From assembly GCF_001625445.1 (NCBI RefSeq), contig NZ_LWHG01000030.1, forward strand, positions 62,001 to 126,000: a DNA stretch of 64,000 nucleotides, in the 5' to 3' direction. The notes below the pieces were generated by a model that made no database searches, was not told the origin of the DNA, and worked only from the letters and a program-made list of their open reading frames with translations. Origin of the DNA: Haladaptatus sp. R4. GTDB taxonomy: Archaea; Halobacteriota; Halobacteria; Halobacteriales; Haladaptataceae. Shown piece by piece: positions 1 to 64,000 of the stretch; positions within the stretch are counted from its first letter, which is position 1; every line of letters begins with the position of its first letter. A program made the position numbers and the translations under genes.

Positions 1-100
1 ACGAAATACGTTACCAGCAACGGATCGCTGTGTTTGTTACGATGCCATGTCGCACTGCGAGCGTTCGGACTGGAATACTGAATGACCTCCGTCAGTGACC

Positions 101-112
101 GAAGTTATTTCT
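101..112 (+). promoter_or_regulatory. TATA/BRE promoter of pxpA
   Basis: The A/T-rich stretch GAAGTTATTTC is centred about 29 nt upstream of the ATG at 136. That is the usual haloarchaeal spacing for a leaderless transcript. It supports 136 rather than the in-frame ATG at 82 as the real start. Confidence 0.5.
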
Positions 113-135
113 TCCTCTCTGGCCACGTATTCGGT

Positions 136-897
136 ATGGTAACGATCGACATAAACTGCGACATGGGAGAGAGCTTCGGCAACTGGTCGATGGGTCGAGA
201 CGAGGAAGTGATGCCGTACATCACCTCCGCCAACATTGCAGGGGGATATCATGCAGGGGACCCACACGTGATGGACGACACTGTTGCTCTCGCTGCTGAA
301 CACGGCGTTGGAATCGGAGTCCATCCCGGCCTCCCCGACAAGATGGGGTTCGGGCGTCGAACGATGGCCGCGAGTCCCGAGGAAGTCCGTGACTATGTCA
401 CCTATCAGTTGGGCGCGTTGCAAGCGTTTGCCGAGCAGCACGGAACGACCGTCCAACACGTCAAACCCCATGGTGCAATGTATTCGATGCTTTCGGAGAG
501 TGATGAGCACGCCCGGGCGGTAATGGACGGAATTCTCGACGTGAACGAGGACCTCATTTACCTCGCAACAGACATGAACATCTACGAGGTCGCACAGGAG
601 TACGACGAACTTCGCTCCGTGTTTGAAGGGTACGTCGATCTCACATACCGTCCGGACCGAAGTCTCATCGTCGAACAACATATGGAGCCAAAAGATCCGA
701 ATCTGGTTACAGAACGGTTTCTTGATATCGCACTCGATGGGAAAGTGACCGCCGAAGATGGGACGGAAATCGACGTTCCTGCAAAGAGTATCTGTATCCA
801 CGGCGATGGACCGAACGCTGTTGAACTCCTCGAAACCATTCACCAGCAAGTGGACGAACACGATATCCAACTCGCATCACTTGACGAAATCGCATGA
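136..897 (+). CDS. pxpA: 5-oxoprolinase subunit A (LamB/YcsF family)
   Basis: PxpA works with PxpB and PxpC to open 5-oxoproline (pyroglutamate) to glutamate using ATP, in the cytoplasm. The start at 136 gives 253 residues, the normal family length, beginning with the hallmark IDINCDMGE (residues 4-12). Also visible are the SANIAGGYHAGDP block (31-43, where the family usually has ACGFHAGDP), VHPGLPDKMGFGRR and VKPHGAMY. An upstream in-frame ATG at 82 would add 18 residues without family character. The next gene is a biotin carboxylase on the opposite strand, and pxpB/pxpC follow beyond it. The family call is firm; the exact substrate in this organism is inferred. Confidence 0.93.
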   Translation: MVTIDINCDMGESFGNWSMGRDEEVMPYITSANIAGGYHAGDPHVMDDTVALAAEHGVGIGVHPGLPDKMGFGRRTMAASPEEVRDYVTYQLGALQAFAEQHGTTVQHVKPHGAMYSMLSESDEHARAVMDGILDVNEDLIYLATDMNIYEVAQEYDELRSVFEGYVDLTYRPDRSLIVEQHMEPKDPNLVTERFLDIALDGKVTAEDGTEIDVPAKSICIHGDGPNAVELLETIHQQVDEHDIQLASLDEIA

Positions 898-967
898 GAA
901 GTGTACACCCACCTGGGTATCGAACTCGTTCAGCGGTTTTGTCCCGTGTTTGACGAATCTCGTCTTC

Positions 968-2328
968 TCACTCCGCTTCCTCGGATGGCATGGTAAACAC
1001 CTCATCAATGTACTTCGTGGAATAGTCGCCGTTGTGGAAGGCATCGTCATCAAGCATCGCTAAATGGAATGGAATGGTGGACGGAACGCCTTCGATTTCA
1101 GCCTCCTGAAGCACTCGTCTCGCTCGTTGGAGGAGGTGTGGTCGATCTTCTGCGAAGACGATGAACTTGGCGATAAGGGAGTCGTAGTAGGGACTGATTT
1201 TGTCACCTTCGTCGATTCCGTCGTCGACACGGGTTCCAATGCCACGCGGTTGTCGATATCGGTCGACCGTCTCCCTGGCATCGGTGCAAATTCCTTAGAT
1301 GGGTTTTCAGCGTTGATGCGGAATTCCATCGCAGTCCCACGGGATTGGATATCTGCCTGCTCGAACGTGAGTGGGTCTCCTGCAGCCACTCTGAGTTGCC
1401 ACTGGACGAGATCGAGTCCTGTGACTATCTCCGAGATTGGATGTTCGACCTGGATTCTCGCATTCACTTCGAGGAAATAGAACTCACCATCTTCGTACAG
1501 AAACTCCACCGTTCCAGCGTTCACATAGTTTGCTTCAGCGGCCCCTTTGCGCGCTGCACTCCGTATGTTCTCTCGCTCTGTCTCGGTCAATGCTGGACTG
1601 GGTGTCTCTTCGATGAGTTTCTGCTGTCGTCGTTGGATACTGCAGTCGCGCTCGCCAAGATCCCGGACGTTACCGTGTTCATCACACAGAATTTGGACTT
1701 CGATATGTCGTGGATTTTCGAGGTAGCGTTCGACATACACGTTCGAGTTGTTGAAGTAAGCCTCGCCCTCTCGTTTCGCGTTCGTAAACTGCTCTTCAAT
1801 TTCGTCCCCTTCATGGACGACTTTGAGACCCCTACCGCCGCCCCCGCCATCGGCTTTGATTGCGATTGGGTACCCGTGTTCGTGCGCGAATCGAGATATC
1901 TCTTGGACGTCTGTGACCGGCTCCGTGGTTCCAGGGACGATCGGGACGTCAGCTTGTCGCATTATTTTCCGTGCCTTTGTTTTTTCACCAAACTGTTCCA
2001 TAACCTCACTTGGAGGACCAACCCAGACGAAATCGCTATCTTCGACTGCTGAAGCGAACGATTTGCTCTCGGCAAGGAATCCATACCCCGGATGAATGGC
2101 ATCGACGTTCGCTTGTCGAGCAGCGTCGAGGAGCGACTCTTGGTTGAGATAGCTCTCGCGGGCGACCGAAGGGCCAATGTGGTACGCTTCATCCGCGAGG
2201 CGAACGTGGCGTGCATCTTCATCCGTATCGCTATAGACGGCTATCGACTCGATATTGAGTTCATTGCAAGCCTGAATGATTCGGACGGCAATCTCACCAC
2301 GATTCGCGACCATTACACGATCAAACAT
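968..2328 (-). pseudogene. accC: Biotin carboxylase, frameshifted near 1270
   Basis: This is the biotin carboxylase subunit of a biotin-dependent carboxylase; it carboxylates biotin on a carrier protein with ATP and bicarbonate. The start [17 protein letters not shown] has a TATA box 28 nt upstream. The ATP-grasp region shows [33 protein letters not shown] and [17 protein letters not shown]. After FAPMPG the frame loses homology, but the neighbouring frame carries the expected end ([35 protein letters not shown]) to a stop at 968-970. Restoring one base, plausibly a fourth G in the GGG run near 1270, rebuilds a 453-residue protein of family length. It lacks a BCCP domain; a separate carrier lies at 4444. 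It is either a true pseudogene or a sequence error. Confidence 0.85.
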
Positions 2329-2350
2329 TGTGTATGGGTATTGGTCCCGC

Positions 2351-2363
2351 GGCATATAATACC
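2351..2363 (-). promoter_or_regulatory. TATA promoter of the biotin carboxylase gene
   Basis: On the minus strand GGTATTATATGCC is centred about 28 nt before the ATG at 2328, which fits a leaderless transcript. Confidence 0.5.
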
Positions 2364-2472
2364 GAAGTCGCCCACACGTCTTTCAGCGGACTACTTTCTC
2401 CAAAGCAGATTCCACTGAGTTGCTACCCGGCGATAACTATACGGTACCGCATGGGGTGTGTTTGTTTATACC

Positions 2473-3378
2473 ATGGCTGGATCGCAAATCCAACGAACGG
2501 AGTTACCGTCACCACGGTACGAATACGGCGGTGACGACCACATCTTCGTCGAGTTAGACCAGGAGATGAGTTTCGACGCCAACTTCAAGGCGATGGCGAT
2601 TACCCAACAGATTCGAGAGATGGATCTGGACGGACTTATCGAAGTGTGTCCTGCGAACGCATCCTACCTGCTTCACTTCGATCCAGATCTGATCGAGCCG
2701 GACACACTCATTGCGAAGCTGAAAGACCTCGACCGGGAGATACACCTTTCGGAATACGAGTGGGAGACTCGCATCATTGACTTTCCCATACTCTATGACG
2801 ACCCATGGACACATGAAACGCTGATGCGTTTCCGTGACAACCATCAAGACCCGGACGCGACCGACTTGGAGTATTCGGCACGTATCAACGGGTTCGACAC
2901 ACCAGAGGCGTTCATCGATGCGCACGCTGGGGCGCCGCATATGGTGACGATGATCGGGTTCGTACCGGGTCTCCCGTGGACATTCCAAATGGTCCCCCGC
3001 GATGAGCAGATCGAAGTTCCGAAATACGTTCAACCGAGAACCGACACCCCAAGCCGAGCGATCGGCTATGGAGGGGCGTTCACGGCAATTTATCCGGTCC
3101 AGGGTGCTGGCGGCTATCAGCTATTTGGTCGAACCCCTGTCGAAGTATTGGATGTCGAGCAGGAGCTACCCGACTTCACGGAGTCGATGGTATTCCCACA
3201 GCCCGGAGACATCATGAAATTCAGAGAGATAGACCGTGGTGAGTACGATCGCATTCGGACGAAGATCGACAATGGGACGTTCGAATATCAGTATGAACCG
3301 GTCAGGTTTTCACCCGAGGAATTTTTCGAGGATCCGGAATCGTACAACGAGGAACTTGTGGAGGTGCTGTACGAATGA
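2473..3378 (+). CDS. pxpB: 5-oxoprolinase subunit B (KipI/PxpB family)
   Basis: Partner of PxpC in the PxpABC 5-oxoprolinase. The protein from 2473 is 301 residues, longer than typical bacterial PxpB, because about 70 residues precede the conserved core. Family signatures include GFVPGLPW, PRTDTPSRAIGYGG and GAGGYQLFGRTPVEV (bacterial form: GGWxLIGRTP). The ATG at 2473 is preferred over the one at 2458: an A/T-rich element (AACTATAC) lies about 35 nt upstream of it, and the five extra residues have no family support. The stop overlaps the pxpC start by four bases (ATGA), which indicates translational coupling. Confidence 0.9.
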   Translation: MAGSQIQRTELPSPRYEYGGDDHIFVELDQEMSFDANFKAMAITQQIREMDLDGLIEVCPANASYLLHFDPDLIEPDTLIAKLKDLDREIHLSEYEWETRIIDFPILYDDPWTHETLMRFRDNHQDPDATDLEYSARINGFDTPEAFIDAHAGAPHMVTMIGFVPGLPWTFQMVPRDEQIEVPKYVQPRTDTPSRAIGYGGAFTAIYPVQGAGGYQLFGRTPVEVLDVEQELPDFTESMVFPQPGDIMKFREIDRGEYDRIRTKIDNGTFEYQYEPVRFSPEEFFEDPESYNEELVEVLYE

Positions 3379-4343
3379 TCGAAGTGTTAGAACCTGGGAT
3401 CTCGACTACAGTCCAAGATCTCGGCCGATTCGGACACTATCACATCGGGATGCCCCCCTCCGGGGCGATGGACTTGTTCTCCCACAAGGTTGCAAATTAC
3501 CTCGTCGGTAACGGTGAAAACGAAGCAACGCTGGAAATCACGTATCAAGGACCAGATCTCAAATTCGAAGAGGACACCGTCGTCGCGATAGCCGGTGCCG
3601 ATATGGATGCGACGGTAAACGACGAACCGGTCGACAACTGGGAATCACATCAAATCAGTGCTGGTGATGTTCTCTCGTTCAACTTTTCCACTGAGGGTGC
3701 ACGGAGTTATCTCGCCGTCGCCGGTGGAATCGATGTGCCACTTATGATGGAGAGTCGGTCGACCTACACGCTTATCGGAATTGGTGGCCACGAGGGAAGA
3801 TCACTCGAAAGCGGTGATACACTCCCAATCGGGAACGTGGGTGACGATTCGGCACAGGACAAGAGACGGGTGCCCGAGGAACTCCGGCCGGTATACAGTG
3901 ATATGGACCCAATCCGGGTCGTAATGGGGCTGTGTGACTATCGCCTCACCGACGAAAGCAAAGCAGAGTTCTTGGAGGCCGAGTGGACTGTGACCCCGGA
4001 GGCAGATCGTGTCGGGTATCGTGTGGAGGGAATCGACCTCGAATTTATCGAGCGGGAACAGCCGTTCGGCGCGGGGACTGACCCTTCAAACGTCGTCGAT
4101 CTGGGCTATCCAGTCGGGTCTATTCAAGTCCCAGAACAGCCAATCGTTCTGATGCGAGATGCTGTGACCGGTGGTGGCTATGCGACGATTGGGACCGTGA
4201 TCAGCCCCGACCGAAACCGTCTCGCACAGCATCGTACCCATCAGTCGTTTTCCTTCGAAGCTGTGACCATCGACGAGGCGCTTGCTGCACGAACCGAACA
4301 CACCGAACGACTCGACGCGATACAATCCACACTAATCAAATGA
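3375..4343 (+). CDS. pxpC: 5-oxoprolinase subunit C (KipA/PxpC, biotin-dependent-carboxylase-like)
   Basis: 322 residues, the usual family length. The family is also annotated as biotin-dependent carboxyltransferase-like because it resembles part of urea amidolyase. Signatures are an N-terminal TTVQDLGRFGHYHIGMPPSG followed by AMD, a central YLAVAGGIDVP, and a C-terminal VTGGGYATIGTVISPD. Overlap with pxpB and a position about 100 nt before a biotin carrier gene suggest a working unit with the biotin carboxylase. Known for the family: PxpBC act with PxpA on 5-oxoproline. Inferred: the biotin proteins belong to the same complex or pathway. Confidence 0.92.
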   Translation: MIEVLEPGISTTVQDLGRFGHYHIGMPPSGAMDLFSHKVANYLVGNGENEATLEITYQGPDLKFEEDTVVAIAGADMDATVNDEPVDNWESHQISAGDVLSFNFSTEGARSYLAVAGGIDVPLMMESRSTYTLIGIGGHEGRSLESGDTLPIGNVGDDSAQDKRRVPEELRPVYSDMDPIRVVMGLCDYRLTDESKAEFLEAEWTVTPEADRVGYRVEGIDLEFIEREQPFGAGTDPSNVVDLGYPVGSIQVPEQPIVLMRDAVTGGGYATIGTVISPDRNRLAQHRTHQSFSFEAVTIDEALAARTEHTERLDAIQSTLIK

Positions 4344-4384
4344 CACGATTATCGAATGGATCCCATTCACGACACTCCACCGGA

Positions 4385-4398
4385 CGAAGCATATACAA
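4385..4398 (+). promoter_or_regulatory. TATA element before the BCCP gene
   Basis: GAAGCATATACAAA lies about 50 nt before the ATG at 4444. A GGAG Shine-Dalgarno-like sequence sits at 4432-4435, so this gene may have its own short-leader transcript. Confidence 0.35.
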
Positions 4399-4443
4399 AC
4401 GTATCCGGAGTATCGATACAGATGGTACAATGGAGAGCGAATA

Positions 4444-4695
4444 ATGTCTGAAAGAATCACAATCCAATCCCCCATGCCCGGCGTGTTTTATCGTCGTCCG
4501 GACCCGGACGAAGATCTCTTCGCCACAGAAGGGGATTCTGTCGAAGCAGGAGACGTTATCGGTCTCGTCGGAGTGATGAAGAACTTCCACGACATCACGG
4601 CTGAACAATCGGGGACTATCACCCAAATTTTCGTGGAGAACGAAGCGGAAGTCGATGCAGGTGAAAATCTCGCAGAAATAGAGATCAGCGAGTGA
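4444..4695 (+). CDS. Biotin carboxyl carrier protein
   Basis: An 83-residue lipoyl/biotinyl-domain protein. The N-terminal SPMPGVFYRRPDPDED and central GDVIGLVGVMKNFHDI show the hammerhead fold, with the biotin-accepting lysine at residue 46. The canonical EAMKM is replaced by GVMKN; divergence around the MK pair is common in urea-carboxylase/oxoprolinase-linked carriers. It has no proline-rich linker and is essentially a bare biotinyl domain. Position directly after pxpBC, and a free-standing biotin carboxylase nearby, suggest it shuttles carboxyl groups in this cluster. Confidence 0.88.
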   Translation: MSERITIQSPMPGVFYRRPDPDEDLFATEGDSVEAGDVIGLVGVMKNFHDITAEQSGTITQIFVENEAEVDAGENLAEIEISE

Positions 4696-4750
4696 AAATA
4701 TCAATGCTTTTTTGAAAGAGATCAGCGGTGGAGGTGGTTGTGACCGATCT

Positions 4751-5266
4751 TCAATTCGTGAGCTCGATGTTCTGGTTCACCCGGAAGATGTTGTCGGGAT
4801 CATACTCGTCCTTGTGTTCCTGTAAGCGCTCGTAGTTTTCGTCGTAGGCCACCCGAACGCGCTGTCCCCCTCGTCGCTGAGGAAGTTCGGCGCCACGCTC
4901 TCGGTCGCGTAAGGCACGATCGCCTCGTAGAAGCTGTGGGCCCACGCGATGTGTTCGGCGTCCTCACCGGGGTTCTCCCACCGAGGGAAGATGTTGAACG
5001 AGAAGGATGCGTTCCGAGCTCGGAACGCGGTCGCGTCCGGATTGACCCTGACGATTGCTCCGCCCAGGTACTCAAGCACAATCTGGGTATGGTGACCTGA
5101 GGTCTTGGCACCGCTCCACGACGACATCAATCGCCTCATCGGGTAGCGGGTCGACAAGAGGAGTCCTCCAGTAGTTTCGCAGACCAGGAGCATTCGCCTC
5201 GTCGAGCATGCTCTGCTGGGCGATGAACGGCATCGGGCCGACGATATCGTCGATGGACCCGCCCCT
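4751..5266 (-). pseudogene. C-terminal remnant of a berberine-bridge-type FAD-linked oxidase
   Basis: Three fragments in successive frames rebuild the C-terminal third of an FAD-linked oxidase. The first has GPMPFIAQQSMLDE and NYWRTPLVDPLPDEAID (about 5265-5100). The second has QIVLEYLGGAIVRVNPD and FSFNIFPRWENPGED (about 5090-4880). The last has YDENYERLQEHKDEYDPDNI and FRVNQNIEL (4860-4751), the typical BBE-domain ending. Frames change near 5095 and near 4880, and the FAD-binding N-terminal half is absent. The upstream end abuts a wHTH gene fragment. This is clearly a decayed gene, and the missing half shows it is not only sequence error. Confidence 0.8.
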
Positions 5267-5267
5267 C

Positions 5268-5360
5268 CCGGAGGGTGAGAATACGAGTGATAACGACATG
5301 CTTCGAGGATTTCTCAAGTTCGAATTCCCGGCAGTAACCACTCAGCGCATTCGATCGTGA
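5268..5360 (+). pseudogene. Fragment of a small HTH-type gene
   Basis: The frame reads NDMLRGFLKFEFPAVTTQR before a stop at 5358. It matches the pattern D-x-x-L-x-x-x-R-E-S-E-F-P-x-V-T seen in fragments at 13141 and 14712. No start or C-terminal part is visible. It appears to be debris of a repeated small regulator family. Confidence 0.4.
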
Positions 5361-5392
5361 TGAAAGTAATTACCTTGAAAGAGAGATTGTGA

Positions 5393-6316
5393 TCAGAATA
5401 GACTAGTGAAAAAGGACTCGATCGAATGGAACGCCGAACTCACGTCGTTCCAGAGCTGTCCGAAGACGGATTGGTTGTTGTTCGTACTCTTCGTTGCTTG
5501 TTTCTCGGTTGTCGTAGCTTGGTTGCTACTCGTTTTTGTCTGCGTTGTTTGTGTCGTTTTGGTCGTTTGCTGTGTTGTCGTCTTCGGCTGGCACGACCCC
5601 GACAAGATTGTAACCGGTTTGTTCATATTCAGCTTCGTCCGCGTGGGGTTGTTTATGTCTCCTGAGAGAACTTCCCATCGCTTGATCTCTCCATGGGTGT
5701 CATTTGAGAGGATGGCTTTCTGGTTGAACTCGGGATTGATGGTAAACTCGAAATCGTCTCCCAATCCTCGATAGGCCATCCCATCTGTGCGTTTTTTACC
5801 GTGCGCCCAACTGGCTTCGAGGGTCGCCACTTTCTTTCCGTCCGAATTGCGGTATTTCGAGAGATTCCACTGGTCGTAGTTCGTCTGGAGGGGGTACTTG
5901 TCGTCTTTGACAGCGATATCTCCGTCTGCGGGGAGATTCGTAATCCGGAACGTAACCGCACCTCCCGAGCCAACGCCCTTTTTATCGTGAACCACGACGA
6001 GACTCAGTCCTTTCGGTCCCTCGTAAAGAAAGAGGATGCTCGTATTCTTCTGTTGAAGGTTCGTCGTCCCGAAAGAAGCGTACCTGAACGATGATGGATG
6101 AGTAAACGGCGTCCGGAAGTCGTAAAATTTCTTCACAGGAAGTCCCTTTGAGAGCGGTTCGATAGGGATACATTTCCCGTCCTGTTCGAGGGTATAGTGG
6201 GAAGAACCGTGCGATTGACTGGCCGTTGCCGTCGAGGTAGTTCCAAGTACAGTGCTCGAAACAATGGTCGCTTGGAGGAATTTTCGACGGTTAAGCGAGG
6301 GAGGACTCTGCGACAT
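5393..6316 (-). CDS. Tat-exported hypothetical protein with Thr/Gln-rich tail
   Basis: About 307 residues from the start at 6316, chosen because it places the Tat motif NRRKFLQAT at residues 9-17, followed by a hydrophobic stretch and an Ala-x-Ala-like cleavage region near TATASQS. The mature part has beta-rich segments (GAVTFRITNLPADGDIAV, GDDFEFTINPEFNQK). A roughly 45-residue Thr/Gln/Asn/Lys low-complexity linker follows, then a short aromatic C-terminus (FHSIESFFTSLF). Twin arginines imply export of the folded protein; the linker could span the S-layer or carry glycans. No enzyme family is recognised. It stands alone, convergent with the oxidase remnant. Confidence 0.75.
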   Translation of the reverse strand: MSQSPPSLNRRKFLQATIVSSTVLGTTSTATASQSHGSSHYTLEQDGKCIPIEPLSKGLPVKKFYDFRTPFTHPSSFRYASFGTTNLQQKNTSILFLYEGPKGLSLVVVHDKKGVGSGGAVTFRITNLPADGDIAVKDDKYPLQTNYDQWNLSKYRNSDGKKVATLEASWAHGKKRTDGMAYRGLGDDFEFTINPEFNQKAILSNDTHGEIKRWEVLSGDINNPTRTKLNMNKPVTILSGSCQPKTTTQQTTKTTQTTQTKTSSNQATTTEKQATKSTNNNQSVFGQLWNDVSSAFHSIESFFTSLF

Positions 6317-6444
6317 CCTTATCTCAATGTGTCTGGATCCTCTTCGTTCCATGCTGGCTAATCCGAATCAGTAGGGGTCACACGAAACAGTAGGTCCCTC
6401 TTTCACTGTCAAACCAAAAGACGTCAACCACATCGAACAGTAGA

Positions 6445-6528
6445 ATGACCACAACGGAAACATCAGCTACTGATGGTCAACCAGGTTTTGGAATCGGTAC
6501 CGCCCTCGCTGGAATCGTTGGAAGATGA
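6445..6528 (+). pseudogene. Orphan PGF-CTERM-like tail
   Basis: A 27-codon frame starting at an ATG contains a Thr-rich stretch then QPGFGIGTALAGIVG. This matches the Pro-Gly-Phe plus hydrophobic start of PGF-CTERM sorting signals, which archaeosortase A processes on S-layer and surface glycoproteins. The stop comes before the expected hydrophobic run and Arg cluster, and no exported domain precedes it. It is probably the last scrap of a surface-protein gene. The rest of 6317-6677 shows no gene. Confidence 0.4.
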
Positions 6529-6677
6529 TTGTATACGCTCTATACGTCATCGTCAACGGCAGCAGGATTTGTGTACTCGGCCAGTGTTCGTTAGGCAGTG
6601 GTATCCGGGACCGTCACTTGACGTACCATGGATAAAAACAGCTGAAGTGGTGGTCAGTTCAGCTGTTTGCAATCAGT

Positions 6678-7787
6678 CTAAGCCGATAGTCGATCAGTGC
6701 GAGAGGGGCGTGGCCGCGACGTAAGATGGTCTACGACATACTCTGCATCCCGGCCGACACCGGTGAATAGCGACGACGTCAACGCGTAGAGGAAGAATAG
6801 ACCGACGAAGTAGAGCCCAGGAGCATCAGAGACGACACCGCGTTCGTGGATGGGTTCCTTGGGATTCGCCTGGCCATCGAAGATGGGGAGATCGATCCAC
6901 GAGAAATCAGGCTGAAACCCCGTACACCAGATGACGTTTGTGACGTCGAGGATCTGGTCATCACCGACCACAGGGCGGCCGTCGCGGACATCGGTCATCC
7001 GGGGCACTCGCTCGACGCTCGCAGCGGCCAAGTCCTGTGGCTTGGTTCGAATCAACGGACCACCCTGGGAGAGTAGCTTTGGTCGCAGACGGCGGCCGAC
7101 GGGCGTGTCAGTGGTAAGCACTCGATGGTAGAGTACGCGCATCACGAACGGAACCCCAATATGTCGGCCGAATCTTGAGTTAACGTGGAACGGAACGTAG
7201 CCGACGTCCCGACCTGATAGCCACGTCTCGTGTTCGTCGGCGATGTCGATGCTGATCTCGGCACCGGAGTTCCCCGCACCGACGACGAGCACACTGCCGT
7301 CCTGCAGTTGGTCGGGGTTGCGATAGCCGCTCGAATGCAGCTGGACGACGTCGTCGGCTAGCTCGTCCGCGAAGTCAGGGATTGTCGGGATTTGGTAGCT
7401 CGCCATTGCCACCACAACGTTGTCGGCTGCATACTGCCGGTCGCCTGCAGTGAGTAGGTAGCTCGAATCATTGCGCTTGAGGCCATCGACGCGAACGCCG
7501 AGTTCGACGGGCAGGTCGAAGTGTTCGACGTAGCTCTCGAGGTAGTCGGCCACCGCGTCCTTGCCAGGAAATGCGGATGGCGATCCCGGGAAGGCCTTTC
7601 CCGGCAGGCTGGTGAAACGGGCTGGCGTGAACACCCGGAGTGAGTCCCAGCGTTTTCGCCACGGATCTCCAACACGGTCGCCTGCGTCAAGAATGACGAA
7701 GTCCTGATCGCGTGACTGCAGGTAGTACCCGGTTGCGAGCCCGGCCTGACCGCCACCGATAACGACGGTCTCGTAACGTTCGGTCAT
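6678..7787 (-). CDS. Flavin-containing monooxygenase (CzcO-like NAD(P)/FAD oxidoreductase)
   Basis: About 369 residues. The N-terminal Rossmann motif VVIGGGQAGLATGYYL binds FAD, and a second nucleotide fold, VLVVGAGNSGAEI, lies in the middle, preceded by LHSSGYRNP as in FMO/CzcO proteins. The C-terminal GLYFVGLFF is the usual ATG-like motif region. Start 7787 (MTERYETV) is preferred because it puts the dinucleotide motif close to the N-terminus; 7829 is an in-frame alternative. Such enzymes oxygenate ketones, amines or sulfur compounds with NADPH; the substrate is unknown. The gene follows a regulator gene on the same strand and may be controlled by it. Confidence 0.85.
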   Translation of the reverse strand: MTERYETVVIGGGQAGLATGYYLQSRDQDFVILDAGDRVGDPWRKRWDSLRVFTPARFTSLPGKAFPGSPSAFPGKDAVADYLESYVEHFDLPVELGVRVDGLKRNDSSYLLTAGDRQYAADNVVVAMASYQIPTIPDFADELADDVVQLHSSGYRNPDQLQDGSVLVVGAGNSGAEISIDIADEHETWLSGRDVGYVPFHVNSRFGRHIGVPFVMRVLYHRVLTTDTPVGRRLRPKLLSQGGPLIRTKPQDLAAASVERVPRMTDVRDGRPVVGDDQILDVTNVIWCTGFQPDFSWIDLPIFDGQANPKEPIHERGVVSDAPGLYFVGLFFLYALTSSLFTGVGRDAEYVVDHLTSRPRPSRTDRLSA

Positions 7788-7847
7788 GTCCTGGTCCCTC
7801 AGTGAGTATTGGCGGCGAACGGTCGTCATGATGCCGTGTGCAGGATT

Positions 7848-8650
7848 TCAGGTGGTGAAATCCCAAGTTGGGTCGACCGGCGTCGCCTCCTTCCGAACCT
7901 GGTCGAAGACAGAGATTGCCCACTCGCGGGCCTCTGTCGCATCGGTATCGATAACCGCCACCAGTGCCCCGGTCTTGACGTCGTGACAGCAAATGCCAGC
8001 TCGGTCGTCCACGATACCGAGGCCGCATCGGTCGCCGTCAGGAAGATGATCGTGGACGAGGACAGTCGCATTTTCGCAGGCAACGACCTCCAACATCCGG
8101 TCGGGGTTCCAAGTAAACGTCCCCTCCAGAGATTCTGGTGTGAACACGTACTCAAATTGCATTCCATTGAGAATCTCTCGGCAGGCAGTCTCGAGGTTGC
8201 TCGACTTGTAGACGATACTGTCGAACCCGCGCATTGACGAGGTCGACGCAATGAGCTGTCCGAGTCGCTCAACGGGTTCGTACGGGTATCCCGGGCCGGG
8301 GAATGAGACCACCGCATCGGCGAATAGGTCGACGCTGAACCCCGGCATCTCGTGTGGTAGCCACGGCCAGACATCACGGAGCTTTTGTTCGATCTCCATC
8401 GCGTCTCGGAGAGCCAAGAACCGGTCGCCGACATATTCCCCAAGGGGAGTAAGTGCGTACGTCGGGCCATCTCGTCGATCCACTGGCGGTTCTCGAAGTC
8501 GGCGAGCACCCGACCAACCGTCGGAGATGAGGCTCCAGTGATCTCGCACAGGTCCCGACGGTCGGTCGATCCATCCATCAATGCTTCGAGGACTCCGACA
8601 CGGTGGGGCGACCGGGCCAGGAACTCGATGGTGTCGATACCGGTTGCCAT
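7848..8650 (-). pseudogene. wHTH transcriptional regulator, frameshifted near 8470
   Basis: The N-terminal frame from 8650 (MATGIDTIEFLARSPHRVGV) encodes a winged-helix domain: DLCEITGASSPTVGRVLADF, then NRQWIDE. The C-terminal frame continues with DGPTYALTPLGEYVGDRFLA and a sensor-like domain (MLEVVACENATVLVHDHLP, CGLGIVDDRAGICCHD) to the stop at 7848. Adding one base, such as a second G at the GAG/GAT junction near 8470, joins them into 267 residues. The layout matches the haloarchaeal two-domain (FilR1-like) regulators. It lies just upstream of the monooxygenase and probably regulates it. Whether the shift is real or a sequence error cannot be told here. Confidence 0.75.
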
Positions 8651-8826
8651 ACATAGTATAGGTGCTCGGACTGCTTAGCCCTTTTACGTGAACTATCCCA
8701 CCCTACGCGCTTCGCACGTTGTGGACGAGGCTTCCCGTTTCGATGACGTGCTGTGCAGGAACCGAGATTCAAAATTGGTTTTGAGTCTCTGCTACCGCTT
8801 TATGATGAACCAAGAGTATACTCTGT

Positions 8827-9129
8827 ATGCCACCCCTCTCGAGGCGTCTCATCGGTCTCTTGCTTGTCCCCCTCGGAATCGGACTGATGCCTCTGACGTT
8901 TTTTACTAGTAGTACTGTGGTGGGATGTGATGGTTTTAACCCCGATTTTTTAGGCATTGAATTCAGTCGAGCCAAGATTACAGGAGTTGATTTGCAAAAG
9001 ATGGCTGTGTATTGGCACGACGGGTGTAATGGACACACTGGCTCTCTGCTTCTATTTGCTGGTACGCTTTGTCTGGTGATTGCTGGGTTGTTTCTGCTTG
9101 TTGGGCCAATGGTACGCCAGACGAAGTGA
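8827..9129 (+). CDS. Small two-helix membrane protein, unknown
   Basis: 100 residues with hydrophobic segments near residues 8-27 (LIGLLLVPLGIGLMPLTFF) and 72-92 (GSLLLFAGTLCLVIAGLFLL). Between them is an external-type loop with two cysteines (GCDGF, HDGCNGH). A CTTTATGA box at 8798-8805 lies about 26 nt before the ATG, implying a leaderless message and supporting this start. No known family is recognised. Confidence 0.6.
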   Translation: MPPLSRRLIGLLLVPLGIGLMPLTFFTSSTVVGCDGFNPDFLGIEFSRAKITGVDLQKMAVYWHDGCNGHTGSLLLFAGTLCLVIAGLFLLVGPMVRQTK

Positions 9130-9167
9130 GGAAGTCATAGGAGTGGTCAGGGTTTGGGAGTAGCTCG

Positions 9168-9190
9168 ATGTTAGTATACAATACTAACAT
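9168..9190. promoter_or_regulatory. Perfect 10-bp inverted repeat upstream of an HTH gene
   Basis: ATGTTAGTAT and its exact reverse complement are separated by three bases. The repeat ends 33 nt before the ATG of the HTH gene at 9224. It is a strong candidate operator for autoregulation by that gene product. Confidence 0.6.
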
Positions 9191-9223
9191 TGGCACCAGC
9201 ATCAAATCTAGAAGAACAACCGA

Positions 9224-9449
9224 GTGACGACGAGAGGAGAGGGAGGCGAGTTCATTCAGGAATGGAAGCCAGTAGATGTACTCGGAGTCATGGAACCGCT
9301 GGAACCCTATATGACGAGTGAGATTGCGGAGAAGCTTGGGTGGCCACGTCGGACGGCGTATGAGGTTTTAAATGGGTTTGTGGACGATGGCAACAATCGC
9401 AAAAAATCCGCTGGTCTATTGCCGTAAGGCGGGACGAATGTCTCCCTGA
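9224..9449 (+). pseudogene. Small winged-helix regulator, A-run frameshift at its end
   Basis: The intact frame gives 67 residues ending at 9427. The core VLGVMEPLEPYMTSEIAEKL, GWPRRTAYEVL is nearly the same as the gene at 17447 and is a small winged helix-turn-helix. After NRKK the frame departs. Removing one A from the A6 run at 9401-9406 gives RKNPLVYCRKAGRMSP and a stop at 9447-9449, 74 residues in all, close to its 79-residue relative. The palindrome at 9168-9190 sits in its promoter region. It may also act on the following Doc-motif gene, which has its own TATA element. Confidence 0.6.
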
Positions 9450-9482
9450 ATATTAAGCCTCTTCTCTGTGTACGAGTCGGTA

Positions 9483-10289
9483 ATGACTCTCGTTCCTTAT
9501 CATCTCAACGTCGATGGGAACTACTATTCGCTTTCGTATGTTCACCCGTCTGAATCAGAAGCACAAGAGGATCTACAGAGCCGTGATGAACCAGCTGTTC
9601 TTCGGCTCCTCGAATTGGACGATGATGTATATGGGGTCTACACGCTTGCAGAAGCGCAAGAAGAGGAGATCGAAGGTCCCGATCTATCAGATTACAGTGC
9701 TGACACACGCGATATCGTCGATACTGTCATCAGTCTTTTCGACCAAATTAGCGACGACCAAGAAATTGAGTGGTACAAGCCGCTTGAACCGACGAACATT
9801 GCAGATGCCATTGAGGCAGTAACATGGAAGCAATTGATCCCGACTGTCGGCGGGAGTCTTATCTCGGAACTCATTCGGTCCCACGGCCTTCCGAATGCGA
9901 ACCATCGAACGTCGATCGCATTTTTCGAATTGTACGCACGGACGTTTCACACGTTTTCCGACATTCCACAAACGAATCAAGGAGACGACTGGACAACATG
10001 GGCAAATGAGTACATTCGCGACTCAAAGCGAATCCTCACGGTCCGACGGAAAGCAGCCCTCTTTTCGTTTCTTCAGTCGTTGGGCGCTACTGGCGTTCGC
10101 AGAAAGAACGATGTTGTTATCTCGTTCGAGACATATCCACTCGATGTTGACGATCCGTGGGCGTACTATGCCGTCGAGCATGACCACGTCTGGAAGGAGT
10201 TTGCAACAGACTATCTCCAACGAGCAGGGGCATCGGAGTTGCTTACGCAGAGAGATGATGGGAAACGCGTCTTCGCAAGTCGACTGTGA
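9483..10289 (+). CDS. Doc/Fic-motif-like protein, possible toxin
   Basis: 268 residues from the ATG at 9483; a TATA-like AATATTAAG lies about 30 nt upstream. A GTG at 9468 would add five residues. The central helix has HGLPNANHRTSIAFFELY, resembling the Doc signature H-x-x-x-D-A-N-K-R-T, with Asn and His replacing Asp and Lys. The N-terminal 80 residues are acidic, with no recognised domain. Doc proteins phosphorylate EF-Tu; other Fic proteins AMPylate targets. The altered motif makes the chemistry uncertain. A 46-residue gene follows 37 nt downstream and could be its antitoxin. The similarity rests on one short motif. Confidence 0.5.
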   Translation: MTLVPYHLNVDGNYYSLSYVHPSESEAQEDLQSRDEPAVLRLLELDDDVYGVYTLAEAQEEEIEGPDLSDYSADTRDIVDTVISLFDQISDDQEIEWYKPLEPTNIADAIEAVTWKQLIPTVGGSLISELIRSHGLPNANHRTSIAFFELYARTFHTFSDIPQTNQGDDWTTWANEYIRDSKRILTVRRKAALFSFLQSLGATGVRRKNDVVISFETYPLDVDDPWAYYAVEHDHVWKEFATDYLQRAGASELLTQRDDGKRVFASRL

Positions 10290-10326
10290 CCCAATCGTTA
10301 TGGTTCCTCAGTTCCGAATTAGTGGT

Positions 10327-10467
10327 ATGAGCAAGAACGAATCCGCGCACATCGACGCTCAAGAGTATATCCGGAGCGCCCGTGAGCGGGTTGAAGCGCG
10401 AGAAAATGGTGTTGCAGCCGAGAGTCTTTCGGCTGTTGCAGCGCACGTTGCCGATCTTGAAGACTAG
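10327..10467 (+). CDS. 46-residue protein, possible antitoxin partner
   Basis: MSKNESAHIDAQEYIRSARE then RVEARENGVAAESLSAVAAH: a short, highly charged, mostly helical protein. It follows the Doc-motif gene by 37 nt on the same strand. Short helical antitoxins (Phd-like) commonly pair with Doc, although in P1 the antitoxin comes first. An upstream in-frame ATG near 10300 would add nine residues. Function is inferred only from size and position. Confidence 0.45.
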   Translation: MSKNESAHIDAQEYIRSARERVEARENGVAAESLSAVAAHVADLED

Positions 10468-10495
10468 CGTTTTCAGCGATACGACTTTGTCTTCG

Positions 10496-11029
10496 TTATT
10501 GTTTTACTGGAGACGACTGAGTGGTATCGGACCGATCAACATCGCCAGTAAGGGGAATATCGTGTGAACGAAACAGCTCCTTTGCGTGTTCGAACTCTTG
10601 TTCGGTGAATGTGAAGTATCTGGAAGGCAGTCGAATACGTCGCTTATTGATCTGATCGCCATTTTGGTACTCGATGATAAACCGAGGATGCGTCCACCAC
10701 GAGCCTTCGATCACCTCAACGGCAGTAATCGAATCAAGAGGGAGTTGATTGACTCGTCGGAATCCCCGGAGATGATCCACGACATAGGCGAGAACGACGA
10801 TAATCACAAAGAACCCCAAAAAGTACGCAAAGGACTCTCGTCTTTCGAAGAGGATGAAATTGGCCATCCAAACGACGTAGACAATCATCAGAGCGGTGAG
10901 AACGAGTCCGCGGGTCGAGGCCTTCGCTTCCTCATAGTAGTGTTTCAATTGGTCAGTGTAGCTCTCCTCGAGTCGCAGCTCACTTTCGGAGAAAAAACAC
11001 CTCCCTCGTTTCGTCCTGAAACTCTCCAC
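10496..11029 (-). CDS. Membrane protein, paralogue of the one at 13672
   Basis: 177 residues: a short N-terminal domain (RTKRGRCFFSESELRLEESY), two adjacent membrane segments (LTALMIVYVVWMANFILF and AYFLGFFVIIVVLAYVV), then a soluble beta-rich domain (LPLDSITAVEVIEG, RRIRLPSRYFTF) ending HAKELFRSHDIPL. The same plan and the ending FRRNDIPLN appear in the protein at 13672-14178. The C-terminal half resembles PH-like domains seen in other haloarchaeal membrane proteins. Function unknown. Confidence 0.65.
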   Translation of the reverse strand: MESFRTKRGRCFFSESELRLEESYTDQLKHYYEEAKASTRGLVLTALMIVYVVWMANFILFERRESFAYFLGFFVIIVVLAYVVDHLRGFRRVNQLPLDSITAVEVIEGSWWTHPRFIIEYQNGDQINKRRIRLPSRYFTFTEQEFEHAKELFRSHDIPLTGDVDRSDTTQSSPVKQ

Positions 11030-11100
11030 AGCAGACCACTACAAGCACTAAGTAGAAATATTTAGAGGTCAACCATTATGCAGAATTCGAAGATACTCGT

Positions 11101-11781
11101 TCAGTAAAGCCAATTAAACGCCGCACGAAATCTTCGCTTTGGATTGTGCTCGACAACGTTGCCGTGACCGACAATAACTCGTTCGAAGTCCCACTCAAGG
11201 ATCCGGTCGATTGAGTGGCGTGCTGCGGCCTCATTCTTCATCATGTGCTGAAGATCGAGGGGGACAGATAGATCACCATACATGCCGAGAAGCTGTGTGG
11301 CAAGCCTTGTTTTGAGCGGAGTTTTCGGCCCGAGATTGTAGCAGATATCACCGATGATCAGTGTCTTGCTTGGTCGATGAAAGAATTCGATTTCGGTAAT
11401 CCAAAAGGCGCCAAGGAACGCCGCCTGGTCGATGACATCACCCCAGCGTTCGTCAGGGGTGCTACCAAGAAGACCATCGAATACAAGATCTGTACGGCGA
11501 CGATCAAGGCCAGGTGCAGCGAATAACTCAGCGTCTGGAAATGCATATTTGTAGTCTTCCATGTGGAGATGACCGTGGAGTTTACTCGATGGTGTCACAT
11601 ATCTCACTGTCCCGAGATCGTTCAGTGCCGCAATTCGGTCATCGGATAATGACGCTGGAGAGTTAACGAATAAATCACCATTCGGAAGCCGGACAACAAC
11701 CATATTCCGACCGATCTGGAGCCCGTAGAATGATAACGGTTCTGAGAGAACGAATATGTTTGAAGCCAGCTCGGTGAACAT
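11101..11781 (-). CDS. DUF4336 family, metallo-beta-lactamase-fold-like protein
   Basis: 226 residues, a full-length match in character to DUF4336. It opens with ELASNIFVLSEPLSFYGLQI and GRNMVVVRLPNGDLFVNSP, then DLGTVRYVTPSSKLHGHLHM, AFPDAELFAAPGL, and late ITEIEFFHRPSKTLIIGDI and VIVGHGNVVE. The fold is metallo-hydrolase-like but the full HxHxDH motif is not present, so catalysis is uncertain. It is monocistronic, converging with the Doc-motif region. No substrate is known for this family. Confidence 0.8.
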   Translation of the reverse strand: MFTELASNIFVLSEPLSFYGLQIGRNMVVVRLPNGDLFVNSPASLSDDRIAALNDLGTVRYVTPSSKLHGHLHMEDYKYAFPDAELFAAPGLDRRRTDLVFDGLLGSTPDERWGDVIDQAAFLGAFWITEIEFFHRPSKTLIIGDICYNLGPKTPLKTRLATQLLGMYGDLSVPLDLQHMMKNEAAARHSIDRILEWDFERVIVGHGNVVEHNPKRRFRAAFNWLY

Positions 11782-12015
11782 ATCCTGTAATCGGTGCAGC
11801 GATAGAAAGAGATTCGGTACAAATAGGAGTCAGTTCGCTTATTCCGTTCATCGTTTGTTCCGGTCGGTTTTTGCCCTTGATCGGGATTTCACGACACTCG
11901 GGCTGACTCGTGTGCCTGCGGATATCCACTTTCCAGAGTGAGTTTGGTCTGGAGTCCGAGAAAGGCTCTCGCTGGATGATTTATTGGTGAGTATTGTGTG
12001 TCGTGCAGACAGTAA

Positions 12016-12783
12016 TTAGGCTTCACTCTCGGTATCTTGTTCCTGTACTTCGAGTTGTTGTTCGTGATCTTCGATTCCCGCTTCATGTGCCTGGGTGTCG
12101 TCGGCATCACGCTCCGATAGTTCCTGCAAGCGATGTTCTTGTCCATACAGAACAACCGTGTCGCCGGGGCGAATTTCGGTATCCGGCCCTGGTGCCCCGA
12201 TGTATGAGCCATCAGCACGATCAATCGCGAGCACACGAACCCCTTCGGCTGGGAGATCCAATTCGGCTAAGGTACCGCTAGTCAGCCATTCGTCTGTTTC
12301 TGTATCGAGCTCAGCAACCCGATAGTCGTCTTGGAGCCCGAGTACTTGGGTGTAATCTCGGAGTTCGAGATCAGTCGTCCGGCTAAGTGCTCGTTCGATA
12401 AGAGGAGTGACAAGGTGGTTGAGCCATTGACTTCGGGCGAGTAGGATCAGAAGGACTGCCCCACTGATGATATAGATGAGCCCAGTGAGATTTCCACCGC
12501 TCGCGTTCGTGAACGAGAGAACGAGTGAGGCGATGGCACTCACGAGACCGAGGCTTCCGAAGCGGATGAGTTGTTTGGCGATATGACGTCGTCCAGGTGT
12601 CGCGGTGATCACTTCTGATTCTTCGGTCGTAAATCCCGCGCCCGAAAATGCAGAGGCGGCTTGGAAGGATGCAATGTCGGGTGACACGCCGGTCATCCGA
12701 AGGGCAATTGAACCGATTCGAATGATCAGCAGGGCAAGTGCGAACGTGAGCAACAGTGAGAGGATGGGGTAAATGGCAGCCAT
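12016..12783 (-). CDS. Membrane-anchored TrkA-C (RCK_C) domain protein
   Basis: 255 residues. The N-terminal half has membrane segments (PILSLLLTFALALLIIRIGS; LGLVSAIASLVLSF; LIYIISGAVLLILLA) and a FQAASAFSGAGFTTEES stretch resembling the pore-side motif of TrkH/Ktr subunits. The C-terminal half (about 160-230) is a TrkA-C domain: LAELDLPAEGVRVLAIDRAD, GAPGPDTEIRPGDTVVLYGQ. The last 30 residues are Glu/Gln/Asp rich. RCK_C domains bind small ligands and regulate cation transport. It probably senses or regulates transport at the membrane and is not itself a full channel. Confidence 0.8.
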   Translation of the reverse strand: MAAIYPILSLLLTFALALLIIRIGSIALRMTGVSPDIASFQAASAFSGAGFTTEESEVITATPGRRHIAKQLIRFGSLGLVSAIASLVLSFTNASGGNLTGLIYIISGAVLLILLARSQWLNHLVTPLIERALSRTTDLELRDYTQVLGLQDDYRVAELDTETDEWLTSGTLAELDLPAEGVRVLAIDRADGSYIGAPGPDTEIRPGDTVVLYGQEHRLQELSERDADDTQAHEAGIEDHEQQLEVQEQDTESEA

Positions 12784-12916
12784 ACCCTCCGCTAATATAC
12801 GTGCACGAGCTTTGACCTCATGGCCGATTGAACGGGTTGTTCATCACTTGAGAATGTGGGTTCTGTGCGTAGCAACGAACACAAACAGGATTGGCGCCAA
12901 AAGAGGCGATGAATCG

Positions 12917-13084
12917 CTACAAATCGCGTGCTTGGACGGTTTTTCGATCGTTTTCTTCGGCTCGGCGGGCGGCATTGTCGAGGACTTCTGCGACCTCTTC
13001 ATCAAGTGCATCGTAGAAGTCGCTGGCCACATTCTGTCCTTCGAGCTGGTCTTTCACTGCGGATTTGACAATCAAATCAGCCAT
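12917..13084 (-). CDS. DUF1931-type histone-fold protein, 55 residues
   Basis: MADLIVKSAVKDQLEGQNVA, then SDFYDALDEEVAEVLDNAAR and RAEENDRKTVQARDL. Two amphipathic helices and the final R-K-T-V-x-x-R-D-L are characteristic of the short single-histone-fold DUF1931 proteins common in haloarchaea. The final motif is the histone 'TVxxRD' element. Known: such proteins resemble archaeal histones and are thought to bind DNA or other factors; their role is poorly defined. The reading frame is intact. It is a stand-alone gene with gene-poor DNA upstream. Confidence 0.85.
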   Translation of the reverse strand: MADLIVKSAVKDQLEGQNVASDFYDALDEEVAEVLDNAARRAEENDRKTVQARDL

Positions 13085-13140
13085 ACAAGCGTTCAGACGG
13101 TAGAATACTACAAAAAGACAGCGGTAAAATAGTCGGAAGA

Positions 13141-13221
13141 GGACCAGTAATTCGGATCACTGATGACGATGTTCTTCGGGTGATTCGTGAATCCGAGTTT
13201 CCAGTGGTGACTGTTCGATAG
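13141..13221 (+). pseudogene. wHTH gene fragment
   Basis: The frame reads ITDDDVLRVIRESEFPVVTV then an in-frame TAG, continuing VADIVENVAAGYRVR to TAA. It shares RESEFP-x-V-T with the fragment at 14712. It is a decayed copy of the small regulator family. Confidence 0.45.
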
Positions 13222-13469
13222 GTTGCAGATATAGTCGAGAATGTCGCGGCCGGATATCGTGTACGATAAATAAACAGTATATATACAAATAAACCTCGCT
13301 TTAATTGCACAAGTACGCAGCCAAAAAAACTGATTCAATCGGGAGGTATACAACCGTTTGTCGGGGCAATCACCCTATGGGTGTGGTTGAAGTGGTTAGC
13401 TCTTTCCCGACACCCGTGAGAAGCGTTCATGTGCACCCAATAATCCTCACGGGTTTTCGATACTGACAT

Positions 13470-13610
13470 CTTCTATGCCGAGTGGAATTGCGGCGGAGCT
13501 CGAGGGTCATATTATACAGCGGATCTGGTTGTGAATAGGCCTGCAGACGATGATGAGATTCGCAAAAAAGAAGCTCGAAGCGCATCGGGTAATATGAACT
13601 CTGTCGGAGT
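13470..13610 (+). pseudogene. Degenerate copy of the 17447-type wHTH gene
   Basis: Successive frames give GIAAELEG, then DDDEIRKK, then KKKLEAHRVI. These line up with SEIADELGW, SDEIRKKK and KKKPEARRVI in the intact gene at 17447-17686. At least one frameshift separates them and the start is missing. Confidence 0.45.
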
Positions 13611-13671
13611 TGCGGTCTGACAGTAAGAACACGTTTGAAGTGGTGTAAGGGATTCGAGAGTGGCGATTAAC

Positions 13672-14178
13672 TCATTCTATATTCAAGGGGATGTCGTTCC
13701 TTCGAAAGATATCAACCGCTCGCTTTCGCTCTTCATCCATATGCGGAAGGAACGTGAGAGGAACAGTCTTTGTGGTCCCGTCGTCCCGGTAGTGAATCTG
13801 AATTGAATGAGTGAAAATCACCTTCTTCACTGTAACACCTGAGATCACTTCGATTGGGATGGTCCGTTCTGAGCTAAGAGATCCCCTAATCGTCGGCGGG
13901 TTCTTTATCATTCCAAACAGAACGAGCGGGAGTGCAAGAAGCAGAATTAGAAGAACGAGTTGCCCAAATAATTTGCTCACTTTTAGTAAATCAGCTACTG
14001 TGAAGTGACCACTTCCAATGATAGCAATTCCCATCAATCCAAAACCAATGAAGAGGAGAATAAACCACCACTTCTCATATTGAATTCCTCGAATAATCCA
14101 CGTCCTCCAGCGCTGTTCAATGAGAAGTGAACCATCGGTAAGAGTGCAGGTCCCTTTGTCCGTTTTGAAATACTGCAT
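13672..14178 (-). CDS. Membrane protein, paralogue of the one at 10496
   Basis: 168 residues: a short N-terminal part (FKTDKGTCTLTDGSLLIEQR), two membrane segments (WWFILLFIGFGLMGIAIIGS and LFGQLVLLILLLALPLVLFG), then a beta-rich C-terminal domain (IPIEVISGVTVKKVIFTHSI, TVPLTFLPHMDEERK) ending FRRNDIPLNIE. The plan and closing motif match the protein at 10496-11029. Upstream sequence is A/T-rich. Unknown function. Confidence 0.65.
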   Translation of the reverse strand: MQYFKTDKGTCTLTDGSLLIEQRWRTWIIRGIQYEKWWFILLFIGFGLMGIAIIGSGHFTVADLLKVSKLFGQLVLLILLLALPLVLFGMIKNPPTIRGSLSSERTIPIEVISGVTVKKVIFTHSIQIHYRDDGTTKTVPLTFLPHMDEERKRAVDIFRRNDIPLNIE

Positions 14179-14343
14179 TGATCAAAAATAGGAGATAGAA
14201 GTAATATCTGTTGTGTATCGGAAAATAGAACGATAATAGACTTACTTGCGGGATACCGGTTAAATCACGGCATCGCAGACTATTACTAGAGTAGTTTCTC
14301 TGTACCAAGAATAGATTTACCGGCAGAAAGCGATACAGCATCT

Positions 14344-14445
14344 ATGGTCACCACAGATGTCGACATCCTTGAGAAACATAACACTGACCTACTTGAGGGC
14401 CTCCGCGAAATCGTGTATCCAGATACAGGTGAGGACGAAGAATGA
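14344..14445 (+). CDS. 33-residue acidic peptide coupled to the next gene
   Basis: MVTTDVDILEKHNTDLLEGL then REIVYPDTGEDEE. Its TGA overlaps the ATG of the gene at 14442 as ATGA, the usual sign of translational coupling. It is short, acidic and helical; no family is recognised. Confidence 0.4.
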   Translation: MVTTDVDILEKHNTDLLEGLREIVYPDTGEDEE

Positions 14446-14711
14446 GTTTCACATGCCCGTGCATCGAGGCTATCAAAGAAACGCCGTGGTTCCAACCACT
14501 CACGTTAATCGGCGCAACGGGGTGGTTCCTTGGCAGGGTCGCGGACTGGTACGGTCACATCCAACTCGGCGCAGGACTCGATATCATCGGGTTGTTCGCC
14601 TTGTTTGGTGCGGGATTTCTTGCACTCAAAACGCTCGAGCACTTCGATCTCAATGAGTATCTCGAATCACATCCGGAATCGCTACACGAGTCCACATCGG
14701 AAACACAGTAG
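14442..14711 (+). CDS. Small membrane protein, unknown
   Basis: 89 residues with two hydrophobic segments (WFQPLTLIGATGWFLGRV and GLDIIGLFALFGAGFLALKT) and an acidic, Ser-rich tail. Cysteines CPC lie near the N-terminus. The start overlaps the 33-residue ORF by four bases. Past its TAG the same frame continues into a wHTH fragment (14712-14837), which may be chance or an old fusion. Confidence 0.55.
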   Translation: MSFTCPCIEAIKETPWFQPLTLIGATGWFLGRVADWYGHIQLGAGLDIIGLFALFGAGFLALKTLEHFDLNEYLESHPESLHESTSETQ

Positions 14712-14837
14712 GACGAGCAGGGGCGATTTGCGGAGCAAACGACTGAGGACGCTGTTCTGACGGCGATGCGCGAGTCAGAGTTTCCGGCGGTGACCGCTCG
14801 GTGGGGTGCAGATGCGGTTAGGATGAAACAGTGGTAG
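14712..14837 (+). pseudogene. wHTH gene fragment
   Basis: The frame reads GRFAEQTTEDAVLTAMRESE then FPAVTARWGADAVRMKQW and a stop. The first part parallels GEYVQEHTEEAVLEVMQPLE of the gene at 17447. It lacks a start and the recognition-helix region. Same debris family as 5268 and 13141. Confidence 0.45.
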
Positions 14838-14980
14838 TTCAACAATGGTTCGAGAAATTCTTATGCGATGATCCGTTTCGAGAGGCGTGCTGAATACAGA
14901 GCGCGTATCTTACACTGCTGATCGGACGATAGCGACATACCAAGAAAATATTGATACTTCAATACCACATCTTAGTGAGT

Positions 14981-15787
14981 ATGAGCGTGTCCACCCCACT
15001 TACGGCTCAGCGGGTCAACGAACTCGTGATGGCGAACCGAGCAATCAGAGCACCCTATTACCAGACCGACCACGACGAGGGGGTTCAATTCACGGAGTTG
15101 GATAGGGGACTCCAATGGGGTGCCGACGCTATTCCAGCCTTGATAGGTCTGTTCCGGGTTGAGCAAGACACCCGAGACAACCACCCTGATGGCTGGGTTG
15201 GCTTCGCTCGTCACTGGCGGGGAGATACGTTGCGGATGGACTTTGACCTGGTTTCTGGATCCGAAGAACCAGACTCAATCTTGGTCGTGACCGCGATAGC
15301 AGGCCGAGAGGGGAAGAAAACCATCGTGGACGAAGACTTCCGAGAAATCGAGCTGTCGGACCAGATTCCGACGCAGGAAGAATGGGAGGAACGGCGTAAA
15401 CGGTACCAGGCGGCACGGAGGAATGATGATACTGATGGATCCTCAGCGGTGAAGGCATACATTGCAGCGCTGCCGGGGTGGAAGCGTGAGATTGCGACAC
15501 GATTCGACGAGATCATCCAACGTGAAGTGCCCGATGTGCGCCGTGCCGTGAGGTACCACCAGCCGTTCTATGGCGTCGAGGACCAGGGATGGTTCGCGTC
15601 ATTCAGTGCGTTCTCGAAACACGTGAAACTGTCATTCGTGTGTGAATCGTATCTTGAACCAGAGCCGCCTAGCGGGACAGCTCCGGTGAGACAGGCCCTA
15701 GACCTGAAGAAGACAGACACACTAAACGAGGAGCAGGTCGCTTCCTGGGTCCGGCAAGCTGCCGCCGATCCGGGGATGGGGTGGTGA
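14981..15787 (+). CDS. DUF1801 (YdhG-like) domain protein with an extra N-terminal domain
   Basis: 268 residues from MSVSTPLTAQRVNELV. Residues from about 155 match DUF1801: AVKAYIAALPGWKREIATRF, VPDVRRAVRYHQPFYGV, WFASFSAFSKHVKLSF. The N-terminal 130 residues (YYQTDHDEGVQFTEL, GWVGFARHWRGDTLRMDFDL, ILVVTAIAG) form a separate unrecognised domain, with a charged linker between. DUF1801 alone is about 110-140 residues, so this is an enlarged version. No function is established for DUF1801. Confidence 0.7.
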   Translation: MSVSTPLTAQRVNELVMANRAIRAPYYQTDHDEGVQFTELDRGLQWGADAIPALIGLFRVEQDTRDNHPDGWVGFARHWRGDTLRMDFDLVSGSEEPDSILVVTAIAGREGKKTIVDEDFREIELSDQIPTQEEWEERRKRYQAARRNDDTDGSSAVKAYIAALPGWKREIATRFDEIIQREVPDVRRAVRYHQPFYGVEDQGWFASFSAFSKHVKLSFVCESYLEPEPPSGTAPVRQALDLKKTDTLNEEQVASWVRQAAADPGMGW

Positions 15788-16033
15788 AGAAGTCCGTGTT
15801 TATGTGATGGTCGTGGGTGTTCCGGTAGACGTGATGCGGGCAGGTGCAGGCCAGCAGTTCGTACGTCACATCGTCGATGGAGACGGTGTACTGGTGGTCT
15901 GCGGAGTTCTCGTGGCTTTCGTTGGTGATGTCGATGAGTCCGGGGCATCGACATCGAAGGCAAATTGTTCGGCCTGTGCGCGTTTCTGTGCCGTCTCGTC
16001 AGCTTCAAGTCCACTAGGCGTTTTCGTTGACAT
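15788..16033 (-). pseudogene. Truncated, frameshifted SWIM-type zinc-finger gene
   Basis: The start at 16033 gives MSTKTPSGLEADETAQKRAQ then EQFAFDVDAP. In the next frame the sequence continues GLIDITNESHENSADHQYTV, SIDDVTYELLACTCPHHVYR, with the Cys-x-Cys of SWIM fingers. The join needs one extra base in the C4 run at 15942-15945. The C-terminal part ends against the DUF1801 gene. Similar small SWIM proteins are frequent on haloarchaeal plasmids and proviruses. Confidence 0.5.
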
Positions 16034-16065
16034 GGTCTTTCCAGAGTGGTATTTGGAAGACCGGT

Positions 16066-16087
16066 GCCGGGTGTTGGCGCACCCGGC
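16066..16087. terminator. Stem-loop, 8-bp GC-rich stem
   Basis: GCCGGGTG and CACCCGGC enclose a six-base loop. No T-run follows, so it may be an RNA hairpin or an operator and need not be a terminator. Confidence 0.3.
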
Positions 16088-16130
16088 GCGTTTCTACACG
16101 CCCGAGAGCACCGTTCTTCCTACGCTAAAC

Positions 16131-16176
16131 TATGCACTAATGCATAGTAAAGCTACCGACTTTGCATTAGTGCATA
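16131..16176. promoter_or_regulatory. 14-bp inverted repeat with TGCA half-sites
   Basis: TATGCACTAATGCA (16131-16144) is repeated as its exact reverse complement TGCATTAGTGCATA (16163-16176). It lies 80-125 nt before the gene at 16256. It is likely an operator; similar TGCA palindromes precede the genes at 26796 and 31406. Confidence 0.5.
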
Positions 16177-16255
16177 TGATTGAAGTAGGCAGAGGTGCAT
16201 AGATTGAACTATGTTGAATCAGAAACCGCATGCAATGAGTCGATATCGAGCGATC

Positions 16256-16450
16256 ATGACGGAGACCGATCGAGAGCATATCAGCGGTGAAAGCGATCCC
16301 TCGAACCAACAGCGTGATCAGGCCGTCTATCGGGTGAGTAAGCGAATTACTGAAGAGCTTCCGAAGGATATTGCTGTGCTTGCCGAGCATCGACCCGATA
16401 AACTCGAAGAGCTCCGGGAGATCGTCTGTGAAGAGAGTAAGCCGGTATGA
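16256..16450 (+). CDS. Small charged protein, unknown
   Basis: 64 residues: MTETDREHISGESDPSNQQR, DQAVYRVSKRITEELPKDIA, VLAEHRPDKLEELREIVCEE. Helical and acidic, plausibly DNA- or protein-binding. The ATG at 16256 is preferred over 16211, which would place codons closer to the operator. Its TGA overlaps the ATG of the next ORF (ATGA at 16447-16450). Confidence 0.5.
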   Translation: MTETDREHISGESDPSNQQRDQAVYRVSKRITEELPKDIAVLAEHRPDKLEELREIVCEESKPV

Positions 16451-16698
16451 GCGATTTCAAGGCGGTCAGAGAATGCAAGAAGAGTCGTGCATCAATCGTT
16501 GAGTGTCCTGTGTGTGGTGGAGAGTACAAATCGTAGGGAGTCAAACAGCATTGGTGTGCAATGCACGATGAAGTGATTCTCCGACCGTGGTGGTCAACAG
16601 TTGATGAAACGGAGCGACGAGGGCCACGATACGTCTGGGCTCGGCGGCAAGTGGTTGCACGAGATGACAATCAAATACCAGCGGTGTGGACGGAGTGA
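16447..16698 (+). pseudogene. C2H2-like zinc-finger protein with an in-frame TAG
   Basis: The frame reads MSDFKAVRECKKSRASIVEC, PVCGGEYKS, then TAG at 16534-16536, then GVKQHWCAMHDEVILRPWWS and on to a TGA at 16696. The zinc site CPVC...HWCAMH spans the stop, so the 29-residue product would lack half of it. One base change (TAG from TTG or similar) explains it. The coupled ATGA start and sensible continuation argue this was an 83-residue gene. Confidence 0.5.
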
Positions 16699-16836
16699 GG
16701 ATGGAGTTAGAATCTCGACATAGATTTGTAAAAATTATTAGGACGCCGCTGCAATTTTATGACAGCGAGACAATTCAATATACGCTTTTATGGACAACGA
16801 CAAATTTTCATATGATGCAGACAAGTATAGTCATAT

Positions 16837-17412
16837 ATGTTATGTTTAAGTTTGGATATAGTAGAGGCAATTAAAAGTCAGCGAAAATCAATATTAATTA
16901 CTCCGTCTTTAATATTCGGATATTTGTATTATATATCTGGTAGTACACAGTTATTGTTATTTTGTATTGGATGGATTATGATGCTGTCCTTGTATTTTGG
17001 GCTTCAAAATTCCATCTTTTTTCCCAGAATATCTAGTGAATCAGGGGAACTGCTTGCTTATCACATAGAACGTAATTTCGGGTTTATTATTTCATTTATA
17101 TATGAAGCGATTATAGCTCCACTGACAATAATCGTTACCTACAAAAGTCTTTTTGGTGAAATGCCACCAATACTTTTTGAATATATTAGATTGCTTCCGA
17201 TATTACCAAAAATCATCCCAGAATCTCCATCAGCAATAAACGATCCAGTATTATTAATTTTATTCTGTGTACAAATATCTGTATTCACATTTGTGGCAGG
17301 GCCAATTTTATTTTTGATTACAATGAATACTATCGAAGCCATTCTTACACCTATACTTAGTTTTCTCGCGGATAAAATAGTAGACCTGACAATAAAAATG
17401 CAGAGGAGATAG
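16837..17412 (+). CDS. AT-rich polytopic membrane protein, unknown
   Basis: 191 residues, about four hydrophobic segments (ITPSLIFGYLYYISG, LLLFCIGWIMMLSLYFG, IISFIYEAIIAPLTIIV, LLILFCVQISVFTFVAGPIL). Base and codon use (Ile ATA/ATT, Asn AAT, Lys AAA) differ sharply from the GC-rich neighbours, so the gene looks foreign. The start is uncertain. No family is recognised. Confidence 0.55.
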   Translation: MLCLSLDIVEAIKSQRKSILITPSLIFGYLYYISGSTQLLLFCIGWIMMLSLYFGLQNSIFFPRISSESGELLAYHIERNFGFIISFIYEAIIAPLTIIVTYKSLFGEMPPILFEYIRLLPILPKIIPESPSAINDPVLLILFCVQISVFTFVAGPILFLITMNTIEAILTPILSFLADKIVDLTIKMQRR

Positions 17413-17446
17413 CCATTTTTGGACAGCGCCATCCAAACTCACCTAA

Positions 17447-17686
17447 ATGACAGAGAACGATGAGAGGCCACGCAATGAGAGCGGGGAATATGTCCAAGAG
17501 CACACTGAAGAGGCCGTCTTAGAGGTCATGCAGCCACTCGAACCCTACATGACGAGCGAGATCGCGGACGAGCTTGGGTGGTCACGACGGTCGGCGTATA
17601 ACGTTCTCACTCGGCTCCATGAGAGCGACGAAATTCGCAAGAAGAAGCCCGAGGCGCGTCGTGTGATCTGGATTCGGCCAGAGTGA
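17447..17686 (+). CDS. Small winged-helix regulator
   Basis: 79 residues: acidic N-terminus (ERPRNESGEYVQEHTEEAV), core VMQPLEPYMTSEIADELGWS, recognition helix RRSAYNVLTRLHE, wing EIRKKKPEARRVIWIR. It is the intact member of a family with a near-intact copy at 9224 and remnants at 5268, 13141, 13470 and 14712. Such proteins are common in haloarchaeal mobile regions. Its targets are unknown; the gene at 17743 follows on the same strand. Confidence 0.75.
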   Translation: MTENDERPRNESGEYVQEHTEEAVLEVMQPLEPYMTSEIADELGWSRRSAYNVLTRLHESDEIRKKKPEARRVIWIRPE

Positions 17687-17742
17687 GCCTAAGAAATCAA
17701 TAAAAGATAATTATATAGTGGTGAGAAGTTTAGTAATTGACA

Positions 17743-18096
17743 ATGGTAGAAATTACGAAGACAGCGGAAGATATGTACCGCGAATTGGCGTGTATCGAAG
17801 AGAACGGAGCTCTGTATACGCTTCAAAAACCTACGCGTTTTGAAGTTCAATACGTAGAGCGTGAATCCCGAAATGGTGGTAGTGACCGTGTAGTCGTTTA
17901 CCTTCGAAGTCCACCCAGCAATCGATACCCAAAAGGGAAACCATATCGTCTTGTTGTTGATTGTCTTGAGGATCGGTTCGTAATGGAAGAAAAGCGAGAT
18001 GGTGAAGACTGGAGGACTTTTTCATCGAAATTTGCGGGGTTCCGTTACCGATCACCATCTCACCCGCAAAACGATGAGCCATGGAAGGACCAATAA
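17743..18096 (+). CDS. Hypothetical protein
   Basis: 117 residues from MVEITKTAEDMYRELACIEE, with beta-like segments (RVVVYLRSPPSNRYPKGK, PYRLVVDCLEDRFVMEEKRD). A TATA-like AATTATATAG around 17708-17717 is well placed for a start at 17737 or 17743. No domain is recognised. Confidence 0.55.
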   Translation: MVEITKTAEDMYRELACIEENGALYTLQKPTRFEVQYVERESRNGGSDRVVVYLRSPPSNRYPKGKPYRLVVDCLEDRFVMEEKRDGEDWRTFSSKFAGFRYRSPSHPQNDEPWKDQ

Positions 18097-18287
18097 GTTT
18101 GGCAATTGATGTCAAAAGAGAGAATATTTTAGGACGCCAATTGATGTCTCGTGAAACCTCTATTATGAACTCAACAGTTCATATATTCTGTCTTCATTCA
18201 ATCCAACTAAATTTAATTTTAACTACTTTTTAAGTAAAATAAATATAGATATTGTTGGAGTAGTCGCCAACTCAGAGTTGGAATCAC

Positions 18288-19016
18288 TCAATACCCGAAT
18301 AATTTCTCTTTCAAATCGGTCCAGTGAGGGAGAATTCTCAAGGATTCAAGCTCATTCGAAATATGGTGTGATACTTCCTCGTAGTCACCATAGATGGGAA
18401 TGCCACCCAAATCACGCCCGGCCTTTTTATTAGAGTACTCTCTCAGTGTCCCTTCGACTTCGTCGTTGTCTTTGAGTCTGTCTGCCACCAGTTCCAACCG
18501 AGTTGGGCCACATATCGTGCAGATATTAGTTAGGAGTTGACTATCAACAGTCTCGATGGCGTGGTCTCGCTTTGATGAAGGAAGGTTATAGCGAACGTCC
18601 TCTCGTTGCTGGAGAGTCCGATTGATGAGACGAAGTATGGTGTAGTACGAGCGAATACTCTTCTTGGCCCGCTCAGGCATTCTTGTGAGGGTTCCAGAAT
18701 TCTTCAATGTCTCGTACCCGGAGATGGCCAACCGAACTGTGTTACGCGTATTAGAATCATCCTCAAACCCATTTCGCTTCTTGAAGATGTCGTGAATCAT
18801 CATCTCCGTTTCTTTGTCGTTGAGATGGATTTCCGACTGAAACGCCTTTAGTGCGTTCCGCCGGTCACGGTGGTCGTGGTACCAGAACGTAAGTTGGACA
18901 GATACTACTGCTGTCAGTAGTGATACAATGATAGGGGGACCTAGTGGAACGAAGAATTCTGAAATAATCCCGTAGATCAGTTGAATGCTGTTAATTATCG
19001 TTTCTCCGATACCCAT
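18288..19016 (-). CDS. Single-span membrane protein with cytoplasmic helical domain
   Basis: 242 residues. One N-terminal membrane helix (GPPIIVSLLTAVVSVQLTFW) is followed by HDHRDRRNALKAFQSEIHLN and a long helical soluble region ending near the membrane-distal C-terminus. The layout (one helix, then a charged DxxxRRNAL segment) resembles the AT-rich membrane protein at 21599. The role is unknown; it borders possible restriction-modification debris. Confidence 0.55.
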   Translation of the reverse strand: MGIGETIINSIQLIYGIISEFFVPLGPPIIVSLLTAVVSVQLTFWYHDHRDRRNALKAFQSEIHLNDKETEMMIHDIFKKRNGFEDDSNTRNTVRLAISGYETLKNSGTLTRMPERAKKSIRSYYTILRLINRTLQQREDVRYNLPSSKRDHAIETVDSQLLTNICTICGPTRLELVADRLKDNDEVEGTLREYSNKKAGRDLGGIPIYGDYEEVSHHISNELESLRILPHWTDLKEKLFGY

Positions 19017-19139
19017 CGGATATTTGGATTCTCAGTATCACATAAACATCTGTCGATACACATGGGACTCCTTAGTTTTCCTTACACGGCCTTGGAGACA
19101 CGTTTCGTAGAACAAGCCTTGGAACCGGTTTAGACCGTC

Positions 19140-19690
19140 GTTGCTCCGTCGCCACTTTGGTGGGATCGATCTCCAGGATGTCCCGATCGCGTATCAATCA
19201 AACGAGCGCCAACCGATCGAGGAGAAGTGCAGCGAATGACGTCCGTTCTGCTTTGGTCATACCATCTAAAGTATCAACGATCTGTATGTTAACGCTGTCT
19301 GGTAATAGTCGTCTTCGCCAACGAGAACTTCAGAGTAGAGGTCGTGGAACAGAGAGTCCCCCAGTGGCCCGTTGGATGTTGTGATGGCCGAATTGCTGGA
19401 AAACGTCGCCAAAATACCTTTCGAATTGGGCGGTCCCGTAAGATCTGAATAAACCACCACCCCCTACTTCTGGACGATGTATCGAACGACGGACTTCAAA
19501 TCCTGTGTGCCAACAATTGAGTCGAGTGCGACACGACCGTTGTATTCTTCTGCAATCGCGTTTACGTCCCAGTCGAAGCTATCGGTGAGAATACCATAGT
19601 TTTAACCAGCGGAACCAAGGTAGCCGAGGAGTTCAGTTTCCGCCGTAGTGACCTGGGTATTTTCGAATGTACTGCTAGATGTTTGCTTTC
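19140..19690 (-). pseudogene. Degenerate fragments, possibly of a restriction-modification protein
   Basis: Minus-strand frames show TELLGYLGSAG then an in-frame TAA, then NYGILTDSFDWDVNAIAEEY (about 19680-19480). Next comes GPLGDSLFHDLYSEVLVGED (about 19400-19300), then MTKAERTSFAALLLDRLALV, a stop, and IRDRDILEID (about 19260-19150). The order and the 'YGILTDxxxWDV' and 'LLLDRL' phrases resemble large Eco57I/BREX-type methyltransferase-nuclease proteins. The match is weak and the sequence clearly decayed. The rest of 19017-19758 shows no gene. Confidence 0.35.
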
Positions 19691-19758
19691 TGCTCCGGTG
19701 CGCATCGCTCCAGTAGTTACAAGACCATCTATAGGAAATATTACTGGAGCCTATCAAG

Positions 19759-21228
19759 ATGTTTGACAAGATAAAGACGGCGACCGATTCCGAAGTGCAC
19801 GAAGTCCTTGGCCATTACATGACAAAGGACATATCCCTGATCGAGGCAGCGATAGAACTCTCCGCTGCACCGGAAACCCTTCGCGAAATTCTAGATTACC
19901 ATGACATTGACGTTAGAGAGCCGACAAAGGAAGAGCTTGTGCAAGACGCTGCTGAGTGTTTAGAACCCTCGAAGCACGGAGACGGATATCAATACAGCTC
20001 CACTGACGAAGGGCAACTCGAAGAAACAGTGAGTGCCATCATTGAGCGGATTAACGTTGAACTAGACCAGTTTCAACTAAGCGAGGGAGGTCTACGAAGG
20101 CAAATCAAGGGAGCTATCTGGGAAGCGAAAACGGGTGACGGTGATACTGCTGATGTATTCTGGTCAGAGATGGATGACATCCATCGCTATCTTGGGACAC
20201 AAGACCGGTCTACATACAATATCGTATTTCCGCTCAACGTGATATACGACGATATTGAGCACCCCGACGAATACCGAGTTCTCGGCGAGACGGTAGAGGC
20301 CCTCACAGATGATGTGTGGGAAACGTGTTCTAACTGGGCGTATGATTGTGAGAAAGAAAAGGCCGAAAAATCGGATGTGATTGGCGACAGAAATAAGCTC
20401 GAAGAATGGTTTAAGGATTCGCCAAATCAGCTCGATCGAGGTGGTCAAACGTACTGGATGGTCGAGATTGAGGCACTAGATAACGAATACGCAACTGACA
20501 GATGTATAGCGGTTCTCAGATTTCTGCTTGGTCGGATCAATTTCGCACTTAGCCGTAACCAGCTTGAGGGAATGCAGATGAATAGCAGTATCTGGAACAC
20601 GAGGTGGATGGATTTACGGTTGCCGTTTGTCTACCTTATCTTCGAAGATAACAAGTACTCTCATTTCTCCTATAGTAGGGATCCAACTCCGCGTAAATCG
20701 GTGAAACTATTCGGACACAAGGCTGACCGATATGACAACTATCTTGATGACATCCCGCCTTTGAGCGATAATCGAGATACAATGGAGAACCGGCTTGTCA
20801 AAGCCGTCCACTCGTTCCAGGATGCAGTAACTGATACGGAAGCCGAGGACGCGTTTCTTAACTATTGGCGGGCAGCTGAAAGTCTGACTCTTACTTCAGA
20901 GACCGATACAACGTCAACAGTTGTTCAACGTGCTAGAACAGTTGCCAGAACATCGAATGTAGTCAGTCAGTCGAAAATCTGCGAGAAACGAAATAAGTTG
21001 GTTCATGAGGGCGAGTCGGTGGAGATCACGACAGATGATACAAATACAGTAAAGGACATGGTTGAGGCGCTTATTATCCTCTACGTGAACAAATCTTCGG
21101 ATTGGTCGCATGACGACTTCCTCTTTTTCTTTGAGCACGGGGATAAGAGTGATGCTGCACTTGGTCATCTCAAAGAAGAACGCCTGTCTAATATTGACAT
21201 GATTGAGGAAATTCTCCAGAGGAACTGA
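19759..21228 (+). CDS. HTH plus HEPN-like protein, candidate defence ribonuclease
   Basis: 489 residues. The N-terminus (DISLIEAAIELSAAPETLRE, ILDYHDIDVREPTKEEL) looks like a helix-turn-helix. The middle is unrecognised, with conserved-looking aromatic stretches (WNTRWMDLRLPFVYLIFEDN). The C-terminal 120 residues (FLNYWRAAESLTL..., ICEKRNKLVHEGESVEI) match an ApeA-type HEPN pattern, with the RNase motif R-x4-H at R411-H416. HEPN proteins often cleave RNA in toxin or anti-phage systems. No partner gene with an obvious sensor is adjacent, so it may act alone. The HEPN call is moderate and the defence role is inference from the neighbourhood. Confidence 0.6.
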   Translation: MFDKIKTATDSEVHEVLGHYMTKDISLIEAAIELSAAPETLREILDYHDIDVREPTKEELVQDAAECLEPSKHGDGYQYSSTDEGQLEETVSAIIERINVELDQFQLSEGGLRRQIKGAIWEAKTGDGDTADVFWSEMDDIHRYLGTQDRSTYNIVFPLNVIYDDIEHPDEYRVLGETVEALTDDVWETCSNWAYDCEKEKAEKSDVIGDRNKLEEWFKDSPNQLDRGGQTYWMVEIEALDNEYATDRCIAVLRFLLGRINFALSRNQLEGMQMNSSIWNTRWMDLRLPFVYLIFEDNKYSHFSYSRDPTPRKSVKLFGHKADRYDNYLDDIPPLSDNRDTMENRLVKAVHSFQDAVTDTEAEDAFLNYWRAAESLTLTSETDTTSTVVQRARTVARTSNVVSQSKICEKRNKLVHEGESVEITTDDTNTVKDMVEALIILYVNKSSDWSHDDFLFFFEHGDKSDAALGHLKEERLSNIDMIEEILQRN

Positions 21229-21598
21229 GGACGGGACGGTTACATTCTTTGAAATCCGACAGTACATCTTCAGGTCAATCTGTACGCGAAACCCTCCGTA
21301 GCCACATTAACGTACCTAAATCGGTCGATTCACAGTATTCATCTGTTCCACACTTCTCTCTTTAACTGCTACCATCTGAATCACACTCGATTCCAACAAG
21401 ATGTACCACCGCGCGTGGTTGACGATTGAGCGAACGTCTCACACTATTCTCGGCCAGCACTACGACCAGTGCTAAGCGCAAGAGGATAAGCAATAATGGA
21501 GTTTTCTTGATGAAGCGTGAGTTTAGGCCCTGTTTCCGAGGTACGAATTCATCCTCTGAACCCATTATATTTTTAACATTTGGGTTATTTGTTTATAT
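21229..21598. other. Intergenic region, promoter at its end
   Basis: No convincing gene. The last 40 nt are A/T-rich (TTATATTTTTAACA near 21566-21579) and well placed as promoter for the gene at 21599. Confidence 0.4.
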
Positions 21599-22750
21599 AT
21601 GGTCAAAATTGGGCTTGGTAATGTTCTAGCTGCTTTCATTGGTGCAGTTGCAGCCCTATCGGTAGCCTATTTACGTGTGGTACTCGAAAAGAACAAAAAA
21701 AGAGAAAAGCTTCGTAATGCACTTTTAGCGGAACTTCAGTCTACAAACCGGTTGGACGTGGCCTTAGATATGCTTAATAGCAGTACAGGAGTTTATTTTT
21801 ATATCCATCATGATTTCATTCCCACTTCTACGTATGAGTCTAACCTAAGTGATATTGGACTACTTTCAGAGGATGAAATTGAACCAGTTATATCATATTA
21901 TAGTGATGCTCTAATTACAAAGCAAGAAAGACGAGCGTGTGAAAAGATAGTAGAGGCAGACAGAGATTTGCATCAAGAGACCTCTGCAATCGATTCATTT
22001 AAAAATTCAGTAAAAATACTCCAGGGTTTAAGGGAGACCGCTATCAAGGCTTTAGAAAAAGAGTTAGACAAAGCCATAGAGGATGATGAAAAAGAAACAC
22101 CTGAAACTCCACATTGGTTAGAACATCAGGGAGTACGTTTGAAAGAATACATAAAGTCCCCATTCGTTAAGCAACAGGCAAAATTGTCAACATCAACACT
22201 CAATACATTACGAAAAACTATCTTCGTTCTATTGCTTTTTAGCGGGCTGATAGCAACGATCTCTGGCATGTTAATAGATAAGAACATACTTGTAATCGTC
22301 GGCGGAATTTTATTTATAATTTGGGGCAATTATGTAGTCTGGATCTATAATAGCTACCGAAAATATCCAATCAGATCTTTTTCTTGGAGAACTAAGTTCT
22401 TAGCGGATAGCGTTTTTCTCATAGTATTGCTTACTGTGCTCACCCTTGCTGATGCCACATATATCGAGTCAAATTCCGCAGCAGTAGGTGGATTTGCGCT
22501 TTATTTGATTCTCAAAGATGTGTTTGAACTGTATTTTTCTGAACGAACTAGTTTTTCGTCAAGCTGGAAGAAAAAATGGGTTCAGCCCCTCAGTCATATA
22601 CTAGGGGTTGTTACAGGGATAATAGCAGCGATATCCTCACAGTCCATTCAATTAATATTTTGGATTATAATTTCACAATTAGTTGTGTTTATTACAGCTG
22701 CTTCTCCAACATTTGCAGCTGTTCGGGATAAATACTATAAATTACAATAG
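21599..22750 (+). CDS. AT-rich membrane protein with coiled-coil N-terminal domain
   Basis: 383 residues. An N-terminal membrane helix (VLAAFIGAVAALSVAYLRVV) leads into a charged helical domain (KNKKREKLRNALLAELQST ... LEKELDKAIEDDEKETPETP). At least five C-terminal membrane segments follow (IFVLLLFSGLIATISGMLI, VIVGGILFIIWGNYVVWI, DSVFLIVLLTVLTLADATYI and two more). Codon use is AT-rich and unlike the core genes. No family is named with confidence. The mix of helical cytosolic domain and membrane bundle would fit a defence effector, which is speculative. Confidence 0.55.
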   Translation: MVKIGLGNVLAAFIGAVAALSVAYLRVVLEKNKKREKLRNALLAELQSTNRLDVALDMLNSSTGVYFYIHHDFIPTSTYESNLSDIGLLSEDEIEPVISYYSDALITKQERRACEKIVEADRDLHQETSAIDSFKNSVKILQGLRETAIKALEKELDKAIEDDEKETPETPHWLEHQGVRLKEYIKSPFVKQQAKLSTSTLNTLRKTIFVLLLFSGLIATISGMLIDKNILVIVGGILFIIWGNYVVWIYNSYRKYPIRSFSWRTKFLADSVFLIVLLTVLTLADATYIESNSAAVGGFALYLILKDVFELYFSERTSFSSSWKKKWVQPLSHILGVVTGIIAAISSQSIQLIFWIIISQLVVFITAASPTFAAVRDKYYKLQ

Positions 22751-22938
22751 TTATCGACTTTGACCAGAATATAGAGATGTTATTGAATCTGTTAAGTCGG
22801 GTAGGGAAAGGACAAGTGGAAAAGAAGTAAGTGTCTTACAGGATCCCCTAAGGGGCTCAGAACAGCACGAGATTAGATACCAGAATATTTTAATTATTTT
22901 ACATACATATAAGGGAATTTTTAGAAGCGACCAGTTTA

Positions 22939-23016
22939 ATGGGATTTGTAGAAGAAAATTATGATGAGATATTGATAGATAATGAGATTCAGTACATCAC
23001 AAAGCCGGTTAGTTGA
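22939..23016 (+). pseudogene. Start of an AT-rich ORF cut by the ISH3 element
   Basis: A TATA-like ACATACATATAAGG (22900-22913) precedes MGFVEENYDEILIDNEIQY, after which the frame runs into the IS end and stops. The gene seems to have been interrupted at about 22996. A possible continuation lies right of the element (24383-24659), but the frames do not join directly. Confidence 0.4.
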
Positions 23017-24382
23017 GACGTCTGCTTGCAGAAGGTGTGTCTAAAACCAAGCAAGCAGACAATGAAATCCACGAAGACCAGGTCCTTAACTTCCTCGTCA
23101 ACTCCCTTGACGAGGAAGTTGCTCTCTCCCTCGCTGAAAACGCCAAACTCGACGCTGAAGACATCTACGAGGTCCTCGCCGGCGCGTGCGCCGACGGGAC
23201 CTCGGTCTCGACGCTTTGTGAGAACAGCGAAGATGCACCTCACGAAAACTCAGTTCTCTACCATCTTCGCACCAAGTTTGACCTAGAGACGCTCGAACAA
23301 GTTGGTAACACGCTCCTCCAGAAGGACGTTCTCGACGTCCCCCCTGAGCAGGTGGAGGTCGTCGCTGACCTCTACCTGCGGCCCTACTATGGCGACGAAG
23401 ACGACACGGACGGTCTCTATCACTCGCAAGCGAAGCGTGGAACCACTGCGTTCCACGCCTACGCCACACTCTACGCGCGTGTGAAGAACAAACGCTACAC
23501 ATTGGCGGTGTCGCCGTCGGTAAGACGGCGCACCGCCAGCAGCGTCCTCGCCGAGTTTCTTGGCATCCTTGACGGCCTTGACCTCGGTGTCAAGGCACGT
23601 CTACCTTGACCGCGAATTCTACGATAGCAAGTGTTTGACGCTGCTTCAGGCACACAACCACGCCTACGTTATGCCGATCGTCCGCTGGGGACGGACGATC
23701 AAGCAAAAACTCTCGGAAGGCTGGAGTCGCGTGATTCACCACAGTCTGACGGCGAAACTTCGACGGTCCAGCTGTGACCGTCGAGTTTCCCGTCTACATC
23801 GACTGTACCTACCAGAACGGGCGGTGCGATGAACACGGCGTGGCGCGTCACGGCTACGCCGCTGACGCGCCGTTTATCGACACACCACAAGACGCTCGAT
23901 ACCACTACGCGAAACGCTTCGGTATCGAGGCCAGCTATCGACTCTCCGAGCAAAGTATTGCGACGACCTCAACACAAAATCCCGTCGTACGGCTGTTGTA
24001 CGTCGTGGTGAGCTTACTGTTACAGAACGTCTGGCGGTTTCTGCATTGGGAGTACGTGGCGACGCCCGCCGCGGGGGGCGTCGCCTCTGGCAATGGTCGT
24101 TCAAGGAGTTCATTAATATGGTCCGACGGGCAGCGTGGATGGCCCTCGCGACGCGTCGGGCCGTCCCCGCGAACCGACCACCGGACGACCGGTTTACCCG
24201 GTGACTCTCGATCAGGCTAGCCTGCGGTTTGAGTGCCGACGCTGTCGCGTCGGCGGCGGTCTGCCGCCGACAGCGACGGCTCTCCGTCGATTCGTCCATG
24301 ATTCTCTCGTCGAGACCGTCAGTGCAATCGCTCCAAGACAGAACTCAGGCTTCAGAAACAGTTAGCCGAGGATGCTTTGTGA
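22997..24382 (+). mobile_element. ISH3-family (ISH27-like) insertion sequence, 1386 bp
   Basis: TCACAAAGC at 22997-23005 and its exact reverse complement GCTTTGTGA at 24374-24382 bracket the transposase gene. The sequences just inside each end are partly similar. The 1386-bp length agrees with ISH27-group elements. GTAC occurs beside each end and could be most of a short target duplication. The transposase is broken, so the element cannot move on its own. Confidence 0.7.
23037..24204 (+). pseudogene. ISH3-family transposase, three frameshifts
   Basis: The GTG at 23037 starts (V/M)SKTKQADNEIHEDQ, as in ISH27-type transposases. Frame 1 covers LRPYYGDEDDTDGLYHSQAK and YATLYARVKNKRYTLAV to about 23603. 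Frame 2 gives VYLDREFYDSKCLTLLQAHN and WSRVIHHSLTAKL. Frame 3 gives FPVYIDCTYQNGRCDEHGVA and YAKRFGIEASYRLSEQSIAT. The last frame gives RLWQWSFKEFINMVRRAAWM and ends at 24204. The total span is 1168 nt, one base over 389 codons, consistent with two insertions and one deletion in an otherwise full-length DDE (IS4-type) gene. Confidence 0.85.
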
Positions 24383-24659
24383 GGTACTGAGTTTGGGTTT
24401 AAATTTTAGATTAGTTGATAGAAATCTCGTCCATCCTGAACCAAATGTCAAGTATGCACGATCACAACTACTGAACAAAATTCAGGTTCCCCCTGTTGGA
24501 ACTGCAGTGATACCAATCCGTGGAATCATTCCTGAGAAGGGGGGGGGTATTCAAATGGGAGAATATAACCTCAAAAGGGTGCAAGAGTTTGAGTATCGTC
24601 CTGCTCTTGGATTCATACAAGCGACAATAAAGGACGATCCCTTGCTGTGTTCCGGATGA
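24383..24659 (+). pseudogene. AT-rich ORF right of the IS, possible 3' part of the interrupted gene
   Basis: The frame that begins inside the IS end reads LSLGLNFRLVDRNLVHPEPN, VKYARSQLLNKIQVPPVGTA, VIPIRGIIPEKGGGIQ and stops at 24657. Composition matches the AT-rich flank left of the IS. It contains a G8 run near 24538-24546, where length is uncertain. No family is recognised. Confidence 0.3.
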
Positions 24660-24703
24660 CCATGTTTATCGCTCCGCACAAATTAGCCAGAGAAACATTA
24701 TCC

Positions 24704-26401
24704 TTAATATTCATCATCAGAAGAGCTAACAAACCCCCCTGAGCCAAATACAAACACTTGATCTGAAACCCATTCACGAAATGTGATCTCGGCATCCGGA
24801 ATCACTGGAACTTGGATACCTGTTAGCGGCATTTCAACAGGGTTAGCACCTCCCGGTTTGAGTTCAATAGGAGAGCTGGGATCTAGGCTCTCATCTTTGA
24901 TTTTAGCCACTGTTTTCTGCCCTATCTTCTCCGAGACTCGGTGTCGGCTGTGCGGGTTGAAGCCTTTCATGACGTGATCTGGTGAAATAGCGTCAAGATA
25001 TTCTAGGTAAAGTACCGTTCCGAACCACAGCTGCTTCATCGAATCCAGATTTGACTGTTCAAGTGTCTCCAGACCCTCTGACCACCCATATGCCACCGAT
25101 TCCCAATCAACAATTCGCTGTTCCGTCCGCAGTTCATATCGAATCGCTGCCGACGTTATTTCTGCCATGGAGCCGTAACAACTGTTAATCAAACGCGCTA
25201 CTGGGTGGGCATCTGATCGTTGTAAACGTAGCCATTCATGTATTGGATGATCTTCGAAGGTTGCAGGCACATTGACTGCTTTCATTAACAACTTCGGGAA
25301 AAGGAGGATTAAGAGTGAGCTGTATCGGTTGTTCCGGCTGTCCTCTTGGTCCCGCATCATGATAGATGCTGCAGCAACCCATCCCATTAGTCTTGTACCG
25401 ATAGCTGTGCTATCCCACAGCCCCTCGTCCGCGGCCTTCTTGAGCAATTTTCCAGAAGTATCCATGACTTCGGTTCTGATCCGTTCGTTTTCCGATTTAA
25501 ATTCAAGTGTATCAATTAAATTGATGTGGCCAGTAATGAGATGCTCAAATGCTCTATCTGAACTGTTCTCTATTGCGGCTTCGCCAATAGTTTTCACTGA
25601 TTCAGAGACCTGAAGACCAATTTGGGTGAGATCGTTGTACACGGCTTCCTCCACCGTACTTGGTAGCTGATCAGTACAAACTCTCTTTATTGATTGATCT
25701 ACTGGTGAACCTTCTTTGAATCTATTCATTGTTGAGCATCCGAGCAGAGTAGATACCCTTTCTGCGAGGATATCTAGGCCCAAAGAAGCGCCAGCCCGGT
25801 CCTTACTAGTAATGAATGAGTGTATGACAGAGATGAGCGTCAAGAAAGGGTCAGGATTCACGGGATCTTCAGCGGCTTCCTCAATATCTGAAAGCATTGA
25901 CTCAGGAGTCATACTGTCTTGGATATGGGTCAAAATACCCTCTGGAGTCGTCTTTTTGAGGGTCTCGCTAACGAAGCTGTAGAGAGTAAAAAACGCACCT
26001 ATCGCGAGCGAAATAGAGATCACAAGTATGAGCGTGAGGACAGAGTCAGATAACTGCCCAAATAGAAAGAGGCCAATAATATTTGAGCTAATCGAAGCTC
26101 CGAATATCCCTATAGTTTTCTGGTAAGACTGATCTGCTGCGAAATCCGCAGCCAAGCGTGGAGCATACTGAGAGGTAGACAACTGAACTCCAAGTATAAC
26201 GACTGAGAAAACAATGGCAAAAATCCCTGTTTGCGCTGTCGCTAAAGTAGTCAAAACAACCTCACCTGAGGCTCTCGGATTATAATTGAAAGTTATTACT
26301 GTGACTAAAATGATAAGCGATAAGACAGTAGTTATCATCCATCGATACTTCCAAAAGGTCGATTTTACCATTTGATTGTCGAATAAGAGATCTTTTGACA
26401 T
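24704..26401 (-). CDS. DUF2254-like membrane protein
   Basis: 565 residues. The N-terminal third has four membrane segments: WMITTVLSLIILVTVITF; QTGIFAIVFSVVILGVQLST followed by SQYAPRLAADF; IFGASISSNIIGLFLFG; LTLILVISISLAIGAFFTLY. The phrase 'FSVVILGVQLSTSQYAPRL' closely parallels DUF2254. The remaining 400 residues are a helical soluble domain with Trp/Tyr-rich repeats. Function is unknown. It lies between the IS and a wHTH gene in the accessory region. Confidence 0.65.
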   Translation of the reverse strand: MSKDLLFDNQMVKSTFWKYRWMITTVLSLIILVTVITFNYNPRASGEVVLTTLATAQTGIFAIVFSVVILGVQLSTSQYAPRLAADFAADQSYQKTIGIFGASISSNIIGLFLFGQLSDSVLTLILVISISLAIGAFFTLYSFVSETLKKTTPEGILTHIQDSMTPESMLSDIEEAAEDPVNPDPFLTLISVIHSFITSKDRAGASLGLDILAERVSTLLGCSTMNRFKEGSPVDQSIKRVCTDQLPSTVEEAVYNDLTQIGLQVSESVKTIGEAAIENSSDRAFEHLITGHINLIDTLEFKSENERIRTEVMDTSGKLLKKAADEGLWDSTAIGTRLMGWVAAASIMMRDQEDSRNNRYSSLLILLFPKLLMKAVNVPATFEDHPIHEWLRLQRSDAHPVARLINSCYGSMAEITSAAIRYELRTEQRIVDWESVAYGWSEGLETLEQSNLDSMKQLWFGTVLYLEYLDAISPDHVMKGFNPHSRHRVSEKIGQKTVAKIKDESLDPSSPIELKPGGANPVEMPLTGIQVPVIPDAEITFREWVSDQVFVFGSGGFVSSSDDEY

Positions 26402-26523
26402 TAAACCATCTGATAGACCTACGACAAATATCAGTTATAATAGACAAAGTCCAGAGTGCAGTAATTAATTATAGTTGTATCCCGCATTATTTTCATTAAT
26501 CCGTTTGTTTTCTTGACTATCCC

Positions 26524-26796
26524 TTAATCGCGAGGATCGCTAACGAATGCGAACTCACGTGTAGGTTCGTGAATAAGCCTGATGTGATTACTCGCTTTGA
26601 GAACTTCCAAACGCTGGTAAACGCTATTTCTACTAAAGCCAGTTTCGTCGACAAGCCGTCCCTTTGTGGCAATACCCCATGGTTCGTCACCATTTTTTCC
26701 TTCCTTTAGACAGTCAAGAATAGCGCGATCAGTCTTGGTAAGATCATCAGCATCCATGGCTTCGGAATCAAGTTGTTGTGCTAACGCCATAGGCAT
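26524..26796 (-). CDS. Winged-helix regulator (PhiH1-repressor-like)
   Basis: 90 residues: TKTDRAILDCLKEGKNGDEP, then ATKGRLVDETGFSRNSVYQR, LEVLKASNHIRLIHEPTREF. A clear wHTH with a recognition helix around SRNSVYQRL. The order 'D-x-x-IL-x-x-L...G-x-AT' is that of haloarchaeal phage PhiH1-type repressors. The TGTGCA palindrome at 26848-26862 lies about 52 nt upstream of its ATG and is the likely operator. It is divergent from the operon that begins at 26967 and may control it. Confidence 0.75.
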   Translation of the reverse strand: MPMALAQQLDSEAMDADDLTKTDRAILDCLKEGKNGDEPWGIATKGRLVDETGFSRNSVYQRLEVLKASNHIRLIHEPTREFAFVSDPRD

Positions 26797-26847
26797 ACTG
26801 ACATTGCTTGGGCACTTAGAATTGTGTGTTAGATTATTTACTATAGA

Positions 26848-26862
26848 TGTGCAATATGCACA
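26848..26862. promoter_or_regulatory. Palindromic operator TGTGCA-ATA-TGCACA
   Basis: Six-base arms are perfectly inverted around ATA. It lies between the divergent wHTH gene (start 26796) and the unknown operon (from 26967). Confidence 0.55.
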
Positions 26863-26966
26863 AATTTAAGTGCTTATAGTACGTAGATACAATTACGAAG
26901 CGCGGATTGCCATCACAGAAAGGCCGGTGTTGGATCCACCGACCGCGCTTCAGGACCAACTGAAGC

Positions 26967-27038
26967 ATGACTAGCAATACCCTTTCCGTAGAAAAACGCA
27001 TCGACTACCAACCACCCTGTATCGGAGGACTGGACTAA
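26967..27038 (+). CDS. 23-residue leader-like ORF
   Basis: MTSNTLSVEKRIDYQPPCIG then GLD and TAA. Its stop overlaps the next ATG by one base (TAATG). It could be a translated leader or a coupling ORF. Confidence 0.35.
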   Translation: MTSNTLSVEKRIDYQPPCIGGLD

Positions 27039-27532
27039 TGGCGTCCTTCGACGAGAAACCCAACGGCGGGCTGCTCTCCCTCGAGGCCCAATTCGGCGAG
27101 AAAGTCTTCCACCCCGTCAAACGTCTCGAACCCACACCAGACACCGCCGCCCAGGACCCCGACCAACCCACGTCCACTACCGACGAGCCAATCACCCGCG
27201 CGTACCTCGTCGAACTCCGCGTGGGCTTTCAAACCCGAACTAAGACCACAGACCAAGCGCCCTACCTGTACTGCATCTACGCCACGGCCGACTGCCAACG
27301 GTTCTTCGAACGCCGTTGCCCGATCGACTACGGCAAAGAGGGCTTCCAGATTCCCGACGATACCGAGACCTATCGCTCGGTCGCCACCACCAAAACGGGC
27401 AATCCAAACCTCCCCTCAACACCACCGGGTGAAACCCACACTGAAACCCGCAGGCACTACCAGGAAATCCTCGCTCGGTGCTATGGCATCGACGCCACCA
27501 CTCATACCACCACAACCGAGGTGCACGCGTAG
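27038..27532 (+). CDS. Hypothetical protein, first main gene of the unknown operon
   Basis: 164 residues. The core has beta-like RAYLVELRVGFQTRT, APYLYCIYATADCQRFFERR and CPIDYGKEGFQIPDDTE; the ends are Pro/Thr/Asp-rich. Three cysteines cluster at 95-105. No family is named. It starts at the stop of the 23-residue ORF, and the next gene begins at the base after its TAG (TAGATG). The GC-rich, Thr/His/Pro-biased coding is shared by the whole operon. Confidence 0.65.
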   Translation: MASFDEKPNGGLLSLEAQFGEKVFHPVKRLEPTPDTAAQDPDQPTSTTDEPITRAYLVELRVGFQTRTKTTDQAPYLYCIYATADCQRFFERRCPIDYGKEGFQIPDDTETYRSVATTKTGNPNLPSTPPGETHTETRRHYQEILARCYGIDATTHTTTTEVHA

Positions 27533-27913
27533 ATGCACCCCACCGAACGCCCTCGTCGAAGAGCGCTAGCTGTCGACACCCGAATTCACGACGATCTGTC
27601 TGTGAGTCAGGACGATTCTCTCTCAGAATCGGTCAGTGTGTGCGTAAACTATTTCTCTCTAGTCGAAAACCTGCAACCAAGGCAGAAGAGCCTGAAACGC
27701 CAGCGGGCGTGTCCTTATCGACCCAAACGCAGCGATAACGTATCGTACTCCACGAGCACCAGCCACCGGCAACGCCACACCTGGTTCCCACCCATGAAAC
27801 TCACACCACGGAACCCCAGCAAGCGACGATGCCTCCAGCCCGATCACAACCTCAACAAACACACGACCCTCCACACAACTGACGAGCATCCCGACAACTG
27901 GAGGCGTGCATAA
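27533..27913 (+). CDS. Hypothetical basic protein, unknown operon
   Basis: 126 residues, strongly basic and Ser/Arg/His-rich (CVNYFSLVENLQPRQKSLKR, MKLTPRNPSKRRCLQPDHNL). The start directly follows the upstream stop and the end overlaps the next start by one base (TAATG), so it fits the operon's coupling pattern. The composition is unusual for a haloarchaeal protein, so a frame error or an untranslated spacer cannot be excluded. Confidence 0.4.
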   Translation: MHPTERPRRRALAVDTRIHDDLSVSQDDSLSESVSVCVNYFSLVENLQPRQKSLKRQRACPYRPKRSDNVSYSTSTSHRQRHTWFPPMKLTPRNPSKRRCLQPDHNLNKHTTLHTTDEHPDNWRRA

Positions 27914-28345
27914 TGGCCCACGATTGTGAGCCACCGCGCACTCCCACCAACGACCACACCGAGTGGTCACCAGACAACGAAATCACCGAAGCCGACATCA
28001 AGGAAACGTTCGAGCAGTGCCCCGATTGTGGCACGTACGTTGTGCAGTGCAATGGCGCACACTCCTGCAAACCAGCCAAACAGTTCCACAGCGTAAACCG
28101 GGAGGAACTCGCACACCGCATCGAGACCAACCCCTTCCCTGACGATGATCCGGTCCTCGTCCGCGAACACAAACGGTACAACACCTACGCTTACCACGAA
28201 CCGGACAGCGACGGGACACCGCTTTGTTCGCTCGGTGCCGATCAGTCGTTTCTCACGCGTCCTCGCGAGCACCGCCCACGAGCAATTCCTTGCACCCTGC
28301 CAGCGCTGTCAACGCATTCGCGAAAAACAGGAGGCCGACCAATGA
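27913..28345 (+). pseudogene. Zinc-ribbon-like hypothetical, frameshifted near 28250
   Basis: Frame 1: EITEADIKETFEQCPDCGTY, VVQCNGAHSCKPAKQFHSVN, EELAHRIETNPFPDDDPVLV, KRYNTYAYHEPDSDGTPLCS. Near QSFLTR the frame shifts to RVLASTAHEQFLAPCQRCQR then IREKQEADQ and a TGA at 28343-28345. That stop overlaps the next ATG (ATGA). Removing one base near 28250 gives 143 residues with Cys pairs at both ends (CPDC, CQRC), suggesting zinc binding. The coupled ends support the reconstruction. Confidence 0.55.
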
Positions 28346-28673
28346 CCGACCAGGAGACGGTCCTCGGTCTAGAGTGTACAGACCCGATCCAGATTCACAC
28401 CCAGCAACGCACGCTCACGGGTGCGTCTATCAGTGTGAACATTCGGAACCCACACTTTCCTGTCGCGGTCCCGAACCCGGTGAGCACGTCCTGTACGTCG
28501 CTACGCCGTCGAACGATCTGTACCGCCTGCAGTACCGGTACTACGACGCAATCGAACACACCGAGGCCGATCTCGATCGGTACGGACGCACCCCCTCTGG
28601 GAAGTACGCCTGGTTGCGCACCTACGCGACGATCGAGGATATCGTCGATCCGACGGGAGGTGAGCAAGCGTGA
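28343..28673 (+). pseudogene. Hypothetical protein, frameshifted near 28410
   Basis: Start MTDQETVLGLECTDPIQIHT. The later frame gives HAHGCVYQCEHSEPTLSCRG, PEPGEHVLYVATPSNDLYRL, YDAIEHTEADLDRYGRTPSG, YAWLRTYATIEDIVDPTGGE and a TGA at 28671. The span is one base over 110 codons, consistent with one insertion near 28410. The product would be 109 residues with a beta-rich core. The stop overlaps the GTG of the next gene. Confidence 0.5.
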
Positions 28674-29149
28674 GCGAGACACCACGACCGTTGAATCCCC
28701 GCGATGCCGACGCCCTCGTTCAACGTCTCTCGCCCGGTAATTGCGTTCGTATCACTACCACGGAGCTGCCACGGACGATTTGCACGGTCAAAGCAACGAA
28801 CGCACCGACACACTGCGGCCCGCATCTCGTTCTGACGGCTCCACCAATCACGACGACGGCACAGGACGCACCGCATCAAGCCACCTACCACTGCACTAGT
28901 CAGTCCAACACTGATTCTGCTATGACTGTTCTCGAGCACCTCCACACGCCTAGTGACACGACATCTCGTTGTATCGGCACGCTCACTACCATCGCCCACC
29001 TCCCACGTCTCACAACGTCACCGAAGGATACTACAGTTCCAGTGAAGAAGCACGCCACTGAAGACACCACGATTTCCACTGAATTCACAGAGGAAACCGC
29101 TCTGAAACCACCAAGAACAGGTGACTCGATGTCAGGAGGTGACCGATAG
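28670..29149 (+). CDS. Hypothetical protein, unknown operon
   Basis: 159 residues from a GTG overlapping the previous stop (GTGA). The first 70 residues look folded (ADALVQRLSPGNCVRITTTE, GPHLVLTAPPITTTAQD). The rest is Thr/Ser/Pro-rich and probably disordered. It ends at the base before the next ATG. No family is recognised. Confidence 0.55.
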   Translation: MSETPRPLNPRDADALVQRLSPGNCVRITTTELPRTICTVKATNAPTHCGPHLVLTAPPITTTAQDAPHQATYHCTSQSNTDSAMTVLEHLHTPSDTTSRCIGTLTTIAHLPRLTTSPKDTTVPVKKHATEDTTISTEFTEETALKPPRTGDSMSGGDR

Positions 29150-30271
29150 ATGGCAGCATCCACTAGATCAGTTACGCAGCCACAACAGTCCCAGCCCACC
29201 CCGAAAAACGTCCAGAAGACTTTCTGGACGGACAGTCCTGGTGACGCCCAACTCGATGCACTTGCTGCACTTAACGACTGTTCGCAGGGTGCACTCCTTC
29301 GCTCACTCATCGACGAAGCGTTCACCGAGCAGTTCGACGACCTCGACCCAGCACATATCGAACAGGGTCAAGTGTCTATCGACGATCTTCAGGCACTCGC
29401 GAACGACGAGATCACCGTCGATGAACTGGATTTGACGTCGATCACTACCGAATCTGTCACTGAGTATGAATCGAATTCGTACTATCTCACTGTAACCCCC
29501 GACGATCTTGCTGAACCCGGTCCAGAACTCGACTGGGAGACGTTGCGTGATGCCGTCGAGAATCCGGAGGATGGTGGGTATTGGAACGATGACCTCGAAA
29601 TCCACGACAGTCGGATTGGCGAGGAGACGCTGAAAGCCAGTCATCGGCCTGCTGCTCGCATTCTCACCGGGATTGCTCGCTCGCAAGCCTACGAGAACGG
29701 CATCGTCCCCCACACCATGATCGAGGATCTCGTGAATGAGTACTGTCTCCTTCTCACGAATCGGCTCACTGACGGCGAGCAAGAACGCGGGAAAGTGCAT
29801 ATCCGCGAGACGTACACGAATCTCATTGCTAACCAGCTCTACGAGAATCCGTCGCCGGTTGCGAATTCCTACTACGCGACGAAAACCGACCTCCACGCAC
29901 GACTACAAGGTGAAATCGAGACGGCCCAAAGCGTGGCTGAGCGCGCCGAGACAGTCACCGATTTCGACGTGTGGCAACAAACACAGGATAGTGCCATCGA
30001 CGATGAGACCCTTCGCCAGCAGTGGTACTCGGAATTCACGACGTGGCTCGAAGACATTGCTCGGACGAAACATGCTGGGCGCACCTACGTTACAGAACTT
30101 CAGCGTAGCACCTACGAATACGAAGATAGCGAGGCGAAAACAGCATTCGATGCACTCCACTCGAACATCCACGACGCGGTTGCAGCCTTCGAGGACGTCC
30201 CTGCAAAAGACAGGGTCGCAGTTATCGAATCCATTGATGAGACACTACTGACCGTCATCCACAACGACTAA
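29150..30271 (+). CDS. Hypothetical protein with RHH-like N-terminus, last gene of the unknown operon
   Basis: 373 residues, acidic. Residues about 20-60 (NVQKTFWTDSPGDAQLDALA, ALNDCSQGALLRSLIDEAFT) have the strand-helix-helix pattern of ribbon-helix-helix DNA-binding domains. The middle is acidic (VDELDLTSITTESVTEYESN). The C-terminal 220 residues are long helices (HRPAARILTGIARSQAYENG, RETYTNLIANQLYENPSPVA, YVTELQRSTYEYEDSEAKTA). A DNA-binding adaptor for plasmid maintenance or replication is possible, but nothing proves it. The best-formed gene of the operon, free of frameshifts. Confidence 0.7.
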   Translation: MAASTRSVTQPQQSQPTPKNVQKTFWTDSPGDAQLDALAALNDCSQGALLRSLIDEAFTEQFDDLDPAHIEQGQVSIDDLQALANDEITVDELDLTSITTESVTEYESNSYYLTVTPDDLAEPGPELDWETLRDAVENPEDGGYWNDDLEIHDSRIGEETLKASHRPAARILTGIARSQAYENGIVPHTMIEDLVNEYCLLLTNRLTDGEQERGKVHIRETYTNLIANQLYENPSPVANSYYATKTDLHARLQGEIETAQSVAERAETVTDFDVWQQTQDSAIDDETLRQQWYSEFTTWLEDIARTKHAGRTYVTELQRSTYEYEDSEAKTAFDALHSNIHDAVAAFEDVPAKDRVAVIESIDETLLTVIHND

Positions 30272-30465
30272 CGACCAGCACGCCGCAATTGTCCGCCCCG
30301 ACATGTAGCGACAGCGCTAGCGATTAAGGTCAGTATCGAATCGCTAGAGGGCTGTTAGTCCCCTAGAAATCAAAGAGAGCCACAGTCCACGTGCTAGAAG
30401 AGCGAACGACTTCTCGACATCGTTTAAACACCGGATTTATACCAATAGTGAAGCTTCTTAGAAGT

Positions 30466-30570
30466 ATGAGCTTAGAAGAGACGGTCGATTTTCTCGCCCA
30501 AGAGCTCGATCTCGAACGGAGTGAGCATGTCCGTGAGGTTGGCCAATCGGTCGCCGAGCTCCGCGATTAA
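30466..30570 (+). CDS. 34-residue helical protein
   Basis: MSLEETVDFLAQELDLERSE then HVREVGQSVAELRD: an acidic helical mini-protein. A TTTATACC box at 30436-30443 sits about 26 nt upstream, fitting a leaderless transcript. Unknown function. Confidence 0.4.
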   Translation: MSLEETVDFLAQELDLERSEHVREVGQSVAELRD

Positions 30571-30750
30571 CCAAAAATGAACCGCAGCGGAAGTTGCCGA
30601 GCTGAACTTGAGAGAAAAATTCTCGGAAAGCGGATGGGGGTAGTAGACGACTGGTGCCATCAGTATGCTCTGTCTCTACTTACCTAGAGTTAAATTGCCT
30701 TGTTCTCCAGGTGAGAACCTGATGAGAGAAACGACAGCAAGTATGCAGGA

Positions 30751-30760
30751 GTGATATCAC
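30751..30760. repeat. Palindrome GTGATATCAC, copy 1
   Basis: Exact 10-bp palindrome, preceded by GA. Copies 2 and 3 are at 30841-30850 and 31217-31226. Confidence 0.7.
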
Positions 30761-30840
30761 TCGGCGAATCGTCGTCCAGACACAAAATCCAATTCTGCAG
30801 AGATGGTCGCCCTCAATACCGCGAAACCCACTCGAATAGA

Positions 30841-30850
30841 GTGATATCAC
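30841..30850. repeat. Palindrome GTGATATCAC, copy 2
   Basis: Exactly 90 bp (about 8.5 helical turns) after copy 1 and also preceded by GA. Confidence 0.7.
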
Positions 30851-31216
30851 AATTGTCGGTCTTCTTCTCGTTCACACGATTCCACCGAATCCGTCTGGTC
30901 GTTGAAACCGAAGACGGCTCTCACGGGAGACAGCAACACGAAGACACACGAACCACGACAGAACACAACCCACCGACAAACCACCCCTTCCGGACGACCC
31001 GTGGTCGTCCGTCACCACAAAAGCTCTCCTACGGACTTCTAGAGTACATAGCCATTTAAAATTTTCTCTAACTGTAAGCGATTCAATTTTGCTTAATTGC
31101 TAGTTTCCGTGGGTTTTCTCCCGTGTTGTTGAAGAAGCACCGTCTCGATGCGTCAGTTTCGACCCTGCGCCGAGACGAATGTGCGAGAAACGCGAACGAC
31201 GAGAAAACGACTGATT

Positions 31217-31226
31217 GTGATATCAC
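31217..31226. repeat. Palindrome GTGATATCAC, copy 3
   Basis: 376 bp after copy 2 and about 180 bp before the RHH gene at 31406. Confidence 0.7.
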
Positions 31227-31344
31227 CCGTTTGTGTCGTCTTTTGCTCTCTCACAGTTTGGTTTGCGGTTGGAGAGAAGTCGGTGAATTGGTTCTGACGA
31301 CGGTGTCAGAACGGTGTTTGAAGGGAACGTGGATGCGTCTTTGT

Positions 31345-31359
31345 GTGCAAACTTTGCAC
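31345..31359. promoter_or_regulatory. Palindromic operator GTGCAAA-C-TTTGCAC
   Basis: Perfect 7-bp arms around one base, 47 nt before the ATG of the RHH gene. This is the typical position for autoregulation by a VapB-like protein. Confidence 0.55.
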
Positions 31360-31405
31360 GCCAGACGACATCGTTATTTGTCTATGTACAGAAAATGCAC
31401 AAACA

Positions 31406-31786
31406 ATGAGCGGGAGCGATGGTCCCCGACGTGTCCATTTCCAGTCTCCCGAGTATTTAGTCGAGCGACTGGATGCGATGGCCGACCTTTTCGACAAAGA
31501 CCGAACTGACCTCCTCGTCGATGCGATCCGTGAGTACATCGAAGACACTGCAGAAAGCGAAACCTTCCAAGAGTTGGTTGCGACGAAGTACTACGACGAC
31601 CAACTTGAGTTCGAGACGGTAAAGCAACTGGTTGGCGCCGAGACCGCCCAGCGACTCCGATTGCTCAAAGCAGACCTCGAAGGCGAGCCATTCGACCTCG
31701 CTGCACCTAACGATACAGACATCTACAACGGCAACGCAAAGACAGTCGATTCGGAACGCACACTAAACGACACCGACGAACGATGA
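31406..31786 (+). CDS. Ribbon-helix-helix protein, VapB-like antitoxin
   Basis: 126 residues from MSGSDGPRRVHFQSPEYLVE. The strand-helix-helix core (RRVHFQSPEYLVERLDAMAD, LFDKDRTDLLVDAIREYIED) is RHH. The C-terminal 70 residues (QLEFETVKQLVGAETAQRLR) are helical and probably bind a toxin. Its stop overlaps the ATG of the PIN gene (ATGA), the standard VapBC arrangement. The palindrome at 31345-31359 is the likely operator. The 21 extra residues of an upstream in-frame start overlap the operator and are less likely. Confidence 0.8.
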   Translation: MSGSDGPRRVHFQSPEYLVERLDAMADLFDKDRTDLLVDAIREYIEDTAESETFQELVATKYYDDQLEFETVKQLVGAETAQRLRLLKADLEGEPFDLAAPNDTDIYNGNAKTVDSERTLNDTDER

Positions 31787-32079
31787 GCGACCAGTCACGG
31801 TTGCGAACAGTCGTTGCGGATACGAGCGCACTGGTAAATCGCCTCGGGATCAAGCCCCGAGGCTTTCGCGTGGACTCCCGTTCTATGCCTCAACCGAGGC
31901 AGGGGGTATGTACTCCCCACTCACATTCAGTACTTCCAATCGACGACAACCACATTACCAGCCACTGTTGGGATTGGAATACAGCCGTGAGGGGTTTCAA
32001 CAGGTCAAATCGGAGATGCTCACGAATAGACGATAGTGAGTCGATGGCTGTATTCGACGGTGGAGAATGGTGCAACTGA
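31783..32079 (+). pseudogene. VapC-like PIN toxin, truncated after 18 residues
   Basis: MSDQSRLRTVVADTSALV is a standard PIN-domain start with the first catalytic Asp (VVADTSALV). From residue 19 the frame (NRLGIKPRGFRVDSRSMPQP...) has no PIN character and coincides with a GC-rich double hairpin at 31841-31901. The remaining acidic residues of the active site are missing, so no RNase is made. Insertion of a mobile-element end is the likely cause. Confidence 0.65.
31841..31901. repeat. Double hairpin, possible IS200/IS605-type end remnant
   Basis: GCCTCGGG/CCCGAGGC (31841-31848 with 31856-31863, 7-nt loop) and TGCCTC-AACC-GAGGCA (31886-31901) are perfect stems. On the minus strand the order 'aagcctcggggcttgatc' resembles the subterminal hairpins at the right end of haloarchaeal TnpB-type elements. 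No TnpB gene remains. Confidence 0.35.
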
Positions 32080-32254
32080 GATACGATGAGATGGAACGTA
32101 TACACGCATATATGTGGCTGCACAGAGCGACGGAGCTGCAGTTCGGAAATACACGATCTGGGTCGATACTGCACACAAACCTTCCCCGGTGAGTCATTCG
32201 TATACCGAGTATAAAAACACCTATACCAATGGGGCACAGAGGGGTACTACAGAG

Positions 32255-33400
32255 ATGCCTACGAGAGAGCTGCCGGACAGTGCCCCGGGAACGTATATCT
32301 CGTCTCATCCAAATCCGTATTATTCACCAGAATCACTACCGGTAGAGTCAAAGCTCGAGATTTCCGATCAAACACGTGACCTTGTCGCCGATGCTGCATA
32401 TCAGATCGGTCGTGTCGACGGAGTTAGTTCAACAGTCGACTTCTCTGCCGTTCTCTATACATCTCTTATTCGTATCGAAGCCGTCGAATCCGCACGCATT
32501 GAAGGTGCCGATGTCGAGTATCAAGAGCTCGAAGCGTATCACACACAACACCCTACAGGAGAGACAGACCCAACGATTGAGAAAGATCTTAAAGAGGCAC
32601 TCAACTACGAAAATGCGCTCAACTATGGGCTTGACAGAATCGAAAGCGGGGACTCGATAACGCTCTCGCTTATTAAAGAACTTCACTCGATGCTCCTTGA
32701 AGACGTTCGGAACGACGGTGACGTTGTCGGCGACTTCCGCGATCACATGGTTCATCTAGCGAGTCCACAATCTGGACAACGTCCGTTCGTCCCGCCGACC
32801 CCAGAGAGTCTCAATGGACTCATGCAGTCGCTCGAATCGTATATTCAGATGGGTGGGCAGTATCATCCGCTTATCGACGCTAGCATTATCCACTACTTCT
32901 TCGAGACAGTCCACCCGTTTTCGGATGGGAATGGTCGGCTTGGTCGACTCCTCATCATCCTTTATTTGGCGAGTGAGGGGTATCTCGAAAGTCCGTACAT
33001 CTATCCCAGTGCATACTTCAATCGCAACAAGGTCGAGTATGTCGAGCGGATGCGTGCAGTAAGCGAGGAGGCCACCTGGGACGAGTGGATCATGTTCTTC
33101 ATCGAAGGGCTTCGGAGTCAAGCTGAGACATCATACAATCGGACCCAACAGCTCCGGGAACTCCAAGCACGGTACGAGAAGGAATATCCGGGCAGTACGA
33201 ACACAGACATATTCGCTCGTCAATTACTCCAGTATCCATATTTCACAGCCCCCGACCTCGTAGAGTATCTCGGCGTCTCGCGCCGAACTGCCTACAAGAT
33301 CGTCGACGATCTTGAAGCGGATGGCCTCATCGAGGAAGTGACTGGAAAGCAACGCGGGAAAGAGTACAAGGCAGTCGATGTCTTCGACATCCTTGAGTAG
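32255..33400 (+). CDS. Fic-family protein (class II) with C-terminal winged helix
   Basis: 381 residues from MPTRELPDSAPGTYISSHPN. Residues 79-84, SARIEG, match the Fic inhibitory motif [S/T]xxxE[G/N] in the N-terminal position of class II proteins. The active-site loop HPFSDGNGRLGR (220-231) is complete, with catalytic His220. The C-terminus (LLQYPYFTAPDLVEYLGVSR, RTAYKIVDDLEADGLIEEV) is a winged helix. Known: Fic enzymes transfer AMP to target proteins, and the inhibitory Glu blocks ATP until relieved. The fused wHTH suggests it also binds DNA, perhaps its own promoter. An upstream in-frame start at 32114 adds 47 residues without family support. Confidence 0.92.
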   Translation: MPTRELPDSAPGTYISSHPNPYYSPESLPVESKLEISDQTRDLVADAAYQIGRVDGVSSTVDFSAVLYTSLIRIEAVESARIEGADVEYQELEAYHTQHPTGETDPTIEKDLKEALNYENALNYGLDRIESGDSITLSLIKELHSMLLEDVRNDGDVVGDFRDHMVHLASPQSGQRPFVPPTPESLNGLMQSLESYIQMGGQYHPLIDASIIHYFFETVHPFSDGNGRLGRLLIILYLASEGYLESPYIYPSAYFNRNKVEYVERMRAVSEEATWDEWIMFFIEGLRSQAETSYNRTQQLRELQARYEKEYPGSTNTDIFARQLLQYPYFTAPDLVEYLGVSRRTAYKIVDDLEADGLIEEVTGKQRGKEYKAVDVFDILE

Positions 33401-33693
33401 GGGAAAGGGAGGACAATGCTTGGAGGAGCAACGCGGTGGGAAATCCGTTTACCACGGGTTCTATGTTCAGCAGACAATATCCGTCTCGACTAACACACTA
33501 AAAATTCCACTCTCAAGTAGACCAGACAACCGGGTCGTTTATTCTCCAGGTGACGGTACTACAGTACAAGCGCGACTAACTTGACGCCAGAAAGCACCGA
33601 AAGCATCGAGGTAAACCACGAGGCAGAAAGTTTACTAGAGCAGCGTTCATTGACTTCATTAAAGCTACAGACGAGAAAACGATCACGAGTGGC

Positions 33694-33710
33694 GTCACAC
33701 CTGTTGTGAC
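33694..33710. repeat. GTCACA-N5-TGTGAC element, copy 1
   Basis: Perfect 6-bp arms, 5-bp spacer. The second copy, same arms and spacer length, is at 33921-33937. Confidence 0.5.
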
Positions 33711-33920
33711 CAGAGGTGAGGGGTCCACGGTGTGAGAACGCCACAATAATCGACGATTTGGATGGACGTGACGTGTAAGCGCAGTTTGGTTGCGGCTGAA
33801 CCGCGTTCCTCACGTTTCTGACGCACTCTCCCTCAGTCACAACGAAGAAAGAAGTCCTTTTGTTTCAGTAGTAGTGTTGTAGTAACTTACTGCCAAACGG
33901 TGGTTTCGTTCGTAGTGCCG

Positions 33921-33937
33921 GTCACAACGGGTGTGAC
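33921..33937. repeat. GTCACA-N5-TGTGAC element, copy 2
   Basis: Extended arms CCGGTCACA/TGTGACTGG match at eight of nine positions. Copy 1 is 227 bp upstream. Confidence 0.5.
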
Positions 33938-34151
33938 TGGTCAACGAGAAAATATTAACCGAGAAACTGGGAGGAGATGTGTTGAGTAGCAAGATCGCCA
34001 ATACTCGTGTTCCAATCCAAGAGGCCAGAGTGAAGTCTGCGTCAAGTTAAAGTCTTCCGAGTTAGCGTTTGAAAACAACCTTGTGGATCGCCACTGGAAA
34101 CGACTTTACATCGACCTCGACATGTGGGACGACGACTGACGATCTGATCTA

Positions 34152-34193
34152 ACCCGTGACGGTCAGCACGAGGGTTCGATTCCCTCGACGGGT
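34152..34193 (+). tRNA. tRNA 3'-end fragment (T-arm and acceptor), possible att site
   Basis: GAGGG-TTCGATT-CCCTC (34170-34186) is a perfect 5-bp T-stem with the canonical TTCRANY loop. It is followed one base later by ACGGGT, which can pair with ACCCGT at 34152-34157. No D-arm or anticodon arm fits upstream. It is therefore a partial tRNA, as left by integrases that use tRNA 3' ends as attachment sites. Amino-acid identity cannot be given. Confidence 0.5.
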
Positions 34194-34220
34194 CTGTTCC
34201 CGATCCGGTGCGACGAGCAA

Positions 34221-34260
34221 CCTTCCCGGGAAACCGGGAAGGGGGGTGAACTCGTTCACC
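34221..34260. ncRNA. Two adjacent perfect hairpins, structured-RNA candidate
   Basis: CCTTCCCGG-GAAA-CCGGGAAGG (34221-34242), a 9-bp stem closed by a GNRA tetraloop, is followed by GGTGAA-CTCG-TTCACC (34245-34260). They could be a terminator, a small RNA or the end of an element; no gene flanks them closely. Confidence 0.35.
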
Positions 34261-34674
34261 TGCTAAGCTTCACACGAACACTACCGCAATGTGAACTTGT
34301 CCAAGGTGTGCGTGATCACTCTTTGTCGGGAAAATTTTGAGTGAATATGTGGGTTGGTAGGCCGCCTACTACGTGCCGTATCCGAGTGTGATCTCTCAAG
34401 TGGTGGACCAACGTAAATCTATTACTCACGGCTTGAAAACGTCCAGCGAACCGACCGCGAACCGCCAATATCGTCCGGACAGAGATCGACGTCTTGTAAT
34501 GTTTCATGTGTCGCCCACATCTGCAGTTCTTCGTATCCACAGTCGAGTGACTCTCCGACGCTCGTTGATTTGTACAAGTACAATTAGATTGTAGATGACT
34601 TTCAGAAGACGGATGTGAATTGAGATCTCTTCCCAATCATGAATGTTTGTTAGATTGTTCCTCAATGTCTCACA

Positions 34675-34688
34675 AGTAATTTATACAC
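34675..34688 (+). promoter_or_regulatory. TATA promoter of the MATE gene
   Basis: AGTAATTTATACAC is centred about 32 nt before the GTG at 34714. Confidence 0.45.
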
Positions 34689-34713
34689 AACGGTCATACG
34701 TCGCAGTACTTCT

Positions 34714-36149
34714 GTGGAACTCAAATCATACAATCCCGTGAGAGTTGCTCTCCTTCAGGTTGGCCATCTGCTGGTCGCGCTGAACCTGATCGATAAGCAC
34801 CGGGTCTACCATACTACGCGACTTGCATGGCCGCGAATTATCACCGGTGTTGCCCGGATGTCGAAATCAGCAGCAGATATTGCCATGGTTGGGCTGGCTG
34901 TGGGTCCTGCGGCAATTGCAGGTATCGGGTTTGCATCACCGTTCTGGGGGCTCGCATTTTCATTTGGTGGTGGGATCGCAGACGGCACAATCGGACTGAT
35001 CTCACAGCGGTTTAGTACGGACCGATATGACGAACTCAACCGAATCGTCAAAACGAGCACGTTTTTAGCGGTTGCAGTAACGATACCGCTAGCGCTTCTG
35101 CTTTGGTTCTTTCCTCGTACCCTGATTTCACTGGTTGGTTCCGACAGCCTTGCGATCGAATATGGAACCAGCTACCTCCAAGTCATTGCTATTGGGATTC
35201 CCTTCGCAGCAATGAACCTGATTGGAAGTCGAACGCTCGTTGGAGCTGATAACGCACGAATACCAATGCTTCTCCGGGCTGGTGGTGCAGTGGTAAATAT
35301 TAGCATTAATGCAGTTCTTATCTTTGGTCTTGGCTTCGGAGTTCTTGGTGCAGCGATTGGAACGGTGGTTAGCACAGTCCTCGTGACGATTCTCTTTGCC
35401 TGGGGATTCATAGCTGGAAGCCTTCCACTGGTTGGGGTATTCCCTGTGACGATTACTCTCGATGGTCCGCATGTTGATCGGCCGCTTATGCACCAAATTA
35501 CGGAGATTGGAACACCACTCGTTCTAACGAATCTTGCTCGAACCGGAGGGCAGCTCCCCTTGATCGCCATCGTTGGCCTCTTCGGACCGAACGTTGTTGC
35601 TGCATTCGTCATCGCGCTTCGGATTCGACGCTTATGGATACACCTAGCTGGGGATTGAGTCTTGCCTCAAGCAGTCTCGTTGGACAAGCACTTGGAACAG
35701 GTGCCGAACAAAAAGCTGAGGGCTATGCGAGAGACGTATTCCGATTCACAGTGGCTGTGTACGTTATCATTGCGATCGTTGTTGCTTTGTTCTCCCATCC
35801 TATCAGCCGAGTGTTTGTCAGTGATCCAGCCGTTCTCCCAATTGTGAAGAACTTGATCTATGCGACCTGTGTGAGCGTCGTTTTCTATGGGGTGATCGGA
35901 AGTGCGACTGGCCCACTCCGTGCGGGCGGCGACACCCGGTGGCCATTCTACGGACAGACATTGGGGCTATATTTCTTCGCACTACCCGTCGCGTACCTCG
36001 GTGCAACGACCTCCGTCGGACTTATTGCACTGTCACTCACGCTAATCGTCCAAACCGTCATTCCAGCGATTGTAACGTATTATCGCTTCGATGGGGGTCA
36101 CTGGAAGCGAATTAGTCGTTCATATAGACCAACTGTAGCAAACGACTAA
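34714..36149 (+). pseudogene. MATE-family efflux protein, frameshifted at 35632
   Basis: MATE transporters export drugs or metabolites against Na+ or H+. Frame 1 (GTG start at 34714) carries TTRLAWPRIITGVARMSKSA then ADIAMVGLAVGPAAIAGIGF and about seven membrane segments to FVIALRIRRL. Frame 2 continues MDTPSWGLSLASSSLVGQAL, then five more segments to 36149. Adding one T at 35632-35633 gives 478 residues with the usual twelve helices. Both halves are well preserved, so a recent mutation or a sequence error is more likely than old decay. Confidence 0.85.
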
Positions 36150-36730
36150 TGTAACAGTTGATCGCTGTATCAGCAAATTTTGCGAGTCAATCAACTCGAG
36201 GACTATCGCGAGGAAGCGACCAAAGAGCGTGCTCAGGACCGACAGAAACTCGGTAGTCTTGAAGAGACAACCGAGTCCCTAGAAGCAAACATCGACGACC
36301 TCACTGAAGCTGAAGAGATCCCGACCTCGCCAGGTGGATGTGAGCACACGAAGCGAACGCAGGAGGAAACGGAGGGCGCTAATTATAGTGTTGTACTCAC
36401 GGGAGGTCGCAGAACCCCCACTCGGGTGGTACCACCACACGAGATTCACACCGTACTGCCGGTGAAACATGGTGGTACTAATCGGTTGGTTCAGTGGAGT
36501 GCGTCTATTTCTGCGAAATGGAGAGGGTCGCTCTCATGATCCCCCTCTATTACAACGTTATAACCGATCGGTCAATATCTCGTCGACGTCCATTGAGCGA
36601 AATCCCCGAGCACATGGCCATGAAAACCACGTTGGCGAACTAATGAATTCGAGGAACATGCTCACGTTCATCACCAGCCTGTTCCACCACCCAAATTGCC
36701 AAGATACTACACACAAATGATCTCGGTACA
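36150..36730. other. Intergenic stretch with a coiled-coil fragment
   Basis: A frame starting at a TTG (36180) reads VNQLEDYREEATKERAQDRQ then KLGSLEETTESLEANIDDLT and loses coding character after about 36320. It may be a remnant of a coiled-coil protein. Nothing else is visible before 36731. Confidence 0.3.
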
Positions 36731-37366
36731 ATGCCTTCACTACTCGAACGACTCCTCGGCAGTGACACCCCAGACGAACAGGTCGATCTGGAATCGCGAC
36801 AAAACAAGGCAGATGAAGCGCTCCACGAGGCCGTTGAACGTGGTAGCTACGCCGTTGAAGATTGTGGTATAACGGGTGTCGCGGTTGTCAACGAAGGGCC
36901 TGACGGAGAACCAATCGTCGTGCCAATTGCACGATTTTCTCTCGGAGAGGATGTCGAAGATCCCGATCAAAATCTCGTGTGGGATCTCGTCGGCGAAGCT
37001 GCACTCGCGATGCAAGCCCCCTTTGACGATGTTTTCGTCCGGCACTATGATATCCAATTCACGTTTGATGGCGACAAGCTCTTCGAGGCAGAAGAGTGTC
37101 GGCGCGTTCTTCTGACGGACGAGTTAGTCGACCGATACGCTACTGACGCCGGCTTTACACTCACAGATCTGCGTGAGACTGTATTCGCTGCGGATGATAT
37201 TGACGATGAAATCGCCCCAGTTGCGTGGGGCGAGTGTGCGAACTATAGCCAGACAAACAATGCAGCGATCATCGTTGCCGGGACAACTGCAGCGGCGAGT
37301 GCAAGCGCGAGTGCAGCGAGCTGTGCTGGAGCTGGAGCGGCTGGTGGTGCAGGCGGCACGTGCTAA
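36731..37366 (+). CDS. Hypothetical protein with Ala/Ser/Gly/Cys-rich C-terminal tail
   Basis: 211 residues. The first 170 form an acidic, ordinary-looking domain (ITGVAVVNEGPDGEPIVVPI, HYDIQFTFDGDKLFEAEECR, VLLTDELVDRYATDAGFTLT). The last 35 residues change abruptly to AIIVAGTTAAASASASAASC followed by AGAGAAGGAGGTC, ending in Cys. No signal peptide is present, so a lipid anchor is unlikely. A modified-peptide precursor or an anchoring tail are possibilities, neither demonstrated. Confidence 0.6.
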   Translation: MPSLLERLLGSDTPDEQVDLESRQNKADEALHEAVERGSYAVEDCGITGVAVVNEGPDGEPIVVPIARFSLGEDVEDPDQNLVWDLVGEAALAMQAPFDDVFVRHYDIQFTFDGDKLFEAEECRRVLLTDELVDRYATDAGFTLTDLRETVFAADDIDDEIAPVAWGECANYSQTNNAAIIVAGTTAAASASASAASCAGAGAAGGAGGTC

Positions 37367-37457
37367 CTGGTTGCTCTCTTATTTGCCTGCAGAGCGATTA
37401 GGTGCTAGAAGCACAACCAATAGATGAGACGTAAACATTTATGCCACATATAACAGT

Positions 37458-38114
37458 ATGCGTGTAGAGTTACGCCTCCCATTGCCAGACGAACAGATTT
37501 TCAGGTATGAAGCGATGGACGATATCCTCGAAATCACTGCCAATAATCCGACACAAGAATTCTCAAACCGTGAGTTACAGACACTCACTGGATTCGGCGG
37601 TCCGAGTGTTTCAAAGGCACTCACACTGCTTACTGCACTTGGGTTGGTCACACGCCGGGACGCTGGTCGAAAAACCCTCAACCAGATCAACGACGACCAT
37701 CTGCATGAAACCGACGACCCATTACTGGAAATCCCGCAATCGACCTTCCGACAACCACTCGAACGATTCAGAGACCGCGCCACCGAGGAACTCTCATCGA
37801 TTGCTGGCATCGTTTGCTTTGGCAGCGTTGCACGCGGCGAGGCGGATCGCGTCAGCGATATCGATCTGTTCGTATTGACTAACGACAATGACGACCTCGT
37901 GGCCACACGGCGAGCGATCTCGAAAATCAAATCGGATCTCGAAGCACAGACAATCAACGGGCAGCGGTACGAGTTTGAAACCTTCGTCGAATCACCTGCC
38001 AGTGCCCGTCGACGAGGTGCAGATCTTCGACCATTTTTCCAAGAAGGGGTCGAACTCTACACAACAGAAATGCTCCAGGACATCAAGCGAGAGATCTTCG
38101 GAGGAAGCGAATGA
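37458..38114 (+). CDS. wHTH-nucleotidyltransferase (MNT-type antitoxin)
   Basis: 218 residues. The N-terminal winged helix (MDDILEITANNPTQEFSNRE, GPSVSKALTLLTALGLVTRR) is followed by a minimal nucleotidyltransferase with GSVARGEADRVSDIDLFVL: the pattern GS-x10-DxD at residues 122-136. MNT proteins of this class neutralise HEPN ribonucleases, in studied cases by AMPylating them. Its stop overlaps the start of the HEPN gene (ATGA). The N-terminal wHTH suggests it also represses its own promoter. Confidence 0.85.
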   Translation: MRVELRLPLPDEQIFRYEAMDDILEITANNPTQEFSNRELQTLTGFGGPSVSKALTLLTALGLVTRRDAGRKTLNQINDDHLHETDDPLLEIPQSTFRQPLERFRDRATEELSSIAGIVCFGSVARGEADRVSDIDLFVLTNDNDDLVATRRAISKIKSDLEAQTINGQRYEFETFVESPASARRRGADLRPFFQEGVELYTTEMLQDIKREIFGGSE

Positions 38115-38596
38115 CGTCGAAAGAAATCGAGAACGCACTTACCAATGCTGAAGACGCGTTCCAACACTCACCAGAAAACCCGGAAACGGGACTGGGATTC
38201 GTGACCGATCCGACCATCCTTTAACTGCGGAAGGCCTGCCGGTTGCTCGATGCTGCCCAATTCTTGATCGATCGCAATGGCCATTACACGGTGATTATCG
38301 AGGCTTCGGTCGTAGCGATCGAGCGCTCAATCCAGTTGTATGTGGAAGCAAGTGGGCACGATATTCCTGGACAATCACACACCGAAGTGTACGAGTACGG
38401 GGTGCAGGCAGGACTCTTCTCGAAGGATGTCGCCGATCGTCTCGAAGCCCTCTGGCAAGAAAACCGATCAGAATCGTACTATCGCACAGGCATTGCTGGT
38501 GAGCACCGTGTCCAAACGATCTATCAACTGGCGACGAAACTTCATGAGGAAGTTGTCAATCTCACCCGGACTACGGATTGTCTATGCAGCGACTAA
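38111..38596 (+). pseudogene. HEPN toxin partner with in-frame TAA at 38222
   Basis: MTSKEIENALTNAEDAFQHS and on to VTDPTIL, then TAA (38222-38224), then LRKACRLLDAAQFLIDRNGH, EASVVAIERSIQLYVEASGH, SYYRTGIAGEHRVQTIYQLA. The R-x6-H motif (RTGIAGEH) typical of HEPN RNases is in the downstream part. One base (TAA from GAA) would restore a 161-residue protein. Re-initiation at 38243 could still yield a shortened HEPN domain. The coupling to the MNT gene shows these are a pair. Confidence 0.75.
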
Positions 38597-38599
38597 AGA

Positions 38600-40021
38600 T
38601 TAGAGCATTCCGAATGCGGCTAACAGATGAGTGATCCCAGCAATAAGAGGGACGAGGATAATCGTCCGCATAATGAACAAGGCAACAAGATCACGGAATT
38701 GAATCGGAATATCACTGAACATATCCATAATCATTGGCCCAACGCTCGAGAAGAAAATCAGCTGTGAGACGGAAAGCACAGCGACAAAGAACTTTGCTTT
38801 CGTAGCTGTTTCGGTCACGAGGAGTACCGGGACGTACATTTCAGTGATACCGACGATAGTAGCGGGAGCAACAGTCTCCGCGTTTGGGATTCCCAGTGCT
38901 GCAACGATCGGGACAAGTGGTTTGCCGAGGAGATCGAACACGGATGTGTATGCTGATAACATTGTCGCGGCTAATCCAACCGCGAGAATCGTCCCGAGTA
39001 TGAGTGTCGTGAGTTTTAATCCATCAACGAACCCACGTTTTGCGGCTTGTGCAAACGAATCACCCTCTCTCGCTTTTTTAGTAGCTTCACTAACCGCGAG
39101 TTTGAGATAGTCACTGAGTGACCCGGTGAATGGGAGCTCAGGATCTGGCTCTGCAATATATTCATTCGACGTTGTTGCAATAGGCGGCAACCGAACCAGA
39201 ATGATAGCAGTGATGACGACACAGAAGAAGTACGCACCGAAGATGAGCGGGAACAAGGAGAGTATGTTGAGTGTCGAAGCAACGATACCGACAAATCCAA
39301 TCGAAACGGTTGAGAAACAGGTGGCGATCGTAAAGACATCGCGTTTATGATAGCCTCCGTTCTCAAGGACGTTCCGGGTGACGTAAAGGCCGACGCTGTA
39401 GGAACCGACCCATGAGGCGAGACTGTCGAGTGCTGCTCGACCAGGCACCTTGAACAGTGGCTTCATCACCGGGCGTGAAAGCGTACCAACGAACTCTAGA
39501 CCACCGAGCTCGACAAAGATAGTGATAAAAATGGCACCAATAGGAATGATGACCCCAACGCTATACACCAACGATCCCCACATTAAGCCCCCAGTCCCGG
39601 GTGCATGCAACATCTCGGGGCCAAGTTTGAAGAACATGATCGGTGCCAGAATGAGTCCAGCTATCCGAAGTCCCCAGAAAACATTCGACGTCTCAAAGTA
39701 CGAGACGTCATAGCCCGAAAATGTACCGTCACCGAACATCGCGAGCGTCGTTAGGACACCGCCGCTGATGATAATTGCCAGCGAATAAATCCCAACTGCA
39801 GTCGGGAACGTCTCGGTGACAAAACTGACGGCGATGTCGAAGGGGACAGTGATTTCCCCTTGGTACGGGACAGGGAGGAGAAAGAAGATCCCACCGATAA
39901 GAAATGCGATTACGAACTTCAGGACTGGTTGCATAGCGAAGTCATCGAGATCTATATCTTCGATGCTTCTCTGAGAGAGTTCCGTACTGGTCGTGTGAAG
40001 CGTGCTTTCTTCGGAAGCCAT
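38600..40021 (-). CDS. YjiH-type membrane protein (nucleoside-recognition/Gate domain)
   Basis: 473 residues with about ten membrane segments. Family-like stretches include GGLMWGSLVYSVGVIIPIGA, LEFVGTLSRPVMKPLFKVPG, AALDSLASWVGSYSVGLYVT and AETVAPATIVGITEMYVPVL. YjiH proteins carry paired Gate domains and are often located with amino-acid or peptide catabolism genes, where a transport role is presumed. It lies downstream of the FAD oxidase gene on the same strand with a 200-nt gap, so it may have its own promoter. Convergent with the HEPN gene. Confidence 0.85.
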   Translation of the reverse strand: MASEESTLHTTSTELSQRSIEDIDLDDFAMQPVLKFVIAFLIGGIFFLLPVPYQGEITVPFDIAVSFVTETFPTAVGIYSLAIIISGGVLTTLAMFGDGTFSGYDVSYFETSNVFWGLRIAGLILAPIMFFKLGPEMLHAPGTGGLMWGSLVYSVGVIIPIGAIFITIFVELGGLEFVGTLSRPVMKPLFKVPGRAALDSLASWVGSYSVGLYVTRNVLENGGYHKRDVFTIATCFSTVSIGFVGIVASTLNILSLFPLIFGAYFFCVVITAIILVRLPPIATTSNEYIAEPDPELPFTGSLSDYLKLAVSEATKKAREGDSFAQAAKRGFVDGLKLTTLILGTILAVGLAATMLSAYTSVFDLLGKPLVPIVAALGIPNAETVAPATIVGITEMYVPVLLVTETATKAKFFVAVLSVSQLIFFSSVGPMIMDMFSDIPIQFRDLVALFIMRTIILVPLIAGITHLLAAFGML

Positions 40022-40226
40022 GAGTTATCTATTCTCATGGTGGTAATTATCAAAGTACCCTCCTAATGGAGGTGTATTTTTATATATTTGTTTAGATCTC
40101 GAACAGCCTCTCATCTCAATCCACCAGTCGATAGCCAAAATATCAAAAATTCACAATCAGAGCCACACAGACGGGGTTACCGGAGAGTAGCGTGGTCCGG
40201 TCGAAAACACGCCCAAATGAAAGCGA

Positions 40227-41381
40227 TCAGTCCCCTGCACTGATACTCTGGAACTCGAAATTGGGCGATCGGGATTCAAATCGATCGAGAGCGAATTCAT
40301 CGAGTGGGAACGAGCATTCACTACCTGTGATGAGAGTTCGGATTGCCGTCGCTGCAACGGGTGCACTCATTACACCCCGACCATGGAAACCAGTCGCTAC
40401 TAACAGTCCCGTGGGACCATCATTCGGTGCATCGATTATCGGCCTCGTATCGGGTGTTGCACCGTCGATTCCAGCCCATCCGTTAACGAATCGAGCTCGT
40501 CCGAACCCGTGCATGAATTTCGGCAGGAGGGTAGCGACGTGATTTCGGAATGCCTCGTCATCGTTGGTACTTGCGTGTTCGGGAGCGTCCTCGACAAAAG
40601 ACCAACCGCCGACGAGTAGGTCTCCGTTCTGCTCCGGGCGGAAGTAAACGTGTTCACCTGGAACCCACCCCATCGGAACATCCGTCCCCAGATCATTTTC
40701 GGGCGTCAGTACGACACATTGAGTTCGGTAGGGGTGGACGGGAAGTTGAAGATGGTTGCGGAGAAAGCGTTCACTCCGCCAACCAGCAGCGACGACAACG
40801 TTTGGAGCGGAATGGGTTCCGGTGGATGTTTCGATACCCCGTACCTGGCCGTCAGTAGTTCGAATGTCTGTCACCGTGGTTTCTGTCTTAAACGTCGCTC
40901 CTCTCGCCTCTGCGTCCTCTTTGAGTGTCATCGCGAACGTGTAGGGGTCGACGAACCCGGTGTCGTTGTACTTGATTGCGCCGACATACTCGGAAAGGTC
41001 GAACCGAGGATAGGCCGCTTCAACCTGGTCAGCTTCGACGAACGAGACATCAATTCCCTTGGAGGCAAGGCGTTTCACGCGTCTTCGAGACTCACCTTCA
41101 CGACCTGGGGTAACAAGTTCGAGACTTGGACACTCAGTGAAGGTAAATTGTCCAGTCCCGTCGTACCGTCGAAAAAATTCGATAGCATGGTTGGCGATCG
41201 CGGGAACATCCGAATATGATGGTGCCATCGTGATTTCACCTGCAGCGAGCGCCGATGCCTCCCCTGCGATTTGTCCGCGCTCCAGAACGACCACATCATA
41301 ATCACTAGCTAGGGTACGAGCGATAGCACACCCGATGACCCCACCACCAATGATGATGACATCGTCGGACTCACCCGTCAT
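40227..41381 (-). CDS. FAD-dependent D-amino-acid/sarcosine-type oxidase
   Basis: 384 residues, DAO superfamily. The N-terminal FAD motif DVIIIGGGVIGCAIARTLAS, then EASALAAGEITMAP. Central GIETSTGTHSAPNVVVAAGW, and C-terminal FVNGWAGIDGATPDTRPIID and GLLVATGFHGRGVMSAPVAA, the usual second FAD-contact region. Family members oxidise secondary or primary amines and amino acids to imines. It follows the class-III aminotransferase gene on the same strand (about 90 nt), so both may act on the same amine pathway. Confidence 0.9.
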   Translation of the reverse strand: MTGESDDVIIIGGGVIGCAIARTLASDYDVVVLERGQIAGEASALAAGEITMAPSYSDVPAIANHAIEFFRRYDGTGQFTFTECPSLELVTPGREGESRRRVKRLASKGIDVSFVEADQVEAAYPRFDLSEYVGAIKYNDTGFVDPYTFAMTLKEDAEARGATFKTETTVTDIRTTDGQVRGIETSTGTHSAPNVVVAAGWRSERFLRNHLQLPVHPYRTQCVVLTPENDLGTDVPMGWVPGEHVYFRPEQNGDLLVGGWSFVEDAPEHASTNDDEAFRNHVATLLPKFMHGFGRARFVNGWAGIDGATPDTRPIIDAPNDGPTGLLVATGFHGRGVMSAPVAATAIRTLITGSECSFPLDEFALDRFESRSPNFEFQSISAGD

Positions 41382-41467
41382 CGTATCCCCTGTCGTACCT
41401 CGCCGTGACGGACAGCGGATGAGTCGCTGGTCTCCAAAATCGACCAGTGATCTCGAGTACTCATGGT

Positions 41468-42859
41468 TTACTCGTACTCATGGTCCACAGCACGAAACGC
41501 CTCTTCTGCGACTTCGAGTGCGTTGTCGATCTGCTCTTCTGTGTGTGAATAGGTGGTGAAGAATCGCTCACCCTGCATCGGATTTCCGAATAAGACGCCA
41601 CTGGCGGCGGCTTCGAGCCACCAATCAGCGAACTGGTCCTCGTTGGCGTGCCAGGTATCACGGTAGCGGTGAATATCGTGGTCGGTCATGTACACCTGGC
41701 CCATCGAACCGATGTGTTGGACGTTGGCATCGATGCCGACGTCGTCGGCGACTTCCTGGAGACCGGTGAACAGACGGTCACCGAGACGGTCGATATGCTC
41801 ATAGACGTCCCGTTCATCGAGGATTTCGAGTGTCTTCAACCCGGCCGCGGCTGAAACCGGATGACCGTTGTAGGTCCCGCCGTGGAACGTCGATGTGTTC
41901 CACTTTGATGCTTCCTTCTTTCGTGGCGGAATGATCTCGTCCATGATTTCGGATTTGCCACCGAATCCAGCGATCTGGTAGCCCCCACCGGCAGCTTTGG
42001 CAAATGTAGTCATGTCGGGCAGAATGTCGAACCGTCCTTGTGCACTCTGTGGATCGAGACGGAAGCCCGTCATGACTTCGTCCCAGATCAGGACGATTCC
42101 CAGTTCCTCCGTTAGGTCTCGAAGGAATTCGTGGTAGCCGTCACGCGGCAGGAGACAGCCACAGGAGAACATCACGGGTTCGATGATAACCGCCGCGAGA
42201 TCGTCGGCCTGTTCACGGAGGATTCGCTCGGTCGCTTCCTTGTCGTTGTAGGGGAACGCGACGACGGTGTCGCTGACGACGTCGGGAATACCGGTTCCGT
42301 ACGGAACGGTGTTGGGTGCGTCGGCCGGTCCGAGTGCCTCTTCACTGGCATAGACGCTTTGAAGCGCGTAGTCGTGTGCACCGGCGTACCCACCCTCGGG
42401 CTTGGCGATCTTGTCCTTCCCCGTGTACGAACGAGCAACCCGCATCGCATGCATGGTCGCTTCGCTCCCACTGTTTGCCAGTCGGACTTTTTCGATGCTT
42501 GGCGTCATCTCCGCGACCTTTTCCATGAACTCAATCGCAACCGGTTGTGGCGTAGCGGTCAGGTCGCTCGTATCGACTTGCTCTTTGACCGCATCTTGGA
42601 CCTCTGGATGGCCATGACCGAGGATAATCGGTCCCAGTGCGAGGAGGAAATCGAGATACTCGTTCCCATCGATATCGTACAAATACGAGCCGTCCGCTTC
42701 ATCCACGTAAAACGGATATGGATCAAACGAGCGGACGTTTGACTCTACACCGAGGGGCGTGATATTCGACGCTCGTTCGTGAAATCGTTCGCTGGAAGTC
42801 GTCTTCTCCCGGTACCGTTCCGTGTGATCGTCCTCTTGCTCTTTGTCACCAAGACTCAT
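41468..42859 (-). CDS. Class-III PLP aminotransferase (GSA-aminomutase-like)
   Basis: About 463 residues from MSLGDKEQEDDHTERYREKT. Core motifs: YLYDIDGNEYLDFLLALGPI, LANSGSEATMHAMRVARSYT, AVIIEPVMFSCGCLLPRDGY, IWDEVMTGFR, and the PLP-lysine loop TTFAKAAGGGYQIAGFGG. FHGGTYNGHPVSAAAGL follows. Closest in style to glutamate-1-semialdehyde aminomutase and omega-aminotransferases. In this cluster a role moving the amino group of a diamine or omega-amino acid is likely. A start at 42886 is possible but adds only nine residues. Confidence 0.9.
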   Translation of the reverse strand: MSLGDKEQEDDHTERYREKTTSSERFHERASNITPLGVESNVRSFDPYPFYVDEADGSYLYDIDGNEYLDFLLALGPIILGHGHPEVQDAVKEQVDTSDLTATPQPVAIEFMEKVAEMTPSIEKVRLANSGSEATMHAMRVARSYTGKDKIAKPEGGYAGAHDYALQSVYASEEALGPADAPNTVPYGTGIPDVVSDTVVAFPYNDKEATERILREQADDLAAVIIEPVMFSCGCLLPRDGYHEFLRDLTEELGIVLIWDEVMTGFRLDPQSAQGRFDILPDMTTFAKAAGGGYQIAGFGGKSEIMDEIIPPRKKEASKWNTSTFHGGTYNGHPVSAAAGLKTLEILDERDVYEHIDRLGDRLFTGLQEVADDVGIDANVQHIGSMGQVYMTDHDIHRYRDTWHANEDQFADWWLEAAASGVLFGNPMQGERFFTTYSHTEEQIDNALEVAEEAFRAVDHEYE

Positions 42860-42953
42860 CGTACCAGACGACGGAAGAGTGGCCAATAAATCTTTGGCTA
42901 AAATAGAAAAGAGTCGAAAATGATCTGGACAGCATCAATTAGAAACGGAGATG

Positions 42954-43838
42954 CTACGGTTGCGTGCGGCGAGAAAGGGGGAGAATCAGCCCTTTTAGAC
43001 CTCCACCTGTCTTCCGTATTTCCCGTATATCTAGTTCAACGACGTCGATAGCACGATCGAGAAGTGTATCACGAACGAACGGATTTCCGGACGGCAAGAG
43101 TACTTCACCGGGTTCAACGACAATAGTACTGGTTACCCGGTTCCGTTGTTCACGCATCGGTACTTCAATAATCTCAATACCTCGGTCGTGTAGAATCTCG
43201 AGGAATTCACTGGGGACAGCTTGTGGGTATACGAGGGCGAGATCGGAAGCGACCATACCGAACACGAGCGCGAGATGTGTCTGTCCGGTACTTTCGGTGC
43301 TACCGAAGATGGGGACCTCCACGACGTCGATATCGTACGTTTCGAATACATTCTGAACTTGTCGAATCCCCTCGTCGTTAGTCGTTCGAGAACGACCAAT
43401 AGCGACCGTTTCAGAATCGATCCACACCATGTTTCCGGCTTCGAATCCGCCCGCTCCGTGAACCGAGTGATAGATCGGTATGCCGAGTTCGACAGCGCGC
43501 TCGGTTATACGGCGTTCTTCACCGTGCCGGGTCTCTTCGACCATCTTTCCGACGACGAGGCCGCCTTCGATGGCGAATCCCACGTCACGGACGAACAGCG
43601 ACTCGGCGAGGCCATCACCAGCATCATCGAGACGGTGGATAGTCACATCTCGATTTTCTAGTTCCTCGATCAGGGCTTCGTGTTCACTCGCTGCACCCTC
43701 TTGTCGAGGTAACCCATTCCATTCCCACTCGTCGGGGTCAACTACAGTGTTAAATTCCGGCCCGGGTTCATGAACGAGCACGCTCTCGAGGGAACCGACT
43801 TCGGTTCGAACGGACGGCGAAAGGTCCCAGTTAGCCAT
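42954..43838 (-). CDS. Amidinohydrolase (ADI/DDAH-like) family protein lacking the catalytic cysteine
   Basis: 294 residues. The fold is guanidine-modifying: TEVGSLESVLVHEPGPEF, SLFVRDVGFAIEGGLVVGKM (Arg84-Asp85), HGAGGFEAGNMVWIDSETVA (Glu133), and TGQTHLALVFGMVASDLALV (His188). In the final motif the expected GGG-[IL]-x-C is GGGLKGLILPL, so glycine (codon GGG) replaces the nucleophilic Cys at 283. The Asp normally two residues after the His is Ala190. The protein has no cysteine at all. It may be a pseudoenzyme or have changed chemistry. It overlaps the Lrp gene by eight bases and heads toward the aminotransferase. Confidence 0.85.
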   Translation of the reverse strand: MANWDLSPSVRTEVGSLESVLVHEPGPEFNTVVDPDEWEWNGLPRQEGAASEHEALIEELENRDVTIHRLDDAGDGLAESLFVRDVGFAIEGGLVVGKMVEETRHGEERRITERAVELGIPIYHSVHGAGGFEAGNMVWIDSETVAIGRSRTTNDEGIRQVQNVFETYDIDVVEVPIFGSTESTGQTHLALVFGMVASDLALVYPQAVPSEFLEILHDRGIEIIEVPMREQRNRVTSTIVVEPGEVLLPSGNPFVRDTLLDRAIDVVELDIREIRKTGGGLKGLILPLSRRTQP

Positions 43839-44289
43839 CGTTCGAGATGTCGAGCCGCTGTTCTTCTTTCACGTTTCGGAGTGCCACGTCAGTCGCCGTG
43901 GATCGCACTGCGTCGTATTTCCCGATACGGCTCAACAGATCCGTCAATCCGGAACGATCGCTAACTCGCACTTTCAAGAGTAAGTCGGCATCACCAGTGA
44001 GTTCGTGTATTTCCTGGATTGCGGTCTCTTCGGCGAGGCGCTCGGCAACCTCGGAGAAGTGTCCAGCTTCAGTATTGACGCGGATGAATGCGACATGATC
44101 CAATCCAAGCAAATCGGCGTCAAGCACTGCTCGATAATCCCGAATATACCCATCCTCTTCGAGTGAGTTCACCCGTTCGTGAATCGTCGCTGTACCCATA
44201 TCGAGTCGACGGGCTATCTCAGAGAGTGCTGTTCGTCCATCCGCTTGAAGGATTTTGAGAATTTTCACGTCGACATCGTCGAGATTCAT
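43831..44289 (-). CDS. Lrp/AsnC-family regulator
   Basis: 152 residues from MNLDDVDVKILKILQADGRT. The N-terminal HTH (ALSEIARRLDMGTATIHERV, NSLEEDGYIRDYRAVL) and the C-terminal RAM domain (HVAFIRVNTEAGHFSEVAER, IHELTGDADLLLKVRV) are complete. Lrp regulators sense amino acids. It lies between the nitrilase gene and the amidinohydrolase gene and overlaps the latter, so it is the likely local controller of this catabolic arm and perhaps of the divergent transporter operon. Confidence 0.92.
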   Translation of the reverse strand: MNLDDVDVKILKILQADGRTALSEIARRLDMGTATIHERVNSLEEDGYIRDYRAVLDADLLGLDHVAFIRVNTEAGHFSEVAERLAEETAIQEIHELTGDADLLLKVRVSDRSGLTDLLSRIGKYDAVRSTATDVALRNVKEEQRLDISNDG

Positions 44290-44351
44290 GCGATTCATTT
44301 TTTGTTACGGTCTCCTATTCGTTCTGTTTTGTTGCTTGTAGCTTTGCTCTG

Positions 44352-45182
44352 TCATCGGTTCGAATCTGTGTATGGTTGGACTTCAGCATTCGTCCGTGAT
44401 TCACGGAGATCAGCGATATCGACCGAGCACGTAGCCGCTGCACCCTTATCTCGTGGTAATGAGAGCTGTGTTCCGTGCGATCCAACGATGTCGTCACACG
44501 GCGAATACACTGCCGACCGTCCGGTACCTGTCAACTCTACGTTGGGTTTCGTGCCGACGATGCTAACGTGTGCGATATACGATTGATTCTCCACTGCACG
44601 GGCTGCAGCACAGCGACTAACGCGCTGGTATCCCGCTTCGTTGGCCGTCCACGACGGAACGGCAATGATTTCCGCACCGCGATCTGCGAGACTTCGCACG
44701 ACGTTTGGAAATTCGACATCGTAACAGATGGCGATGCCGATACCGACGTCGTCGTGTTCGACGACTGGCGGAAGTTCCTCACCGGCTCGTTTCCCACGCT
44801 GGCGTTCCTCCGGAATGAGGTGGGTCTTATCGTAGGTGTGAACACTCGAATCGGGAGTGCCGATTGCACATCGGTTGTAGATCTGACCATCATCAAGGAC
44901 GTTGTACGAGCCACCGACGACCACCGCGTGACGACGGTCCGCAGCAGCGGTAAGAAAGTCATGAAATCGTGCTTCTTCCTTGGAAGTGAGAGTCGCAATC
45001 GAGTCGCCTTCCTCCCTTCCTTCGAGATAGTCGCTCAAGAACAACTCCGGAAGGACGTATAGATCAGCGTCACCTGCCCGGTCAAAATAGGCTCCAACGT
45101 GTTCCAAAAGTACGCTAAGCGACTCTACACCGCAAAGTTCGTACTGACACAATGCGATGTCGAACGTCTCGCTGATGTCCAT
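44352..45182 (-). CDS. Carbon-nitrogen hydrolase (nitrilase superfamily amidase)
   Basis: 276 residues with the complete Glu-Lys-Cys triad: Glu46 in LPELFLSD, Lys119 in YDKTHLIPEE, Cys153 in AICYDVEFPN. N-terminal DIALCQYELCGVE and C-terminal GAEIIAVPSWTANEAG are typical. Known members hydrolyse amides such as N-carbamoylputrescine or omega-amides, releasing ammonia. Beside an amidinohydrolase-like gene and a Pot-type importer, a carbamoyl-amine or omega-amide substrate is plausible. First gene of the minus-strand arm, divergent from the transporter. Confidence 0.9.
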   Translation of the reverse strand: MDISETFDIALCQYELCGVESLSVLLEHVGAYFDRAGDADLYVLPELFLSDYLEGREEGDSIATLTSKEEARFHDFLTAAADRRHAVVVGGSYNVLDDGQIYNRCAIGTPDSSVHTYDKTHLIPEERQRGKRAGEELPPVVEHDDVGIGIAICYDVEFPNVVRSLADRGAEIIAVPSWTANEAGYQRVSRCAAARAVENQSYIAHVSIVGTKPNVELTGTGRSAVYSPCDDIVGSHGTQLSLPRDKGAAATCSVDIADLRESRTNAEVQPYTDSNR

Positions 45183-45318
45183 TTGCTTACTGAGCTATGG
45201 AACAGAGAGACAAAAACTTTATCCGAAATTCGGTGTTTGGTACGAGAAATGATCGGGAAAGACACTCATTAGAACAAAACTTATTTTGTTTGGCCGTGAT
45301 GGTGTGACACGTAAACGC
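45183..45318. promoter_or_regulatory. Divergent promoter region between the two catabolic arms
   Basis: A/T-rich boxes are present for both directions: GGATAAAGTTTTT on the minus strand near 45214-45226 and ACTTATTTTG near 45279-45288 on the plus strand. The 136-nt spacing would let one Lrp regulator act on both units. Confidence 0.45.
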
Positions 45319-46338
45319 ATGGCAAGTGAAACACCAACACGGGATCAAGAGGTTAAGACACGGTCAGGACTCCTCCGTCAGTTGCGGGGGAATCGCTGGG
45401 CTGGGTTAGTCGTGAACATGCTCCCGAGCACGTTCTGGCTGATCACGTTCTTCTTCATTCCGCTGGCCGTGATGTTCTACTATAGCTTCGGTCAACGGGG
45501 AGCGTTTGGTGAGGTACTTATCGGGCCGGACTATCTCGGTTTGCAACAGTACGCCCAGTTTTTCATCCCCGATGGTGCGTCCATAGTGGACAGTATTTGG
45601 TATACCATCGCATGGGTGATCGACGCCATTATCCCAGTGACTCTCCATCTCGCGTCGGGAGAGCCGACGCCGTACGTTCAGTTAACGTTGAAGAGCATCG
45701 GCTTCGGAATTATCGCGACGGTGGCATCGTTTGTCATCGGCTATCCCGTTGCATACTATGTCGGTCGTCTGGCGCCCGAAGAGTATCAAGACCTGCTCTT
45801 AGTGTTAATTATCCTCCCGTTTTGGGCGTCGTTCTTGGTTCGAATCTATGCGATCCAAATATTGTTATCAGGAAATAGCGTTCTGATGAACGCGTTGGGG
45901 CTTCTTCCCTTCATCTCCCCGGGACAGTCGTTGATGAACTCACGATTTGCGGTCATGGTGGGATTAGTGTATATCTGGATCCCGTTCATGATCCTTCCCG
46001 TCTACGCGAGTTTGGAGGAAATCGATTTTACCCTTCGAGAAGCGGCGATGGATCTCGGTGCGAATCGATTTCAGGCGTTTCGACGGGTCGTCTTTCCGTT
46101 ATCGATGCCGGGGGTAGTGGCGGGAAGCCTATTGGTTTTCATTCCGAGCACGGGAGCGTACGTCATCCCCGACCTACTCGGTGGGACGGATAGTCAGATG
46201 ATCGGGAACTTCATCGCGGAGCAGTTCGGCGCAGCAGGAAACTGGCCGCTTGGAGCGGCCGGGTCGTTCACGCTAATGGGAATCATGCTGGTTGCGATTG
46301 CGATCTACCAGCGATACGGGAGCGCTGACCTGGTATGA
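45319..46338 (+). CDS. potB: Spermidine/putrescine-type ABC permease 1
   Basis: About 339 residues from MASETPTRDQEVKTRSGLLR. Six or more membrane helices (FWLITFFFIPLAVMFYYSF, IGFGIIATVASFVIGYPVAY, LLLVLIILPFWASFLVRIYA and others). The EAA coupling loop is EAAMDLGANRFQAFRRVVFP. The order B-C-D-A of the following genes matches polyamine/thiamine-type importers. A segment SGEPTPYVQ lies in the extended first periplasmic loop. The ATGA overlap at 46335 links it to the next permease. Confidence 0.88.
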   Translation: MASETPTRDQEVKTRSGLLRQLRGNRWAGLVVNMLPSTFWLITFFFIPLAVMFYYSFGQRGAFGEVLIGPDYLGLQQYAQFFIPDGASIVDSIWYTIAWVIDAIIPVTLHLASGEPTPYVQLTLKSIGFGIIATVASFVIGYPVAYYVGRLAPEEYQDLLLVLIILPFWASFLVRIYAIQILLSGNSVLMNALGLLPFISPGQSLMNSRFAVMVGLVYIWIPFMILPVYASLEEIDFTLREAAMDLGANRFQAFRRVVFPLSMPGVVAGSLLVFIPSTGAYVIPDLLGGTDSQMIGNFIAEQFGAAGNWPLGAAGSFTLMGIMLVAIAIYQRYGSADLV

Positions 46339-47183
46339 ATACGGAATCCCCACAGCGTACCTGGGTCTCCCGAATTCGGACACGGCTCTTTCGAAACGGT
46401 GGGTCGATACTCGCCGTCGAAACCTTGCTCTTCTATCTCTTTCTCTACGTCCCGATCGCCGTGCTCATCTCCTTGTCGTTCAACAACTCGCGATATGCGT
46501 TAGTGTGGCAAGGATTCACGACGAAGTGGTATCAGTCCCTGCTTGCGGGTCAAACCGTCGCTCGCGTTAATCCCCACGCTGCGTTCACAGCCCTTGTCCA
46601 TTCGGTCGAAATCGCACTCGTCACCGTCATCGTGAGCACCGTATTTGGAACGATGCTGGCGTTCGCCCTCGATCGGTACGAGTTCCCCGGAAAGGGGTTA
46701 TTTACGGGGCTCGTCTATATGCCGATCATCATTCCGAGCATCGTGATGGGAATCTCGCTGCTGCTCTTCTTCAATATCGTGGGAATGACGCTGGGACTCC
46801 ACACGGCAATGATCGGTCACATCGCTTTCGACATTAGCTTCGTCGCTATCGTCGTGCTCGCTCGACTGCAGAGTTTCAATCACACCTTGGAAGAGGCAGC
46901 CAAAGACTTGGGGGCAAACGAGTTGGAGACATTCCGGTATGTCACCTTACCACTTATCAAACCCGGAATCATGGCCGGTGCGCTACTCGCGTTCGCCATG
47001 AGCTTCGACGACTTCGTGGTTACTTTCTTCATTATCGGTAATCAGAACACCCTTCCGATTTTCTTCTTCTCGATGGTTCGGCAGGGAATCACGCCCGGGG
47101 TCAACGTCATCGCTGCGCTCATAATCGTCGTCACGATGGCGGTGGTCGCGGTCGCCCAGTGGTTCGAAGGGCCGATCTGGTAG
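46335..47183 (+). CDS. potC: Spermidine/putrescine-type ABC permease 2
   Basis: 282 residues. Membrane helices VETLLFYLFLYVPIAVLISL, SVEIALVTVIVSTVFGTMLA, GLVYMPIIIPSIVMGISLLL and more. EAA loop EEAAKDLGANELETFRYVTL, and late AMSFDDFVVTFFIIGNQNTL, which is typical of PotC. The start overlaps the first permease's stop. Confidence 0.9.
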   Translation: MNTESPQRTWVSRIRTRLFRNGGSILAVETLLFYLFLYVPIAVLISLSFNNSRYALVWQGFTTKWYQSLLAGQTVARVNPHAAFTALVHSVEIALVTVIVSTVFGTMLAFALDRYEFPGKGLFTGLVYMPIIIPSIVMGISLLLFFNIVGMTLGLHTAMIGHIAFDISFVAIVVLARLQSFNHTLEEAAKDLGANELETFRYVTLPLIKPGIMAGALLAFAMSFDDFVVTFFIIGNQNTLPIFFFSMVRQGITPGVNVIAALIIVVTMAVVAVAQWFEGPIW

Positions 47184-47267
47184 AAAAAGATTCGGGATTA
47201 TAGCTTCAATTCCCCAATCTTTATGTCACGTAGGCCCATTTTACCAAAAAGAATCGGTGTGATACAC

Positions 47268-48479
47268 ATGGACAAGCATGGTAACCCTCGGGATGGCAGA
47301 CGACGATTTCTCAAGACGACGGGGACGCTGGCGACGGTCGGACTCACCGGTCTCGCCGGGTGTTCGAGCGGGAACGATCAGAACGGTGGTCAGTCCAGTA
47401 CGACGAGTTCCTCTTCGTCGAAGGGAGCGTCCGCTGGAAGCTCCAAACTCAGGAAAAAGTACGGACTGAAGAAACTCGATTACAAGGTGGAGGATCAGCT
47501 AAACATCTTCCAGTGGGGAGATTATTGGCCGGACGGTACCGTTCAGGACTTCGAGAAGGCCTACGGGGTGAAGGTCAACGTCTCGAACTACGCCTCCAAC
47601 GAGGAGATGTTCAACAAACTCAAGGCCGGTGGAACCAGCCAGTACGACCTCATCTTCCCGAGCGACTATATGATCAACGTCCTCGTCAAACAGGGGATGA
47701 TACGGAAATTTGACAAACAAAAGATTCCTAACTATAGCAACCTCGACAAGAAGTTCACGGACACGCCGTACGATCCAAATCCCGGAACTTACTCTGCTCC
47801 GTACCAGTGGGGGACGTCCGGCATCGGATATAACAAACAGATGCTCGGTGGAAACGTGAAAATTGATTCGTGGGACGCGATGTGGAACACAAAGTGGAAA
47901 GGGCAAATGACGATGCTCAACGATATGCGGGAGACCATTGGCGCCGCTCTGAAACGCCTTGGCTACTCGTTGAATACAAAAGACGAGAAGAAGATCAACG
48001 AGGCAAAACAGACGTTGATTAAGCAGAAGAAACTGCTAAAGACGTACGATTCGTCGAACTTCACGACCAACCTGATCAACAAGCAGGCGAGCCCCGTACA
48101 CGGCTGGTCCGGTGGGGTGTTTCAGGCATATTGGGAGACGAATAAGAATGGATCGTCACCCATCGGCTATACAGTTCCGAAGGAGGGAGGAGTCATCTGG
48201 GTCGATAACGGAGCGGTCACCAAGGACGCGAACCACCCGAACGCAGCGTACGCGTTCATCAACTACTATCTCAACGCAAAAATCGGCGCACGCATCACGA
48301 ACTACACCTACTACGGAAGTCCGAACAAAGCGGCCGAGAAGAACATCAACAAAGACATCCTGAACAACAAGAGCATCTACCCCGATTCAAAGACGATGAA
48401 GAAACTCGAATACATACGAAACATCGGTCAGGCGACGACGAAATACAACGAGGCCTGGACCGAAATCAAGAACGCATAA
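47268..48479 (+). CDS. potD: Extracellular solute-binding lipoprotein, PotD-type
   Basis: 403 residues from MDKHGNPRDGRRRFLKTTGT. Tat motif RRRFLKT, then hydrophobic ATVGLTGLAGC with lipobox LAGC, then a Ser/Gly-rich linker. The mature protein has LNIFQWGDYWPDGTVQDFEK, YDLIFPSDYMINVLVKQGMI, and NAAYAFINYYLNAKIGARIT: features of PotD/PotF polyamine-binding proteins. The start at 47268 places the Tat signal correctly. The ligand is inferred from the family only; basic amino acids or other amines are also possible. Confidence 0.88.
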   Translation: MDKHGNPRDGRRRFLKTTGTLATVGLTGLAGCSSGNDQNGGQSSTTSSSSSKGASAGSSKLRKKYGLKKLDYKVEDQLNIFQWGDYWPDGTVQDFEKAYGVKVNVSNYASNEEMFNKLKAGGTSQYDLIFPSDYMINVLVKQGMIRKFDKQKIPNYSNLDKKFTDTPYDPNPGTYSAPYQWGTSGIGYNKQMLGGNVKIDSWDAMWNTKWKGQMTMLNDMRETIGAALKRLGYSLNTKDEKKINEAKQTLIKQKKLLKTYDSSNFTTNLINKQASPVHGWSGGVFQAYWETNKNGSSPIGYTVPKEGGVIWVDNGAVTKDANHPNAAYAFINYYLNAKIGARITNYTYYGSPNKAAEKNINKDILNNKSIYPDSKTMKKLEYIRNIGQATTKYNEAWTEIKNA

Positions 48480-48480
48480 C

Positions 48481-49635
48481 ATGACGGAATACGATGTGCG
48501 ACTCGACGGAATCACCAAGCGATTCGATGATGTCGTTGCGGTCAACGACGTGAGCCTCGACATCGAATCGGGGAAGTTTCTCACCCTCCTTGGACCGTCG
48601 GGATGCGGAAAAACGACGTTATTACGCTGTATCGACGGATTCGAGACCCCTACCAAGGGTGACGTGTATATTCGCGGGCAACGGGTCAATGGCATCCCGC
48701 CGTTCGAACGCGATACGAGTATGGTGTTCCAATCGTACGCCTTGTTCCCCCATATGACGGTGGGGGAGAACGTCGCGTTCGGACTCGAGATGCAGGGACT
48801 ACCATCGGGCGAAACCCGGTCGACGGACGGTGGATCCACGTCGAATAGTAGTCTCAGCACATCTTTCAAGCGGCTTCTCAAACGGACCGGGAGCGAAGAA
48901 GTCGACGCTCGGGTTGCAGAAGCACTCGAACTGGTCGAACTCCCCGAATATCAGGATCGGAAGATAAGCGAACTTTCCGGTGGGCAACAACAGCGTGTCG
49001 CCCTCGCCCGTGCATTGGTTACCCAACCGACGGTATTATTGCTCGACGAGCCGCTCGGTGCGCTCGATTTGAAGCTCCGAAAGAACATGCAGGTCGAGCT
49101 AAAGAACCTCCAAGAAGAGTTGGACACCACATTCGTCTATGTGACACACGACCAGGAGGAGGCACTGACGATGAGCGACGAAATCGCCGTGATGAACGAC
49201 GGTCATCTCGAACAGTTGGGGTCTGCAACGGAGATTTATGAGGAGCCCGAGACGGAGTTCGTCGCGGACTTCATCGGAGAAACGAACCTCATCAGGGGAA
49301 GTTACGAGGAGACGGCGAACGGCGCAGTCATCGAGCGTAATGGCCTTTCGTTTAGAGTACCGCGTAATCCCGACGCCGAGGGAACCGTTTCGTTCGCAGT
49401 TCGACCAGAGAAGATCCGTCTCGGCACGGATGCTCGTGAACTGGACAACTCCTTTGAGGGGAAAGTGAACGAAGAGATTTACAAAGGCAATCTAGGCAAG
49501 TTCGTCGTAGAGCTCTCGAACGGCCAAGAGCTTACCATGGATATGCAAATAACCGACCGTAGTGAATATCTCTCGACCGGGGAAACCGTGACGGTCGGGT
49601 GGTCGGCAGATAATGCGGTCGTGTTGACGAGATAA
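48481..49635 (+). CDS. potA: ABC transporter ATPase, PotA-type, with an insertion
   Basis: 384 residues. Walker [21 protein letters not shown]-loop [20 protein letters not shown], signature [15 protein letters not shown], Walker [13 protein letters not shown], and a C-terminal TOBE-like domain ([20 protein letters not shown]). Between the Q-loop and signature is a roughly 30-residue Ser/Thr/Gly-rich insertion ([20 protein letters not shown]) absent from typical PotA. It starts two bases after the potD stop. Confidence 0.92.
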
Positions 49636-49679
49636 CACACCCGCCAGCAGAACAATCATCGAAAGCAGATCAGCATCCA

Positions 49680-51190
49680 ATGACAGAGTATACTGACTCA
49701 CTTAGAGCAAATCACGAATCGGCCATTGAAAACGCAACCGACGGCGTAACGTTCGGCATCATCGTTGACGGCGAAACCAGCCACACGGCAGCCGAAGAGA
49801 CGTTTCAGCCGGCCGACCCGGCAATCGCGGCACCGATCGCGGAAGTGGCACGCGGTCGAGATGCAGATGTCGATGCCGCGGTAGGGGCCGCCACCGAGGC
49901 GTACGAGGGGGAATGGGGTGATACAACACCATTGGAACGCGGTGATATCATCCGAGAATGGACGGCAGTCCTTCGCGACCACCTCGATGACCTCGCACTC
50001 CTCGAAACACTCGAGGTCGGAAAACCGCTTTCATCCGCCCGTGCCGACATCGAGACGGGCCTCGATTTCTTCGAGTACTATGCCGCAGCGGCTGTTGGAG
50101 AGGAAGGATCGGTACCGCCCGTCGGCGACGACTCATTCGCGTACGTTAGTCGAGAGCCCTACGGCGTAACCGGCCAAATCCTCCCGTGGAACTATCCTGT
50201 TCTATTGATGGGCTGGAAGGTCGGTGCTTCCCTCGCGGCGGGGAATACGTCGGTGACGAAACCCGCAGAGCAAGCACCGCTCGCAGTAATTCGAGCGGCT
50301 CAACTCGCACAAGGTATTCTTCCCGATGGCGTATTGAACGTCGTTCCCGGATTCGGTGACGAAGCCGTGCGGCCGTCGCCAGCCACGATGGCATTCGAAA
50401 AGTGTCATTCACCGGCTCGGTACCCGTGGGTCAAGAAGTCATGCGGGCGGCTTCGGACGACGTCACACCCGTCACGCTAGAGCTGGGCGGGAAAAATCCC
50501 TTTGTGGTGTTCCCCGACGCTGATGTGGAAGCGGCTGCACGGACAGCAGCCGTTGCGGGGCTCTATAACAACGGCCAATCGTGCGATTCGGGGACCCGTC
50601 TCCTCGTCCATCGAGAGATAAAAGATGAGTTCCTCGACTACTACCTCGACGCTGTCGAAGCTCGAACCATCGGCGATCCCCTCCAAGGCGCGAACCAAGG
50701 ACCGCTCTGCTATGCGGACCATCGGGAGAAGGTAGAGAAGTACGTCGAACTCGGTCGAGAGGAAGGAGCAACGATCCTTACCGGAGGAAACCGTCCGGAT
50801 GATGATGAACTCAATGACGGCTACTACTTCGAACCGACCGTCTTCGGGGACGTTGACCCTGAGATGAGAATCGCACAGGAAGAGGTGTTCGGACCGGTCC
50901 AATTCGTTCTCGAGTTTTCGTCGTATGAGGAGGCTATCGAGATTGCAAACGACGTGACCTACGGTCTCACCGCAGGAGTATTCACACAGAACGCCTCCCG
51001 GGCGCATCGAGCGGCCGCAGAAATCGCGGCAGGAAGCATCTGGGTGAATCAGTACTTCGGTACCGTCCCCGGAACGCCGTTCGGTGGCTTCAAACAATCC
51101 GGTATCGGTCGGGAGTGTGGAAAAGAGGCGCTCACGGAATACACACAGAGTAAATCCGTTCACCTCGCTCTCGAAGATCCAACGTTCTGA
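49680..51190 (+). pseudogene. Aldehyde dehydrogenase, frameshifted at 50367
   Basis: Frame 1 (to GFGDEA) has GEWGDTTPLERGDIIREWTA, SREPYGVTGQILPWNYPVLL and ASLAAGNTSVTKPAEQAPLA. Frame 2 has KVSFTGSVPVGQEVM, LELGGKNPFVVFPDA (catalytic Glu), NNGQSCDSGTRLLVHREI (catalytic Cys), EEVFGPVQFVLEFSSYEE and GGFKQSGIGRECGKEALTEY. Adding one G at 50367 makes a 503-residue enzyme with every family landmark. Betaine- or aminobutyraldehyde-type enzymes are closest in style. Fully conserved residues on both sides suggest a recent change or sequence error. Confidence 0.88.
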
Positions 51191-51356
51191 GCGGTATCGG
51201 TGGAACGATCGTACTTTTGTGATCGTTGTGAGGCGAGGAGCTTTTTCGAACAATGAATTCGGAACCGCACCCACAATTCCGAAATCTTTCCGCTATAGAC
51301 TCTCCATTCCGGAAAGATTTTTGGTGCATGTGGCCATTTGATAGAGTGACTCACGC

Positions 51357-52781
51357 ATGAGACAGCTATACATCGATGGAGAGTGGGTCGACGCCGCGTC
51401 CAACGAGGGCATCGACGTCGATTCACCGGTTACGGGGGAGGTCATCGATACCGTCCCCAGTGCATCCGTACAGGATGTACGAACGGCAGTCGATGCCGCC
51501 CGCCGTGCGGAACGCGAACTCGAGGAGATGACCGCGTTCGAACGTGCGGCGGTGCTCGACGAGGTAACCGATTACTTCGAAGCACACGAGGACGAAATCG
51601 CCGAACTCATCACGCGCGAAGAGGGTAAACCACTCCACGAATCCTACGAGGAGACCGAATACGTCATCGAATCGAGTGATGACTACGGACACGATGCGAT
51701 CCGGTTGTTCGGCGACGTCGTCCCATCGGAGTTCAGGGGACGATTTGCATACACGCAACGTGAGCCGTACGGTCCGTGTGCGGTCATTAGCCCGTGGAAC
51801 TTCCCCCTCGAAGTTCCCGGTGGAAGCATTTATTCGGCCATTGCCACCGCGAATCCGGTCGTGTTCAAGCCCGCCGAGGAAACACCGCTGACCGCCTACC
51901 ACATCGCGGAGGCGTTCGACCAGTCGAGCCTTCCTAACGGCGCTTTCAATCTCATCACGGGGGCGGGCGAAACCGGTGCAGAATTGGTCGGACACCAAGA
52001 CATTCGACTCATCGCATTTACCGGTAGTACCGAAGTTGGGCAACAAATCGCCAAGACCGCCGCAGAGCGCAACGCTCAGTGCCTGCTGGAGATGGGCGGA
52101 AAGGATCCGATTCTCGTCCTCGACGACGCCGATGTGGATCACGCCGCTGAGAGTATCGTTGTGGGGAGCAACTGGAACGCAGGGCAGGTGTGCTGTGGGA
52201 CCGAGCGTATCATCACGACCGAAGGCGTTCACGATGCGTTGGTCGAAGCCGTCGTAGAGAAAACGGAGGCCCTCACGTTAGGCGACCCCTTTGAGGAGGG
52301 GACAGACATGGGACCGATGGTGAGCGAGCGGATTCAACAGAAGGTCAAAGACCACGTCGACAGCGCGGTACACCAAGGAGCCCAACTCTTGGCTGGTGGT
52401 GACACTGACGGCCTGTTCTACACCCCTACGGTGTTGGACGATGTGACTGAAGAGATGGATATCGCTACAGAGGAGACGTTCGGACCGGTTTCTCCCGTGA
52501 TTCGCGTCGACGACTACAAGGAAGCTATCGAAGTCGCCAATCGTTCACCGTACGGTCTCCAAGCCGCAATCTTCACCGATTCGCTTGAACGCGCTCACGA
52601 TGCCGCGAACCGTCTGAAGGCGGGCGGTGTGTTCGTCAATGAAACCAACAATTATTGGGAGCGGTTGCTTCCGTTCGGCGGGTATGGAAATAGCGGCTCC
52701 GGTGGTCGGTATGGGAGCAAGTGGCACCTCGAATCGATGACGCAAACGAAGGCGGTTATGATGAACTACAAGGATTACTAA
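51357..52781 (+). CDS. Aldehyde dehydrogenase (NAD(P)+-dependent)
   Basis: 474 residues. VISPWNFPLEVPGGSIYSAI and NPVVFKPAEETPLTAYHIAE for cofactor binding, FTGSTEVGQQIAKTAAERNA, LLEMGGKDPILVLDDADVDH (catalytic Glu245), WNAGQVCCGTERIITTEGVH (catalytic Cys279), and the C-terminal NETNNYWERLLPFGGYGNSG. Such enzymes oxidise aldehydes made by amine oxidases or transaminases to acids. With the previous ALDH it gives this cluster two aldehyde-oxidising genes. An upstream A/T-rich stretch is present, and a two-base gap follows to the next gene. Confidence 0.92.
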   Translation: MRQLYIDGEWVDAASNEGIDVDSPVTGEVIDTVPSASVQDVRTAVDAARRAERELEEMTAFERAAVLDEVTDYFEAHEDEIAELITREEGKPLHESYEETEYVIESSDDYGHDAIRLFGDVVPSEFRGRFAYTQREPYGPCAVISPWNFPLEVPGGSIYSAIATANPVVFKPAEETPLTAYHIAEAFDQSSLPNGAFNLITGAGETGAELVGHQDIRLIAFTGSTEVGQQIAKTAAERNAQCLLEMGGKDPILVLDDADVDHAAESIVVGSNWNAGQVCCGTERIITTEGVHDALVEAVVEKTEALTLGDPFEEGTDMGPMVSERIQQKVKDHVDSAVHQGAQLLAGGDTDGLFYTPTVLDDVTEEMDIATEETFGPVSPVIRVDDYKEAIEVANRSPYGLQAAIFTDSLERAHDAANRLKAGGVFVNETNNYWERLLPFGGYGNSGSGGRYGSKWHLESMTQTKAVMMNYKDY

Positions 52782-52782
52782 C

Positions 52783-53916
52783 ATGAATGTCGTAACACTC
52801 GGCGGCTGTGGTGCAATGGGACGGGCGACGTCCTACGAGCTCGCAGGGAGAACAGACACCGAACTGACGATCGCAGACGCGGATATCGACACTGCAAGGG
52901 AACTCGCTGCGGACCTTCCTGGAGAAGTCGAGACCGAGAAAGTCGATGTGACTAATCACGACCACCTCGTCGGCGTGCTGACCGAGGCGGATGTCGTCGC
53001 GAATGCGCTTCCGTATGCGTTCAACATCGACGTGATGGAAGCGTGTTTAGAAGCGGACGCACATTATCTTGACCTCGGTGGACTCTATCATAAAACTCAG
53101 GAGCAACTCGAACTCGACGAGGCATTCGATGAAGCGGAGCTCACTGCAGTTCTCGGTATTGGCGCCAGCCCAGGATTAACGAACGTCGCGGCTGCGATGG
53201 GTGCAAGTCATCTCGACCAGGTCGATGAGGTTCATATCCGAACTGGTGCGAAGGGTGGTGGTGAAGGATTCGCATATTCCGCAAAGACGATCTTGGACGA
53301 GCTCACAATGAATCCGGTCGTCTTCGAAGATGGAGAATTCGTGGAACTCGAACCACTCTCGGGGCGGGAGACCTATACCATGCCGGACCCCATCGGCGAA
53401 GTCGAAGGATTTCACAGTATCCACTCCGAGTTAGCGACGATGCCCTACACATTCGACGGCGTCGAGACCGTCGATTTCCGCGTCGCGTTCTCTCCCGACT
53501 TAGTAAACATCTGTGACGTGCTCATCGGACTGAATCTCACCAGCGAGAAGGAAGTCGAATTCAAGAATGCAACGTTCACCCCTCGCGAATTCCTCGATTG
53601 GCATCTCGACCAACAACCGAAACCCGGCGCAGTCGAAGAGTGGAAATCGTTCCGAGTAGATGTCACTGGCAAAGAAGACGGTGAAGATGCTCAGTATCAG
53701 TATTCTGTGGTCGTAGAGTCACGTCTCGACGATTGGGGACTAAAAGCCACCGCAGTGTGGACCGGTGTACCGATGGGTATCGCAGCAGAGCTAGTTGGCC
53801 GTGGCGAAGCACTCCAAACCGGTGCAAAGCCACCCGAACAAGTACTAGACCCCAAGCAGTTCATCGACGAGCTGCAAGAGCGTGATATCGTCATCACCGA
53901 GAACAAAATAATGTGA
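52783..53916 (+). CDS. Saccharopine dehydrogenase/lysine 6-dehydrogenase family
   Basis: 377 residues. N-terminal Rossmann motif VVTLGGCGAMGRATSYELAG, then ADADIDTARELAADLP, ADVVANALPYAFNIDVMEAC, AHYLDLGGLYHKTQEQLELD and LGIGASPGLTNVAAAMGASH, the latter a hallmark of this family. Members catalyse NAD(P)-linked oxidation at a carbon bearing an amine, for example lysine to its semialdehyde/piperideine. Coming right after an aldehyde dehydrogenase, it could feed it. Exact substrate unknown. Confidence 0.88.
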   Translation: MNVVTLGGCGAMGRATSYELAGRTDTELTIADADIDTARELAADLPGEVETEKVDVTNHDHLVGVLTEADVVANALPYAFNIDVMEACLEADAHYLDLGGLYHKTQEQLELDEAFDEAELTAVLGIGASPGLTNVAAAMGASHLDQVDEVHIRTGAKGGGEGFAYSAKTILDELTMNPVVFEDGEFVELEPLSGRETYTMPDPIGEVEGFHSIHSELATMPYTFDGVETVDFRVAFSPDLVNICDVLIGLNLTSEKEVEFKNATFTPREFLDWHLDQQPKPGAVEEWKSFRVDVTGKEDGEDAQYQYSVVVESRLDDWGLKATAVWTGVPMGIAAELVGRGEALQTGAKPPEQVLDPKQFIDELQERDIVITENKIM

Positions 53917-54188
53917 GCAGACGGCTAATCACATCACGGTAAACCCGTTAGTCCACATCGTAACCCTGAGTTGCAGTTCGTTGCCCCGACATTCTTCGAA
54001 GGAACGCTGTGAGTTGATTGCGTTCGTCCCCGTTTCGGTCGTTGACGTGTCCATACCGGAGAGAACGTGCGCAGCAGTAATGATTCTCTGCTCGAATACG
54101 TTCTAACCAACGCTCAATGATCGAGAAAGATGGTGCTGCGAACCGTTAGTATAGATGACGAATCGAGCGTTTCAGGACTGCCGCGCAG

Positions 54189-55037
54189 TTACCGAGCGGC
54201 TGAACTCGACGCCCGGCCGAGAAAGTACACCGCGATTGCCCCGAACAGCAGATCGAGGGCGACGAGCACGACGAGCGACTGACCGATGATGCCCCACGTC
54301 CATCCGGAGAGCATGATCGCTCGGGCGGCGTCTACCCCATAGGTAACAGGGTTCATCGAACTCACGACCTGAAGCCAACCGGGCAGTGCGTCGACCGGGA
54401 CGAACGCGGTACTCGCGAACAACAGTGGGAACTGAATGAGGTTCGTTGCGATGCCCGTCACTGAGACGTCGCCAGTCACGATACCCAGGACGTTCGAAAA
54501 CGCCATGAACCACACCGAGAACACGAGCGCCACGACGAGGATGCCGACGACACCGAGCAGGCCGGTCGTCACCGATGTGCCTAAGACGTACCCGAGTCCC
54601 AGCATGATCAGCGTCGGCACCAGGATCAACAGGAGATCTGAGAGGACCTTGCCAGTGAAGACGGCCGTGCGGCTCATCGGCGACGCGAGCGTTTTCTCGA
54701 ACATTCCAGACTCGATATCTTGGACGAATCCCGTCCCGGAACCAGCCGCTGTGATAAGCGCGACTTGGATAACAATCGCCGGGACGAGGTACGCGAGATA
54801 GTCGCCGCCCGGCACAGCCCGCCCCGCGAGTTTCCCGAACACTTGGCTGAACAGCACGAGGAAGATTATCGGCTGCACTAATGCGAAGACGAGCACGAAC
54901 GGTTCGCGCACCTTCTTCAAATTCCAGCGCAGGAAGTTCGTCCAGACATCACCGAGAAAGTTGTTGCCGCTCGTTTTCTCTGGGCGTCGTTGGTATTCTC
55001 TCTTGGGCTGTTTGGTCGTGGTTGTAGTAGTGGTCAT
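54189..55037 (-). CDS. ABC-2 type exporter permease (DrrB-like)
   Basis: 282 residues. An N-terminal charged stretch, then six membrane helices (FVLVFALVQPIIFLVLFSQV, LIMLGLGYVLGTSVTTGLL, GVVGILVVALVFSVWFMAFS, IGQSLVVLVALDLLFGAIAV and others). The segment FVQDIESGMFEKTLASPMSR is a typical ABC-2 signature. Its start overlaps the stop of the ATPase gene. DrrAB-type pairs export drugs, lipids or antibiotics. Confidence 0.9.
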   Translation of the reverse strand: MTTTTTTTKQPKREYQRRPEKTSGNNFLGDVWTNFLRWNLKKVREPFVLVFALVQPIIFLVLFSQVFGKLAGRAVPGGDYLAYLVPAIVIQVALITAAGSGTGFVQDIESGMFEKTLASPMSRTAVFTGKVLSDLLLILVPTLIMLGLGYVLGTSVTTGLLGVVGILVVALVFSVWFMAFSNVLGIVTGDVSVTGIATNLIQFPLLFASTAFVPVDALPGWLQVVSSMNPVTYGVDAARAIMLSGWTWGIIGQSLVVLVALDLLFGAIAVYFLGRASSSAAR

Positions 55038-56089
55038 TCTCGTGCCTCCATTTGGTACCCGTTCGGTTGGATTTCCCTGTCCGCAGCGTCGTTTTTCGAC
55101 TCGCCTGCCAGTGTCAGGAAGACATCGTCGAGCGTCGGTGACCGGATATTGAATCCCGTGATAGTCACGCCTGCCTTCGTGAGCCGCACGAGGAGGGTGG
55201 TCCCAATCCGGCGAGCATGAGTGGCAGTGACACTAAATCCGTCTTCAGTCGGCTGAATACTCTCGATCTCGTCCCAAGCCACCACCTCAGAATCCTCGAT
55301 AATCGCTCTGGCGTGTTCGACAGCTGTCTCGCTTGGGTCGTCGAGGGAGATTTCGAGAACATCGCCACCTACCTGGGCTTTGAGTTCGGCCGGCGAACCG
55401 GTCGCGACGATTTCCCCATCGAGAATGAGCGCGAGGTCGGAACAGAGCGCATCGGCTTCCTCGAGGTACTGGGTCGTGAGGAAAACGGTCGTTCCCTGCC
55501 GATTGATCTCACGGAAGTACTCCCAGAGCCGATTACGCGCTGCCGGATCGAGTCCGGTCGTCGGTTCATCAAGGAAGACGATCGGGGGGTGGTGAACCAG
55601 CGTCATCGCAACGTCAAGGCGCTTTTTCTGTCCACCAGAGAGCATCCCCGCGCTGTCGGCCGTCTTGGATTCGAGCCCGACGAGTTCGAGAAGGTCGTCA
55701 ATCCGGGCACCCCGCTTGGCACTCGGGACACCGTAGGCACGGCAGGCGAAGTTGAGGTTCTCCCGGACGGTGAGCACCGGGTCGATACTCGTTTCTTGTG
55801 CCATATACCCAATCGACTCGCGAACTGACCGAGGATCCGTCTCAGCGTTATATCCATTGACGCTGATCTGTCCAGTGGTCGGTCGAAGCAGCGTTGTGAG
55901 CATCTTGATCGTCGTTGTTTTGCCAGCTCCGTTTGCTCCGAGAAAGCCGAAAAATTCGCCTTTCGGAATCTCGAGTGAGACGTCTTTGACCGCTTCGGTG
56001 CCATTCGAATAAGTCACTCCAAGGTTCGTTGCTTCGATAGCAAATGCTGGACTGGAGCCGGTTTCGGTTGAATTTGGTTGGCGTTGCAT
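55034..56089 (-). CDS. ABC exporter ATPase (DrrA-like)
   Basis: 351 residues from MQRQPNSTETGSSPAFAIEA. Walker A FLGANGAGKTTTIKML, Q-loop GYMAQETSIDPVLTVRENLN, signature MLSGGQKKRLDVAM, Walker B IVFLDEPTTGLDPAARNRLW. The C-terminal domain (VAWDEIESIQPTEDGFSVTA, FNIRSPTLDDVFLTLAG) is that of DrrA exporters. The 16-residue upstream extension is omitted because it has no family similarity. Forms a two-gene exporter with the gene at 54189. Confidence 0.93.
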   Translation of the reverse strand: MQRQPNSTETGSSPAFAIEATNLGVTYSNGTEAVKDVSLEIPKGEFFGFLGANGAGKTTTIKMLTTLLRPTTGQISVNGYNAETDPRSVRESIGYMAQETSIDPVLTVRENLNFACRAYGVPSAKRGARIDDLLELVGLESKTADSAGMLSGGQKKRLDVAMTLVHHPPIVFLDEPTTGLDPAARNRLWEYFREINRQGTTVFLTTQYLEEADALCSDLALILDGEIVATGSPAELKAQVGGDVLEISLDDPSETAVEHARAIIEDSEVVAWDEIESIQPTEDGFSVTATHARRIGTTLLVRLTKAGVTITGFNIRSPTLDDVFLTLAGESKNDAADREIQPNGYQMEARE

Positions 56090-56567
56090 TGTTAGACCAC
56101 AGGATATAGTAGGGAGGCACGTATTGTGGAGGTTCACTCGAACATATTCGATCAGTGTCTCAGACCGAGTTCGAACGCCGTCACGATCGAGTCGGTGTCC
56201 TCACTAACAATTCAGGAACGATCTGCAACGAGCGGCCGGTGACCGAAAACGACGTCGAAGCCACATTTGCGTTCAATCACTTTCACCCTTTCTCCTCACA
56301 CGCTCACTGATCGGTCAGCTCGTTATGAGTGCACCCGCTCGGGTCTTCACTATCACTTTGGGACTGCACGAACACGGAACGAGGACAACCCGGCTTTGGA
56401 CATGTTCGAGCGAATCTTGAGGGGATATCCACCCGTCTGTATTGGTGATGGCTCTCTCGTCGATATGCGTTCAGTAGCGGATTCCAGAGGATGCTCCTGG
56501 CTGACGACCTGGACAATCCAAACACTCTTTACAGATTATCTGTAAGTTGTAAACAGCGCCAACACCA
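56090..56567. other. Intergenic region
   Basis: About 480 nt with no convincing gene. The last 40 nt are A/T-rich (TTTACAGATTATCTGTAAGT near 56526-56545), which suits a promoter for the regulator at 56568. Confidence 0.4.
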
Positions 56568-57176
56568 ATGTCACACACTGCATCCCACGCCAATGGCGAT
56601 GTCATTCGAGATTTTCTCTCGGTTGCAGGCCTCCTCGAAGAGCCACGGTTAGCCCAACTATACGCCTACCTTACCCGACAGGGTCCAGCAACCGTTCAAG
56701 AACTCATGGATGTCTTGGACCTCCCACAAGGAACGGCCTATACGTACGTGAAGCGGCTGGCCGATGCGGGTGTTATCAAAGCAACGGGCGACGAACAACC
56801 GCGAACCTATGTTGCTCACACGATCGACCTCACTGTCTCGGCTGGAGATGGAACGCGTGAGTATACGATTACCCCGATGTTGGTGGACGCCGTGAGTCGC
56901 CAATCTACCAATGACGATATCGAGACATACATCGCTCGCCACGGCGTTGAGGGTCTCGCAACAGCACTCACGTATACGGTTGCACGTGAGCGCGGTGAGG
57001 TAACCCATCGGCTGATGGCCCGTGACTTGGATATCTCGTCCCTCGCTGCAGAGATTATTCTCCAGGCCCTTCGCCCGGTCGTTCACGATCACATCAACAT
57101 CGAAGAATCCGGTGCGGTCAGACCTGATCTTGGGCTAGATGACGAGCAAACTACGGAAACATCTGACGACACGTGA
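56568..57176 (+). CDS. wHTH regulator paired with a PIN-like gene
   Basis: 202 residues. N-terminal winged helix: EEPRLAQLYAYLTRQGPATV, QELMDVLDLPQGTAYTYVKR, LADAGVIKATGDEQPRTYVA. The C-terminal half (VDAVSRQSTNDDIETYIARH, GLATALTYTVARERGEVTHR) is helical and may be the ligand- or toxin-binding part. The stop overlaps the GTG of the PIN-like gene (GTGA). Comparable HTH/PIN pairs are common in haloarchaea and behave like toxin-antitoxin modules; that role here is inferred. Confidence 0.8.
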   Translation: MSHTASHANGDVIRDFLSVAGLLEEPRLAQLYAYLTRQGPATVQELMDVLDLPQGTAYTYVKRLADAGVIKATGDEQPRTYVAHTIDLTVSAGDGTREYTITPMLVDAVSRQSTNDDIETYIARHGVEGLATALTYTVARERGEVTHRLMARDLDISSLAAEIILQALRPVVHDHINIEESGAVRPDLGLDDEQTTETSDDT

Positions 57177-57673
57177 GCGACATTCATATCGCCGACTCGG
57201 GAATGTTCATCGCTCTCGGAAAGCCCACAAACAGTCGCTATCAGAAGATGAGAGCGTTTTCCCGCAAAAATGACATTGTGTTTCTCCTCCCGGAGCGAGT
57301 CTATGAGGAGATTGCAGGAACTACCGGCGAAACCACGAGACCACCAATTGAGACAGCAATCGAAGAGGGATGGGCACAGATTGCCGATCCACTTGACTAT
57401 ACGATTTCAGTCGTATCGCAAGCAATGGATGGCGTCCAGTGATACATCGCAAATGCTGATGACCGACCCGCTGATGAAGTCGAACGAGCAGATGCTGCGC
57501 TTGCCGCACTCGCAGCACAACATCTCAGCACAGGGGTGGCTGCACATGTATACATTTACACGACCGACATCGCTGCAGGGGAAGGTGCCGAAACCGTACT
57601 TACATCGCACGGGTATAGCGATGCAGTGACCTTCGTGAACGCCTTCCGCTTCATCGAGAATCTTTACAACTGA
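57173..57673 (+). pseudogene. PIN-like protein with in-frame TGA at 57440
   Basis: From GTG: SDIHIADSGMFIALGKPTNS, RYQKMRAFSRKNDIVFLLPE, RVYEEIAGTTGETTRPPIET. Asp near residue 8 and the V-Y-E-E region match PIN-type positions. After GVQ comes TGA, but the same frame goes on YIANADDRPADEVERADAAL, AALAAQHLSTGVAAHVYIYT, and ENLYN to 57673. One base change (for example CGA to TGA) explains it; the restored protein is 166 residues. The second half carries the expected later acidic residues, so the 89-residue product is probably inactive. Confidence 0.7.
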
Positions 57674-58009
57674 TAAGCGGCTCGAAGATACCTGCTCACG
57701 ATCGGAATTACGAAACCGAAGAGAGTGTTGATGACGATTCACCGAATCTCGTTGCAGAAGCCTCGAATGCCGGCCACCATTCTTTGAGACACCACCGAAT
57801 ACACATCACGAGGCCTGAATGACACATCAAAAGACACTGGAAAATAGACACCTTGTAGCAATGAAATCAGCCTGGGACTTCTTGAACTTGAGTGATACAC
57901 AAAGACCTACGACGGCATCGTTGTTACGTGCTAGACGTGGACGCCACCTGAACTCATGCCATCGGTTAATCGGAAACTACACCTCACCGGACAATGGATC
58001 CAAAGACAA
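57674..58009. other. Intergenic region
   Basis: About 335 nt, no convincing gene or repeat seen. Confidence 0.4.
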
Positions 58010-58540
58010 ATGCCACAAGACCAGGACCCTCTTACTGATGATTGGCAGGGGGACGACACTGTCAAACGACTACTCCGAGAGCACCTCGACGAAACTGACT
58101 ACTCAATATACAAAGCACTGAACGAAGATGGTCGGATCTCTGATACCGAGCTCGGAGAACTAGTTGGACTCTCACGAACAGCCGCACGCCGTCGACGAAA
58201 GAAACTCGAGGAGGATGGGATCATTGACGTTCTGGGAGTCCTCGTTCTCCAACAAGCCGATTTCGCGTACGCAGACGTGTTCGTAACCCTCGACGCTCGA
58301 ATCAGCAGCGATGACCTTGATGCCTTCCTTGCTGAAATACAGAAAGAAGAACTCATCTACGAGATCGATGAATACATGGGAAAATACGACCTCTTGTTGC
58401 GGGTATGGAACGCCTCGCTCGCGGACATAAATACATATCTCCGCTCACAACTACAGGCTCACGACGCCGTCGCAGACTATGAGACAATCCCGGTCACGAA
58501 GACGCATAAGGCGTGGCACAAGACGATAACAGACAGATAG
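58010..58540 (+). CDS. Lrp/AsnC-family regulator
   Basis: About 176 residues from MPQDQDPLTDDWQGDDTVKR. HTH: DYSIYKALNEDGRISDTELG, ELVGLSRTAARRRRKKLEED. RAM domain: YADVFVTLDARISSDDLDAF, EIDEYMGKYDLLLRVWNASL, YETIPVTKTHKAWHK. The N-terminal 25 acidic residues extend beyond the usual family start. It sits near amino-acid-derivative genes (cupin, hyuAB) and may regulate them. A start at 57956 is possible but the extra residues look non-coding. Confidence 0.88.
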   Translation: MPQDQDPLTDDWQGDDTVKRLLREHLDETDYSIYKALNEDGRISDTELGELVGLSRTAARRRRKKLEEDGIIDVLGVLVLQQADFAYADVFVTLDARISSDDLDAFLAEIQKEELIYEIDEYMGKYDLLLRVWNASLADINTYLRSQLQAHDAVADYETIPVTKTHKAWHKTITDR

Positions 58541-58576
58541 TGGAAACTACTCTGGAAAAATTACTCGTGAAGTCGT

Positions 58577-58909
58577 CTATAGGCCGCCAAGGGTGGTATA
58601 GACGAGTTTTACCGGCATATCGGTCTCATTGACACTATAGTGTTTGGTACCAGCCGAGATGACCGAAAGTGTCCCAGAACCGACTGTGTATTCGCCCTCT
58701 GTGGTCGTGAGAGTGATCTCCCCATCTAGAATAACGGAGATCTCATCACTCTCATGAGACGTCCATCCCTCCTCCGGGGCACGTTCGCCGGGTTGGATGA
58801 CGTACGATCCAGTCTGTGATTTAGGGTCGGTCGTTTCAAAGAGTGTGAGTGGGGTTCCCGTGCTCTCATCCCATACATCGTCGAGGTTTGTGAGTTCAAT
58901 GTCGCTCAT
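58577..58909 (-). CDS. Cupin-domain protein
   Basis: 110 residues. A beta-barrel pattern: GSYVIQPGERAPEEGWTSHE, SDEISVILDGEITLTTTEGE, YTVGSGTLSVISAGTKHYSV. His/Glu/His positions (SHESDE, TKHY) suggest a metal site. Cupins of this size are often linked with hydantoinase/oxoprolinase operons. Its ATG overlaps the stop of the chimeric ORF upstream on this strand (ATGA). Confidence 0.85.
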   Translation of the reverse strand: MSDIELTNLDDVWDESTGTPLTLFETTDPKSQTGSYVIQPGERAPEEGWTSHESDEISVILDGEITLTTTEGEYTVGSGTLSVISAGTKHYSVNETDMPVKLVYTTLGGL

Positions 58910-59355
58910 TGGATCGTGTCTCCATCTATTGTGGCTTCGTCGCCGATCGTTCTGTCGTTAGTCAATACGACGCCATAGACGTTGCGTGCCGTTTCCATCG
59001 TGATATAATCGTTGAGGAAGTCCTCATCTCGTCGTTCATCGTGGCCACTGACGATTGTCGCATAGACGCCGGGGAAATGTCCGGCCGACAATCGGTTCGG
59101 GAAGAGGTCAGTCTCGATGTTGTCTGAGCCCTTCAGCGGGTCAAACCAACTCGGCGAAATTGTTGTTCCATACCTGAACTCGGTTGACGAAGTATTGGCA
59201 CCTCCTGACTTTTCGGTACTATCGGTTGAATTGTCACTCGTGGTTTCTGGTGATTGATTCCCTGTGCAACCGACGAAGATAGTCCCAATACGGGCAATAA
59301 TCCCGTATTTTAGGAATGACCAGCGATCAAATTGGTCATCAATATCTCGAATCAT
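58906..59355 (-). pseudogene. Chimera: start of a solute-binding lipoprotein joined to the end of a HyuB-like protein
   Basis: About 149 codons. The front, IIARIGTIFVGCTGNQSPET then a Ser/Thr/Asp linker and RYGTTISPSWFDPLKGSDNI, is the start of a peptide-type ABC binding protein (lipobox-like VGC). The rear, DERRDEDFLNDYITMETARN then VYGVVLTNDRTIGDEATIDG, matches the hydantoinase B ending at 63240-63360 (REDFRDGYVSREAAREQYGV). The middle of both genes is gone. A deletion in a longer transporter-hyuAB-cupin operon would produce exactly this. It is translationally linked to the cupin. Confidence 0.6.
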
Positions 59356-59498
59356 GGTATCATAACCGACCCACAGGGTCTTAAACACTCCGCATAAATC
59401 CCCCGTTTCGTCACCAGTAGACAACAATACGTTGTTCTTACTCTAGAAAACGCTCGTATAGTTTGGTAGTACGAACGAATCGGTTGCTAGCGAGAAAC

Positions 59499-59513
59499 TG
59501 ATTTATACCAGTG
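59499..59513 (+). promoter_or_regulatory. TATA promoter of hyuA
   Basis: GATTTATACC is centred about 26 nt before the GTG at 59531, implying a leaderless message. Confidence 0.5.
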
Positions 59514-59530
59514 CACGAAATGGATAGATC

Positions 59531-61584
59531 GTGAGTCAAGATATCAACACGCAAAGAGTGGCGGTAGACATTGGCGGGACATTCGTCGATGCTATTACCT
59601 TCAATCGAGAAACCCGAGAAATAGCTCTCGAGAAAGCACCAACCACGCCAGACCAACCTTCCGAAGGGGTGCTGCAGTCAATCGACAAAGTCCAAGCAGA
59701 AATAGAACACACCAGTGCGTTTGTCCATGGGACAACGCTTGGCCTTAACGCCGTTCTCGAACGAGATGGTGCAACCACCGGTATCATCACAAACGAAGGG
59801 TTCGCCGACGTCTACGAAATTGGCCGTACCAACCTCGAACGGCCATCGATGTACGACATCAACTACCAGAAACCAGAGTCCATGGTCCCTCGGCGTCGCC
59901 GCGTCGGCGTACCCGGCCGCCTCAATGCGCAGGGAGTGGTTGTCGAAGAACTTGACATTGACGCCGTTCGCGACGCTGCCGAGTACCTCGTTGAAGAACA
60001 GAGCGTCGAATCCATCGCAATCTGTTTCCTGCACTCCTATCAGAACGACCAACACGAACGTGCCGCCGCTGACATCGTCCAAGATACACACCCGGATATC
60101 AGTGTGTCCGTTTCAAGCGACATCAGCGGCGAATACCGGGAATACGAGCGTACCAGTACTGCCGTTCTCGACAGCTACATCAAGCCGATTTTTGAGAACT
60201 ACGTCGACACCCTCGACAGCGCGCTCACAGAGAGCGGCTTCGATGGCTCGTTTTTCATCACGCGATCAGGCGGGGGAACACTCACTGCTGAGAGTGCAAA
60301 GACTGCGCCAGTCCACACGATTCTCTCCGGCCCCGCTGGCGGTCTCATTGGTGCGTCCCACGTCGGTGATGGTACCAACCGTGATAATCTCATCACCGTC
60401 GACATGGGTGGGACAAGCCTCGACGCTGCCGTCGTTGAGGACGGATCTCCCGTCGTGAAGTATGACTCCTCACTTGAACACCAACCGATGATGATTCCGG
60501 TCTACGATATTCGGACAATCGGTGCGGGCGGCGGGTCCGTCGCATGGATTGATGGCGATCTCCTCAAGGTCGGTCCTGAGAGCGCGGGTGCAGATCCCGG
60601 CCCAATCTGCTATGATAATGGCGGAACCGAACCCACCGTCACTGATGCAGCGCTGGCACTCGGCTTCCTCGACCCGGCTGACTTCCTCGGCGGCGAAATG
60701 GACACCGCCGCGGAAGCCGCACTCAATGGCATCGAAGAGAAACTCGCAACGCCACTCGACATGTCTGTCGACGAGGCCAGCAAGGGTGTCTTCGATGTCG
60801 CGCTCGCGAATACCGTGGGCGCGATCCGTGAGATAACCGTTGAAAAAGGCCTTGACCCGCGCGACTTCTCGATGGTCGCCTACGGCGGTGCTGGACCTAT
60901 GTTCGTCCCTCTGCTCGCACGCGAGATTGGTGCTGGTGAAGTGCTCGTCCCCCAGGCACCTTCGGTTTTCTCCGCCTGGGGGATGCTGATGGCCGACGTT
61001 GTCTACGACTTCTCTCAAACCCACATCGCCGTTCTCGACGATGTCGACTTTGAGACGCTCTGCTCAGAATTCGATACCCTCGAAGCCGAAGGCCGTGAAA
61101 CGCTCACGGAAGAGGGGATTGGCGAAACGCGCCAGAGTATCGGTCGGCAGTCGAGATGCGGTATTTCGGCCAGGAACACACCGTCGAGGTCGATGCAAAC
61201 GACATCGATTCACTTGACGAACTTGCAGATCGGTTCGAAGCCCAGCACGAGTCTCGGTACGGCCACACGATGGGCGATCCCGTGCAAGTCGTTCACCTTC
61301 GTGTCCGTGCCGTCGGTGAGAATGAGAAACCGAGCCTCGAACGTGGGACGCCGCGGACAGATGGTGACCTTTCGCCCATTGATACCCGAGAAGCGTACTG
61401 TTTCGCGGTCAACGACTTCGTCGACTTCGACGTCTATCAACGTGCAGACATCAAGCCTGGCGACGAGATCGAAGGGCCTGCGGTCGTCACCGAACCGACT
61501 ACATCGCTCGTCTTCCACTCAGACCAGACCGCAGACGTCGACGAGTATGGCCACATCATCATCACAACAGGAGACAAACAATGA
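59531..61584 (+). pseudogene. hyuA: Hydantoinase/oxoprolinase subunit A, frameshifted at 61146
   Basis: HyuA and HyuB form ATP-dependent hydantoinases or oxoprolinases. Frame 1 from GTG: RVAVDIGGTFVDAITFNRET (ATP-binding), FVHGTTLGLNAVLERDGATT, FFITRSGGGTLTAESAKTAP, ILSGPAGGLIGASHVGDGTN, VDMGGTSLDAAVVEDGSPVV, ITVEKGLDPRDFSMVAYGGA. Past RQSIGR the frame departs. The next frame resumes VEMRYFGQEHTVEVDANDID and ends GHIIITTGDKQ. Adding one G at 61146-61147 restores 684 residues, the family length. Both parts are well conserved. The stop overlaps the hyuB start (ATGA). Confidence 0.88.
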
Positions 61585-63362
61585 GCACACAACAAGACAT
61601 CGACCCGGCAACAGTCGAGGTGATTCGGAATTACCTCACGTCTGCCGCAACGGAGATGCAACGCACCCTTATCAGAACTGCCTACAACACAATTATCTAC
61701 GAGATTCTGGACTTCGGAATCTCTATTTTCGACAGAGATCTCAATCTCATCGCAGACTCCCCGGGACTAGCACTCTTCTTGGGTGCGAACGACTACGGAA
61801 TTAAGAAAGCGGTTGACCACGTTGGTGAGGAAAACATGAACCCAGGGGATGTGTTCATCATGAACTACCCCTACTGGAGTGGGACGCACACCCTCGACGT
61901 GCTCCTATTTGCTCCAGTGTTCCACGACGAGGACCTCATCGGCTATACGACCTGCCGCGCACACTGGCTTGACCTCGGTGCGAAGGACTCCGGCTACGTC
62001 CTCGACTCGACTGATGTTCACCAGGAAGGCGTGCTATTCCCCGGTACGAAAGTCTACAAGGATGGTGAGCCTGACCCGGAGATTATGGATATCATCCGGT
62101 TTAACTCCCGGATGCCCGAGAAAGTCGTTGGTGACCTGAACGCGCAGGTCGCAGCGGTCCGCACCGGTGAAGAGCGCTTGCAAGAACTATACGAGAAGTA
62201 TGGCGGCGAAACTGTTGAGTCGGCGGTTAACAAGGTACTCAACCATGGTGAGGAAACCGCTCGTAAGGCCGTCGAAGAACTCCCGGACGGGAGCTGGTCG
62301 GCAACTGGATATGCCGACGGCGTCAACCGTGATTCTGACGACCTAATAAAACTCAAGGCGACCGTTACCATCGACGGCGATGAATTCGAAGTTGACTTCT
62401 CGGGGTCGTCCGACGAAGTCGACGAGCCACTCAATATCCCGCCAGGGATGAGCGAGACGATCTGTAAGCTTTGCTTTAAGACGATTACTACACCCGAGGA
62501 GGACTCGAACGGGGGACAGTACGCACCATTATCGATGACCGTTCCAAAGGGGAACATCTTCAACGCAAGTTATCCCGCCCCTACGTTCACCGTCTGGACC
62601 GGGATTGTCGCTATCGACGTGGTTTACCAGGCGCTCGCAAAGGGAATGCCTGATCGCGTCCCTGCAAGTACTGGTGGTGACCTCGCTGATATCATGCTTT
62701 ACGGCGAGAACCCGGAGACAGGCCGACCGTTCGTCGAAGCGAACAATGAGGCTGTTGGCTGGGGTGCAGGCATTAACCACGATGGGGAGAACGCGCTCAT
62801 GCATATCAGCGAGACAATGGTCCGAAACATCCCAATTGAGGTGTTCGAGAACAAAGCCCCAATCCGATTCGACCAACTCTCACTCCGTGAGGACTCCGGT
62901 GGTCCGGGGAAGCATCGTGGTGGCCTCGGCATCTGTCGTGACTTCCGCGTGCTCGAACCGGTCGGCGCGCTCTCGATTATACAGAAAACCCGAACCGAGA
63001 ACTGGGGATTGGACGGCGGCGAACCCGGTATGAAGAACGTTGTCGCACTCGACTCCGAAGAAGATGACTTCGACGAGCGAGTGCAGATTCTCGTTGATAA
63101 CGACGATCTCTACGACGATGAAGATGTAACGTATGCAGGGATGTTCCGCGGGAACTTCGTCCCGGGAGAAGTAATCTCGAACCGGACCGCAGGCGGCGGT
63201 GGATACGGCGACCCGTACGAACGTGATCCGGACGCAGTTCGCGAGGACTTCCGTGATGGCTACGTCTCACGTGAGGCTGCCCGAGAGCAGTACGGCGTCG
63301 TCGTGACCGAAGACGGTGAGATCGATCAGGAGACGACCGAGGAGCTTCGGAGCACTCGATGA
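61581..63362 (+). CDS. hyuB: Hydantoinase/oxoprolinase subunit B
   Basis: 593 residues. PATVEVIRNYLTSAATEMQR, TLIRTAYNTIIYEILDFGIS, GDVFIMNYPYWSGTHTLDVL, TTCRAHWLDLGAKDSGYVLD, FNSRMPEKVVGDLNAQVAAV, EVDFSGSSDEVDEPLNIPPG, REDSGGPGKHRGGLGICRDF, and the C-terminal NRTAGGGGYGDPYERDPDAV: the full HyuB series. Known substrates in the family are 5-oxoproline, N-methylhydantoin and related lactams; acetone carboxylase is a relative. It has no frameshift, in contrast to hyuA. Confidence 0.95.
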   Translation: MSTQQDIDPATVEVIRNYLTSAATEMQRTLIRTAYNTIIYEILDFGISIFDRDLNLIADSPGLALFLGANDYGIKKAVDHVGEENMNPGDVFIMNYPYWSGTHTLDVLLFAPVFHDEDLIGYTTCRAHWLDLGAKDSGYVLDSTDVHQEGVLFPGTKVYKDGEPDPEIMDIIRFNSRMPEKVVGDLNAQVAAVRTGEERLQELYEKYGGETVESAVNKVLNHGEETARKAVEELPDGSWSATGYADGVNRDSDDLIKLKATVTIDGDEFEVDFSGSSDEVDEPLNIPPGMSETICKLCFKTITTPEEDSNGGQYAPLSMTVPKGNIFNASYPAPTFTVWTGIVAIDVVYQALAKGMPDRVPASTGGDLADIMLYGENPETGRPFVEANNEAVGWGAGINHDGENALMHISETMVRNIPIEVFENKAPIRFDQLSLREDSGGPGKHRGGLGICRDFRVLEPVGALSIIQKTRTENWGLDGGEPGMKNVVALDSEEDDFDERVQILVDNDDLYDDEDVTYAGMFRGNFVPGEVISNRTAGGGGYGDPYERDPDAVREDFRDGYVSREAAREQYGVVVTEDGEIDQETTEELRSTR

Positions 63363-64000
63363 ACGAACACCAGTCGAAGAGGTAAACTAGACAGGGCCAA
63401 TTTACCTTCTAACACATTTCTTAGAGAAGAGCGCGCTTGCTGTATCTCATTGTTAACGAACTCCAAGAAGATAATTGACGACTAGTTGTGAGTCATCCAC
63501 CGATTTCTCAACAGAAAGAGCAACCCGAGTTCCTTGCAGTTCGACCACGAGTCGGGCAGCTTTGTGATCGTCGCAACTGAGAAAGAACGGAGCGAATATG
63601 TTCATCCAGCAATCGAGACAGTACTCATGGCATAGATTGGTGTTGAATATCCAGTTTGCTATCGGCGGTGGTTTTGTGTGGAGTTTGTCGGTGGTTTACA
63701 ACAGGTGACTTCTCAATCCATTACATCGAAACACACGACAGTTAAAACTGGGACTCTCGGTAGGATCGCCATCCCAACTTGGATAACGACCGTCTCCACT
63801 TTCACCAACCACCAAATGGGAACGATGTTGCGGATGTCTCACTCGAATCAGTGCATCCGTTAGATGTGCTCTCGACGGTACTTGCTGCCATCGAACAACG
63901 TGGTACTCAGCAATGGGAAGCACGGTCACAAGGGTGATTACCGAGAAAAAAGCCACCCAAATCGAAGAATTCGAAACATCTGCCTCCGCAGTACAAGCCC
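63363..64000. other. Downstream region with gene fragments and possible partial gene
   Basis: Short coding-like pieces occur without starts: FDHESGSFVIVATEKERSEY (about 63540-63630) and DVSLESVHPLDVLSTVLAAI then EQRGTQQWEARSQG (about 63830-63937). A frame from an ATG at 63913 (MGSTVTRVITEKKATQIEEF) stays open to the window edge and may be the start of the next gene. None is identified. Confidence 0.3.

Follow-up and report, generated by a model that had tools for sequence, protein, structure and literature searches.

Arrangement and integrity of the genes

What is the tight run of genes at positions 26967 to 30271 of this 64,000-nucleotide stretch of Haladaptatus sp. R4 (the window hereafter), and what controls it? 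A preliminary description made from the sequence saw six overlapping genes, and offered either a plasmid maintenance, replication or transfer module carried into the chromosome, or a distinct system. Our analysis is best explained by a plasmid operon of Haladaptatus controlled by a phiH-type repressor together with a leader RNA, a reading to which we assign a probability of roughly 80%; the main discovery is the control region, not the operon itself.

All six start and stop junctions proposed for consecutive genes are present in the sequence (TAATG at 27036-27040, TAGATG at 27530-27535, TAATG at 27911-27915, ATGA at 28342-28345, GTGA at 28669-28672 and TAGATG at 29147-29152), and the overlapping operon is real. 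Its first "gene" is however a leader peptide of 23 codons, identical in length in 23/23 copies bearing gene A. The ORF opening at the TAGATG (27533) is overlong: conserved gene B begins only at 27794, so that A and B, described as overlapping, do not overlap (Table 1).

Nor does the window encode six intact proteins, as had been supposed, because tblastn with intact relatives revealed frame changes in C (near 28293) and in D (near 28419). Both genes are in one piece at the other locus of this genome (C33), and other copies of C and D are without the frameshifts of the window. Since C and D are broken there, the operon of the window is probably only partly functional, unless these frameshifts are assembly errors. 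A stronger version, compatible with our reading of the whole family, would make the window copy a decaying relic devoid of function; the terminal gene of the second copy (of the X type, see below) is split as well, but nothing is broken in the leader, the leader peptide, A, E or F, all of them conserved, and sequencing error is possible in a draft of 34 contigs, so we hold this to be a minority view, albeit a serious one.

The region that follows the operon (30.3-31.4 kb), first described as gene-free and repeat-bearing, is gene-poor; its main repeat, an inverted one of 33 nt, is imperfect (76%), and no reason to tie it to the operon was found.

Table 1. Features of the operon and of its control region in the window.
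Feature	Position	Strand	Basis
R, divergent winged-helix repressor, 90 aa	26524..26796	-	PHROG transcription-regulator matches; R profile
Candidate palindromic operator TGTGCAATATGCACA, adjoining the TATA box	26848..26862	.	Sequence; operator likeness tracks R
TATA-like box ATTTAAG, ~30 nt 5' of P1 (predicted)	26864..26870	+	Position kept in 19 copies; inferred from sequence
Leader RNA, three-way junction plus competing hairpin P4	26897..26966	+	Covariation; model match E 1e-17
Leader peptide, 23 codons, MTSNTLSVEKRIDYQPPCIGGLD, coupled to A via TAATG	26967..27038	+	Length constant
Gene A, 164 aa, most conserved protein of the module	27038..27532	+	Mostly 81-91% identity across 9 Haladaptatus genomes
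Gene B, 39 aa, in part of the copies	27794..27913	+	71% identity to an H. halobius plasmid gene
Gene C, zinc-ribbon-like, frameshifted in the window copy	27913..28345	+	tblastn frame ends near 28293
Gene D, 110 aa in relatives, frameshifted here	28342..28673	+	Two tblastn pieces in different frames
Gene E, 159 aa	28670..29149	+	L001 protein versus other copies, 54-67% identity
Gene F, 373 aa, terminal variable gene, F type	29150..30271	+	Plasmid homologues; model pLDDT 71

Searches for known functions

Searches of A to F against Pfam, PADLOC, PHROGs and the PDB yielded no functional assignment, and the outcome that would have weakened the idea of a distinct system, a match of the proteins to well-known functions one by one, did not occur. 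None of the six had a Pfam match above the cut-off; no known initiator family was found in the operon, nor any Pfam match among A-F to an ATPase family of the Walker type, as in ParABS or SegAB. A, C, D, E and F were without a PADLOC match at E 0.1, and the PDB sequence search returned nothing for A and one chance-level match for F. A marginal PHROG match (0.009) was seen for C.

The structure model of A was unusable (pLDDT 45), and that of F (pLDDT 71) had no Foldseek match at E 0.001. At the N-terminus of F, helices 29-41 and 46-62 would fit an RHH domain, as had been suggested, but the strand region has low pLDDT and Pfam gave no match; the model would allow an RHH-compatible N-terminus, a winged-helix-like middle domain and a helical C-terminus. 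Residues ~147-247 resemble the winged-helix parts of MukE and CST (VIA Z 6), and residues 244-373 the helical bundles of STAT proteins (VIA Z 8); both likenesses are at the level of a common arrangement and were not taken as kinship. F homologues occur on plasmids of Haladaptatus, Natrinema and Halomontanus, and in 7/391 genomes of the class.

A plasmid module of the genus Haladaptatus

Contig C30 of the draft assembly (239,662 bp), on which the window lies, has its own ParA gene (C30:146486) and two orc1/cdc6 genes, all at 146-150 kb, and is therefore probably a plasmid, which argues against a module carried into the chromosome. The proposed link to plasmids was borne out: A is found on 13 complete plasmids of four species, all of them Haladaptatus, at 81-90% identity and usually once per plasmid, and it is limited to 1 of the 86 genera of the class. 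D behaves alike, being present in 9/28 genomes of the family, every one within this genus. Moreover, the gene order does recur on haloarchaeal plasmids, a check that the preliminary description had put forward: A-C-D-E, sometimes with B, was recovered in all 9 Haladaptatus genomes searched and in 20 or more independent loci, a recurrence that is more than chance. The six-gene cluster is an accessory plasmid operon, a module at the level of the genus.

Both ends of the module are variable. R belongs to at least three unrelated types, and the terminal gene to about seven, either F or a coiled-coil protein, X, whose C-terminal domain is of several kinds. Relatives of X are present on 52 plasmids from many haloarchaeal genera, with a divergent HTH gene at 4/5 of the inspected X loci outside Haladaptatus. 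Reduced modules (R-D-X or D-E-X) occur on some replicons.

These data bear on a reading in which the operon is the replication or partition module of its plasmids, F or X being the initiator or centromere-binding protein and R a copy-number or incompatibility repressor. On plasmids of Natrinema and Halomontanus, relatives of F are neighbours of orc1/cdc6, there is about one module copy per plasmid, RepH is a product of the phiH1 T4 operon, whose control region is the same, and close R relatives are found in different genomes (see below). However, in complete genomes the plasmids bearing the module show ParA and Orc1/Cdc6 matches outside it, two copies share a single plasmid while several replicons lack the module or retain just a remnant, and the operon holds neither an ATPase nor a Rep family; we consider this reading rather unlikely. 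Because of the ParA and Orc1/Cdc6 genes outside it, the operon is not the only replication or partition locus of these plasmids, and replication or transfer as its sole function is not supported, the replication-origin reading being rejected in that form.

The repressor and its candidate operator

The gene divergent from the operon had been called a PhiH1-like repressor, which is right in kind. Using a profile of the winged-helix group that includes the R of the window, the two best matches out of 607 frames, taken from 20-kb regions of phiH1 and PhiCh1, were RepR (E 3e-7) and ORF48 (E 5e-6); the R of the window by itself matched RepR marginally (E 0.004). Across the copies, the R types comprise several winged-helix groups, a "TDSERELL" type, which matches phrog_26393, and one that resembles RHH/VapB proteins.

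The perfect palindrome reported near the repressor is present and nearly matches its counterpart on H. caseinilyticus plasmid 5, a plasmid whose R shares 87% identity with that of the window. The operator region is common to copies having similar R proteins (at least 55%) and not to the others (Mann-Whitney p 0.0013); the candidate operator beside the TATA box thus appears to go with R type. Pairs of R above 60% identity join different genomes in 9/9 cases, where about one within-genome pair was expected, and within one genome no pair exceeds 55%. This pattern is suggestive of R similarity groups acting as immunity or incompatibility groups; as permutation tests of it are weak (p 0.03 for the loosest cut-off, 0.29-0.32 for stricter ones), we do not claim incompatibility groups defined by R.

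A structured leader RNA ahead of the operon

The DNA directly 5' of A is the most conserved stretch of the module. A structured leader RNA, the most conserved feature of all, lies here, and had escaped the preliminary description. In the window its helices are P1 (26897-26905/26943-26951), P2 (26909-26911/26922-26924) and P3 (26925-26929/26937-26941), with a competing hairpin, P4 (26947-26953/26960-26966), that ends at the start codon of the leader peptide. The TATA-like box stands at a fitting distance from P1, the predicted transcription start.

In an alignment of 36 sequences, the 18 pairs are formed in 96% of cells. Double-change cells number 35 against 8.0 in shuffles, with 0/500 shuffles reaching 35, and the covariation signal was lost in controls with slid partners. 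G-U cells outnumber A-C cells on the plus strand (34 vs 13), which favours an RNA read in the direction of the operon. These counts come from alignment A4, which was fitted to the model and leans towards the structure (MAFFT misaligns P2 and P3 in alignments A1 and A3); this bias is tempered by the wobble asymmetry and by P4, which is independent of it.

P4 is present in 36/36 sequences: the 3' arm of P1 (GCUUC) can pair instead with a second GAAGC-like arm, which ends 0-4 nt 5' of the start codon in nearly all of them. The first inner pair of P4 covaries, being T-A, G-C, A-T or C-G. Since both use the 3' arm of P1, P1 and P4 are mutually exclusive, and each covaries outside the shared segment. 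For the leader of the window little energy separates the two states, P4 appearing in the MFE fold and most of P1 in the centroid.

We propose the following working model. In a cell with an established plasmid R would silence the operon, which would be switched on when R is lost or when the plasmid enters a cell lacking R. During transcription P1 would form first, leaving the AUG free. Should an antisense RNA, an RNase, a protein or slow translation open P1, its 3' arm could refold into P4, and the start codon would be shut off. With low certainty, plasmid establishment or maintenance might be a task that the products of A to E share with the DNA-binding protein encoded at the end of the operon (F or X), which differs between plasmids. 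Establishment or maintenance is the likeliest role of the payload, although we would put it somewhat below an even chance.

Distribution of the leader and diversity of its payloads

A covariance model built from 22 copies finds the A-bearing copies, loci of a sister genus and a divergent chromosomal relative in H. pallidirubidus, whereas a wider model, R2, matches 83/391 genomes of Halobacteria in 39/86 genera (E 1e-6). In a draw across the phylum, the 9 genomes with matches all belonged to one order; the leader matches are confined to Halobacteria. The leader was also present in 3 viral contigs. Two further pattern matches in viral DNA (L114 and L117) were chance matches, without the leader. 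In Rfam, a cmscan of 26400-31400 gave one chance match, far below the cut-off (E 0.41).

A divergent relative of R lies ~35-125 nt from the leader at 25/26 loci examined, a count for which minus-strand loci were turned by hand (the script tally of 10 covers the plus strand). The R-gene intergenic regions of other X plasmids contain strong junction-like folds, with 0/96 shuffles equally stable. The scan kept the best fold per region, and in phiH1 it took a neighbouring fold, not the T4 leader; the junction-like folds are only supportive of the leader reading. R, the operator with its TATA box and the 5' leader RNA are a portable cassette on haloarchaeal plasmids and viruses.

Could the module instead be proviral, an early region or what remains of one, and no plasmid system at all? 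The R-leader cassette is also found in viral contigs and in phiH1 and PhiCh1, and R type g1 matches the virus protein family phrog_26393 (E 2e-22). However, a search of 50,697 phage records found no match to X, the plasmids that carry the module are circular and flank it with unrelated genes, and A is restricted to one genus, and we deem a proviral origin improbable.

The payloads behind the leader are diverse. They include SWIM-type zinc-finger proteins, X, Csm3-like RAMP proteins (PADLOC E 1e-6), and LAGLIDADG-like and ParB-like proteins, the last two named by eye from sequence. With Csm3-like payloads behind the same leader, and with restriction, methyltransferase, TcmP and TIR genes adjoining several module copies, one could envisage a module for defence, or of the toxin-antitoxin kind, whose specificity genes vary; yet the adjoining defence genes may only reflect plasmid cargo, and the PADLOC searches of A and C to F were negative, with no toxin family found, making this quite improbable.

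Returning to the plasmid operon under repressor and leader control, we give even odds to a broader proposal, namely that the leader is an undescribed haloarchaeal RNA family whose switch between P1 and P4 gates early plasmid and virus operons throughout the class once the repressor is lost. No description of the leader was found in the literature searched, although the original phiH transcription papers might hold one. If true, mobile elements of archaea would be controlled at both the DNA and the RNA level, with payloads freely exchanged. Little is known of structured and perhaps switching leaders in archaea, and one that nearly always lies beside a phiH-like repressor would serve to flag the early operons of mobile elements, making them findable by search.

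Comparison with phiH1, PhiCh1 and other plasmids

The X proteins of haloarchaeal plasmids such as pHTUR04, coiled-coil plus wHTH-like, occupy the place that the terminal gene has in the module, with a divergent HTH gene upstream and a structured region in between; the window has the F type of terminal gene, and A was not found outside Haladaptatus. The T1 leader of phiH1, which is processed upon binding of an antisense RNA, T(ant) (PMC4284463; PMC6210493), is likewise a structured leader ahead of an early haloviral operon, but it is longer and folds differently.

In the lysogenic region of PhiCh1, the repressor homologue ORF48 (Rep) occupies the same position as R, and Rep regulates ORF49 (PMC4284463). 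By folding, a junction leader with a CCGGUGCUGG..CACCGACCGCG core stands at the equivalent site. The downstream genes are different, and the leader scores only 14.9 bits in the R2 model.

The closest counterpart is the L region of phiH1, where the T4 early lytic transcript runs back to back with repR, and Rep binds the T4 promoter region and shuts T4 off (PMC4284463). As in the window, a divergent winged-helix repressor faces an early operon that starts (in the window, by prediction) at a three-way-junction leader, followed by small genes and then a DNA-handling protein. The annotated start of T4 (34556) is the first base of P1, P3 is similar (GUGCUGG..CAC), and a second copy of the arm (GAAGGCA) lies downstream and could compete. 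The two differ in the sequence and length of P1, in belonging to a virus or a plasmid, and in payload, RepH being absent from the operon of the window and no similarity between payloads having been found. The R2 score of the phiH1 leader is weak (9.8 bits), as is that of PhiCh1, so the link to phiH rests on shape, position and the mapped start. Through this likeness, large haloarchaeal plasmids would be connected to a classic among virus models, the early leaders of which had been mapped decades earlier.

Genes carried behind the leader

Among the loci read, the most frequent gene behind the leader RNA that follows the divergent repressor R codes for a conserved SWIM-type zinc-finger protein. 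In other haloarchaea this R-leader cassette also precedes Csm3/Cas7-like RAMP genes (L107, L112, L123 and L135), with a second conserved gene after them, and this arrangement possibly forms an unusual CRISPR-type effector operon. The divergent relative of operon gene A has its own leader; downstream of this relative a SWIM-type gene takes the place of C-D-E, and the locus may be an intermediate form.

Positions of the features discussed
Feature	Position	Strand	Remarks
SWIM-type zinc-finger protein gene	L119, L129, L105, others		First after leader
RAMP gene	L107:4084-4980	+
A relative	L081:6020-6571		43% identical; H. pallidirubidus chromosome
Second module, same genome	G000:C33:173387-175123 (L025)
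Imperfect inverted repeat	window 30841-30873 and 31194-31226		33 nt, 76%; ends GTGATATCAC
Fic domain protein gene	window 32114-33400	+	Winged helix at the C terminus; Pfam: Fic, Fic_N and TrmB
phiH1 T1 leader fold	L146:8583-8732
PhiCh1 T1 leader fold	L145:8020-8169

Other copies and flanking sequence

The second module retains intact C and D genes, its coiled-coil X gene being broken in two by a frameshift. The reduced R-D-X modules (L078, L086, L088, L090 and L091) carry a different R type (MRPRVSWMT..) and a different leader, containing a GGGACAAAAGUGUCCC hairpin. Downstream of the window's operon, a third GTGATATCAC lies near 30752, and the inverted repeat may be a mobile-element remnant.

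T1 leaders of two haloviruses

The leaders of the early transcript T1 of haloviruses phiH1 and PhiCh1 form long folded structures, whose closing helix covaries (GAGCAGG/CCUGCUC and GAGCAAGCG/CGCUUGCUC).
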